This document shows, piece by piece, positions 1 to 38,047 of a stretch of DNA of 38,047 bases. Numbering within the stretch: the stretch's first letter is position 1; each line of letters opens with the position of its first letter. The position numbers and the translations under genes are program-made. Source of the DNA: a virus; the IMG/VR virus record IMGVR_UViG_3300010316_000022, positions 1 through 38,047 of that record; one strand, written 5' to 3'. The notes beneath the pieces are model-generated. The model searched no databases. It saw nothing but the letters and a program-made list of their open reading frames with translations, and was not told where the DNA came from.

Positions 1-145
1 AATTACGCAAAAACTAATTGCCGCTGAATTGGCTTTGACTGCCACGAATTACGGTGATGCGGCTGTTAGCGTTTACGATGGCAAACGGCTGGCGCAGAAC
101 TACACAGCCGAATTGACGGTTATCATCACCCCGCCAGTCGCGTAG
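1..145 (+). CDS. C-terminal fragment of an unidentified protein (partial)
   Basis: The frame starting at position 2 is open from the window edge to a TAG at 143-145 and gives 47 residues ending in TVIITPPVA. No start is visible, so the gene begins outside the window. The peptide has alternating hydrophobic residues as in beta-rich structural proteins, but I do not recognise it. Its base composition is GC-richer than the genes that follow and resembles the cassette at the other end of the window. An antisense frame covering 14-217 is also open but reads as a shadow. A functional call is not possible. Confidence 0.4.
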   Translation, partial: ITQKLIAAELALTATNYGDAAVSVYDGKRLAQNYTAELTVIITPPVA

Positions 146-197
146 TATCACGACAACGCAGACCTGCCTCTCGGTAGTATTATTTAAAGGAAACTTT

Positions 198-557
198 ATG
201 CGGAATCTAACAGACAAACAACAGAAGTTCCTTGATGTACTCTTTGAGGAAGCTGCGGGTAATTATGTTGAAGCTAAACGCCTAGCAGGCTACAGTGACA
301 ATGTGGCTACTAGTTCTATTACAGAGGCACTCCAAGAAGAAATCCTAGAGAAGACCAAGAAGTTCTTGGTTTCCTCTGGGGTTAAAGCTGCCTGGGCTAT
401 GGTCAATGTGATGGACAACCCAACAGACTTGGGGAATAAAGAAAAGATGGCAGCAGCTAAAGACCTTCTTGATCGCGCTGGACATAAAGCTGGTGAAAAG
501 ATTGAAGTTAAAACTGATTCCCCTATTTTTATTCTGCCTGAGAAGTCTAAAGAATAA
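198..557 (+). CDS. terS: Terminase small subunit
   Basis: This 119-residue protein is the likely DNA-recognition subunit of the packaging motor, which binds the packaging site and passes DNA to the large terminase. The N-terminal half (residues about 4-40, from LTDKQQKFLDVLFEEA to AGYSD) has the helix-turn-helix layout typical of small terminases. A helical middle region and a short charged tail ending in PEKSKE follow. The start is ATG at 198, preceded by AAAGGAAAC. It lies two genes upstream of the large terminase, the usual place. The assignment rests on fold-like pattern, size and context, not on a catalytic motif. Confidence 0.75.
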   Translation: MRNLTDKQQKFLDVLFEEAAGNYVEAKRLAGYSDNVATSSITEALQEEILEKTKKFLVSSGVKAAWAMVNVMDNPTDLGNKEKMAAAKDLLDRAGHKAGEKIEVKTDSPIFILPEKSKE

Positions 558-560
558 GGG

Positions 561-589
561 TTGACAAGGACTCGTTAAATGACTAAGAT
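561..589 (+). promoter_or_regulatory. Candidate sigma70-type promoter, weak
   Basis: A perfect TTGACA at 561-566 is followed after 17 bases by TAAGAT at 584-589, which matches four of six positions of the -10 consensus. It overlaps the start of the gene at 579, so a transcript from it would begin inside that gene and serve the large terminase instead. It resembles the better promoters elsewhere in the window in having a perfect -35 box just after a stop codon. It may be chance. Confidence 0.3.
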
Positions 590-1004
590 AACCACAGAGT
601 TTAAACTACCAAAACCCAGAGAAACATCCGAGGGTTATGAATGGTTACCTGTAGTTAGAGTAGGACGTGTAGTACCATTTGGTTACTATGAGGACCCTGA
701 AGACAAGGATATCCTTAGACCGATCCCAGAAGAACTAGAACTCCTGGAGAAAGCTAAGGTCTTTCTAAAACAATACAGTTACCGAGATGTGGCTAACTGG
801 TTAAGTGAACAAAGTGGTAGGTCTATCTCCCACGCTGGATTAAGGACTAGGGTTAACAGTGAACAAAAACGTAAGACAGAGTTTGCAAACTACCGCTACC
901 TTGCCAAGCGATACAAAGAAGCTGCAGAGAAAGCAAAACACATCGAAGAAATCTCCCTTGGTAGAAGAACCAGAGGAGAAGAAGACAATACCAGCGACAG
1001 TTAA
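579..1004 (+). CDS. Helix-turn-helix protein upstream of large terminase
   Basis: This 141-residue protein has a central segment (about residues 66-90, YSYRDVANWLSEQSG then SISHAGLRTRV) with the layout of a DNA-binding helix-turn-helix, similar to that in recombinases and small terminases. A lysine- and glutamate-rich helix follows. It may be a second packaging-recognition protein or a regulator of the late genes; the sequence does not decide. It starts 21 bases after the small terminase stop. Its 3-prime end overlaps the large terminase frame by 47-146 bases depending on that gene's start, which is long for this compact genome. No enzymatic motif is visible. Confidence 0.6.
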   Translation: MTKITTEFKLPKPRETSEGYEWLPVVRVGRVVPFGYYEDPEDKDILRPIPEELELLEKAKVFLKQYSYRDVANWLSEQSGRSISHAGLRTRVNSEQKRKTEFANYRYLAKRYKEAAEKAKHIEEISLGRRTRGEEDNTSDS

Positions 1005-2445
1005 AGCTCCTGATGTTGATATAGATAGAGCTAGACGAGTTATCTTCGAAGCTATCCCTGGGCCTCAGACAGACTTCCTGGCTTCTACTGAACAAGAGTG
1101 TCTCTATGGTGGTGCTGCGGGTGGCGGTAAGAGCTACGCTATGGTTGCTGACCCTGTTCGTTACTTTAATAGTCCTAAGGCTAACATGCTTCTGGTTCGT
1201 AGGTCTACTGAAGAACTTAGAGAACTTGTTTCTGTCTCTAAAGAACTGTACCCTAAAGCAATACCAGGTATTAAGTTTCTTGAGCGAGACAAAACTTGGG
1301 TAGCTCCTAGCGGTGCCACTCTCTGGATGTCCTACCTAGATAGAGATGATGACGTAACACGTTACCAAGGTCAGGCTTTCTCTTGGATTGGTTTCGATGA
1401 ACTTACCCAGTGGCCTACACCCTACGCCTGGAACTATATGCGTACTCGTCTACGTGCTTCTAAAGACTCTGGCCTAAACCTTTACCAAAGAGCTACGAGT
1501 AACCCTGGGGGCCCAGGACACGCTTGGGTTAAGAAGGCTTTTGTTGACCCCGCTACACCTGGGGAGTCTTTCTGGGCTGTTGATCCTGAGACAGGTGAAA
1601 CTCTGGTGTGGCCTAGCAACTCTAACTTTGCTAAGGAAAACGATCTAGTAGGTAAACCGATGCTTAAGCGTAAGTTTATTCCTGCTACTCTATTTGATAA
1701 CCCTTACCTAGCTGAAGATGGTCTCTACGAAGCTAACCTCTTGTCCATGCCTGAACACCTACGTAGGCAGCTACTTGATGGTGACTGGGATATTCAAGAG
1801 GGTGCAGCCTTCCCTGAGTTTAACCGTAAGATTCACGTAATAGAACCTTATGATATTCCAGATAACTGGATGAAGTTTAGAGCGGCAGACTACGGGTATA
1901 GTTCCCATACAGGTATTCTTTGGTTTGCTGTGGACCCTTACGATGAAAAGCTCGTAGTCTACCGAGAGCTTTATGTTTCTAAAGTCTTGGCTGAAGACCT
2001 TGCTGAGATGGTTCTTGAAGCAGAGTACGGGGAGAAGATTAGGTACGGTGTACTTGACTCCTCCTTGTGGCATAAGCGCGGGGATACAGGTCCTAGTATC
2101 GCTGAGAGAATGATTGCCAAAGGTTGCCGTTGGAGACCAGCGGATAGAAGTGCAGGCTCTAGGGTATCTGGTAAGAACGAGATTCACCGTAGACTTCAAG
2201 TTGATCCTGATACTGGGCAACCAAGGGTAGTCTTCTTTAACAACTGCAAGAACACTATTGAACAACTACCTGTTATTCCTCTTGATAAAAGAAACTCTGA
2301 GGATGTAGACACTAACTCTGAAGACCACCTTTACGATACTCTTCGTTACGGTGTTATGTCTAGACCTAGAAGCAATCTCTTTGACAGAGACCCCAACTCA
2401 TACAAAAACAATTTTACACCATCTGATTCTCAGTTTGGTTACTAG
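859..2445 (+). CDS. terL: Terminase large subunit (packaging ATPase-nuclease)
   Basis: This is the motor that pumps DNA into the prohead using ATP and cuts concatemers. The ATPase domain shows a Walker A GGAAGGGKS at residues 84-92 and a Walker B ending WIGFDEL at about 176-182. The nuclease domain begins near residue 342 with AADYGY, carrying the first catalytic aspartate of the RNase H-like fold. The length (528 residues) fits the family. No ATG is available before the conserved region. The frame opens with GTG at 859, and TTG at 958 is the other reasonable start. Both lie inside the upstream gene, in another frame. The 3-prime end and the function are secure; the start is not. Confidence 0.93.
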   Translation: MNKNVRQSLQTTATLPSDTKKLQRKQNTSKKSPLVEEPEEKKTIPATVKAPDVDIDRARRVIFEAIPGPQTDFLASTEQECLYGGAAGGGKSYAMVADPVRYFNSPKANMLLVRRSTEELRELVSVSKELYPKAIPGIKFLERDKTWVAPSGATLWMSYLDRDDDVTRYQGQAFSWIGFDELTQWPTPYAWNYMRTRLRASKDSGLNLYQRATSNPGGPGHAWVKKAFVDPATPGESFWAVDPETGETLVWPSNSNFAKENDLVGKPMLKRKFIPATLFDNPYLAEDGLYEANLLSMPEHLRRQLLDGDWDIQEGAAFPEFNRKIHVIEPYDIPDNWMKFRAADYGYSSHTGILWFAVDPYDEKLVVYRELYVSKVLAEDLAEMVLEAEYGEKIRYGVLDSSLWHKRGDTGPSIAERMIAKGCRWRPADRSAGSRVSGKNEIHRRLQVDPDTGQPRVVFFNNCKNTIEQLPVIPLDKRNSEDVDTNSEDHLYDTLRYGVMSRPRSNLFDRDPNSYKNNFTPSDSQFGY

Positions 2446-2462
2446 ATCATTAAGGAATACAA

Positions 2463-4529
2463 ATGGCTGAAGACCTAATCACGAATATGGATCAAGTAGA
2501 AATGTCTGCCCTTGAGGATAGCTCAGGGGAAGGACAGTCTGATCCTCAAGCAGGGACTATTGCTTCGTATGTCATGGAGCGTTACTCCAAAGCTGCTACT
2601 GCTCGTGAGACAGAGGAGGCACGGTGGCTACGGGCTTACCGTAACTACCGAGGTATCTATGGTCCTGAAGTTGCTTTTACGGATACAGAGAAATCTAAAA
2701 TCTTTGTCAAAGTAACTAAGACCAAGGTGAACGCAGCTTATGGTCAGATCACTGATGTGCTTCTTGGTAGTGCTAAGTTCCCGCTGACCATCAACCCTAC
2801 TCGTCTTCCTGATGGTGTTGAGGATACAGTGCACTTCGAGACTAATGACCAGCTTACAAAAGCTATGGAAGAGTTCCCGGAGCTTCAGCCAGGGGAAACT
2901 ACTGATGACTTTGTTCGTCGTCTCGGCGGTCTACAGAAAGAACTAGAACCAGTCAAAGCTAAACTTCAAGCTGGTCCTGGTGTTGGTCCTACTCAGGTTA
3001 CTTTTCATCCTGCTGAGATTGCGGCTAAGAAGATGGAAAAGAAAATCCATGACCAACTAGAAGAGTCTCGCGCTAAGAAGCACCTCAGAGCATCAGCCTT
3101 TGAGTGTGCTCTCTTTGGTACAGGGGTTATGAAAGGTCCTTTTACAGCTAACAAAGAGTATCCTCAGTGGGATGATGATGGGACCTATAACCCCTTGATC
3201 AAGACTGTACCTAAAGTATCTCATGTATCTATCTGGAACTTTTACCCAGACCCTGATGCTAGTAATATGGAGGAAGCAGAGTGGGTTGTAGAGCGTCACA
3301 AGATGTCTCGTCCTCAGCTTCGTGCCCTAAAGAAACGTCCTTACTTCCGCGATACTGAGGTAGACCTTGCCCTTGAGTGGGGTGAAGACTACATCAAGGA
3401 AGACTGGGAGCAGGCTATGGAGGATGATGCCCAAGGTACTCGCACTGAGCGTTATGAGGTGTTGGAGTTCTGGGGTAATGTAGACCGTGAACTACTTGAA
3501 GACCACGATGTAGAGATTCCAGACGAGGTAGTAGACAGTGAGGACATCAGTGTAAACATCTGGGTCTGTCATGGTCGTATTCTTCGTTTGGTTGTCAATC
3601 CCTTCACACCTTCTGTTATTCCTTACTATGCTGTTCCTTACGAGATGAACCCTTATAGTATGTTTGGTGTTGGTCTTGCTGAGAACATGGATGACACTCA
3701 GACACTGATGAATGGTTTCATGCGTATGGCTGTAGACAACGCAGCACTCTCAGGTAACCTTGTGTTTGAAGTAGATGAGAACAACCTTACCCCAGGACAA
3801 GACCTTACGATTTTCCCTGGTAAAGTATTCACACGCCAAGGTGGTGCTCCTGGTCAGGCTATCTTCGGCACTAAGTTTCCAAACGTATCTAACGAGAACA
3901 TGCAAATGTTTGACAAAGCACGTCAGCTATCTGATGAGTCTACAGGGTTCCCCTCGTTTGCTCACGGACAAACTGGTGTGTCTGGTGTTGGTCGTACAGC
4001 CTCAGGTATCTCTATGTTGATGTCTGCTGCTTCTGGTTCTATTCGTACCGTTGTTCAAAACTTTGATGACTACCTTCTTGGTCCCCTAGGTAAGTCTCTC
4101 TTTGCTTTCAATATGCAGTTTGACTTTGACCCAGAGATTAAAGGTGACCTTGAGGTTAAGGCTGCTGGTACTGAATCTCTGATGGCTAATGAAGTACGTA
4201 GTCAACGGTTGATGCAGTTGCTTGGTCTTGTACAGAACCCTGTGCTTGCACCATTCGCTAAACTTGATTACATCATTCGTGAGATTGCTAAGAGCCTTGA
4301 CCTTGATCCTGACAAGGTAACTAACTCTATGCAAAAAGCTGCTATCCAAGCTGAGATTCTAAAGACATTCCAGATGAACAACCCAGAGGCAGTGCCTCAA
4401 CAGGTTCCTGCTGGTGCTCAGGTGGGTGATACTCAAGGTTCCGGTGGAGGTAACATTGGTACAGGTACTGCTCCAGTACCAGGAGAACAGGGGTTTAGTG
4501 CCAACACCGGGGAAGGACCGCCAGTATGA
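2463..4529 (+). CDS. Portal protein (head-tail connector)
   Basis: This 688-residue protein is the likely dodecameric portal that forms the DNA gate at one capsid vertex and docks terminase and tail. Evidence is its place directly after the large terminase, its size, and portal-like stretches such as VSIWNFYPDPDA near residues 258-269 and the NPYSMFGVGLAENM segment near 400. Residues around 150-210 are lysine and glutamate rich. The last 50 residues are Gly/Gln/Pro rich and probably disordered. The size is nearer to P22-type than to T7-type portals. The stop overlaps the next start as ATGA. Function is inferred from order and pattern, with good confidence. Confidence 0.85.
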   Translation: MAEDLITNMDQVEMSALEDSSGEGQSDPQAGTIASYVMERYSKAATARETEEARWLRAYRNYRGIYGPEVAFTDTEKSKIFVKVTKTKVNAAYGQITDVLLGSAKFPLTINPTRLPDGVEDTVHFETNDQLTKAMEEFPELQPGETTDDFVRRLGGLQKELEPVKAKLQAGPGVGPTQVTFHPAEIAAKKMEKKIHDQLEESRAKKHLRASAFECALFGTGVMKGPFTANKEYPQWDDDGTYNPLIKTVPKVSHVSIWNFYPDPDASNMEEAEWVVERHKMSRPQLRALKKRPYFRDTEVDLALEWGEDYIKEDWEQAMEDDAQGTRTERYEVLEFWGNVDRELLEDHDVEIPDEVVDSEDISVNIWVCHGRILRLVVNPFTPSVIPYYAVPYEMNPYSMFGVGLAENMDDTQTLMNGFMRMAVDNAALSGNLVFEVDENNLTPGQDLTIFPGKVFTRQGGAPGQAIFGTKFPNVSNENMQMFDKARQLSDESTGFPSFAHGQTGVSGVGRTASGISMLMSAASGSIRTVVQNFDDYLLGPLGKSLFAFNMQFDFDPEIKGDLEVKAAGTESLMANEVRSQRLMQLLGLVQNPVLAPFAKLDYIIREIAKSLDLDPDKVTNSMQKAAIQAEILKTFQMNNPEAVPQQVPAGAQVGDTQGSGGGNIGTGTAPVPGEQGFSANTGEGPPV

Positions 4530-4729
4530 ATTTAAGACCATTTGTGAATGACAAACATCTCTATGATGATTTTCTTGAGGAGCTTGATGGGCGTATCACT
4601 GTTCTACAAAAAACTCTTGAACAGTCTACGTCTATTGAAGACGTGTATCGAACACAAGGAGCTATTGATTCTCTTCGCAAGCTGAAGACACTCAGAGATA
4701 AAGTTAATTACGGGACTCAACATGGCTGA
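4526..4729 (+). CDS. Small coiled protein downstream of portal
   Basis: This 67-residue, highly charged protein is predicted from its composition to be mostly helical, with a likely coiled-coil stretch at about residues 18-62. It is translationally coupled at both ends: its ATG overlaps the portal stop (ATGA), and its stop overlaps the next ORF by 8 bases. Position and size would suit a minor virion or assembly factor, but nothing in the sequence identifies it. Confidence 0.6.
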   Translation: MNLRPFVNDKHLYDDFLEELDGRITVLQKTLEQSTSIEDVYRTQGAIDSLRKLKTLRDKVNYGTQHG

Positions 4730-7700
4730 AGAAATTACACCACTCTTTGAAAGACCTAGGGAAGACTTCCTAAACTATATCCGTGAGGGTAGGAGTATAG
4801 GAACTATGGACCAGGAGCAAGAAGACTTTTTGAAACGAGAGTATGCTCGGGTTAATAGTCTAACAGGAAGTATGGAAACAGAACCAGAGGAAGGCCGTAG
4901 GTCTGTCCTCGGTGGGTTTTTCTCTAAGCCTGAGGGAGCTCTTGGCTGGGACGCTCTAAGGGGCCTTAGGTTCGAGCCTAAGCTAGGGGCTGCAGGGGTA
5001 GCCCAAGGTGTGGAGCAAGCCGTCACAGCCCCTGCTAGAGCCGCTCAAGGTCTAATGCCTGAATCAGACATGGCTATTGAATCTTTTGGTACAGCCAGTC
5101 TAGTTGGTGGTTCTGGTGTAGCTCGTGCTGGTCGTGATGCTGGGCGTGTTGACGAAGAGATGGTTAACATCTTCGGTGGGCGTAGAGCTAGAGGTTTTGG
5201 TTATGACCAGTCTGGGAATCCTCTACCGCTTTCTGTTGGTAAGGACGCACTAGATCGTTTTGAAATTGATGACTCTGGGTCTGTAGCCATCCCAGGTAAC
5301 TTAAAGTCCTTTAATGGTAGTGGAGTTAAAGTAGAAAACCTCCCTGAGATTGCTGATGTATTTATTCATGACGAGTTATTTTACCAGTATCCTCAAATTA
5401 CTTCCATACGTATTGGGGTTGATGAGTCCCTAGCTGGTACAAACACCAGAGGTTATTTTCAACCAGGAGCTAATTTTATTGGGATTAACCCAAAGATTGC
5501 TTCTGACCCGCAAGCGCTTAGGAGTACTCTTACCCATGAGCTTCAACACTTTATTCAGGAAATAGAGGGTTTTTCTAGGGGTACTAGTCCTGATGCTGCT
5601 GAAGTAAGACCTATTTCAGCTCAACTCTATTGGGAGCATCAGAATAAAATTGATGAGTATCAAAAACAACTGGATGAACTTGTAAACCCGGAGTCTGTGA
5701 TAGGTATTCTAGGTGATGCGACCCAGGTTGGTTTGGATGTTTTGGAGTCTTTTGGCGTTGACCCTATAGCTGTCATTGAAAACCCAGGAAGTTTAAGACA
5801 AAATTACAATGTACCCTCCCGTATTAAAAGTTCTTATAGTTCTTTAATTTCATCTATCGAAAAAGCGCAAGGACAAATGTCACCTAGTTTCGAGGGTAGA
5901 CCATCTTCTTCAGATTTGTTGAGAGAAACACAAGGTGAGTTAGACAGCTTTATTAGAACTCTTGCTACTGAGACAGACCCATCGTTAGACCTGGGTAGTT
6001 TTCAGGAGATAGTGGATTCCTACAGAGCTGTTTATGATAAATACGGTGTTGGTCACCAGCTATATAATCTACCTCTTGACCAATTTAAATCCGCTAAGAG
6101 AGAATTAGAGACCGCTTTAGCTAACGCTCTAGGGACTCCTGAAAGACCTGAATCCTTTTTTGATTCTGCGTATGAGGCTTACCGCAGAAAAGGCGGTGAA
6201 GCGGAGGCTAGAAACGCACAGACACGTATTGACTTTGATGAGCAACAAAGATTTAGGGAAAGTCCTGAGTCTACTGAAGATGTACCTAGGATAGACCAGT
6301 GGGGTATTCCTGGGGGGTTCGCTAAGGGTGGGCTTGTAACCGATAGCAGTACAATGAGTGACTACTTCAAAGCTTCTTCTGGTATGATGTCTGAGATGGA
6401 CTTCGTGGGTAAACACAAGATGTCTACTGCAGAGTTCGAGCGTAAGTTCGAGGAGGAAAACAACATAGATATTTCAGGAGCAGAAGCTCTAACAGAAATC
6501 AAGGGAGACACCATGAAAAGTCAAATGAAACAGTTTAACCAGGGTGGTATGGCTGTTCGTACTGATCCTATTAGTGGTAACGAAGTACCAACAGGAAGCC
6601 TCCCAGAGGAAGTACGGGATGATGTCCCTGCTATGTTGTCTGAGGGTGAGTACGTTATACCTGCTGATGTAGTACGATACTTTGGTGTTAACTTCTTTGA
6701 AGGTCTGCGTGAGAAAGCTAAGGAAGGTCTTAGTGGTATGGCTGCTGATGGTCGTGTCGGTGGTCAACCTGTAGGACAGAACCAATCTCAAGAACAACCA
6801 CAGTTGAGTCAAGAAGATATGCAGGCTATCTCACAGATGGCTGAAGGAGGTATTGTTGACTCTGGTAATATTGAAGGTATCATTGACAGAGTTCTTAATA
6901 CGGTAAAGACTAACCCTGACCTACAGAATGTCTTTAAGAAGAAAGGTATTATGATGGCTGAGGGTGGTCTGGTTGATCCCCAGGGTTCATTTAATCCGGC
7001 TGATTGGTCAGTTGTAGGCTCTGGTGGAGTACCAAGTATTCCCCAAGGTAACGGAGGCTATGAGTACAAGGAGTATGTAGGTCCTAATGGACAATCCACT
7101 ATGGTTTTGTTTGTAAACGGTATGCCAACCCAGAGTGTTCCTCAGGGTTTCGTATTAGCGGGAACTCAACAACCAACACAAAGTTCACCTCGTGGTGATG
7201 GCGGTGACTCAAGAACTAGACTTTCATCTAGTCCTCGTGTAGATGGTCAAGGGTCTGGTGACTCTTTGTTGTCTAGTCTAGGTAACCCCCTTAGTAAACT
7301 AGACTTCCAGAACCCTGAGGATGTTATGTCCTGGGCTGAAGATAGACTTAAAGCTGGTGCAGGGAACAAAGGTTTGGTAAGGGCTGGTATGGCGGTCTCC
7401 CCTATAGTCGGTTTGCTTGGCGCTGGTTCTCTTAAAGCTATGGATGCCCGGCGTATTGCTGAGGTTAATGCTGCTGCTATGGCTGCTGATGATGAAGGGA
7501 ATACAACCCTTGGTGACAAACTCCGTAAAGCTGCAGAGGAAGCTAAAGGTAACTTTGGTTTGTCAGGGATTGTTCGAGAAGAATGGATGGATGGCGACAA
7601 GATTTATGATAACTTCAGGGAACGCTCTGGTAGTCAAACCCAACAGGCACTTACCCCTACTACAACAACTCGCTCGTCTTCAAACGATAGGGATGACCTA

Positions 7701-7919
7701 ACGACACGAAGCACTTCAGGTGGTGTTGAATACCAATCTGATGCTGACAGTGAAGGAGCTTATAGTCGGTCTGTAGCTACAGGCTCTACTGCTCCAACTA
7801 CTTCCGCAAGACCAACAGCAAGACCAACCGCACCCCAACCTGAAGCCGAGACTATTGAGCAAAAGATTAGTCGTGGTGGTGGTTTTAAATCCGGTGGACT
7901 AGTTACACGCCGTAAGTAA
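4722..7919 (+). CDS. Large virion-associated protein with embedded HExxH domain
   Basis: This 1065-residue protein lies between portal and scaffold and is probably packaged in the virion. Residues about 190-530 hold an inserted module whose core is LTHELQHFIQEIEGFSRG. The HExxH zinc motif is H272, E273 and H276, and the wording closely resembles zincin-like large polyvalent protein associated domains (LPD23-like). The second half has repeated GGLV-type motifs near residues 536, 607, 706, 745 and 1060, and a conserved block near 620-660 (VPAMLSEGEYVIPADVV) seen in other marine phage structural proteins. The C-terminus is Thr/Pro/Ala-rich and low complexity. I infer an injected or assembly-associated peptidase; enzymatic activity is not shown. 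The AT-richer inserted module suggests separate acquisition. Confidence 0.7.
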   Translation: MAEEITPLFERPREDFLNYIREGRSIGTMDQEQEDFLKREYARVNSLTGSMETEPEEGRRSVLGGFFSKPEGALGWDALRGLRFEPKLGAAGVAQGVEQAVTAPARAAQGLMPESDMAIESFGTASLVGGSGVARAGRDAGRVDEEMVNIFGGRRARGFGYDQSGNPLPLSVGKDALDRFEIDDSGSVAIPGNLKSFNGSGVKVENLPEIADVFIHDELFYQYPQITSIRIGVDESLAGTNTRGYFQPGANFIGINPKIASDPQALRSTLTHELQHFIQEIEGFSRGTSPDAAEVRPISAQLYWEHQNKIDEYQKQLDELVNPESVIGILGDATQVGLDVLESFGVDPIAVIENPGSLRQNYNVPSRIKSSYSSLISSIEKAQGQMSPSFEGRPSSSDLLRETQGELDSFIRTLATETDPSLDLGSFQEIVDSYRAVYDKYGVGHQLYNLPLDQFKSAKRELETALANALGTPERPESFFDSAYEAYRRKGGEAEARNAQTRIDFDEQQRFRESPESTEDVPRIDQWGIPGGFAKGGLVTDSSTMSDYFKASSGMMSEMDFVGKHKMSTAEFERKFEEENNIDISGAEALTEIKGDTMKSQMKQFNQGGMAVRTDPISGNEVPTGSLPEEVRDDVPAMLSEGEYVIPADVVRYFGVNFFEGLREKAKEGLSGMAADGRVGGQPVGQNQSQEQPQLSQEDMQAISQMAEGGIVDSGNIEGIIDRVLNTVKTNPDLQNVFKKKGIMMAEGGLVDPQGSFNPADWSVVGSGGVPSIPQGNGGYEYKEYVGPNGQSTMVLFVNGMPTQSVPQGFVLAGTQQPTQSSPRGDGGDSRTRLSSSPRVDGQGSGDSLLSSLGNPLSKLDFQNPEDVMSWAEDRLKAGAGNKGLVRAGMAVSPIVGLLGAGSLKAMDARRIAEVNAAAMAADDEGNTTLGDKLRKAAEEAKGNFGLSGIVREEWMDGDKIYDNFRERSGSQTQQALTPTTTTRSSSNDRDDLTTRSTSGGVEYQSDADSEGAYSRSVATGSTAPTTSARPTARPTAPQPEAETIEQKISRGGGFKSGGLVTRRK

Positions 7920-7972
7920 CAACGTAACTAAATAACAGGCTACCCGCTATAAGCGGCCCCAAGGAGAACTAA

Positions 7973-8836
7973 ATGACTACTGAAATTATCGAACAACCTA
8001 AGTCTGTAATGATTAACCCTAACTACACCAAGCGTAGAAACCGTGATCGTATTGAGCAAGATGAAAAAGAACTAGAAGAACTCATGGGTAAGGAACCAGA
8101 GGAGCAAGAGGAAGATGAGGCTCAAACTCCCGAAGAAGACAGTTCTGAGGAGACACCCAGTTCTAAAGAAGAACAAACCTTTAAGAAACGCTACGGTGAC
8201 CTTCGAAGGTTTGTAGCTCAAAAGGAAAAGGAATGGGAAGAAAAGCTTGAGCAGGCTAAGGAAGCTAAAGGTGGTTTCGCTCCACCTAAGTCTAATGAAG
8301 ACCTAGAAGCTTGGGCTAAGAAGTATCCTGATGTAGCTGGTATCGTTGAGTCTATTGCTGCTCGTAAAGCCCAGGAGATGTTCGAAAAGACAAGCAACCG
8401 GTTTAAAGAGTTGGATGAACTCACCTACGAGACTAAACGTAGTAAAGCAGAGACATCTATCCGTGAGGTACACCCAGACTTTGATACTCTGAAGAACTCT
8501 GATGGTTTCCACGACTGGGCTGAGGAGCAACCTAAGTGGATTACTGACGCTCTGTATGACAACCAAGATGATGCTCGGGCTGTTATCCGTGTTATTGATC
8601 TTTACAAAGTAGACAAAGGGATGACTCCAGTTGCTAAAAAAGCTAAAGCTAAAGATGCTGCTGCAGATGTATCAGCTAAACAATCTTCACCTAAACTTGA
8701 TCCAGATGGCAGTTCTACTCGTATCAAAGAGTCCGATGTAGTTAAGATGAGCGACAAAGAGTTTGAGAAGAACTACGATAAGATCATGGAGGCACAGGCA
8801 AAAGGTACTTTTGTCTACGATATTACCAAAAGGTAG
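7973..8836 (+). CDS. Capsid scaffolding protein
   Basis: This 287-residue protein is very rich in Glu, Lys and Asp. It has an acidic N-terminal third (residues about 20-65, nearly all E, D, P, S) and long predicted helices after it. That pattern and its place immediately before the major capsid gene match phage scaffolds, which guide procapsid assembly and then leave. The start at 7973 has a strong AAGGAG eight bases upstream. A lysine/alanine-rich linker near residues 220-235 precedes a short basic C-terminus, the part that usually contacts coat protein. There is no catalytic motif, so a scaffold-protease is not supported. Confidence 0.75.
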   Translation: MTTEIIEQPKSVMINPNYTKRRNRDRIEQDEKELEELMGKEPEEQEEDEAQTPEEDSSEETPSSKEEQTFKKRYGDLRRFVAQKEKEWEEKLEQAKEAKGGFAPPKSNEDLEAWAKKYPDVAGIVESIAARKAQEMFEKTSNRFKELDELTYETKRSKAETSIREVHPDFDTLKNSDGFHDWAEEQPKWITDALYDNQDDARAVIRVIDLYKVDKGMTPVAKKAKAKDAAADVSAKQSSPKLDPDGSSTRIKESDVVKMSDKEFEKNYDKIMEAQAKGTFVYDITKR

Positions 8837-8864
8837 TTGACAATACAAAGTCTACCGATATAAC
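8837..8864 (+). promoter_or_regulatory. Sigma70-type promoter for major capsid gene
   Basis: A perfect TTGACA at 8837-8842 begins right after the scaffold stop codon. TATAAC at 8859-8864, five of six to consensus, follows after 16 bases. The predicted transcript would begin near 8871 and carry the capsid and decoration genes to the terminator at 10662-10702. A dedicated promoter would explain how the capsid protein is made in large excess over its neighbours. Confidence 0.6.
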
Positions 8865-8874
8865 TACGGGTACA

Positions 8875-8908
8875 AACTAGGGAGCCCCGAAAGGATACCT
8901 CCCTAGTT
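8875..8908 (+). promoter_or_regulatory. Perfect 10-bp hairpin at start of capsid transcript
   Basis: AACTAGGGAG at 8875-8884 pairs perfectly with CTCCCTAGTT at 8899-8908 around a 14-base loop. It lies only a few bases after the predicted start of the capsid transcript and has no T-run after it. I therefore read it as a 5-prime stabilising stem-loop or RNA-processing site. A partial terminator for scaffold transcripts remains possible. The rest of the leader, 8909-9075, shows no gene, tRNA or further clear structure. Confidence 0.55.
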
Positions 8909-9075
8909 AACCCTATTCACAATTCTAAAAAGCTTAATCGTTAGTATAAGACCTACCTGATAAAGTACGGGCCTCAAGAATCCTTAGCGGGAGTATTGAC
9001 ACCCCTGAAACATTCAGCCTCTTAGAAAAACATCTAGCTATCATAAGCCTAAATAATATCGAGGAGGATAATGAT

Positions 9076-10149
9076 ATGGCTTTTCCAAGTGTAGCAGGAC
9101 ATGGTAACCTACCCAATGGTAACTTCAGCTCTGTAATCTATTCTAAAAAAGTACAGCTTGCATTCCGCAAAGCTACAGTTGTTGGTGACATTACTAACAG
9201 CGATTACTTCGGTGAAATCTCCGCTCAAGGTGATACTGTTCGTATTATCAAAGAGCCTGAAATCTCTGTAAGTGACTACAAGCGTGGCACTCAGATCACT
9301 GCTCAAGACCTGGACGACGAGGACTTCTCTCTGGTCATCGACAAAGCGAACTACTTTGCTTTCAAGACTGACGACATTGAGACTGCTCACTCGCACGTTA
9401 ACTTTATGGACCTGGCTACTAACCGTGCGGCTTATGTCTTGGCTGATAACCACGACCAAGAAGTTCTGGCATACCTCTCGGGTTATAAACAGTCAGTTAA
9501 GCACTCTGTTGGTGACACTGTAAACACGACTGTTAACGGCACCAAGGCAGTATCCACTGCTGGTTCTGACGAACTGCTTACAAGCATGAAGTTGAACAAA
9601 GGTAAGTTTGGTAACATCACGACTGTTTCTGCTGGTGATCACTCGATCCCTGTAGCTGCTCGTCTCCCTGGTGCAACCGCTCTGCCTACTGCTTATGTCT
9701 CCCCGGTTATGTTGATTAACCGTATGGGTCGTTTGCTGGATCAACAGAACGTTGACAAAGCTGGTCGTTGGATTGTCATTGATCCTATCATGATGGAAAT
9801 CTTGATGGATGAAGACTCTCGGTTCCTTAACGCAGACTTCGGTGATTCTGGTGCTCTGCGTAACGGTCTGGTTCTGAACAACTGGAATGGTTTCCGTGTC
9901 TATTCTTCTAACAACCTCCCCGCTGTTGGTGGTGGTGCTGGTACTACTGGTACAGCCAACCAGAATACAGACTTCGGTGTGATTGTTGCTGGTCATGACT
10001 CGGCTATCGCTACTGCTGAACAGATCAACAAGACTGAAACTTACCGTGACCAGGATTCGTTCGCTGACGTTGTGCGTGGTATGCACCTCTACGGTCGTAA
10101 GATTCTTCGCCCTGAAGCAATCGTTACTGCTAAATATAACCTCGCATAA
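9076..10149 (+). CDS. Major capsid protein
   Basis: This 357-residue protein is the shell subunit, expected to have the HK97 fold. Support comes from its position after the scaffold, its size, the typical N-terminal pattern of a coat protein with charged E-loop region (residues about 45-95), and the late beta/helix segment containing RWIVIDPIMMEILM near 228-241. The start at 9076 follows a strong GAGGAGG. Codon choice differs from its neighbours: many codons end in C (AAC, GAC, CTG), as expected from selection for very high expression. It has its own promoter and a 5-prime hairpin about 200 bases upstream. Confidence 0.88.
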   Translation: MAFPSVAGHGNLPNGNFSSVIYSKKVQLAFRKATVVGDITNSDYFGEISAQGDTVRIIKEPEISVSDYKRGTQITAQDLDDEDFSLVIDKANYFAFKTDDIETAHSHVNFMDLATNRAAYVLADNHDQEVLAYLSGYKQSVKHSVGDTVNTTVNGTKAVSTAGSDELLTSMKLNKGKFGNITTVSAGDHSIPVAARLPGATALPTAYVSPVMLINRMGRLLDQQNVDKAGRWIVIDPIMMEILMDEDSRFLNADFGDSGALRNGLVLNNWNGFRVYSSNNLPAVGGGAGTTGTANQNTDFGVIVAGHDSAIATAEQINKTETYRDQDSFADVVRGMHLYGRKILRPEAIVTAKYNLA

Positions 10150-10161
10150 GGAGACTAGACA

Positions 10162-10653
10162 ATGGCTACTATTACAACTCTAGCACGTCCTGAAGGCGGT
10201 AAAGGGAGTCCATCTCGGAAGCCCTACCTGGTGGAAGTCGAGATTGATCTCGCTGCTGCTGCTACCGCTAAGGGCAGTGCTCTCGCTGCTAACGATGTCA
10301 TCGAAGCAATTACTGTCGGTGCTAACACCGCTGTAATGTTTGCTGGTATCGAAGTCATTACTGCACCTGCTGGTGGTACCACTGGGTCTGTTGACCTGGG
10401 TATTACTGGTGGTGACGTAGATGCCTTCGTTGATGGTTTTGCAATCACTGGTGCTGCTGCAGGAGCTTATGCTGCTCTGGCTAACACCGCTACACCTATT
10501 ATTGTAGCTGCTGGTGGTACCATTGATGCACTGCTGCTCGGGACTACTCCAGATACCTCTGGTAAGCTCCGTGTCTTTGCGTACCTGATGGACGTTGATG
10601 GTCTTGGTGGAGTAAAGTCTGCAGATGAAGTAGACCGCGACACTCTGGCCTAA
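10162..10653 (+). CDS. Putative capsid decoration or minor head protein
   Basis: This 163-residue protein is rich in Ala, Gly, Thr and Val, with alternating hydrophobic residues suggesting a beta-sandwich. It follows the capsid gene by 12 bases, has an AAGGAG site, shares the capsid gene's C-ending codon preference, and is closed by a strong terminator. It is therefore likely made in similar amounts to coat protein. That fits a decoration or head-fibre protein, but I recognise no family and the role is inferred from context only. Confidence 0.6.
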   Translation: MATITTLARPEGGKGSPSRKPYLVEVEIDLAAAATAKGSALAANDVIEAITVGANTAVMFAGIEVITAPAGGTTGSVDLGITGGDVDAFVDGFAITGAAAGAYAALANTATPIIVAAGGTIDALLLGTTPDTSGKLRVFAYLMDVDGLGGVKSADEVDRDTLA

Positions 10654-10661
10654 CTACCTTT

Positions 10662-10702
10662 AGGGACTACCTCTGGCTAACTACAGGGGTAGTCCCTTTT
10701 TC
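10662..10702 (+). terminator. Rho-independent terminator after capsid genes
   Basis: AGGGACTACC at 10662-10671 pairs perfectly with GGTAGTCCCT at 10688-10697 around a 16-base loop. The stem is followed by a run of T (10697-10701). This is a textbook intrinsic terminator that closes the capsid-decoration unit; tail genes downstream must be reached by read-through or another promoter. Confidence 0.85.
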
Positions 10703-10721
10703 TTATTGATAGAGAGATTAC

Positions 10722-11453
10722 ATGGCGTTTGATTACCTTGGACTAGTAAACGATGTGTGTGGAAGAGTTAATGAAACTCCTTTGACTGCATTAAACTTCT
10801 CGTCTGCTGTGGGGTTCTACTCTACGGCTAAAGAAGCTATTAACTCTTCTATCCGTGATCTGAACCAACAGGCTTTCCAGTGGCCTTTCAATCATACAGA
10901 CTACAATGAGACTCTTGTTGCTGGTACCAGTCGGTACTCTTATCAAGCAGACACTAAGTCTGTAGACTACGATTCATTTCGTATTCAGCGTAATGATACC
11001 TTCGGTAATACCACTGTGTCTTTGAAGATTATCGACTACGATGAATACCTCCAGAACTTTATTGACGCTGAGTACGACACCACTAACGAGTCTATTAGAG
11101 ATGTCCCTAAGTATGTCTTCAGGGCTCCTAACCAGAAGTATGGTGTCTACCCTGTACCTGACCAAGCGTACACTTTGTCCTATGAGTACTACTCTCTACC
11201 CACTGACCTAGCTTCAGCTACAGATATTCCTTCTTCTCCTGTAGCCTTTCGTCATATTATAGTTGACGGGGCGATGTATTACGTGTATCATTTCAGAGGG
11301 GATGTTGAGGCAGCGGATAGAATCCAAGCTAAGTTCCTTGATGGTATCAAGAAGATGCGTATCATTTATATCAATAACGACTATGAGTACGTTAGAGACA
11401 CTCGGCTTCCCGATAGGTCTCCTTATGGTGCAACAACACTGAGAACAAGTTAA
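10722..11453 (+). CDS. Tail tubular protein A (adaptor)
   Basis: This 243-residue protein corresponds in size, order and pattern to T7 gp11, the ring between portal and nozzle of a short tail. It begins with a helix LGLVNDVCGRVNETPL typical of this family. It has a Tyr-rich middle (SRYSYQADTK, YGVYPVPDQAYTLSYEYYSLP) and a C-terminal helical hairpin near residues 180-220. The stop overlaps the next gene as TAATG, so the two nozzle components are translationally linked. Assignment is by family pattern and by its partner directly downstream. Confidence 0.82.
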   Translation: MAFDYLGLVNDVCGRVNETPLTALNFSSAVGFYSTAKEAINSSIRDLNQQAFQWPFNHTDYNETLVAGTSRYSYQADTKSVDYDSFRIQRNDTFGNTTVSLKIIDYDEYLQNFIDAEYDTTNESIRDVPKYVFRAPNQKYGVYPVPDQAYTLSYEYYSLPTDLASATDIPSSPVAFRHIIVDGAMYYVYHFRGDVEAADRIQAKFLDGIKKMRIIYINNDYEYVRDTRLPDRSPYGATTLRTS

Positions 11454-13432
11454 TGCCTACACGCTGGGAAACATTCCCTGTAGAGCTCTCTGGTGGTCTG
11501 GTCTCTAATATGTCTCGGCTTCAACAAGGAGCCAAGCAACCAGGTTCAGCTAGAATCCTACAGAACTTTGAGCCATCCGTAAAGGGTGGCTATCGGCGTA
11601 TTAATGGGTTCACTAAGTATGACTCAACTATTGTTCCTCCTTACGGTCTTGTCCTTGTACAGGGCTCAGGACAAACAGGGACAACACTTGTTGTAGCTAA
11701 CATCCATGAAGCCCCCTCTGTTGACGATAGTTTTACTATTACTATCGCAGGGGTTCCTGGTACCTACACTGTTACTGGTGTGTCTTACAACGCTACAAAC
11801 AAAGAAGCCAGTCTTACCATTACACCTACCCTTGCTGCTTCCCCTGCGGATAAAGCTGATGTGACCTTTCTCTCTGGGGCTTCTCGTATCGAGGGTGTTT
11901 TCTATTCCGCTGGCCTTAACAAGGCGTATGTACTCCGTGGTGGTGCTATCTGGTCTAGTGAAGGTTCAGGTTGGACTCTAGTTAACGTGGAGGACTACGG
12001 TACTACTCTTGTTAAAGGGGGTTCTCAGACAGGTACAACTTTAGTTATGGATGGCTTTGCTTCCGATACGTACTTACCTGAAGCTGGGGATACACTTGTT
12101 ATTGCTGGAGTTGAGAAGGTCTACACAGTCCTTACTCTAGTAGGCTCTGCAGGTGGTAACGCTACCCTGACTATTTATCCAGCCCTAGCTTCTACTCCTG
12201 CTGACAATGCTGTGATTACCTTTAGAGCTAGTACTCACCAAGGTGGAACTAAAGCAAGGTTCACTGAGTTTAACTTTGATGGTAACTTTAAGGTTGTTAT
12301 GGTAGATGGCTCTAATGAACCTGCTATTATTTCGGATGCTGGTTATCGTAGAATCAAGAACGGTAGTGACACTGACGGTGCTCAATACGTAGAAGAGTTT
12401 AAAGACCATTTGTTCTTTGCTAAAGATGACCTAGTAGCTTTTAGTGCTCCTTTTGAAGAAGAGAACTTTACCCCTGCTGATGGTGCAGGTAGCTACAGAC
12501 TCCCTAACAACTGCACGGGGTTGATTACCTTCCGTGACCAGTTGATTAATTTCTCTGAGACAGCTATTCGTAGGCTTCAGGGTTCCAGTGTGTCTGACTT
12601 CACCCTTACATCCATTGCTAATAACTTTGGGTGTATCTCTGGGGATACTGTCCAAGAGGTTGGTGGTGACATCATGTTCCTTGGTCCTGACGGTGTGAGG
12701 TTCCTTGGTGCTACTGAACGTATCGGTGACTTTAACTTGTCCCTTGCTTCACGTCAGGTACAGACTAACTTCACCTCCTTTATTGATCCTTTGAGTGATT
12801 ACACTTCTTGTGTTGTTAGAGAAAAGAACCAATACCGTATCTTTAAGTATCGTACTGGTCTTATCAAGGTAGACTCTGAGGGTTACATTGGTTCTCAGTT
12901 CTTGGACCAGAATGCTCAGAGTATTAACTGGTCATTGACTAAAGGTATCAAAGCTTACCGTTCTTCCTCTACCTACACCAGGGATGAAGAAATAGTCTTG
13001 TTTAGTAACGATGATGAGTATCTCTATAGGATGGAATCAGGTATTAATTTCGATGGTGTAGATATCCAAGCATTGTTCTACACTCCGTTTATGTCTGTTA
13101 ATGATCCATCATTCCGTAAGACTGCTTATAAAGCTACAACTTACCTAGACCCTGAGGGTATCTATAACGGGGTTCTAACCCTGAAGTATGATTTCAACTC
13201 ACCCACTAAGGTACAACCTACGTTCCTTCCTATAGTAGGTGGTAACTCCTTTGCTATCTTTGGTGAAGCTATCTACGGTGTATCTGAGTTTGGTGGCCTA
13301 CCTGAGACAAGGGTTACAAACCAAACAGTTGGTTCATTCTTCACAGTAAGTTTTCAATATGAGTTTGAAGGTGGTGCACCTTTTGTTCTCGATACAATTA
13401 TCTTAGAATACTCCACGGAGGATAGAAAATAA
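11453..13432 (+). CDS. Tail tubular protein B (nozzle)
   Basis: This 659-residue protein matches T7 gp12-like nozzle proteins in size, position and beta-rich composition. It probably forms the hexameric tube to which fibres attach. The N-terminus (SGGLVSNMSRLQQGAKQPGS) is the conserved opening that contacts virion partners. Two related Ig-like segments lie near residues 67-143 and 185-262. Both begin with a GxxQTGTTLV pattern and contain TYTV or VYTV, then TITP/TIYP, then PADxAxxTF. They look like an internal duplication inserted in the nozzle. The downstream body (residues 270-600) is the more usual beta-propeller-like part. Confidence 0.82.
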   Translation: MPTRWETFPVELSGGLVSNMSRLQQGAKQPGSARILQNFEPSVKGGYRRINGFTKYDSTIVPPYGLVLVQGSGQTGTTLVVANIHEAPSVDDSFTITIAGVPGTYTVTGVSYNATNKEASLTITPTLAASPADKADVTFLSGASRIEGVFYSAGLNKAYVLRGGAIWSSEGSGWTLVNVEDYGTTLVKGGSQTGTTLVMDGFASDTYLPEAGDTLVIAGVEKVYTVLTLVGSAGGNATLTIYPALASTPADNAVITFRASTHQGGTKARFTEFNFDGNFKVVMVDGSNEPAIISDAGYRRIKNGSDTDGAQYVEEFKDHLFFAKDDLVAFSAPFEEENFTPADGAGSYRLPNNCTGLITFRDQLINFSETAIRRLQGSSVSDFTLTSIANNFGCISGDTVQEVGGDIMFLGPDGVRFLGATERIGDFNLSLASRQVQTNFTSFIDPLSDYTSCVVREKNQYRIFKYRTGLIKVDSEGYIGSQFLDQNAQSINWSLTKGIKAYRSSSTYTRDEEIVLFSNDDEYLYRMESGINFDGVDIQALFYTPFMSVNDPSFRKTAYKATTYLDPEGIYNGVLTLKYDFNSPTKVQPTFLPIVGGNSFAIFGEAIYGVSEFGGLPETRVTNQTVGSFFTVSFQYEFEGGAPFVLDTIILEYSTEDRK

Positions 13433-14713
13433 ATGACAGGATACGTAAGGAACGATACCTCAAACAACATCGCTGACGGTAACGTTGTCAACGCTGCTGA
13501 CTTTGACGGTGAGTTCGATGCCATTGAGTCTGCCTTTGTAGCAGCTACTGGTCATACACATGATGGTACTGCTGCTGAGGGTGGTGCTATCACTGTCACT
13601 GGTCCTGCTCAGGATTATGTCTCCGGTGCTGGTGACTTCTCCCCTAAGACTGACTCAACGTACACTCTTGGTACAACGGGTGTACGGTGGTCTACAGGTT
13701 ACCTAGATAACTTGGTACTCACTACCGCCCTACCAGTCACTGAAGGCGGCACAGGGTCTACCTCAGCGAGTGCAGCACGTGCTTCACTTGGTGTTGCTAT
13801 TGGTTCTGATGTGCAGGCATGGTCTGCTGTGCTCGACGGTACTACTGCAAGCTTCACCACAGCGGATGAAACTAAACTAGATGGCATCGAGGCTCTTGCT
13901 GATGTCACCGATACGACTAACGTAACTGCTGCTGGTGCCTTGATGGACTCGGAGGTTACTTCTCTATCGGGTATCAAGACACTTGTTGTACCTGCAAGCA
14001 CAACCATCAGTACCTACGGTGCTACTCTGGTTGATGATGCTGATGCAGCTACTGCTAGGACTACCCTTGGTCTTGGTACTCTGTCTACTCAGAACTCTGG
14101 TACTGTCAGTATCACTGGTGGTTCTATCACAGGTATTACTGACCTAGCTGTAGCTGATGGTGGTACTGGTTCCAGTACTGCTGCTGGTGCTCTGGTTAAC
14201 CTTGGTCTCACTGCCACTGCCGCAGAGTTGAATACCCTTGACGGTATCACAGCTACTGTGACTGAATTGAACTATACCGATGGTGTGACCTCAAATATCC
14301 AAACCCAGCTTGATGCTAAGGCTCCTGACAACGAGCTAACACAGCTCGAAGTAGAAGACGACACGTCCACGGTATTCGGGCAGGTGTCGGGGGAGCGGTT
14401 GGGGCAGGCGGGCGTTGTCAGCTTTACGGCGCAGGAACAACAGATCGGCGTGGGGCAGACTTGGCAACTGGTTACACGGTCTGTGAACGTCTGGTATCAA
14501 AATACGACAGGAAAGCCAATCGGGGTGTTCGGACGAGGCTCAATCTCGTCTCCAGTTGTTTGGGACGTCGGGCCGTCAACAACGGATTTCATAGTGATTG
14601 ACATGAGTGATGGAGACAGCAGTGATTCGGCTGATTACGGATGGATAATTGTTCCTGTGGATCACTACTATAGAAACACTGCCACTTGGAACTCTGCAAG
14701 GGAGTTGCGCTAA
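13433..14713 (+). CDS. Tail fibre protein with mosaic tip
   Basis: This 426-residue protein starts immediately after the nozzle stop. The N-terminal 55 residues (ending GHTHDG) resemble the virion-binding part of podoviral fibres. The shaft has fibre-type repeats, with two EGGTGS/DGGTGS motifs and the pair NTLDGI / LNYTDGV. From about residue 303 the coding changes to GC-rich codons, and the tip carries a WYQNTTGKPIGVF segment typical of receptor-binding ends. The tip is thus likely a swapped module that sets host range. The fibre's role as adhesin is known for the family; the receptor is unknown. Confidence 0.78.
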   Translation: MTGYVRNDTSNNIADGNVVNAADFDGEFDAIESAFVAATGHTHDGTAAEGGAITVTGPAQDYVSGAGDFSPKTDSTYTLGTTGVRWSTGYLDNLVLTTALPVTEGGTGSTSASAARASLGVAIGSDVQAWSAVLDGTTASFTTADETKLDGIEALADVTDTTNVTAAGALMDSEVTSLSGIKTLVVPASTTISTYGATLVDDADAATARTTLGLGTLSTQNSGTVSITGGSITGITDLAVADGGTGSSTAAGALVNLGLTATAAELNTLDGITATVTELNYTDGVTSNIQTQLDAKAPDNELTQLEVEDDTSTVFGQVSGERLGQAGVVSFTAQEQQIGVGQTWQLVTRSVNVWYQNTTGKPIGVFGRGSISSPVVWDVGPSTTDFIVIDMSDGDSSDSADYGWIIVPVDHYYRNTATWNSARELR

Positions 14714-15180
14714 TGGAACACGGATTTTATCACCCAGATCGCGGATACTGGCAGACCAACAGCGATGTGCCGCAGCATATTCGTCGTGGATACCCAGCAG
14801 GCACAGTTGATGTGCCTGTAAAGCCATCTGGCCTGCACGAATGGAACGGCACCGCATGGGCCGAGGTAGTGCCCGACCCGGCCAAGCAACTCACCGCCGA
14901 ACGTGCCAACATGAAATGCAGCCGTTTACAAGGGCGGTTGGTTCTTGGCGAGGCGGCATGCGACGCGCTAGATGCCATTGCCGCAGATACCGCAACGCCG
15001 TGGGCCATGCGACAAACAATCAACAACGCGATTGAATGGCGGAGGACCAGCCAAGCCATGACGGAACTGGGCTATCTGCTGGGATATGATGATGCGCAGA
15101 TGGATGATTTGTTTCGCCTTGCTATGACGGTTGATGTGTAATGATTACCGCACTAGCGGACATGCTCGGTGGTTTTCTTA
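14341..15180. other. GC-rich mosaic segment (fibre tip and chaperone)
   Basis: From about 14341 the codons of the tail fibre switch from A/T-ending (GGT, GCT) to GC-rich (CGG, GCG, GGG). This continues through the chaperone and ends near 15180, where the acyltransferase returns to the phage's usual composition. The limits are judged by eye. The pattern is that of a module gained by recombination with another phage or a host prophage. Confidence 0.6.
14713..15141 (+). CDS. Tail fibre assembly chaperone-like protein
   Basis: This 142-residue protein begins at an ATG that overlaps the fibre stop (TAATG); I prefer it to an in-frame ATG at 14686, which would overlap the fibre by 28 bases. The N-terminal part contains HEWNGTAWAEV, similar to the W-NG-xW motif of phage tail-fibre assembly proteins. 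The C-terminal half is helical. The gene is strongly GC-rich, like the fibre tip before it, so tip and chaperone probably move together as a matched pair. Function is inferred from motif and position; no enzymatic residues are seen. Confidence 0.65.
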   Translation: MEHGFYHPDRGYWQTNSDVPQHIRRGYPAGTVDVPVKPSGLHEWNGTAWAEVVPDPAKQLTAERANMKCSRLQGRLVLGEAACDALDAIAADTATPWAMRQTINNAIEWRRTSQAMTELGYLLGYDDAQMDDLFRLAMTVDV

Positions 15181-15206
15181 ATCGTCAAGATGAAGGACAC
15201 TACTAG
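15141..15206 (+). CDS. 21-residue micro-ORF between chaperone and acyltransferase
   Basis: An ATG overlapping the chaperone stop (TAATG at 15139-15143) opens a short frame beginning MITALADMLGG and ending in TAG at 15204-15206, directly against the TTG start of the next gene. It contains the probable ribosome-binding site of that next gene (GAAGGA at 15191-15196). It may be a real short peptide, a coupling device, or the remnant of a gene cut by the mosaic boundary that falls here. Confidence 0.35.
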   Translation: MITALADMLGGFLNRQDEGHY

Positions 15207-15626
15207 TTGTTAGTCGATTATAACAAAGCCCTAGACCACGGCAGGTTTCTATTCCTTAGGAGCCCTTACCATAAAGACTACGGACCAGATGAAATCTATG
15301 CTTACTTAGTTGCTCCTTGCAAAAAGAATGCAATTAGACTATACTACAGAGAAGATAAACCTGTAGGTCTTGTCACATGGTGTTGGTTCGAACCTAGTAA
15401 AGCCCAGGAGTTTCTTAACTTCAGGTACCTCCCAGTGGAAGAAGACTACACCAAGAGACCAAACACAGAGCTTTGGGGAATAGAGTTTATTGCTCCCTAT
15501 GGTGACGGTAAGCAAGTCTTTAGGTCTATTAAAGAAGAATATAAAAACCTTTATGGGGAAGAAGAACTTGTTAAGTGGCGTAGAGCTAAAGACCCCCTTA
15601 AAGTACATGAGAAAAGGTTTACCTAA
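15207..15626 (+). CDS. HlyC-like toxin-activating lysine acyltransferase
   Basis: This 139-residue protein resembles HlyC/RtxC acyltransferases, which move a fatty acyl group from acyl carrier protein to lysines of RTX toxins. The family's opening motif appears as FLFLRSPYHKDY with H22 at the catalytic histidine position. The PVGLVTWCW strand (residues 52-60) matches the family's PxAYxSWA strand, and WGIEFIAPYGDG (90-101) matches WFIDWIAPFGD. The family's catalytic Asp is Glu here (E93), and the usual conserved Asn after the His is not evident, so activity may be altered. The start is TTG after GAAGGA. No RTX toxin is present. The gene sits directly before the ejection proteins, which are plausible substrates (inference). 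Confidence 0.75.
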   Translation: MLVDYNKALDHGRFLFLRSPYHKDYGPDEIYAYLVAPCKKNAIRLYYREDKPVGLVTWCWFEPSKAQEFLNFRYLPVEEDYTKRPNTELWGIEFIAPYGDGKQVFRSIKEEYKNLYGEEELVKWRRAKDPLKVHEKRFT

Positions 15627-17150
15627 ATGATGATGATGAAGTGGAAGAACCCAGGGATTACCTACTTCGGTGGTGGTGGTGGAGGGGGTGGTACGCCAAG
15701 TACTCCTGCTGCTCCTACTACCTATACGTCTGACTTGGAGTCTCTGGCTGGTCAAACCTTTAACACACCAGAAGAACTTCAAGCTGCTGAAACCACCCAA
15801 GGAACTATCTCTGATGTACAGACTCAGGTAGAAGGGGTAGCTGCAGACCCCCAGGGTACCTTTAGCACAGCCCAAGGTAATGTAACAAATATCCAGTCTC
15901 AGCTTGCTGCTCTTAACCAGCAACTTGCAGACAACCCTGAGCTTCAGACTCAGATTGATACTCTTACTCAACAACTAGGCACAGAGCAAGCTAACCTTAC
16001 TCAGGCTCAGACACTCCTGAATCAACAACAGGCTTCTACACAACAAGGGCTTATGCAGGCTGCTGTCTCTGATCCTTCCTCTATTATCCAACAAGCAGAA
16101 GTAGCTACTACTCCTGTATCTCCTGACCAAATGGTAGCAGAAGGTACTGGTCAAGTAGGTGCTGCTCAAACTGCTGAAGTATCTACTGCTGGTCAAGCAG
16201 AGACTATGGTTACTCCTGCTCGTCAGGAAGCTAGTACCTTCGATGCCACTACGGTTGGTGATGCTGCTGATGTCATCACAGAGGACCTTCAGGCTGCTGT
16301 AGGAGCCCCCTCAGAGAAGGCTACGGTACGTGGGCAGTTAGCCCTACTGATGGAAGACTTCGAAGGTGGAGAGACTCCTCCGTGGGCCTCAGGGCCTATG
16401 CGCCAGGCTATGGGTCTTATGCAGGCTCGTGGTATGGGTGCTTCCAGTATTGCTGGGGCTGCTGTAGTACAGGCTGCTATGGAGTCTGCTATCAGTATTG
16501 CCTCTCAGGATGCTGCTACCACTGCTCAGTTTGAGATGCAGAATCTTAACAACGAACAACAGACTACGATCTTTAAAACTCAACAGAGACTTGCTGGTTT
16601 GTTCTCTGATCAAGCTGCTGAGAATGCTTCCAAGCAATTCAATGCTTCTAGTAAGAACCAAACAGATCAGTTCTTCTCTAACCTAGAGGCTAGTGCTTCT
16701 CAGTTCAATGTTGCTCAGATTAATGCTATCCGTCAGTTTAATGCTGGGGAAGAAAATGCTATGGGGCAATTCAATGCAACTCTCCGTACACAGAGAGACC
16801 AGTTCAATGCTCAGAACTCTCTTATCATTGCTCAGAGTAATGCTCAGTGGAGGCAGAGTGTTGCTACTGCAGATACTGCTGCTCGGAACATGGCTAACAT
16901 GGAGTATGTAAGGAACTCTAACGCTATCACAGGGGCGGCTCTAGAGCAACTCTGGCAACGTGAACGAGACCTTATGGACTATGCCTTTACTTCTTCTGAG
17001 AGTGCTATGGACAGAGCTAACTCGATCATTCTACAAAGACTTGGTATTGAGGGTACAGCAGATGCGATGCGTATGCAACAAGACGCTGCTAACGATGCTG
17101 CTCCAGGTGCCTTTATGGCTAACCTTACAACTCAACTTTTGGGATTCTAA
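15627..17150 (+). CDS. Putative internal virion (ejection) protein with 11-residue repeats
   Basis: This 507-residue protein starts right after the acyltransferase stop. It opens with MMMMK and a run of eight glycines near residues 15-22. It continues with Gln/Thr/Ala-rich coiled regions (about 70-140), and has a long helical C-terminal half. Residues 337-413 are seven consecutive 11-residue repeats beginning Q-F-N. It precedes a transglycosylase-bearing ejection protein, as in T7-type gp14-gp15-gp16 clusters, so a role in the trans-envelope channel is likely. The repeats predict a right-handed coiled coil or tube wall. There is no signal peptide and no catalytic motif. Confidence 0.65.
   Translation: MMMMKWKNPGITYFGGGGGGGGTPSTPAAPTTYTSDLESLAGQTFNTPEELQAAETTQGTISDVQTQVEGVAADPQGTFSTAQGNVTNIQSQLAALNQQLADNPELQTQIDTLTQQLGTEQANLTQAQTLLNQQQASTQQGLMQAAVSDPSSIIQQAEVATTPVSPDQMVAEGTGQVGAAQTAEVSTAGQAETMVTPARQEASTFDATTVGDAADVITEDLQAAVGAPSEKATVRGQLALLMEDFEGGETPPWASGPMRQAMGLMQARGMGASSIAGAAVVQAAMESAISIASQDAATTAQFEMQNLNNEQQTTIFKTQQRLAGLFSDQAAENASKQFNASSKNQTDQFFSNLEASASQFNVAQINAIRQFNAGEENAMGQFNATLRTQRDQFNAQNSLIIAQSNAQWRQSVATADTAARNMANMEYVRNSNAITGAALEQLWQRERDLMDYAFTSSESAMDRANSIILQRLGIEGTADAMRMQQDAANDAAPGAFMANLTTQLLGF
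16635..16865 (+). repeat. Seven tandem 33-base units coding 11-residue QFN repeats
   Basis: The encoded units are QFNASSKNQTD, QFFSNLEASAS, QFNVAQINAIR, QFNAGEENAMG, QFNATLRTQRD, QFNAQNSLIIA and QSNAQWRQSVA, with no gaps between them. The repeat is clear in protein but diverged in DNA, so it is old and kept by selection rather than a recent expansion. Confidence 0.85.
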
Positions 17151-17152
17151 GA

Positions 17153-17947
17153 ATGTTAAAAGACACTATTCAACAATTCAGAATGATGAGAAGCCAATCT
17201 CGTGATCGTCTTGGTACTCAACAGAAGACTAAACAACGCCTTAGTCTAGCTGAGAGACGTATCGCTGAGACTTCTTATGAGATGAAAGCTGCAGCTAGAG
17301 GTGTTGCTCAGGCTGCGGAAGAAGCACCTTATGATCCTGCCGAGAGTATCAACTCCTGGTATGATCAGATTGATGAAATGCGTAGGGAACGTGCTACCCG
17401 TGCTGACCAAGAGCGTTCTACCTCCGGTACTCTAGGACAAGAACAAAGACCTGAGCGTAGGTATGAACAAGAGTTCAGGGGTGAAGTTTCTGTTCCAGAA
17501 GACCTTAAGGAAGACCCTGAGTTTACCTCTGCTGTATCTGAACTAGCTTCTAAGTACGGGATCAACGAGTCAGAAGTATACGCAGTAATTCAAGGTGAGT
17601 CTGCCTTTAATCCTCAGGCTCGTAACCCTAGCGGAGCCACAGGTTTGTTCCAATTCATGCCTACTACTGCTGAAGAACTTGGTGTCTCTACAGAAGATAT
17701 TATGTCTATGTCACCTACTGAGCAGGTTGAACTCTACGATAAGTATCTTCAACGGTGGAACTACTCAGGGGGTAACCGTCTAGGGATTATGCAGGCTGCC
17801 CCTGCGTTCGCATCTAAAGCCCCTGAAGAAGTTATCTATGCCAAGGGTACCGCAGCTTGGGACCAGAACCCAGGGTGGCGAGAACTAGGTGATGGACCAA
17901 TTACTGTTAGAAGTATCAATAGCTATTACGCTAAGAGAGGATCATAA
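17153..17947 (+). CDS. Virion-associated lytic transglycosylase
   Basis: This 264-residue protein has a charged helical N-terminal half and a C-terminal SLT-type lytic transglycosylase domain (residues about 118-250). The catalytic glutamate is E149 in VIQGESAFNP, followed by the family motifs GATGLFQFMP and, further on, a GNRLGIMQAAPAF segment. The enzyme cleaves peptidoglycan so that the ejected tube can cross the cell wall. In T7 this domain is at the start of gp16; here it is a separate protein. It starts two bases after the previous stop and overlaps the next gene as TAATG. It could also assist lysis, since no dedicated endolysin is visible. Confidence 0.87.
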   Translation: MLKDTIQQFRMMRSQSRDRLGTQQKTKQRLSLAERRIAETSYEMKAAARGVAQAAEEAPYDPAESINSWYDQIDEMRRERATRADQERSTSGTLGQEQRPERRYEQEFRGEVSVPEDLKEDPEFTSAVSELASKYGINESEVYAVIQGESAFNPQARNPSGATGLFQFMPTTAEELGVSTEDIMSMSPTEQVELYDKYLQRWNYSGGNRLGIMQAAPAFASKAPEEVIYAKGTAAWDQNPGWRELGDGPITVRSINSYYAKRGS

Positions 17948-18447
17948 TGAAATTTAATGGACCGATCCCAGGGCAATCCCTTACGTCTACCCCAAAGAAC
18001 TATCCTTGGGAAAGGCCACCAGAGACTACTGATCCTGATGAAGCTATCACACATCACTTGACTAGACTTTCTCAACCAAAGATGTTGGACACTATCCTCG
18101 ATGGTATCTCAGTAGGGATGCCTGTTAGTCTTATTACAGACATGATGTTGACTGGTGCTGTAGCTAAAGGTATTCACTCTATTGACATCTCTCTGATGGC
18201 GGCTCCTGTTATCCACGAGTACATTGTAAACCTTTTAGAAGAAGAAGGTATTGAGTTCAAGGAGTTTTTCTCTGAGGATAACGATGATGATACTCGGAAG
18301 AACCTTGCTGTGTCTCAGGCTATTCGTGGTCTCAAGGAGACTGGTATCTCTAAGGAACCTGAAGAAGAACTCTCTGAGGAAATTGAACCAATGGAAGAAG
18401 AAGAACAACCTAGACGTGGACTTATGTCTCGGGAGGTAACTGAATGA
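17947..18447 (+). CDS. Virion protein of unknown function in the ejection cluster
   Basis: This 166-residue protein opens with MKFNGPIPGQSL and a proline-rich stretch. It has a hydrophobic centre (about residues 45-95, with GISVGMPVSLITDMML) and ends in a very acidic tail (about 105-155). Similar openings occur in structural proteins of other marine phages, from memory. It is coupled to both neighbours (TAATG before, ATGA after), so it probably assembles with the ejection proteins. The central segment could sit in a membrane, but it is interrupted by charged residues. No enzymatic motif is visible. Confidence 0.6.
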   Translation: MKFNGPIPGQSLTSTPKNYPWERPPETTDPDEAITHHLTRLSQPKMLDTILDGISVGMPVSLITDMMLTGAVAKGIHSIDISLMAAPVIHEYIVNLLEEEGIEFKEFFSEDNDDDTRKNLAVSQAIRGLKETGISKEPEEELSEEIEPMEEEEQPRRGLMSREVTE

Positions 18448-19868
18448 GTTTTGCTGCTGGATTCTTTGGAACACTCTCTAAGAACATTGAGAGTAAACGA
18501 GACTTTATTCGTAACAAGGTAGAAGAAGATCGCCTGTATCTCCGTGAGCAGGGTCTTCACCGTATGGCACGGGTACAAGAACAACGTGGTACCTATGAGA
18601 CTGCTGCTCGTGGTCTTATTCGTCGTGGTGTGGATGAACAGTCTGTGCTTACTGCTATGGAGTCTGACCCTCAGGGTATCCTAGAGGTTTACCGTGAGGC
18701 AACTAGTGACAGGACTATAACAAAAGAAGCTCTAAACGCTGTCTTCAATATTGGCAATGAGTATCGTACTGATGCTACACTGTCTCAGGTCCTGGAGAAG
18801 ATTCTTCCTACAGTAACCCAGCTTCCTGCTGATGCTGACCCTACTACTGTGCGTCGTAAGAGTCTTGCCTCTTGGCTTAACCTTGACACTGAGGAAGAAA
18901 TCAGTGAGCAGGTGTACAATGCTCAGGTTGTTGGAGGTATGACTGGCGACCAGATTCTAGCCTCTATGAACATCCCTGTGACTGCTAGGGGTGAGGCTCG
19001 TGATGATGTCTCCTTTAACTTTGAGGCTATGACACCTACTCGTGAGCTGTCTCAGGGTGAGGTGACTGACTGGTTTACTCGTTCACTTGAAGAGTACGAA
19101 CCTATGGTTCTTCAACGTGAAGCAGAGATTAAACAGCAGTTGGTTGGTATAGAACGTGATGACACTATGACAACTGAACAGAAGAATGCTATCAGAGAGG
19201 AGCTAAGAGTTGGCAAAGAAGCTCTTGATAACCTACCTACTGTTAAGCAAGAACGGCTTGAAGCCTTGATTGGTTTGATGGGTGTGCTTCCTAATACCCA
19301 GACTTACTTCGATATGTATCCTGAGCTGTTCTCCACTAAGTACGGTTTTAATACTACAACTACAGAGTTGTTTACCCCTCGTACTGAAACAGGTGGCATT
19401 ATAACCACTGACCTACCCCCTGCACCAAGCTTGGTTGAAAGACCTACACCAGAGGTAACTCCAGAGGTTGAAACCCCCACCTCCATTGAAGCCAGTTCAC
19501 CTGAAGACGCAGCGGGTAAGGTAGAAGAGTTCTTTACTAACAACCCTAATAGACCTTACACTGAAGTTACTATGAATGGTCAGACCGAGATTGTAGAGAA
19601 CAAAGATTACTTTGAGAATATGTTTATGTCTGAAGAACCTAATATGCTTGGTGCTATCGAGGAAGTAATCTCTGGTCCTTCTGAGAGTCTTCCTGAGCAA
19701 CCAGTTGAACTAAGACAAGCCCTGTCTGACATTGTTTTTGCTGAGGGTGATGAAGCTAAGAGAGCTGCAGCTATTGAAAAAGCTATCGAGATGGTTGCAG
19801 GTATGGGTTCCTTTGAGGGTAAAGATAAACTTGTTGTATCTCTTATTAAACTAAGAGGAGGTTTCTGA
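18444..19868 (+). CDS. Putative internal virion protein
   Basis: This 474-residue protein begins with an amphipathic helix (SFAAGFFGTLSKNIESKRDFI) and continues mainly as charged helices. A Pro/Thr/Glu-rich linker lies near residues 310-350. It sits between the small acidic virion protein and the largest ejection protein, the place of gp15-like core proteins in T7-type phages, and its length is comparable to other podoviral core proteins. It is coupled to the previous gene by ATGA. I see no catalytic motif. The assignment is from order and composition. Confidence 0.6.
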   Translation: MSFAAGFFGTLSKNIESKRDFIRNKVEEDRLYLREQGLHRMARVQEQRGTYETAARGLIRRGVDEQSVLTAMESDPQGILEVYREATSDRTITKEALNAVFNIGNEYRTDATLSQVLEKILPTVTQLPADADPTTVRRKSLASWLNLDTEEEISEQVYNAQVVGGMTGDQILASMNIPVTARGEARDDVSFNFEAMTPTRELSQGEVTDWFTRSLEEYEPMVLQREAEIKQQLVGIERDDTMTTEQKNAIREELRVGKEALDNLPTVKQERLEALIGLMGVLPNTQTYFDMYPELFSTKYGFNTTTTELFTPRTETGGIITTDLPPAPSLVERPTPEVTPEVETPTSIEASSPEDAAGKVEEFFTNNPNRPYTEVTMNGQTEIVENKDYFENMFMSEEPNMLGAIEEVISGPSESLPEQPVELRQALSDIVFAEGDEAKRAAAIEKAIEMVAGMGSFEGKDKLVVSLIKLRGGF

Positions 19869-19870
19869 AG

Positions 19871-22800
19871 TTGAGCAAATACTTAAATAGTGTGAACAAA
19901 GCTTTTGGTCTTCAAGAGGGTGTGTCTAGCCTTTTGAACGATGAGTTCTTCCCATCAGTCTCTAGATACATGAGGGATCGTCATGGTATGACAGAGGAAG
20001 ACAACACTCGGGAAGAAATCCGGGATGCCTTTGTTAACTCTATGCGTTCCTTCAATGCTGGTAACTCCATTACCGCAACACAAGAGATGAACTACTTGTA
20101 CCGTGGTGAAGGTGCAGAACTTACTGAGCGTAGAGAGACTGCTGCCAGTGCCTATGACCTTTGGGATTCCCTCAAGGGTTCCTTTGATGGTACTACTGTT
20201 GGGGAGAAAGCTGATGCTGTGGGAGACTACGCTAAAGCTCTCATCCTAGACCCTGTGAACGTTGTATCCTTTGGTTTCGGTAAACTTGCTGGGGTTGGGG
20301 CAACTAAGGCTGCTACACAAGCACTTAAGGTTCTTGCTCGTGAGGCTGCAACTACTGCTGCTACTGCAGCTACCCGCCGTGGGGTAACAGGTGCCGCCCT
20401 CCAGCAAGTACGCAGAGAGGCTGCTCAAGGAGTTATGTCTCGTGGTATGCGTGAGGCTTCTTACCAGACCGCTCTTAAGAAGGGTGGGGTAAGGGACATT
20501 GTAGTTAGCGGTCTCACCGATGTAGCTGCTGGGGTTCTGGTTGATGCTGGGTCTCAACAGGCTAATATCCTGACAGGTAGGCAAGAGGAGTACGACCCTG
20601 TTCGTGGTGCTATTGTAGGTATTGTGGGTGGTGTCGTTGTGGGTGGTATCGCAGGTGCTTCTGTAGCCCTCCGTGGTTCTACTAACCTTGAGAACACATC
20701 TACAGCTATTGCTAGAGACAGGGAGACTATAGCTCAAGCTCTGGCTCGGTACACTAATGAAGAAACAGGTGCTAGTGCTGCTGCAAGAGAAGTAGACCCT
20801 CTTAGAGCCTCTCAGAAGCTAGGGGAGTGGCTTACTCCATTCCAGGAGTACGTAGAACAAGGTAGGTTTCTGCGGGAAGCCGATGATCCCGCTTGGGAAC
20901 TCTACGAGGAAACCCTGAATCAAGCTTTTGTTCAGGGTGTGAAAGATATTCTAGATGCTAGTGGCATCCCTATTGAAAGGTTGAACCCAGCTTTAGGGCA
21001 AAGGCGTAGTGGTTGGTTAGTTAATGTTGTTACCGACCCTAGCTTTCCGAATAAAACCTTTGATGAACTTCAAGACTTTCTAGATGATACTGTTGGTAAA
21101 CTTCAAGGTCGGTCTGTACCTATTGAAGACTACCTACTCATTAACGCTGAGAGAGCTAGTGAAGCTGGTAGAACACTACGTGCCCAACGTATGACTGCAG
21201 ATGCTGCTAGACTTCTAGGGCGTAGACCTGGAGATATTACTGGTCGTGAAGCTCTGGACAGTGCCTTGGGTGATGTCCCTGGTCCTCGTGGTAAAATTGC
21301 TGATTGGATTTCCAGTGGGCAGAATACTTTTATTCGTATGCTCGTCACACACCCTGGGACCACTGCTCTGAACTTAACGGGGTGGGCGCAGGCCACGAGT
21401 ACCCAAACATACTCAGACCTCCTCAGAGGGGCTCTCTACGGGGGCACAGCGGCTATCACAGGGTTGGTAGGCCAAGGTGCTACCTCAGCTAAGTACGCAA
21501 AGATGGCTAGGAGCATGGTCGCTCTGCAAGGACAGAAGATTAGAAACCTAGCTGACCCTCTTGGTACTCGTGATGAAGTCTTGGACTACCTTACGTATAG
21601 ACCAGAAGCACAAGATACTCTCTTTAGGTATCTTGCTGGTGGTGTTGAAGCGGAAGATGTTATGAAGGAGTTGAATCTACTCCCTGGGGAAACTATTTCT
21701 AAGACTGGATTCCAGAAAGCCTTCGATGGTCTTCAGGTAGCTTATGGTGTATCCGCTCAGGATATGTTGACGAAGACTCAAGAGTTTGCTTACGCTATCG
21801 ACAAACAGATTAGACTTAAGTACGGTATGTCTTTTAATGACTTCATGAAACAAGAGAACATCTCGGACATCTTGACTAACCCTAAGACTACTTCCTTTAA
21901 GGACTATGCTCTTATCGAAGGTAGAGCTGTGGAGGATGCTCTCGGAAATGTTTTTGCCAAGAAGTATGGTCCTCGTCCAGGAGACAGAGCAGGACCCCTG
22001 AAGTTTGTTGCTGGTGTTATCGAAGAAGCTAGGAACATTCCTATCATTGGCGCTATGGTTCCCTTTGGGCAGTTCTTCAACAACACTCTAGGGTTTATGT
22101 TTGACCATACATTTATCAGTCTTATCCATAAGATTGCTACTGGTTCTGCTCGTGATCCTCTTGACCTTGTAACCAAGTCTGCTGTGGGCTGGGGCCTTAT
22201 TGGTTGGGCTGCATCTAAGGAGATGTCTAACCTTGAGGAAGGTCTTGCTTGGCATGAAGAACGTAATGACAAGGGTGCTGTAGTAACACGGCTCTATGAT
22301 TACCCTCTGTCCTTCTGGAAGATGGTTGGACGTATTGCTGCTCATGCTCGTAGAGACCAAGAAGTTCCGGTAGACCTAATGGTTGAGTTTGGGAAAACCT
22401 TTGGTATTGAATCAGTTTCTAGACAACTAGGAGATGCTGCGGGTTACGTAGTAAACGGTATCACAATGTTAGGAGCTGGGGAAACAGAACAAGCTCGTAA
22501 GTCTGCTATAGATGCAGTAAAAGCTTCATTAGCGATGTATGTCTCAGGGTTTACCCGCTTTGTAGACCCTATCAACACTGCCTTGGCATTTGCTGAGGGA
22601 GACAACTACATTGAACCTACTCGTAATATTGGTAACAAGAGTCTGAACAACGCTATTAGGTATACTGATCAAGTCATTGATGCCCTTATTGGTCTTGAGA
22701 ACTTGCCCGGAGATACTTCTGGTTACCGTATTGAACAGGAAAATGCTGTAACAGATAGGGATATGGGGGTTAACCCTGCACGTGTCTTTGGTATCCGTGA

Positions 22801-23278
22801 GGTATCACCTGCGTCTTCTACCCAGAAGTTGTTCAACCAGATTGGTAGACCACAGTGGGATACAGAATTACAAGTAAACGAACCAGAGGCTCAGAACATC
22901 TTTAACGAGTATATCTTTCCGTACATGGAGTACCAAGCAGATCAACTTATTGAGAGTGGTAGATGGGATACTCTGTCACCCAGCGCCAAGAAGCAAGCTC
23001 TTGCAGGTCTGATAGAGATGGCTAGGATTGACGTGAAGGAAATCCTTAGGAACACTACCCCTGGATCAGACACCAAGAAGGCTAGTCTTATCTATGACAT
23101 CAACAATATGAGTAGCCGTGGGTCTAGAGTCTTTAGGGAGACCCTGAGACAGTTTGGTGTATCTCAGAGGGACCTTCCAGACCTTGACCAACCACAGTTG
23201 GAGTTGTTGCTCTGGTTTGTTAAAGAAAGGTTTGAGAGTAACAAAGACCTGATAGATGAAGTTCTAGGTAGGAACTAG
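19871..23278 (+). CDS. Large internal virion (ejection) protein
   Basis: This 1135-residue protein is the longest in the window and the last of the rightward block, the place of T7 gp16-like proteins. The start is TTG at 19871 after a strong GGAGG (19857-19861). A Gly/Val-rich hydrophobic stretch at about residues 246-268 (GAIVGIVGGVVVGGIAG) could cross a membrane, and a second apolar patch follows near 770-780. The remainder is alternating helices. The transglycosylase domain usually found at the start of gp16 is on a separate gene upstream. The likely role is the inner-membrane part of the DNA ejection channel. It contains many lysines, so it is a candidate target of the acyltransferase. 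Confidence 0.7.
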   Translation: MSKYLNSVNKAFGLQEGVSSLLNDEFFPSVSRYMRDRHGMTEEDNTREEIRDAFVNSMRSFNAGNSITATQEMNYLYRGEGAELTERRETAASAYDLWDSLKGSFDGTTVGEKADAVGDYAKALILDPVNVVSFGFGKLAGVGATKAATQALKVLAREAATTAATAATRRGVTGAALQQVRREAAQGVMSRGMREASYQTALKKGGVRDIVVSGLTDVAAGVLVDAGSQQANILTGRQEEYDPVRGAIVGIVGGVVVGGIAGASVALRGSTNLENTSTAIARDRETIAQALARYTNEETGASAAAREVDPLRASQKLGEWLTPFQEYVEQGRFLREADDPAWELYEETLNQAFVQGVKDILDASGIPIERLNPALGQRRSGWLVNVVTDPSFPNKTFDELQDFLDDTVGKLQGRSVPIEDYLLINAERASEAGRTLRAQRMTADAARLLGRRPGDITGREALDSALGDVPGPRGKIADWISSGQNTFIRMLVTHPGTTALNLTGWAQATSTQTYSDLLRGALYGGTAAITGLVGQGATSAKYAKMARSMVALQGQKIRNLADPLGTRDEVLDYLTYRPEAQDTLFRYLAGGVEAEDVMKELNLLPGETISKTGFQKAFDGLQVAYGVSAQDMLTKTQEFAYAIDKQIRLKYGMSFNDFMKQENISDILTNPKTTSFKDYALIEGRAVEDALGNVFAKKYGPRPGDRAGPLKFVAGVIEEARNIPIIGAMVPFGQFFNNTLGFMFDHTFISLIHKIATGSARDPLDLVTKSAVGWGLIGWAASKEMSNLEEGLAWHEERNDKGAVVTRLYDYPLSFWKMVGRIAAHARRDQEVPVDLMVEFGKTFGIESVSRQLGDAAGYVVNGITMLGAGETEQARKSAIDAVKASLAMYVSGFTRFVDPINTALAFAEGDNYIEPTRNIGNKSLNNAIRYTDQVIDALIGLENLPGDTSGYRIEQENAVTDRDMGVNPARVFGIREVSPASSTQKLFNQIGRPQWDTELQVNEPEAQNIFNEYIFPYMEYQADQLIESGRWDTLSPSAKKQALAGLIEMARIDVKEILRNTTPGSDTKKASLIYDINNMSSRGSRVFRETLRQFGVSQRDLPDLDQPQLELLLWFVKERFESNKDLIDEVLGRN

Positions 23279-23287
23279 ACAAAAATA

Positions 23288-23316
23288 AAGGGGAGGAGCT
23301 TAGTGCTCTTCCCCTT
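23288..23316. terminator. Bidirectional terminator between convergent gene blocks
   Basis: AAGGGGAGGAGC at 23288-23299 and GCTCTTCCCCTT at 23305-23316 form a 12-bp stem with one G-U pair and a 5-base loop. On the rightward strand it is followed by AGTCTTTT, and on the leftward strand by TATTTTTG. It can therefore stop transcripts of both blocks, which end 10 bases away on each side. Confidence 0.85.
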
Positions 23317-23326
23317 AGTCTTTTAC

Positions 23327-23539
23327 TTATTGTTTAAATAGTAACTTGATTCGATCTTCGTGGTTTTTAATCCTCTGTATAATATGAGGAACAAATAATT
23401 GGTGGTGCTCTGAAAGCAGATAGGCAAAGTAAAGTTTCTCCCCCTGTTTTTCTATCTCAATTCTTTCAGCACCGTCCTTAAAGCTTTGGTTTATCTCCAC
23501 ACTATCCAGTAGTAAATCTTTTAAACTGTCGTAAAGCAT
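23327..23539 (-). CDS. Hypothetical protein, last gene of leftward block
   Basis: This 70-residue protein has a charged, mixed helix/strand composition (LKDLLLDSVEINQSF, then KLYFAYLLSEHHQLFVPHI). I do not recognise it. It ends 11 bases before the shared terminator and starts 5 bases after the neighbour's stop, in line with an operon. No membrane segment or signal peptide is present. Confidence 0.5.
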   Translation of the reverse strand: MLYDSLKDLLLDSVEINQSFKDGAERIEIEKQGEKLYFAYLLSEHHQLFVPHIIQRIKNHEDRIKLLFKQ

Positions 23540-23544
23540 AGCGT

Positions 23545-23808
23545 CTACCCCTGTGTCATGAAGTCACCCCAACGGTTGGCTTCTTTTTTTATGTCTTCCA
23601 TTTGGTGATCTTTAATCTCACCTGAAGTTCTAGCCAGTAGACCACCAAGAGCTACCCCAATGTAGTACTCTCTATTGGTTAGAGCCTTGGGTCTCCCCGG
23701 AGAGAGCTTCTTGGGCTTGGACTCTTTGGAGGTTTCTAAAATACGACTGGGTGTAACCTGATTCATAGCTACGTCTATCCTCGCTGCCTTGCTCGTAGAG
23801 GGAGCCAT
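23545..23808 (-). CDS. Hypothetical protein overlapping an RMF-like gene
   Basis: This frame of 87 residues has an unstructured, Lys/Ser/Pro-rich first half and a better-formed second half (LTNREYYIGVALGGLLAR then a helix rich in E and K). The start at 23808 follows AGGGGG at a suitable distance. Its first 137 bases lie inside the gene before it, in another frame, and no later ATG, GTG or TTG would remove the overlap without losing the conserved-looking core. Either the overlap is real or the upstream gene is shorter than drawn. Function unknown. Confidence 0.45.
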   Translation of the reverse strand: MAPSTSKAARIDVAMNQVTPSRILETSKESKPKKLSPGRPKALTNREYYIGVALGGLLARTSGEIKDHQMEDIKKEANRWGDFMTQG

Positions 23809-23857
23809 CGTAACCCCCTTTGTTAAAGTGTTTGATCCCTAGTTGGAAAGGATTCAT
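23672..23857 (-). CDS. Small RMF-like protein
   Basis: This 61-residue protein starts at an ATG overlapping the previous stop (ATGA), which favours 23857 over an ATG 24 bases earlier. The first 40 residues (NPFQLGIKHFNKGGYDGS, then YESGY) have the repeated G-aromatic pattern of short phage proteins resembling ribosome modulation factor. RMF inactivates ribosomes by pairing them; whether this protein does so is not shown. The last 20 residues are polar and overlap the next gene in another frame. The similarity is weak and based on pattern only. Confidence 0.45.
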   Translation of the reverse strand: MNPFQLGIKHFNKGGYDGSLYEQGSEDRRSYESGYTQSYFRNLQRVQAQEALSGETQGSNQ

Positions 23858-24060
23858 GTGTCTTTCTCCACTAGGATACACTTTGTTTCAACTAAGTAAG
23901 CTCCTTCGGGGAGGTTAAGGTCTTCTTCAAAGAGAGTATTAATGAAAGTACATTCTTCTTTAGAGACCATAACCTGTGGGGCTGCTAGACCAACACACCC
24001 TTCGACTGCATTAGGGGTTGTAGGGGTGAGACCACAAATAAGTGCAATAGCAAAATACAT
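23854..24060 (-). CDS. Small exported cysteine-containing protein
   Basis: This 68-residue protein begins with a short hydrophobic stretch (MYFAIALICG) that looks like a signal peptide or lipoprotein-type leader. A polar body follows with further cysteines at 22, 37 and 61, and a CTFINTLFEED segment. It would act in the periplasm or envelope. A link to lysis or exclusion of other phages is possible but unsupported. The leader lacks a clear basic start, so export is uncertain. Confidence 0.5.
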   Translation of the reverse strand: MYFAIALICGLTPTTPNAVEGCVGLAAPQVMVSKEECTFINTLFEEDLNLPEGAYLVETKCILVEKDT

Positions 24061-24061
24061 A

Positions 24062-24241
24062 CTAGTTCACCGTGTGCAATGTTGCTGAAGGTTTATTCTC
24101 TTTAATCATATTCTCAGTAAGGTAATTATACATTAACTCTGTTGCTTCTTTAAGTTCCAGAGGGTGTTTAAACTCTAGGTTACTTACACATAGGTTAGAG
24201 AACACTTGGTACTTAATGCCAAACTCTTCGTTATCTTCCAT
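24062..24241 (-). CDS. Short hypothetical protein (59 residues)
   Basis: An ATG at 24241, preceded by AAAGGAAAG, opens a 59-residue frame (MEDNEEFGIKYQVFSNLC at the start, ATLHTVN at the end) that stops with TAG one base before the next ATG. It is the first gene after the promoter at 24273-24301, with no other candidate for that transcript's first gene. It has acidic and hydrophobic residues spaced like a small helical protein. Function unknown. Confidence 0.6.
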   Translation of the reverse strand: MEDNEEFGIKYQVFSNLCVSNLEFKHPLELKEATELMYNYLTENMIKENKPSATLHTVN

Positions 24242-24272
24242 ACGGCTTTCCTTTAATATTGATTATACTGTA

Positions 24273-24301
24273 ATAGTAAATTAGTTAGAAGGTGTTGTCA
24301 A
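24273..24301 (-). promoter_or_regulatory. Sigma70-type promoter for the small late leftward genes
   Basis: On the minus strand, TTGACA (24301-24296) is followed after exactly 17 bases by TACTAT (24278-24273). The -35 box includes the TGA stop of the DUF3310-like gene. The arrangement is nearly the same as at 32456-32484, and this is the largest gap between leftward genes in the region. It would drive the five small genes down to the terminator at 23288. Confidence 0.65.
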
Positions 24302-24624
24302 GGGTTGTCTCTAATTTTAAACTGGGGGTCATCAAGCATTTTCTGCAGTGTTACCCTTAGTTCTTCTACCCCCACAAGTTTCATCAAGAGTCTTGCCCCT
24401 GAGTAAATAATCTTTCGAGCATCATACTCTTTGGTGGTCCCACTCTTAGTGCCCCACCGCCAGCAAGCCTTAAAGATATTCCCCCTGTGGAAGCCCATGT
24501 CCTTATGCTCGATAAGATCATTGAGGGTGATAGCCCCTGTGGGGAAGTCATAGTACTCTGCTGGACCCCCATCAGGTTTATCTTCTTTCCTACTTTCAGT
24601 ACTCATAAACTCAGCGTATCTCAT
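24298..24624 (-). CDS. DUF3310-like protein
   Basis: This 108-residue protein matches the phage DUF3310 (SaV-like) pattern: a short acidic start, then EYYDFPTGAITLNDLIEH, then GNIFKACWRWGTKSG, and a D-A-R-K helix (about residues 30-80). The family occurs in many phages near nucleotide-metabolism genes, and its biochemical role is not settled. It starts at an ATG overlapping the ThyX stop (TAATG), placing it with dTMP synthesis. Confidence 0.75.
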   Translation of the reverse strand: MRYAEFMSTESRKEDKPDGGPAEYYDFPTGAITLNDLIEHKDMGFHRGNIFKACWRWGTKSGTTKEYDARKIIYSGARLLMKLVGVEELRVTLQKMLDDPQFKIRDNP

Positions 24625-25298
24625 TAAAGCACTCCTTCGACTAACAGTGGTGCAGCTACAGGGAACTGCTTCTTGAGTTCTTCGTAGACTCTCTCAGCTA
24701 CAAAGCGTGTTTCCTTCTGTGTATCTTCTTTAACACGGAGACGGCACATATCAGTAAAGGCATCAAGAGAACCTGACCAGTACCACTCGGTCATTGTCGA
24801 TTGAGGAAGAAGCATACGTGCTTGCTCTGGTGCCACACCGAACTCTAAAGCTTTAAAGTAAGCAGCTTTAATTTCAGAGTCTAGATACTGAGGGTTAAAC
24901 TCGGGGTTTACTTCCCCTTCAGAACCTTGTTTCTTATCCGCAGACCTACCTCTCCAGGCATTAGGAGTATAAAACTCAGGCTCATCATCTACGTACCTAC
25001 GACTGATTTCATTCCAACGTAGAAACTTATGTTTCACAAGTTGGCGAGCTACAAAGATCGGAGCCTTAATGTGGAAGCTGAGGAATACATGACCGAAGGG
25101 TGACATGTGTTTATGTTTAGCTAGGTACTTTAACAGTCTTGAGTCTTGGTCTTTAAGGATACCTTGGTCACCCCAGAACCAATCAGCTTGGTTAACGAAC
25201 TCACTAGTTTTACCAAATGAGACTCTTGCAGCATTTACAATCGAAAGGTCTGTACCCATACTATCAATCAGGGTGACTTTAATCTGTTCTTCACTCAT
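24624..25298 (-). CDS. thyX: Flavin-dependent thymidylate synthase ThyX
   Basis: ThyX makes dTMP from dUMP using methylene-tetrahydrofolate, NADPH and FAD. With the start at 25298 it has 224 residues, normal for the family. The signature RHRx7S appears as KHK (89-91) followed seven residues later by S99 in NEISRRY. The flanking HMSPFGHVFLSFHIKAPIFVARQ block (residues 64-86) is typical. I chose the ATG at 25298 because it overlaps the previous stop by 8 bases, the common pattern in this block; an ATG at 25322 would add eight residues and overlap by 32 bases. Both arginines of RHR are lysine here. It pairs with the RNR to supply dTTP. Confidence 0.93.
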   Translation of the reverse strand: MSEEQIKVTLIDSMGTDLSIVNAARVSFGKTSEFVNQADWFWGDQGILKDQDSRLLKYLAKHKHMSPFGHVFLSFHIKAPIFVARQLVKHKFLRWNEISRRYVDDEPEFYTPNAWRGRSADKKQGSEGEVNPEFNPQYLDSEIKAAYFKALEFGVAPEQARMLLPQSTMTEWYWSGSLDAFTDMCRLRVKEDTQKETRFVAERVYEELKKQFPVAAPLLVEGVL

Positions 25299-25536
25299 AG
25301 AACTTATCCAATACTTGCCCACTTACATTAGTCTTAAAACCAGGTTCATGATGCGCAGAAGGGAAAGAACTCCCCAGTGTATACTCATAGTAAAACCCTA
25401 CGTCACTGGACAGAGCTCTAATACCAATAATAAAATGGTCTACTGATACCGAGACTTGGTTACCCTCGAATGTAACTTGTGTATTCTTCTTTAGCTTTTG
25501 ACCTATCTTGTACTTAGACTGTACTACTTCACTCAT
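25291..25536 (-). CDS. Hypothetical protein between RNR and ThyX
   Basis: This 81-residue protein looks like a small beta-rich fold, with alternating hydrophobic residues (QVTFEGNQVSVSVDHFIIGI, then GFYYEYTLG). The start at 25536 follows AAGGAATAAACT. It lies between two nucleotide-metabolism enzymes and overlaps ThyX by 8 bases, so it is co-translated with it. I do not recognise a family; no catalytic motif is seen. Confidence 0.55.
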   Translation of the reverse strand: MSEVVQSKYKIGQKLKKNTQVTFEGNQVSVSVDHFIIGIRALSSDVGFYYEYTLGSSFPSAHHEPGFKTNVSGQVLDKFYE

Positions 25537-25600
25537 AGTTTATTCCTTGAGTTGTTTAAAGGGTGGGAAGTTTATACACTTACCCAGGTGTTACTCTTGG

Positions 25601-27526
25601 TTAGGTTAGGTCTACAATCTCACATGAATCACCTGAGCAGGCCATCGTCTGCATACCAGAAGTATTATCATCTTCTTCGTAGTTAGACAACAGAGACCAG
25701 TCAATACTTTCAGGCATTACACTAAGCAAAGACTCGTACCCTTCTTTGGTTGTCTCTTGGTATGGTGCTTGTTGGTATGAACCACCATCGTGAGGCAAGA
25801 AGCTAACACCAGACATTTCATCAAAGTGTTTGAATACAAAGGCACCTACTTCAAACCACTCATTGTCCTTCACAGAGACAGTCACAGAGGGCTTGTGTTC
25901 ACACCAGTGGCGTTGGTATACCAACCATGTCTCAAGCTGCTCTACGGCTGTCATATCGTCTCTGGTGATACAACCTGTAGGGGCTTTAACAGGGAAGCTG
26001 AATACCGTAGTCTGGTTTGGTTTCATAACACAAGGTTCGTTAGGTACTCCTTGGTCGATCATAAGCTGTGTCAATGGGTCTTTGCTATCGCCTCTAACAG
26101 TTCTAATGTAGTAATCAGAATGACGAGTGTGAATACCAGAAGCACTATCAACCAATTGACTAACGGTGCCACTGGGCTTGACGCAAGTGATGGATGTAGA
26201 AGCAGGAATCCCAAGACGGGAAGACCAATCAGCATTAGTGTCAACAGCAATAGTACGAAGGTGCTCAAGTGTTTTCTCCAATCCTTGATTCTTTGTTGTC
26301 ATCAATGGGTTGTCCATGATACCTGTAAGTGATACCCCAAGCAACCGCTCTTCTTCTGTGTTCTTCTGCCAAATCTTTCTTAGGTATGGGAAGTACGTGT
26401 AAGTTGACTGGATAGTTCCCAGGATTGTAGCAAGTCGTACCTTACGCTCAAGGTCTTCGATAGTATCTGTAGCACGTACTACTACTTCTGACAGGTTACA
26501 GAACTGATAGGGTCGGAGGATGATTTCACTACAAGGGTTAGTCCCAAATTCATGGTTAGGGTCACGACGACCATACTTCTCCGCCTGTTTCTTTGAGGCT
26601 ACACGATTAAATACTCCGCGTTCACCAGACTTACTCTCTACCAAGGCTGTCCACTCACGAAGGAATGTCTCTACGTCAGGCTTCTCTGTGTAGCATACCG
26701 AGTTGTTAGCCAAACCACGTTGACCTTGTGTTTCCCACCACTGCCCACTCTTAGCATGACGCATACGGTCATCGCTTAGGTTAGACAGAGAGATCATAGC
26801 ACTACGGCGTACACCACCAACTACAACTACTTCACCAATCTTACACATAATGTCGTGACACTCAATAGAGGATAGCTTACGACCTGCTCCACCCTTAAAC
26901 TTTCCAATGGTGAACTGGAAGAGGTCAACCAAAGGAGCTGGGCCAGATGCTCGACCGCCGAAGGTCTTAAGTTTAGCTCCAGCAGGTCTAATCCTAGAGA
27001 TGTCCCATTTAGGAATCTCACCCGAATAGAGTAGTGATAGGAGCTGTCGATAGGCCTTTGCCCAACCTTCTTTACTATCTTTAACAACGATTGTTGTATC
27101 AGATTCAAATAGTCGCTCTGGGATTTCAGGCAAATTCTGGATATACTGTCGTTCAACACTGAAACCTACCCCTGTCCCACATAGAAGAATAAACATAGCC
27201 TCATCAAAAGACTTAGGGTCATCCACAGGCAAGTAGCTGCAGTTGTACATACAAGTATTGTCACGCTCTGCTGCTGTGCCTGCTGTCATCATAGATCGCA
27301 TAGAGGGCATTACCTCAAGGCTTAGGATAGCCTCTTCAAAATCCGCAGCGCACAAACCTTGAGTGTCGTCCCAAGACATTCCTTCTAGCTTAGGGCAGAC
27401 AATCTCTGTGATATATCTCGCTGTAGTCTCGCCCCAAGTCTCTCGTCGTTTCGCCTCAGGCAACCACCGAGCATACCTCGATAGCGCGATGAAGGACTGA
27501 TAGTCAGTTGGTAGTTGGTTACTCAT
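25601..27526 (-). CDS. nrdJ: Adenosylcobalamin-dependent ribonucleotide reductase (class II)
   Basis: This 641-residue enzyme reduces ribonucleotides to deoxyribonucleotides using a radical generated by adenosylcobalamin. NPCSE (residues 330-334) gives the radical cysteine C332 and glutamate E334. C343 in QFCNLSE lies 11 residues on, as in the monomeric Lactobacillus leichmannii enzyme, and its redox partner is C92 or C96. The C-terminal pair C630 and C635 (ACSGDSCE) is the thiol relay. CVKPSGTVSQL and related segments are also typical. It is shorter than the roughly 740-residue L. leichmannii enzyme. There is no small subunit or activase, as expected for class II. The host must supply or import cobalamin. 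Confidence 0.94.
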   Translation of the reverse strand: MSNQLPTDYQSFIALSRYARWLPEAKRRETWGETTARYITEIVCPKLEGMSWDDTQGLCAADFEEAILSLEVMPSMRSMMTAGTAAERDNTCMYNCSYLPVDDPKSFDEAMFILLCGTGVGFSVERQYIQNLPEIPERLFESDTTIVVKDSKEGWAKAYRQLLSLLYSGEIPKWDISRIRPAGAKLKTFGGRASGPAPLVDLFQFTIGKFKGGAGRKLSSIECHDIMCKIGEVVVVGGVRRSAMISLSNLSDDRMRHAKSGQWWETQGQRGLANNSVCYTEKPDVETFLREWTALVESKSGERGVFNRVASKKQAEKYGRRDPNHEFGTNPCSEIILRPYQFCNLSEVVVRATDTIEDLERKVRLATILGTIQSTYTYFPYLRKIWQKNTEEERLLGVSLTGIMDNPLMTTKNQGLEKTLEHLRTIAVDTNADWSSRLGIPASTSITCVKPSGTVSQLVDSASGIHTRHSDYYIRTVRGDSKDPLTQLMIDQGVPNEPCVMKPNQTTVFSFPVKAPTGCITRDDMTAVEQLETWLVYQRHWCEHKPSVTVSVKDNEWFEVGAFVFKHFDEMSGVSFLPHDGGSYQQAPYQETTKEGYESLLSVMPESIDWSLLSNYEEDDNTSGMQTMACSGDSCEIVDLT

Positions 27527-27741
27527 GTAGTACCTCTTTGTTGTTTATCTTCTTGTAGCCACACCAAGTTATCAATGTCACCACGGTTCATGCCCTCAGC
27601 TATGTATCTGGCCCTGTCCTCAGACATGCTAAACAATATAGCTTGTCCGAATAGCCCTAGTTCTTTATCAATAACACACCACTCCCAAGGAATACCGTTA
27701 CTATCGTTCGCACGATACTCAAATGTATACCTACCTATCAT
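27523..27741 (-). CDS. Hypothetical protein coupled to RNR
   Basis: This 72-residue protein contains a strand-rich start (GRYTFEYRANDSNGIPWEWCVID) and a helix (SEDRARYIAEGMNRGD). It resembles small phage accessory proteins with a WEWxV strand, but no function is known to me. It overlaps the RNR start as ATGA and the zinc-ribbon gene before it, so all three are translationally coupled. A role close to nucleotide synthesis is plausible from context only. Confidence 0.6.
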   Translation of the reverse strand: MIGRYTFEYRANDSNGIPWEWCVIDKELGLFGQAILFSMSEDRARYIAEGMNRGDIDNLVWLQEDKQQRGTT

Positions 27742-27962
27742 ACCAAACCCCCAAAATCTACCGCAGGGTAGTCCTTATTCTTGAGGATTTTACCATCAGC
27801 CTTGAGTTCAACCACTTTACCAGTCCCATTGCAGTCTTCACAAGACCTCTTATCAACTAACTTATAACCCTCGATAGGGTCTCGATCTGCAAAGTGTTTG
27901 CGTTTACCCTCCCCATGACACCGATAACAAGTCTGCTCACACCTAGCTATACCCTCAATCAC
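27738..27962 (-). CDS. Zinc-ribbon protein with DnaJ-type CxxCxGxG motifs
   Basis: This 74-residue protein has two CxxCxGxG motifs, CYRCHGEG (residues 12-19) and CEDCNGTG (41-48), which should bind a single zinc ion as in the DnaJ cysteine-rich domain. No J domain is present. The last 21 residues (DGKILKNKDYPAVDFGGLV and flanks) closely match the C-terminus of the neighbouring MazG protein. The gene is coupled to MazG by ATGA. Small zinc-ribbon proteins of this type are common in phages and likely mediate protein contacts, but the partner is unknown. Confidence 0.7.
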   Translation of the reverse strand: MIEGIARCEQTCYRCHGEGKRKHFADRDPIEGYKLVDKRSCEDCNGTGKVVELKADGKILKNKDYPAVDFGGLV

Positions 27963-28342
27963 ACCAAGTCTCCTAGTTCTACTTTAGGGTAATCAGGGCT
28001 CTTCATGATCTTACCGTCATACCTACGAATAATACTCCCATCTGGTTGGACACACCGTCCGATGTTATTCTCATGGACCCTACGTACAGCTTCATCAAGA
28101 TTCCACCCACGGGCATTAGCATAACCATAGATTACATAGACAAGATCAGATAGTTCCTTGAGTTCATTTTCCCCTGTATAACCGTTGTAATATTCATCCC
28201 CCCACTCTGTGTATTCTTCATCAATCAGTACAGCAGACAGTTCAACATTAGGTCTTTGGCCTGTAACTTTAACAAACTCTTTAACCATACCCATGATGCC
28301 TTGAGGTTTACCCCCAAGGTCTAGCTCTAGTTGTTTAGTCAT
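27959..28342 (-). CDS. MazG-like nucleotide pyrophosphohydrolase
   Basis: This 127-residue protein has the all-helical MazG pattern. E-E-x-x-E-W is visible in LIDEEYTEWGDEY, followed by ELKELSDLVYVIYGYA, whose E and D residues would bind magnesium. MazG enzymes hydrolyse NTPs or dNTPs, and in phages may lower (p)ppGpp or clean non-canonical nucleotides. I chose the ATG at 28342 because it overlaps the previous stop by 8 bases; the frame opens 18 bases further upstream. The C-terminus (DGKIMKSPDYPKVELGDLV) is shared with the zinc-ribbon neighbour. Confidence 0.85.
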   Translation of the reverse strand: MTKQLELDLGGKPQGIMGMVKEFVKVTGQRPNVELSAVLIDEEYTEWGDEYYNGYTGENELKELSDLVYVIYGYANARGWNLDEAVRRVHENNIGRCVQPDGSIIRRYDGKIMKSPDYPKVELGDLV

Positions 28343-28502
28343 CTGTTTTCTCCAGTTCAATATAGGTCAACTTAATGTCATCAATGTCATAAAACGCATT
28401 ACGGATCATCTCCATTAGAACCTGGAGTGTATCCTCGTCGTTACACTCCAGGAAGTTTGCGCCGGGGTCAATAGTCAGGTTTAGGTTTACTTCAATATTC
28501 AT
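28335..28502 (-). CDS. Short hypothetical protein upstream of MazG
   Basis: This 55-residue acidic protein starts at an ATG overlapping the phosphoesterase stop (ATGA at 28502), preferred over an in-frame ATG at 28538. It has a strand (MNIEVNLNLTID), a helix (EDTLQVLMEMIRNAFYD) and a closing strand, a ferredoxin-like half-fold by eye. No family is recognised. Confidence 0.55.
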   Translation of the reverse strand: MNIEVNLNLTIDPGANFLECNDEDTLQVLMEMIRNAFYDIDDIKLTYIELEKTDD

Positions 28503-29275
28503 GAGTATTCTTTCTTCAGCGCTTCCATTGAGACCCACTGATAGTCGTACATACCTTGGGATACATTACGTTTAACTACCACACCCGTCGCCCACTCTTT
28601 GTTCGCTTGACCTGCCCAGCTTTCGGCTGCCCCTTTGAAACACCCAACGACATTACCGATAATGCCTTGAGGGTGGGCGCTATCCTTAAAATACACAGAA
28701 CGTTTATGGCTATGACCACAAGTGCTAGAGTAGTTCCTGTTTTGGATGAGAGTGTAAGCATGGTGAGTGCCAGAAGTAGCTGTCCCATAATTACCAGAAC
28801 TAAAATAGTGAGCATAGCTGACGCCATCGTAATCAGCGATACTGGGGGCGCTATTTTCATACTCGTGGTATTCGTCAAAGTACTTGTCTGTTTGAAGATG
28901 CCCAAAGGAAATCCCGTATCTTTGTCCCTCAATGCGTGGGTCATGGGCGATAGCAGTTTTAATTCTATGTTCGTGGTTCCCCTCGAAGCCAACCCAAAAG
29001 GGACGTTTCTTGCGGTGATACTTGAACGGTTGCCGTAGTTTTTCTTGGGCGTCGTTGTAGACATCAATATCTTTCTCATAGTTCTGGTTGACCACCTTTT
29101 GTGGGTACCTTGTGTCATAACTATTTAGACTCTTCATGTCTGCACCGTCACCTAGATCAACAACCATGTCAGGTTTGAGGTCATAGATAAACTTACCTAA
29201 CCACTCGAACCTATTGTTAGATACTTCTGGTGAAGTGTGGGCACAGGTAAATACCAGTGTTGTTCTTCCTGTCAT
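28499..29275 (-). CDS. Calcineurin-like metallophosphoesterase, larger
   Basis: This 258-residue protein has most of the metallophosphoesterase signature in order: VVDLGDGADM (GD motif, about residues 38-47), GFEGNHEHR (GNHE, about 95-103), a late His pair in GTHHAYT, and CGHSHKR (GHxH, about 186-192). The first motif, normally DxH, reads CAH (FTCAHTS, about 9-15), so one metal ligand is replaced. It should hydrolyse phosphodiesters or phosphomonoesters; the substrate is not known. It follows a second, smaller phosphoesterase directly (ATGA overlap). Confidence 0.85.
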   Translation of the reverse strand: MTGRTTLVFTCAHTSPEVSNNRFEWLGKFIYDLKPDMVVDLGDGADMKSLNSYDTRYPQKVVNQNYEKDIDVYNDAQEKLRQPFKYHRKKRPFWVGFEGNHEHRIKTAIAHDPRIEGQRYGISFGHLQTDKYFDEYHEYENSAPSIADYDGVSYAHYFSSGNYGTATSGTHHAYTLIQNRNYSSTCGHSHKRSVYFKDSAHPQGIIGNVVGCFKGAAESWAGQANKEWATGVVVKRNVSQGMYDYQWVSMEALKKEYS

Positions 29276-29775
29276 ACTCTTAGTTCCTCTATGTTTACTG
29301 GTGTGTAGTTAGTTTGCTCAACGCACACACATTGGTATGGCCCTGGTGGTGATGGGTTAGAGTGGATATGACCATGAACATTTTTAGAGGCAGCACTAAA
29401 GCTGTCTAGGTGGATAGGTACGTGAGTTAGGATAAGACCAAACTCTTTGAACAATCTCCAGAGCATAACCTTTTGGAAGAAACCACCTGAAGAAAGAAAC
29501 TTTACATCATCGTGGTTACCTACAATCAGTCTCTTAGAACCTTTAAGCCTAGGCCACAGGGATTTAAAGTGGTACTGACTCCCGAAGAATACATCCCCGA
29601 GGTGGTACACTTTGTCTCCAGGTTTTACCACAGAGTTCCAGTTGTCTACCATGACTTCATTCATCTGATGAACAGAATCAAAGTTTCTTACTAGGTTGCC
29701 GTCACTGTTTTTAAACTTGAGGATATTCCCGTGATTAAAGTGTGTGTCTGAGGTAACCCAGATGTTCCTACTCAA
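29272..29775 (-). CDS. Calcineurin-like metallophosphoesterase, smaller
   Basis: This 167-residue protein carries all motifs of the family: SDTHFNH (D10, H12), YHLGDVFFG, VGNHDD, LTHVP and VHGHIH. It is close in form to small phage and bacterial phosphoesterases with the same DTHFNH opening. The start is TTG at 29775, which overlaps the TGA of the preceding micro-gene (TTGA), so it depends on coupled translation. It precedes the larger phosphoesterase, making a tandem pair. The natural substrate is unknown. Confidence 0.87.
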   Translation of the reverse strand: MSRNIWVTSDTHFNHGNILKFKNSDGNLVRNFDSVHQMNEVMVDNWNSVVKPGDKVYHLGDVFFGSQYHFKSLWPRLKGSKRLIVGNHDDVKFLSSGGFFQKVMLWRLFKEFGLILTHVPIHLDSFSAASKNVHGHIHSNPSPPGPYQCVCVEQTNYTPVNIEELRV

Positions 29776-29945
29776 TCCATCAATCCTTTAATTGCAATAC
29801 GCTTCACTGTCTCCATGTTGTGATACGCTAGTTGATCCGGGGTAAGCTCTGCGATCTGCAACAGAGCCTCCTGTGTTTTACCAAGGCGTTCCAAGAGTAG
29901 AACTTTCTCTTGGAGTTCCTTCTTGTCGTGCTTCTTTCCCATCAT
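29772..29945 (-). CDS. Short helical protein (57 residues)
   Basis: An ATG at 29945 overlaps the stop of the endonuclease gene (ATGATG) and opens a 57-residue frame, MMGKKHDKKELQEKVLLL to IAIKGLMD, ending in a TGA that overlaps the TTG of the next gene. It fills a gap between two coupled genes with correct overlaps on both sides. The composition is a basic N-terminus and two amphipathic helices. Function unknown. Confidence 0.65.
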   Translation of the reverse strand: MMGKKHDKKELQEKVLLLERLGKTQEALLQIAELTPDQLAYHNMETVKRIAIKGLMD

Positions 29946-30316
29946 TCGTTACCTTCCTTAATGATACGACAAGATTCAAGATAGAAATAATAGTCTAGGT
30001 CAATGATAGCTAGAGGTTTCTTGTGGTCACCTTTGATAACCAATAGCGGTTGGTAGGTACCCGCAGCTTTACTCGCTTGCTCATAGGGACCGTACACAGC
30101 GAAAGCCTTATGGCTCTTACACTCAACACTAACAGGCAAGAAGTTACGAGCCAAAGGGGAGAGCTGCACGTCCTCCCCTCCCTGACCCATAGCTGTACTC
30201 TTTACATCGTCTTGAGTAATACCGTAGGGTTGAAGCAACTCGATGATCTTATCTCGGGTCACCTGTTGTAACTTCCGTCCTTTCGCTTTGGCAGCTTTAA
30301 CTGAAATCTGAGGCAA
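29942..30316 (-). CDS. PD-(D/E)xK endonuclease
   Basis: This 124-residue protein has the restriction-like core GGEDVQLSP then VSVECKSHK, giving D49 and E65-x-K67 as the catalytic set. A Q-A-S-K helix follows (about residues 80-85). The size and location in the replication block suit a role like T7 gp3 (junction resolution and host DNA breakdown), although T7 gp3 is not closely similar by eye. Its start lies 20 bases inside the previous gene. Substrate specificity cannot be read from the sequence. Confidence 0.78.
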   Translation of the reverse strand: MPQISVKAAKAKGRKLQQVTRDKIIELLQPYGITQDDVKSTAMGQGGEDVQLSPLARNFLPVSVECKSHKAFAVYGPYEQASKAAGTYQPLLVIKGDHKKPLAIIDLDYYFYLESCRIIKEGNE

Positions 30317-30713
30317 ACTCTCCGTCCTTTACTCTGAAGGTTTTAACAGGAGGGATACAGTTACCGCCCATTCGGGTATACTCTCTACCACCGTCGATAA
30401 AAGAGTCACCTACATACTTGAAGTCATGTACATGGGATGAGTACTCCCAGCCTTCTGGTCCTTCAATACAATCAAAAGTAAGGTCTTCCACTTTGTCTGC
30501 ACCTCCAATCATATAAACCCCTAAGCTATTCTGACAGATACCAAAGTACTTGTTACCAAACTCAGGGTGAGGTGTGTCTCTATAGAAGACATCCATTGGT
30601 ACACCACGGGGTTGAATAGAGGTGGTGCAGACGTACTTGATAGGTGTGTTGTCCTTCTTAGTATAAAGGGCAGATACCTTTTGAGTGTCTGTGATTGGTC
30701 TGTGTTTTACCAT
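30297..30713 (-). CDS. Hypothetical protein in replication block
   Basis: This 138-residue protein has conserved-looking segments: KYVCTTSIQPRGVPMDVFYR, then WEYSSHVHDFKYVGD and FIDGGREYTRMGG. It recalls hypothetical proteins in cyanophages and roseophages, but I know no function. It sits between two nucleases and overlaps both. The HVHDF and GGREY segments might be active-site-like but match no family I can name. Confidence 0.6.
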   Translation of the reverse strand: MVKHRPITDTQKVSALYTKKDNTPIKYVCTTSIQPRGVPMDVFYRDTPHPEFGNKYFGICQNSLGVYMIGGADKVEDLTFDCIEGPEGWEYSSHVHDFKYVGDSFIDGGREYTRMGGNCIPPVKTFRVKDGEFASDFS

Positions 30714-31561
30714 ATTGGTTTTACCTCGGGTACATTAGGTTCTTTCACCACGTCAACCAAGAAGACTGGTCCATTAGAGTAGATGAAAGTTCTAGCCTCA
30801 GGCCAACAGTGCTCACGGAAAGAGCAATAAGAACAGATAGTATCAAGCTTAGTGTTACTACTTGTCTTAGACTGAGGTACGGTAGGCATACGACCAGGGA
30901 TATTCCCAAGGACCATAGCTTTCTTACCTTCAATCTCCTGTTCTTTCCGCTGGAGTTCTTCAGTGAAGTCGTACTTATCAAGACAAAGCTTAAAGCGATC
31001 CTTCTTGACTACAAGGAAAGCACCCTCAGTTTTATTGGTAACAAGAGGATCATCTTGTCCTGCGTAGACATAGGAACTAAGCTGACTGATGTAACCGAAT
31101 GGATCATTCTCTCGGAGACTGTTATCAGCAAACTTCTGGAAGCTGTAACTAGAGGCAGACTTAACGTCGATAGTCATACCGTCAATCACACAGTCACGGT
31201 GGCCTTTGATACCATGAGCATAGAGCACATCTTGCTCACCCTGTACGTCATGACCTGCAGCCCTAGCCAAAGCAATCACCAGAGATTCCAGAAGGTCTCC
31301 GTAGAAGAACGTACCCTTAGTCTCTGGCCCTAGTGGTGCCGACTTGTCACTGTTGTTCACCCTGTACCATAGCTCTCGCTCACAGGGTTTACCAATACCA
31401 GACAGACTAAGTGTATCTCTGGGGGTTTCTTCCCCAGAGAATCTTTCTGACGCTACCTTAGAGATATTGTCAGCAAGGTACTTAGTTACTGTCTCGTCCC
31501 AACCGCCTTGACCATCAACTACCTTGTAGATGTCTTGGACTAGCGTTGAGACCTCAGGCAT
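30707..31561 (-). CDS. Cas4/RecB-like exonuclease with Fe-S cluster cysteines
   Basis: This 284-residue protein has the PD-(D/E)xK core GHRDCVIDG and IDVKSAS (D123, D132, K134). An early C60 and a late triplet C243, C246 and C252 (CSYCSFREHC) form the four-cysteine arrangement that binds an iron-sulfur cluster in Cas4 and AddB nucleases. Such phage enzymes resect DNA ends for recombination or break down host DNA. There are no CRISPR repeats or other cas genes, so it is a replication/recombination nuclease, perhaps replacing T7 gp6. It is coupled to both neighbours by short overlaps. Confidence 0.85.
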   Translation of the reverse strand: MPEVSTLVQDIYKVVDGQGGWDETVTKYLADNISKVASERFSGEETPRDTLSLSGIGKPCERELWYRVNNSDKSAPLGPETKGTFFYGDLLESLVIALARAAGHDVQGEQDVLYAHGIKGHRDCVIDGMTIDVKSASSYSFQKFADNSLRENDPFGYISQLSSYVYAGQDDPLVTNKTEGAFLVVKKDRFKLCLDKYDFTEELQRKEQEIEGKKAMVLGNIPGRMPTVPQSKTSSNTKLDTICSYCSFREHCWPEARTFIYSNGPVFLVDVVKEPNVPEVKPIW

Positions 31562-31778
31562 TGGCTACAGTCTGCATCCACTCTGTAGAAATCTCTCGCT
31601 GTGACAGGAGTTCTAGTTCATGTGGTGCACAGATAGCTCCCAGTGTCTGAGAGATAGCATCGTACAGAGAGATATCCTCTGGGTTGTTCTGCTCCTCGAT
31701 GGTTTCCATTTCAAACAACAACCGTGTCTTAACCAGTTGGTTTGTCAAGTTAGCAATAGCGTCAATAGTGTTACTCAT
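31554..31778 (-). CDS. Hypothetical helical protein
   Basis: This 74-residue protein is mostly acidic helix (IDAIANLTNQLVKTRLLFEM and later LGAICAPHELELLSQ). It overlaps the Cas4-like nuclease by 8 bases and follows another small gene by 10 bases. No family is recognised. It could be a small partner of the nuclease, from coupling only. Confidence 0.5.
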   Translation of the reverse strand: MSNTIDAIANLTNQLVKTRLLFEMETIEEQNNPEDISLYDAISQTLGAICAPHELELLSQREISTEWMQTVANA

Positions 31779-31788
31779 GTAGTTATCC

Positions 31789-31974
31789 TTATGCTTCTCT
31801 GATGGTGTAGCTGTTCAGGTTTCGGATTACAATAAACTCTTTGCCGTTTACCATAGTTCTGATACCAAACTCTTTACCCACCTGTTGATCTGGGTTCTGG
31901 GTTCGCACTTGGAATACCGCCCCAAGTGCTTGCCCCATGTCGGTTTCTTCTGTGTCTAGAATTACTTTAGACAT
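31789..31974 (-). CDS. Hypothetical protein downstream of SSB
   Basis: This 61-residue protein contains strand-rich stretches (GAVFQVRTQNPDQQ, GKEFGIRTMVNGKEFIVI). The start overlaps the stop of the single-strand-binding protein gene (TAATG). It is probably co-expressed with SSB from the promoter at 32456-32484. No function can be assigned. Confidence 0.55.
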   Translation of the reverse strand: MSKVILDTEETDMGQALGAVFQVRTQNPDQQVGKEFGIRTMVNGKEFIVIRNLNSYTIREA

Positions 31975-32423
31975 TAGAAAGGAAGTTTCTTTTGACGACC
32001 ACCCTCAGCATCATCCAGAGGAGGAAGCTCTACGTATTCGATCACTCGGATACCTTCGAGTCGTGTACCTTTACCCATCTTAGTGTCGTACACTGTGACA
32101 GCACACTCAAGCAACGAGCCGTTACCAATCAGTGAGCCATCCCACTCGTTCTTATCTGCGTCTACTACCTGTGGCGCACCACCAAAGGCATCAATCGAGT
32201 GTGTGTGTTTACGCTTGAGCTTGATGTACATACCGTCTTCACCAACACGAGGTTTACTACGAGAACCAGTGGCTACGTACTTGTCTAGCTCTTCTTTCTC
32301 TACGTAAAGGTCAAGGGTGTATGCACCACCTGGACCGTGGAATTCTTCGTTCTTGTCTTTGCTGTGGGGGAATACCTTAGCCCAGCTTGAGGTACCTGTA
32401 ATGTAAATTGTTTCACTAGCCAT
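31974..32423 (-). CDS. Single-stranded DNA-binding protein
   Basis: This 149-residue protein has the features of a phage SSB: a strand-rich OB-like body with aromatic residues (SSWAKVFPHSKD, GGAYTLDLYV, GMYIKLKRKHTH), then VIEYVELPPLDDAEGG and a terminal ...KLPF. The C-terminal phenylalanine after an acidic stretch resembles the tail by which T7 gp2.5 contacts polymerase and helicase. A promoter with a good -35 box lies directly upstream, fitting high demand. The start at 32423 follows AAGGAG. Assignment is by pattern and location. Confidence 0.75.
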   Translation of the reverse strand: MASETIYITGTSSWAKVFPHSKDKNEEFHGPGGAYTLDLYVEKEELDKYVATGSRSKPRVGEDGMYIKLKRKHTHSIDAFGGAPQVVDADKNEWDGSLIGNGSLLECAVTVYDTKMGKGTRLEGIRVIEYVELPPLDDAEGGRQKKLPF

Positions 32424-32455
32424 TGCTGCTCTCCTTGTGAATTACTCTATGTAAA

Positions 32456-32484
32456 ATAGTAAGATAGTCTTTAGTCTGTGTCAA
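32456..32484 (-). promoter_or_regulatory. Sigma70-type promoter for SSB
   Basis: On the minus strand, TTGACA (32484-32479) and TACTAT (32461-32456) are 17 bases apart. The -35 box is embedded in the last codons of the upstream gene (Leu-Asp-Thr). Around the -10 the bases read TTACTATT, identical to the promoter at 24273-24301. It would raise SSB expression above that of the replication genes upstream. Confidence 0.65.
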
Positions 32485-32761
32485 GGTTAAATTTAGCTTT
32501 CAGAATTTGATATTGCAGTCTCTCCCATTCTTCCTGTTGTTCTTTCTTTCGGATACGGAGAGCATACTCAGGGTCTGTCTCTAGTTCTTTTACAAAGACA
32601 CCCCAGTCAGGGTCGTCACTATACTCGTAGTAAGTTTGGAGAGTGGCATCTTCCCCGTAAGTTTCAATGTATCCTTCAATTTTTTTCTTAATACTACCTA
32701 GAGTACTGCAGTTTAAATCTACAAAGCCCACTACTTTTCGTGATACTTTAATCTTTTCCAT
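32471..32761 (-). CDS. Hypothetical charged protein upstream of SSB
   Basis: This 96-residue protein has a strand-like start (KIKVSRKVVGFVDL), an ESD-rich middle (EDATLQTYYEYSDDPDWGVF) and a lysine/glutamate helix at the end. I chose the ATG at 32761 because AAGGAGAAAGAC stands directly before it. An in-frame ATG at 32821 overlaps the stop of another gene (ATGA) and would add 20 residues of poor quality in a region where a micro-ORF lies in another frame. Function unknown. Confidence 0.6.
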   Translation of the reverse strand: MEKIKVSRKVVGFVDLNCSTLGSIKKKIEGYIETYGEDATLQTYYEYSDDPDWGVFVKELETDPEYALRIRKKEQQEEWERLQYQILKAKFNLDTD

Positions 32762-32834
32762 TGTCTTTCTCCTTAGGTTTAGGGATAGGGTCTTTAGACC
32801 AGTCGTCACATGGGTCTTCATTCTTGTCTGTCAT
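32748..32834 (-). CDS. 28-residue acidic micro-ORF
   Basis: An ATG at 32834 with GGAGAAACAAG before it opens a short frame (MTDKNEDPCDDWSKDPIPKP at the start) that ends in TAA just inside the next gene. The composition is protein-like, with Asp, Lys and Pro and a single Cys and Trp. It overlaps the preceding stop by 17 bases. It may be real or only a decoy beside the alternative start at 32821. Confidence 0.4.
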   Translation of the reverse strand: MTDKNEDPCDDWSKDPIPKPKEKDNGKD

Positions 32835-33009
32835 CTTGTTTCTCCATTAACTCTGATAGCTTACCTCTCCACACATCTGGCCCGTTGTAAGAGCCGATAG
32901 TTACCTCGTCACCACAGATGTCTATTGTCATTGGTAGCAGTCCATCAAAGTTCTCACCACGTACTGTAAGTAAATCAACGAGTATCTTAACGGGTAGTGT
33001 TGTCTTCAT
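32818..33009 (-). CDS. Hypothetical protein downstream of DNA polymerase
   Basis: This 63-residue protein begins at the ATG at 33009, with AGGAGAAACAAG before it, in preference to the longer frame from 33060, which would run into the polymerase gene. It has two strand-helix elements (TTLPVKILVDLLTVRG and PMTIDICGDEVTIGSYNG) and a charged end. It is close behind the polymerase and probably co-expressed. No family is recognised. Confidence 0.55.
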   Translation of the reverse strand: MKTTLPVKILVDLLTVRGENFDGLLPMTIDICGDEVTIGSYNGPDVWRGKLSELMEKQDDRQE

Positions 33010-33019
33010 CTTGTTTCTC

Positions 33020-34927
33020 CTAGTGTGTTCCAAGCCAGTCACGGCCAATCTTAGTTTCACCAGCCATAGGACACAGGACCCCTAGGTCACTACCAGCTTG
33101 CTCAAGGGCTTTACATTGAAGCTCACCAATACGCACTGCCTCATCGTAACTAAAGGCTTCTGTCTGCCATTCATCGTGAACGTAGTTCACCATCTTGTAA
33201 CCAATACCTTCAGCCTTAGCCCATTGGTTCCACAGGTTAGCAGCGTACTTCATTAGAACTGATTCACCATTTTGTAAATACCCAGCAAGCATAAGATACT
33301 CAGAGTCACAGATAACCTTACGGCCATCGAGACCCTCGAAGTAACCACGAGCAGCATCACGCTTGATCAACCCGTTCTTAAGTTTAGCCAGACCCTTAGT
33401 GTTTTCCACAAAGGAGTTAACAGCTTTCTTAGCAACTGGGTTAGAACAATTAAGAATCCTAGCAGCCTTACCTGTGCCTGCCCCAAGAAGCCAAGCGTAG
33501 ATAAAGGTCTTCGAGTCATCTCTGGTAAGGTGGTTCAGACCTAGGGCACGTTTGTTAACATTGTGAATATCTGTCTCGTCTTCTTTCCTCCCGTTAACAA
33601 TAGCTTCAACATAGTCTTGGTTCTTAAGGTAGTGGGCAAGAACCCTGAGCTGAATACTCTCAGCATCAGTACCAACCAAGTAGTTACCCTCGTCTACACA
33701 GAACATACGTCTGAAGTCTGAGTCATACTTTTGTTTAACAAAGTCTACAGCAGTACGTGGTGTGCCATGGTAGGGTGAGGAGATGTTAGCTAGGTTAGGG
33801 CTAGAGTGAGACATACGGTGAGTCCATGCCCCGATGTGCCAGAAGTTTGTATGGATACGACCATCGGTACCACACTCTCTGACACGCTCTTCTAGAGCCT
33901 TGAGTCTACCATTAAGGCAGAGCCACTCAGCAAGGTCTCGTGCCCCCTGAGGTGCCTCTGGAGGGAGTGTCTCAAGGTTCTCGTCACTGACTGTCCAACC
34001 GTAGAAAGCAAAGTGAGACTTCTTGCCATCATAAGCTTCTCGTGTGAGTACAGTCTTACCCCACTTCTCACCAACGATACCCTTCAGATCAAACTGGTAG
34101 TGAGTCTTAGTCTTCTCTGTTGGGTTCCAACCAGCTTCCCATAGTTTCTCTACACGGTCTTTAGAGGAACCGGGGTTGAACGAAGTCCAATCGAAACATA
34201 CCAACTCAGTGTCGTCAATGGCTGTCTTAGGGTAGTTAGCCACAGCCTTGTTGACTGTCTCATAGAGGGAACCATCAGCTTTGAACCTGTATTGCACACG
34301 GTTCACTTCACATAGCTCAGGTGGCCATGCCTCTTGCATACCTGCTTCTAGTTCATTGAGTCTCTCCTTGATTTGTGGAAGGAGTTTGTAGGCTAGGTCA
34401 AGATCAAACTTGAAACCATTGTCGTGCATCTCCTTGCAGATTCTAGCTGTGTTGTGTTCGATAGACATAGACAAGGCCCACTCAGGGTCATTGATATATT
34501 TCTCGTACTTCTTGTATATCTTCTCCCCGAGGTCTACATCGTCCTTACAGTAGGACAACATCTCTGGGCTATAGTTTTCCCAGTCATTGAACACTGTCTT
34601 AGGTTGACCAAGGGAGATACCAATCTCATCCAGACCGTGACCCTTGTAGTTAGAGTAGTTGACTAAACGAGACACAACAAAGGTGTCGATGATCTGTTCG
34701 AACTTGATGACATCACCAAGGTGTCTGTTGATTACAGGTACATCAAAGTTAATACCGTTGTGGAACGCCCACTTGTCTACACTCTTGGCATACTCAACGA
34801 AGCCATCGAAACCTGTCTTAATGTCCCAAGACTTATAGGCTTTACTTCCTAGTTCCTTAGTAACAATACACCAGATGATGTCTCCTGCTAGCCCGTTTGT
34901 TTCTATGTCAGCTATTACTGTACGCAT
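33020..34927 (-). CDS. T7-type family A DNA polymerase
   Basis: This 635-residue enzyme replicates the phage genome. The 3-prime-5-prime exonuclease is intact: DIETNGL (D7, E9), FHNGINFDVP (D62) and YCKDDVD (Y126, D130). Polymerase motif A is DAESIQLR (D421), motif B RDDSKTFIYAWLLG (K473, Y477) and motif C YVHDEW (H584, D585, E586). Y477 is at the position of T7 Y526 and E. coli F762, and L481 occupies the position of T7 Y530 / E. coli Y766. The enzyme is somewhat shorter than T7 gp5 (704 residues). It has no 5-prime exonuclease domain. The start is ATG 34927 after AAGAGG. Confidence 0.94.
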   Translation of the reverse strand: MRTVIADIETNGLAGDIIWCIVTKELGSKAYKSWDIKTGFDGFVEYAKSVDKWAFHNGINFDVPVINRHLGDVIKFEQIIDTFVVSRLVNYSNYKGHGLDEIGISLGQPKTVFNDWENYSPEMLSYCKDDVDLGEKIYKKYEKYINDPEWALSMSIEHNTARICKEMHDNGFKFDLDLAYKLLPQIKERLNELEAGMQEAWPPELCEVNRVQYRFKADGSLYETVNKAVANYPKTAIDDTELVCFDWTSFNPGSSKDRVEKLWEAGWNPTEKTKTHYQFDLKGIVGEKWGKTVLTREAYDGKKSHFAFYGWTVSDENLETLPPEAPQGARDLAEWLCLNGRLKALEERVRECGTDGRIHTNFWHIGAWTHRMSHSSPNLANISSPYHGTPRTAVDFVKQKYDSDFRRMFCVDEGNYLVGTDAESIQLRVLAHYLKNQDYVEAIVNGRKEDETDIHNVNKRALGLNHLTRDDSKTFIYAWLLGAGTGKAARILNCSNPVAKKAVNSFVENTKGLAKLKNGLIKRDAARGYFEGLDGRKVICDSEYLMLAGYLQNGESVLMKYAANLWNQWAKAEGIGYKMVNYVHDEWQTEAFSYDEAVRIGELQCKALEQAGSDLGVLCPMAGETKIGRDWLGTH

Positions 34928-34942
34928 ACAAACCTCTTAACT

Positions 34943-35176
34943 TCAAGACCATTCGAAGTACTCGTCTAAAGGGAGTTCTTCTTCTTGGATAAAGGTTTGT
35001 CCGTCACCCATTAACCAAGCTTTAGAAATACCGTTTTTATCTTTAACAGATGTTTCGGAGAATTTAGCTTTTAAGGTTTTATCGTCACAGAATTTTTCTG
35101 CATCTATCTTACTATCAAACAAAGCTATTCTCCCTCCTATAGAAGGGCCGCTATCCCAAACAGAATAAACTTTCAC
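34943..35176 (-). CDS. Hypothetical protein upstream of DNA polymerase
   Basis: This 77-residue protein starts with GTG at 35176, which overlaps the stop of the nucleotidyltransferase-like gene (GTGA). It contains VYSVWDSGPSIGGRIALFDSK and a C-terminal acidic stretch, and may form a small mixed alpha/beta fold. I do not recognise it. The GTG start and overlap suggest deliberately modest translation by coupling. Confidence 0.55.
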   Translation of the reverse strand: MKVYSVWDSGPSIGGRIALFDSKIDAEKFCDDKTLKAKFSETSVKDKNGISKAWLMGDGQTFIQEEELPLDEYFEWS

Positions 35177-35535
35177 CACGAATACTCCCCATCTATTGTT
35201 TCATCGAGCAATGCCTCGAACAAAGTGATACGATCATCCTTCTTCAACAGGTTGAGTTTCTTAGCGACTCTTGTAGTAAAGAGAAACTTATCGTAAAACT
35301 CTTTGTTAGCTGTGAGGATTACGTTGGTGTCACCCCTGCGGTAAGAAATAAACTTAGTGTCGAGATGCCCGTAGTGTTCAGTCGTAAACCCAGCACGATC
35401 AAGTTTAGTTCGTTGAGTAAAGAACCTATCGTAAACCAAGAAGTCTTCATCAGTGTCTGTGGGTGGTGGGCTACAGGTTACTCTACTGCCTACTCGTTGC
35501 CATTGTACTCCTGGTACAATCCATTCAGGTTCCAT
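35173..35535 (-). CDS. Nucleotidyltransferase-like protein
   Basis: This 120-residue protein shows a nucleotidyltransferase signature: VGSRVTCSPPP (G16, S17), then DTDEDFLVY, giving D29 and D31 as the metal ligands. It continues with YGHLDTKFISYRRGDTNVILT, the usual second part of this small phage family. Such proteins may transfer a nucleotide to protein, RNA or a small molecule. The target is unknown, and an antidote or toxin role is conceivable because the fold is also used in MNT-type systems. It is coupled to both neighbours. Confidence 0.72.
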   Translation of the reverse strand: MEPEWIVPGVQWQRVGSRVTCSPPPTDTDEDFLVYDRFFTQRTKLDRAGFTTEHYGHLDTKFISYRRGDTNVILTANKEFYDKFLFTTRVAKKLNLLKKDDRITLFEALLDETIDGEYSW

Positions 35536-35719
35536 TAGTTATTCCCTTTACCCAAAGTGCTCCATGTGTATCAACCCCGACGATCTTTCCCTCCAAAGAC
35601 CCTAGCAGTCCTGACATAAAGTGATAAGAACCATGATTAAAAACTACTGTTGAGCTATTAGACTCAAGGTCTTCCTCTACTTTAGTAACCTTAGCGTAGT
35701 AAATTTTAGTACGGTTCAT
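35525..35719 (-). CDS. Hypothetical protein, small beta-rich
   Basis: This 64-residue protein alternates strands (KIYYAKVTKVEED, TVVFNHGSYHF, KIVGVDTHGALWV) as in small barrel folds. The start at 35719 follows GGAGG at seven bases. It overlaps the nucleotidyltransferase-like gene by 11 bases. No family is recognised, and a role in regulating that protein is only a possibility from position. Confidence 0.55.
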   Translation of the reverse strand: MNRTKIYYAKVTKVEEDLESNSSTVVFNHGSYHFMSGLLGSLEGKIVGVDTHGALWVKGITNGT

Positions 35720-35749
35720 TAGTTATCCTCCAGTTTACGCTCATGGTAT

Positions 35750-35998
35750 TCATCCTTCATCTGTTAGTTCCTTCCATTCGAGAACGATTGGCATAAACCA
35801 AATGCCAACATCTGGTTTACCATATATAGAAAACCAATCATACTGATCCTCAAAACCGTACTTCCCCATAAAAGGAACAACAATCCATTCGTCTTTAGAC
35901 CAAACTGTTTTTACTTTTACTCTTGTATTTGGTGTTGGGAGTCCGTTTGGAAAACTAAGACCATCAAAACCACAGGGGTAATCACTGTAGTCTGTCAT
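35750..35998 (-). CDS. Hypothetical protein downstream of primase-helicase
   Basis: This 82-residue, tryptophan-rich protein (WSKDEWIVVPFMGKYGF, YDWFSIYGKPDVGIWFMPIV) is probably a small beta fold. It starts directly after the helicase stop (TAA then ATG) with no gap, so it is translated by re-initiation. The 30 bases after it hold only the ribosome-binding site of the next gene. No function can be assigned. Confidence 0.6.
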   Translation of the reverse strand: MTDYSDYPCGFDGLSFPNGLPTPNTRVKVKTVWSKDEWIVVPFMGKYGFEDQYDWFSIYGKPDVGIWFMPIVLEWKELTDEG

Positions 35999-37576
35999 TT
36001 AAAATTCCTTCTCTCTTAGGGTGAAACTACTAGGATCAAACTCAAGCATACCACCGTACCCTGTCCCACCTACTGGTCTATTCTTCTCAACAACAATACA
36101 TGTGGTATTCTTCTCGTCTTCATCAGCAGCATGTTTATCACGGGACAACTTAAGCACAACACTGGCACGTTTACCAATCATACGGCAGTCCCTGATCTGT
36201 CCGTCGTCGTTCTCGTGAGCAATACTAACGATACCTACGTTGAGTTCAGTAGCTAGTAGTGCAAGCTTAGTGGACAACTCACTGAGGAATGCTTCAATAG
36301 ATGAATCACTCTGTCGGGAGTATGCCAGGTCTTGGATAGGCTCAAAGAAAACATAGCGACACTCACAGACTTCAGCGAAGTATCTTACTTGTTCAAGGAT
36401 AGACATAGGGTCATCATCCACACTAAGTGTGAACTGATAGAAGTTCTCTCGGTCGGTAAAGGAACGGATAGCTTCGAGTACTTCATCCTCCGGGGTACCC
36501 TTGTATGACTTGAGGTATACAATTTCCTCGTCACCATCAGAGTTGATGACCACCTCTGTGTCTTGTAGTGTGACATCCTTGTTCAAGATATACGAGGCAT
36601 GACCCAAGAGACTGCGCTTCTTGCTTTCCTCAAGGTGCATAGATGCAAAAGGAATAGTCGGGTGGTTCTGAATAAGGTTACTCTCGAAGTAACGCATGAG
36701 TTCAGTCTTACCAATACCTTCTGGTGCTGTGAGTACTGTGAAGTGCCCTTGCATAAGCCCCAAGAGTTTAGCATCAAGGTCCTTGATACCAGTAGGGATA
36801 TACATAGAACCCTTGCCGTCTTTGATGATAGCTTCAAACTGAGCACTGGTATTGAACACGTTGTCAGGCACATACTTCTGTCGATTGATCCAAGCGTACA
36901 GGAAGTCTGACCCTGCATTGTTCTGCAGATACTCACTAGCATCCTTGTACTTAGTCATGTTCACCCGGTAACAACGACCGGGGAATGCACGTTGTAATAC
37001 CTCTGCACTCTTGTCACCAGCCTCGTCATTGTCAGTAGCTAGGATGATAGAGCTAAAGGCTTTGATATAGTTGTAGGCTTCCTTGTTCTGAAGAACTTGC
37101 TTTACTGTGCTTGCTCCTGGGAGTGATACCACAGGCCACTTCTTACCCAGGAGTTGATACGCTGCGAGTGCATCTTCTTCGCCCTCGGTAATCGTTAGAC
37201 ACTTAGAGCTACCAGCATTGAACTTATCCATACCAAAGAGATGGTCAGTGGTAAACCCAAAGTTCTTAGAGAAATCCTTGGGGAGGATACGAAGCTTAGG
37301 TTTGTGTGGGTAAGGGTAGACACGGGTAACTGGGGTACCTTTAGAGTCTACCCCTGTCTTCACCCCATAGAACTTCTCTACATCCAAGTCCACTCCTCTC
37401 ATAGCATGGTCGATTAGTTTAAGGTCACTAGGTACAGCCATTGGTACTCCTTTAGGTTTACTTCTTGTAGATTTCTGACAGGCATGACAGTAGGTGTTAC
37501 CGTTAGGCCAGGAGGAAAGACTCTCTCCTGCACCACAGTCAGGACAATCTGCGTGTGTGTTGCTTGGTGTTGTCAT
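35999..37576 (-). CDS. T7 gp4-like primase-helicase
   Basis: This 525-residue protein combines a primase and a replicative helicase. The zinc ribbon uses C11, C14, C30 and C33 (CPDCG and CHAC). The TOPRIM region has E131 in ITEGEEDALA and D182/D184 in ATDNDEAG. The helicase has Walker A APEGIGKT (284-291), a Walker B-like VFFEPIQD, and a late GKRASVVLKLSRD followed by a basic finger. It is close in length to T7 gp4 (566). The start ATG overlaps the stop of the GC-rich small gene (ATGA), so replication and that cassette are translated together. Confidence 0.93.
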   Translation of the reverse strand: MTTPSNTHADCPDCGAGESLSSWPNGNTYCHACQKSTRSKPKGVPMAVPSDLKLIDHAMRGVDLDVEKFYGVKTGVDSKGTPVTRVYPYPHKPKLRILPKDFSKNFGFTTDHLFGMDKFNAGSSKCLTITEGEEDALAAYQLLGKKWPVVSLPGASTVKQVLQNKEAYNYIKAFSSIILATDNDEAGDKSAEVLQRAFPGRCYRVNMTKYKDASEYLQNNAGSDFLYAWINRQKYVPDNVFNTSAQFEAIIKDGKGSMYIPTGIKDLDAKLLGLMQGHFTVLTAPEGIGKTELMRYFESNLIQNHPTIPFASMHLEESKKRSLLGHASYILNKDVTLQDTEVVINSDGDEEIVYLKSYKGTPEDEVLEAIRSFTDRENFYQFTLSVDDDPMSILEQVRYFAEVCECRYVFFEPIQDLAYSRQSDSSIEAFLSELSTKLALLATELNVGIVSIAHENDDGQIRDCRMIGKRASVVLKLSRDKHAADEDEKNTTCIVVEKNRPVGGTGYGGMLEFDPSSFTLREKEF

Positions 37577-37776
37577 GACTGGCCCTCAGCTTTGGCGATT
37601 GCGGCGTCTATTTGCTGTATCCCGCCCGCGTCCTTAGTGCCGTAATGCAGCAACATGCGCCGTGCCTCAACCAAAGCCTCAAGCAAATCCGGAGCGGCCT
37701 CGCGGGCCGGTGTTGACTTGAGATATCCCATTGTGTCAGTGCCAGTTGCATAAATGCGGTCCGGTGTTTGTGTCAT
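37573..37776 (-). CDS. Small GC-rich phage protein
   Basis: This 67-residue protein has a pattern common in short phage and prophage proteins of alphaproteobacteria: AAPDLLEALVEARRML near the centre and IDAAIAKAEG at the end. It is GC-rich compared with the helicase it is coupled to. No biochemical role is known to me. It has ATGA overlaps with both the micro-ORF before it and the helicase after it. The type is usually found among early accessory genes. Confidence 0.65.
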   Translation of the reverse strand: MTQTPDRIYATGTDTMGYLKSTPAREAAPDLLEALVEARRMLLHYGTKDAGGIQQIDAAIAKAEGQS

Positions 37777-37817
37777 TTGGTTTCCTTCATTGCTGCGCCG
37801 TGCCCTGTGTCACTCAT
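37773..37817 (-). CDS. 14-residue micro-ORF in the early cassette
   Basis: The frame MSDTGHGAAMKETK runs from an ATG overlapping the previous stop (ATGA) to a TGA overlapping the next start (ATGA). Both overlaps are exact. The frame could be a real micro-gene or a translational bridge that brings ribosomes from the upstream gene to the next one. The AAGGA before the next gene lies inside it. Confidence 0.4.
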   Translation of the reverse strand: MSDTGHGAAMKETK

Positions 37818-38047
37818 GACTTCACCGGCGCGGCTATCAGGTTTTCTGCCATCACCTGCGATCCCTGACGCAATGGTTGCATTACATCGTCGGGCAACCC
37901 AAGCGCGTGGCCCTCGTCAATTACCTTACCGAGCGATTCCTGCCAAGCCTGTTTGGCGACAAGTTCTAGGTCTGGCATGGCTGCCAGAAAGTCAAAAGCG
38001 ACTTTGATGCACGCTTCTGGCGTGCCGCCCTTTACCGTAACAAGTTC
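37814..38047 (-). CDS. C-terminal part of an early protein (5-prime end outside window)
   Basis: The minus-strand frame open at the window edge gives 77 residues, from ELVTVKGGTPEACIKVAF to ENLIAAPVKS, then TGA. It is GC-rich, with helices typical of a small accessory protein. A start is not visible. It overlaps the 14-residue micro-ORF as ATGA. I do not recognise the family. An overlapping plus-strand frame at 37768-38007 lacks a ribosome-binding site and is a shadow. Confidence 0.6.
   Translation of the reverse strand, partial: ELVTVKGGTPEACIKVAFDFLAAMPDLELVAKQAWQESLGKVIDEGHALGLPDDVMQPLRQGSQVMAENLIAAPVKS

Follow-up and report, generated by a model that had tools for sequence, protein, structure and literature searches.

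A predicted zincin domain as an apparently exchangeable payload on a conserved anchor in the head-gene module of an HMO-2011-like phage

Analysis of a 38,047-base viral record related to HMO-2011-like podoviruses (the window, i.e., the whole stretch of DNA that was analyzed) revealed a head-module gene whose product appears, from sequence comparisons, to carry an exchangeable N-terminal cassette on a conserved anchor, a point missed in the first-pass annotation of this DNA. The gene, which we call the slot gene (4722–7919, plus strand), is an open reading frame with relatives in IMG/VR, and its 1065-aa product has a payload of approximately aa 1–590 fused to the anchor and a variable C-terminal region. 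The payload in the window contains a predicted zincin metallopeptidase domain, and the new element here is this setting, that is, an exchangeable zincin payload on an anchor in the head module. Our best reading, with somewhat better than even confidence, is that the zincin forms the N-terminal part of a head-module protein as an exchangeable payload and is virion cargo that acts during or after DNA delivery.

The slot gene and its conserved anchor

In the window the terminase gene is followed by the portal gene and then the slot gene, after which come the probable scaffold gene and the coat gene. The portal gene (2463–4529, plus strand) is of the SU10 portal type (PF23899, 2.4e-30) and the major coat protein gene (9076–10149, plus strand) matches phrog_267 (6.6e-63). 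The probable scaffold gene (7973–8836, plus strand) was assigned by its position and its acidic, charged sequence; its match, phrog_13678 (2.8e-48), is without function annotation. A lytic transglycosylase gene (SLT, 3.8e-16) at 17153–17947, in the tail or ejection module, is separate from the slot protein, and a ribonucleotide reductase, of the B12-dependent type as judged by its insertion domain, is encoded on the minus strand at 25601–27526.

From approximately aa 590 onward the slot protein matches HMO-2011 gp49 and roseophage CRP-603 gp62, which begin there; these two proteins share the slot and the anchor with the window, but both are without an N-terminal payload. IMG/VR was scanned with this part of the protein and the best 80 loci were taken as anchor relatives. 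The 70-aa anchor, DPISGNEVPTGSLPEEVRDDVPAMLSEGEYVIPADVVRYFG...GG.P (aa 615–683; 6564–6770, plus strand), lies within the last ~450 residues of the slot protein and was present in all of these best 80 relatives, with 33 invariant columns within its span in 53 sequences. Wherever the sequence of these loci reached far enough, the portal was upstream of the anchor (59/59) and the coat downstream (62/62). The first-pass annotation had placed the zincin module between structural segments. This holds for its C-terminal side, where a conserved family is tied to the structural module, but not for its N-terminal side, as the first 136 aa (4722–5129, plus strand) are a variable part with no known domain and no Pfam match. 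Beyond the anchor, the variable C-terminal region (6771–7919, plus strand) ends in GFKSGGLVTRRK, the common form in the family being NKGGLMxKKKK.

A Pfam search with the anchor returned no family, its AlphaFold2 model had no recognized fold (pLDDT 69, pTM 0.29), and that model matched only unnamed viral proteins, at 46–49% identity. Gene position suggests a location for the anchor next to the portal. Six anchor relatives (L175–L180) occurred in MAG-binned contigs whose assigned taxa differ widely (Euryarchaeota, Bacteroidetes, Gammaproteobacteria, Alphaproteobacteria, and Halobacteriovorax); these are likely binned free phage contigs.

Payload exchange and the occupants of the slot

Comparison of close relatives showed where payloads begin and end. 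The DNA of loci L062 and L153 is 93.5% identical as far as 7 nt after the start codon of the slot gene; identity resumes, at 89.6%, 49 aa upstream of the anchor motif. The payloads enclosed by these break points are unrelated, a probable NlpC/CHAP domain in L062 and an LPD23-zincin in L153. The left break was at nearly the same point in L030/L062 and in L069/L153. In L027, L041, L054, and L050 the break came ~350–370 nt downstream of the gene start and was preceded by an N-terminal module of ~120 aa that these loci share. This module, which has a hydrophobic stretch (LAGALGGAALVGLVPGLGDAAAKAI), is common to different payloads (L027, L039, L041, L050, L054, and L082) and is possibly a translocation or targeting part. 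The window and its nearest portal relative, L035, have the same kind of payload difference, a zincin versus a probable ADP-ribosyltransferase, and their DNA similarity resumes at 6354, just downstream of the peptide FAKGG (aa 533–537; 6318–6332, plus strand). Over 21 pairs of loci with 80–90% portal DNA identity, BLASTN coverage was 0.98 for the portal, 0.33 for the payload, 1.0 for the anchor, 0.21 for the C-terminal part of the slot protein, and 1.0 for both scaffold and coat, so that both ends of the slot protein vary while its anchor is fixed.

Of the 66 slot proteins whose 5' end was complete, 23 have 31–41 aa before the anchor motif, i.e., no payload, and 43 have 102–1489 aa, although these proportions are only indicative because the set includes three proteins (L095, L103, and L153) that were taken from the zincin search. 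LPD23-zincin payloads are present in the window, L021, L064, L069, L095, L096, L103, and L153, and in L030 by motif. Of the complete slot proteins, only L095 can be aligned with most of the window payload (29.7% identity over 552 aa). A second and different type of HExxH motif (HELMH, HEVMH, HEVIH) fills the slot in L048, L071, and L024. Pfam suggested payloads of ART-PolyVal (L035, L074), ParB (L082), methyltransferase (L074), and NlpC/CHAP (L025, L062, L079) types, as well as the L5 gp82 family (L039, L077); the latter is above the cut-off, but many of the Pfam payload assignments fall short of the curated cut-offs and serve as leads. These other payloads resemble effectors or entry enzymes. 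In Sinorhizobium phage phiM6 and Rhizobium phage RHph_I3_11 the gene at this position encodes a cell-wall hydrolase domain (below cut-off); a clear anchor was not seen in either sequence, and it is their position that links these two genes to the slot protein.

A candidate internal Shine-Dalgarno sequence in the window, AAGGGAG (6501–6507), and an ATG at 6513 (M598; together 6501–6515, plus strand) lie near the point at which unfused relatives start, which is suggestive only. An M-x-x-(x)-Q-[MTE] peptide near this candidate start is kept in 51 of 58 fused proteins. A strong Shine-Dalgarno match preceded a near-anchor Met in 90% of fused genes versus 10.6% of payload Mets, the former figure being the best of several Mets per gene. 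Synonymous recoding gave equal Shine-Dalgarno strength for most genes (3/52 at p <= 0.05), and an excess was found only in the PRSNS group (p ~0.015), the window having none (p 0.20). The internal start is a lead only, since the amino-acid sequence explains most of the matches. A bolder reading, which we consider rather unlikely, is a dedicated payload slot in which the anchor protein beside the portal would accept exchangeable enzymes at its N-terminus and an internal start kept at the join would yield both bare and payload-bearing anchor, so that only some of the copies in a virion carry cargo.

The zincin domain and its relatives

The first-pass annotation had reported HELQH at residues 272–276, and this was confirmed (5535–5549, plus strand, of the open reading frame at 4722–7919). 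H272 and H276 are the predicted zinc ligands and E273 the predicted general base, and the H, E, Q, and H are invariant (n = 56). The module span it gave, 5280–6290, corresponds to aa 187–523 and is a near-exact match to the module, from the end of an LPD23 remnant to just past a glutamate-bearing helix. In the AlphaFold2 model the zincin core (5364–5567, plus strand) comprises strands at aa 230–234, 244–247, and 252–255 together with the HExxH helix at aa 263–282 (block-mean pLDDT ~93–98). The two ligand helices are separated by a helical insertion (~aa 295–470; 5604–6131, plus strand) that is variable in the family and less certain than the core. Structure prediction had been proposed as a check for the third metal ligand, and the second ligand helix (aa 479–501; 6156–6224, plus strand; pLDDT ~95–98), with Y487 and G492-E493-A-E495-A-R497, carries two invariant glutamates, one of which, E493 or E495, is predicted to be the third zinc ligand.

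The third-ligand motif, Y487-GGE493-A-E495-AR, was not named in the first-pass annotation and is invariant in 56 relatives. In the alignment of these sequences H272, E273, Q275, H276, Q279, Y487, E493, E495, and A496 are invariant; its members were chosen for both motifs, so it shows their joint occurrence and not their frequency. A scan without selection for both motifs found GExEAR, or a close form, 28–256 aa after HExxH in 60 of 81 HExQH open reading frames. Homologues of the zincin domain were found among phage records and in IMG/VR. A chance HExxH is ruled out by this homology (invariant residues, n = 56) and by shuffling of the slot protein, which gave any HExxH at P = 0.0022.

In a Foldseek comparison with viral models, 11 proteins matched the domain at E <= 0.001, the majority being LPD-containing; the top match was at 2.6e-08, and LPD-containing polyvalent proteins were matched down to E 8e-08. 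Comparison with PDB structures, which is dominated by the long helical insert, gave no significant match, the best zincins being jannalysin (prob 0.84, E 0.66) and selecase (prob 0.63, E 1.1). A profile search with the domain touched IrrE at E 0.12. The window thus shares the HExxH type with ImmA/IrrE (M78) and the minigluzincins, but these similarities are not significant, and membership of M78 was rejected as a PF06114 search of the slot protein gave no match. Overall, the predicted zincin fold is well supported by modeling and conservation, and not by a solved relative.

The zincin had been likened to LPD23 (PF18838), and this name does not fit the protease. LPD23 is a 58-aa domain that lies upstream of the zincin in phage AF and others; in phage AF it is above the cut-off at aa 669–724 and HExxH is at 807, so that LPD23 is 83–138 aa upstream and does not cover the motif. 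In addition, an HMM search of the slot protein with PF18838 (Pfam cut-off 27) gave no match, nor did the isolated stretch produce one at E 10. What the window has is a shortened LPD23-like remnant, IFGGRRA...DRFEIDDS (~aa 146–185; 5157–5276, plus strand), at the expected upstream place, in which the N-terminal FGG and C-terminal RFEIDDS are kept but the central helix is missing. E181 and D184 of the remnant are nearly invariant in the A3 alignment, and fuller LPD23 forms occur in L069 and L153, with an intermediate form in L096. The first-pass annotation therefore seems to have recognized the right neighborhood and put the LPD23 name on the wrong piece. The only Pfam family found on the zincin was PF20573 (DUF6782, putative metallopeptidase), which covers the strand-HExxH part, at 25.5 bits (E 9.6e-06), below its cut-off of 27; the slot relative L103 scores 31.2 bits, above it. 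On this basis the window protease appears nearest to PF20573 and among the metallopeptidases known from phage polyvalent proteins.

The relationship to the zincins of phage polyvalent proteins that the first-pass annotation had proposed was supported, with the gene lying inside the head-gene module. Like those described by Iyer et al. (2017, PMC5512222), the window domain has an HExxH helix, a Glu on a second helix, and a variable insert, and occurs in a large phage protein beside an LPD domain. It differs in its insert, which is unusually long (H272 and the GEAEAR motif are 220 aa apart), in its HMO-2011-type anchor adjoining the portal, and in being one of several exchangeable payloads. The window chain joins an LPD23 remnant, the zincin, and the anchor, and the slot as a whole carries several domains of polyvalent type, most of them below cut-off. 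The module had also been described as AT-rich, which is modestly the case: its GC of 0.412 (window mean 0.455) ranks among the lowest 2.4% of segments of equal size, and among the lowest 0.7% of those within the structural module. As GC3 of the domain (0.27–0.35) is close to that of the C-terminal part (0.30), this may reflect amino-acid content, and base composition alone is a weak argument for foreign DNA.

Proposed role of the zincin payload

We propose that the anchor most likely locates the slot protein beside the portal in the procapsid or virion, and that the payload would travel with it, act during or after DNA delivery, and cut either a host protein or its own chain to release a piece. 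The presence of the protein in virions is suggested by gene position and by relatives in giant proteins labeled structural or found among internal virion genes (phage 8P "structural protein" and phage AF gp16); a search of the literature on the HMO-2011 phage group found no virion proteomics. Packaging, injection, zinc-dependent activity, and the target of the payload are likewise what we infer for it. Three roles have been described for zincins of this class: processing ahead of packaging (P1 DdrB), processing inside the head or the host, and attack on host proteins (PMC5512222).

Cargo fits better than an assembly enzyme, based on the swapping in the slot, its other occupants, and the dispensability of the payload in the wider group, where 23 of 66 relatives are without one. 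A protease acting in head assembly on scaffold, coat, or portal, and not in the new host, would agree with the location of the slot gene between the portal and the scaffold and coat genes. However, the zincin domain is missing from most relatives whose portal, scaffold, and coat belong to the same families, and its place is taken in some by unrelated enzymes. Head assembly therefore does not generally depend on a zincin, and we judge such a role very unlikely. It is also improbable that the domain is a structural or inert remnant, its fold kept only to aid packaging. The zincin-containing region of the N4 protein is needed for encapsidation (PMC5512222) and LPD23 is degenerate in the window protein, but every catalytic residue is conserved across 56 divergent sequences, which were partly retrieved using patterns that include the HExxH and Glu motifs.

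Self-processing is less probable than our best reading, but we give it more weight than these two alternatives. The zincin would cut its own polypeptide, e.g., near FAKGG, before or after packaging, and free the payload from the anchor with no host substrate involved. For the zincin class, this activity is as well established as cleavage of a host or virion protein (PMC5512222): packaging of P1 DdrB is preceded by its processing to a 76-kDa form, for which its zincin is the predicted agent, whereas the zincin-bearing N4 virion RNA polymerase is packaged uncut (PMC5512222). FAKGG is a copy, at the payload border, of a motif, [FYM][AN]xGG, that is strongly over-represented (26 times) in 81 slot proteins, with 230 copies observed versus 8.8 expected. 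The motif clusters on either side of the anchor and towards the C-terminus, being at aa 533, 605, 706, and 745 in the window protein; elsewhere in the window it occurs only in one small minus-strand open reading frame at 23672. However, as it is also present after the anchor, at the C-terminus, and in slot proteins without a recognized protease, it is not confined to zincin carriers, and its reading as a specific zincin cut site was not supported. The choice between a host target and self-release is not strongly decided by these data, and we favor action of the payload at or after delivery.

HMO-2011-type phages have been described as dominant and widely distributed in the sea (PMC9038755), and a number of the core genes in this group are without known function. 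A fixed position that swaps enzyme cassettes among phages that are otherwise nearly identical would show where fast-changing host-interaction functions sit in these genomes, and such a payload slot would allow effectors to be discovered by position and not by similarity. The zincin cassette may be one such swappable cargo that is carried or delivered by the virus, and the anchor could be a natural module for loading proteins into virions.
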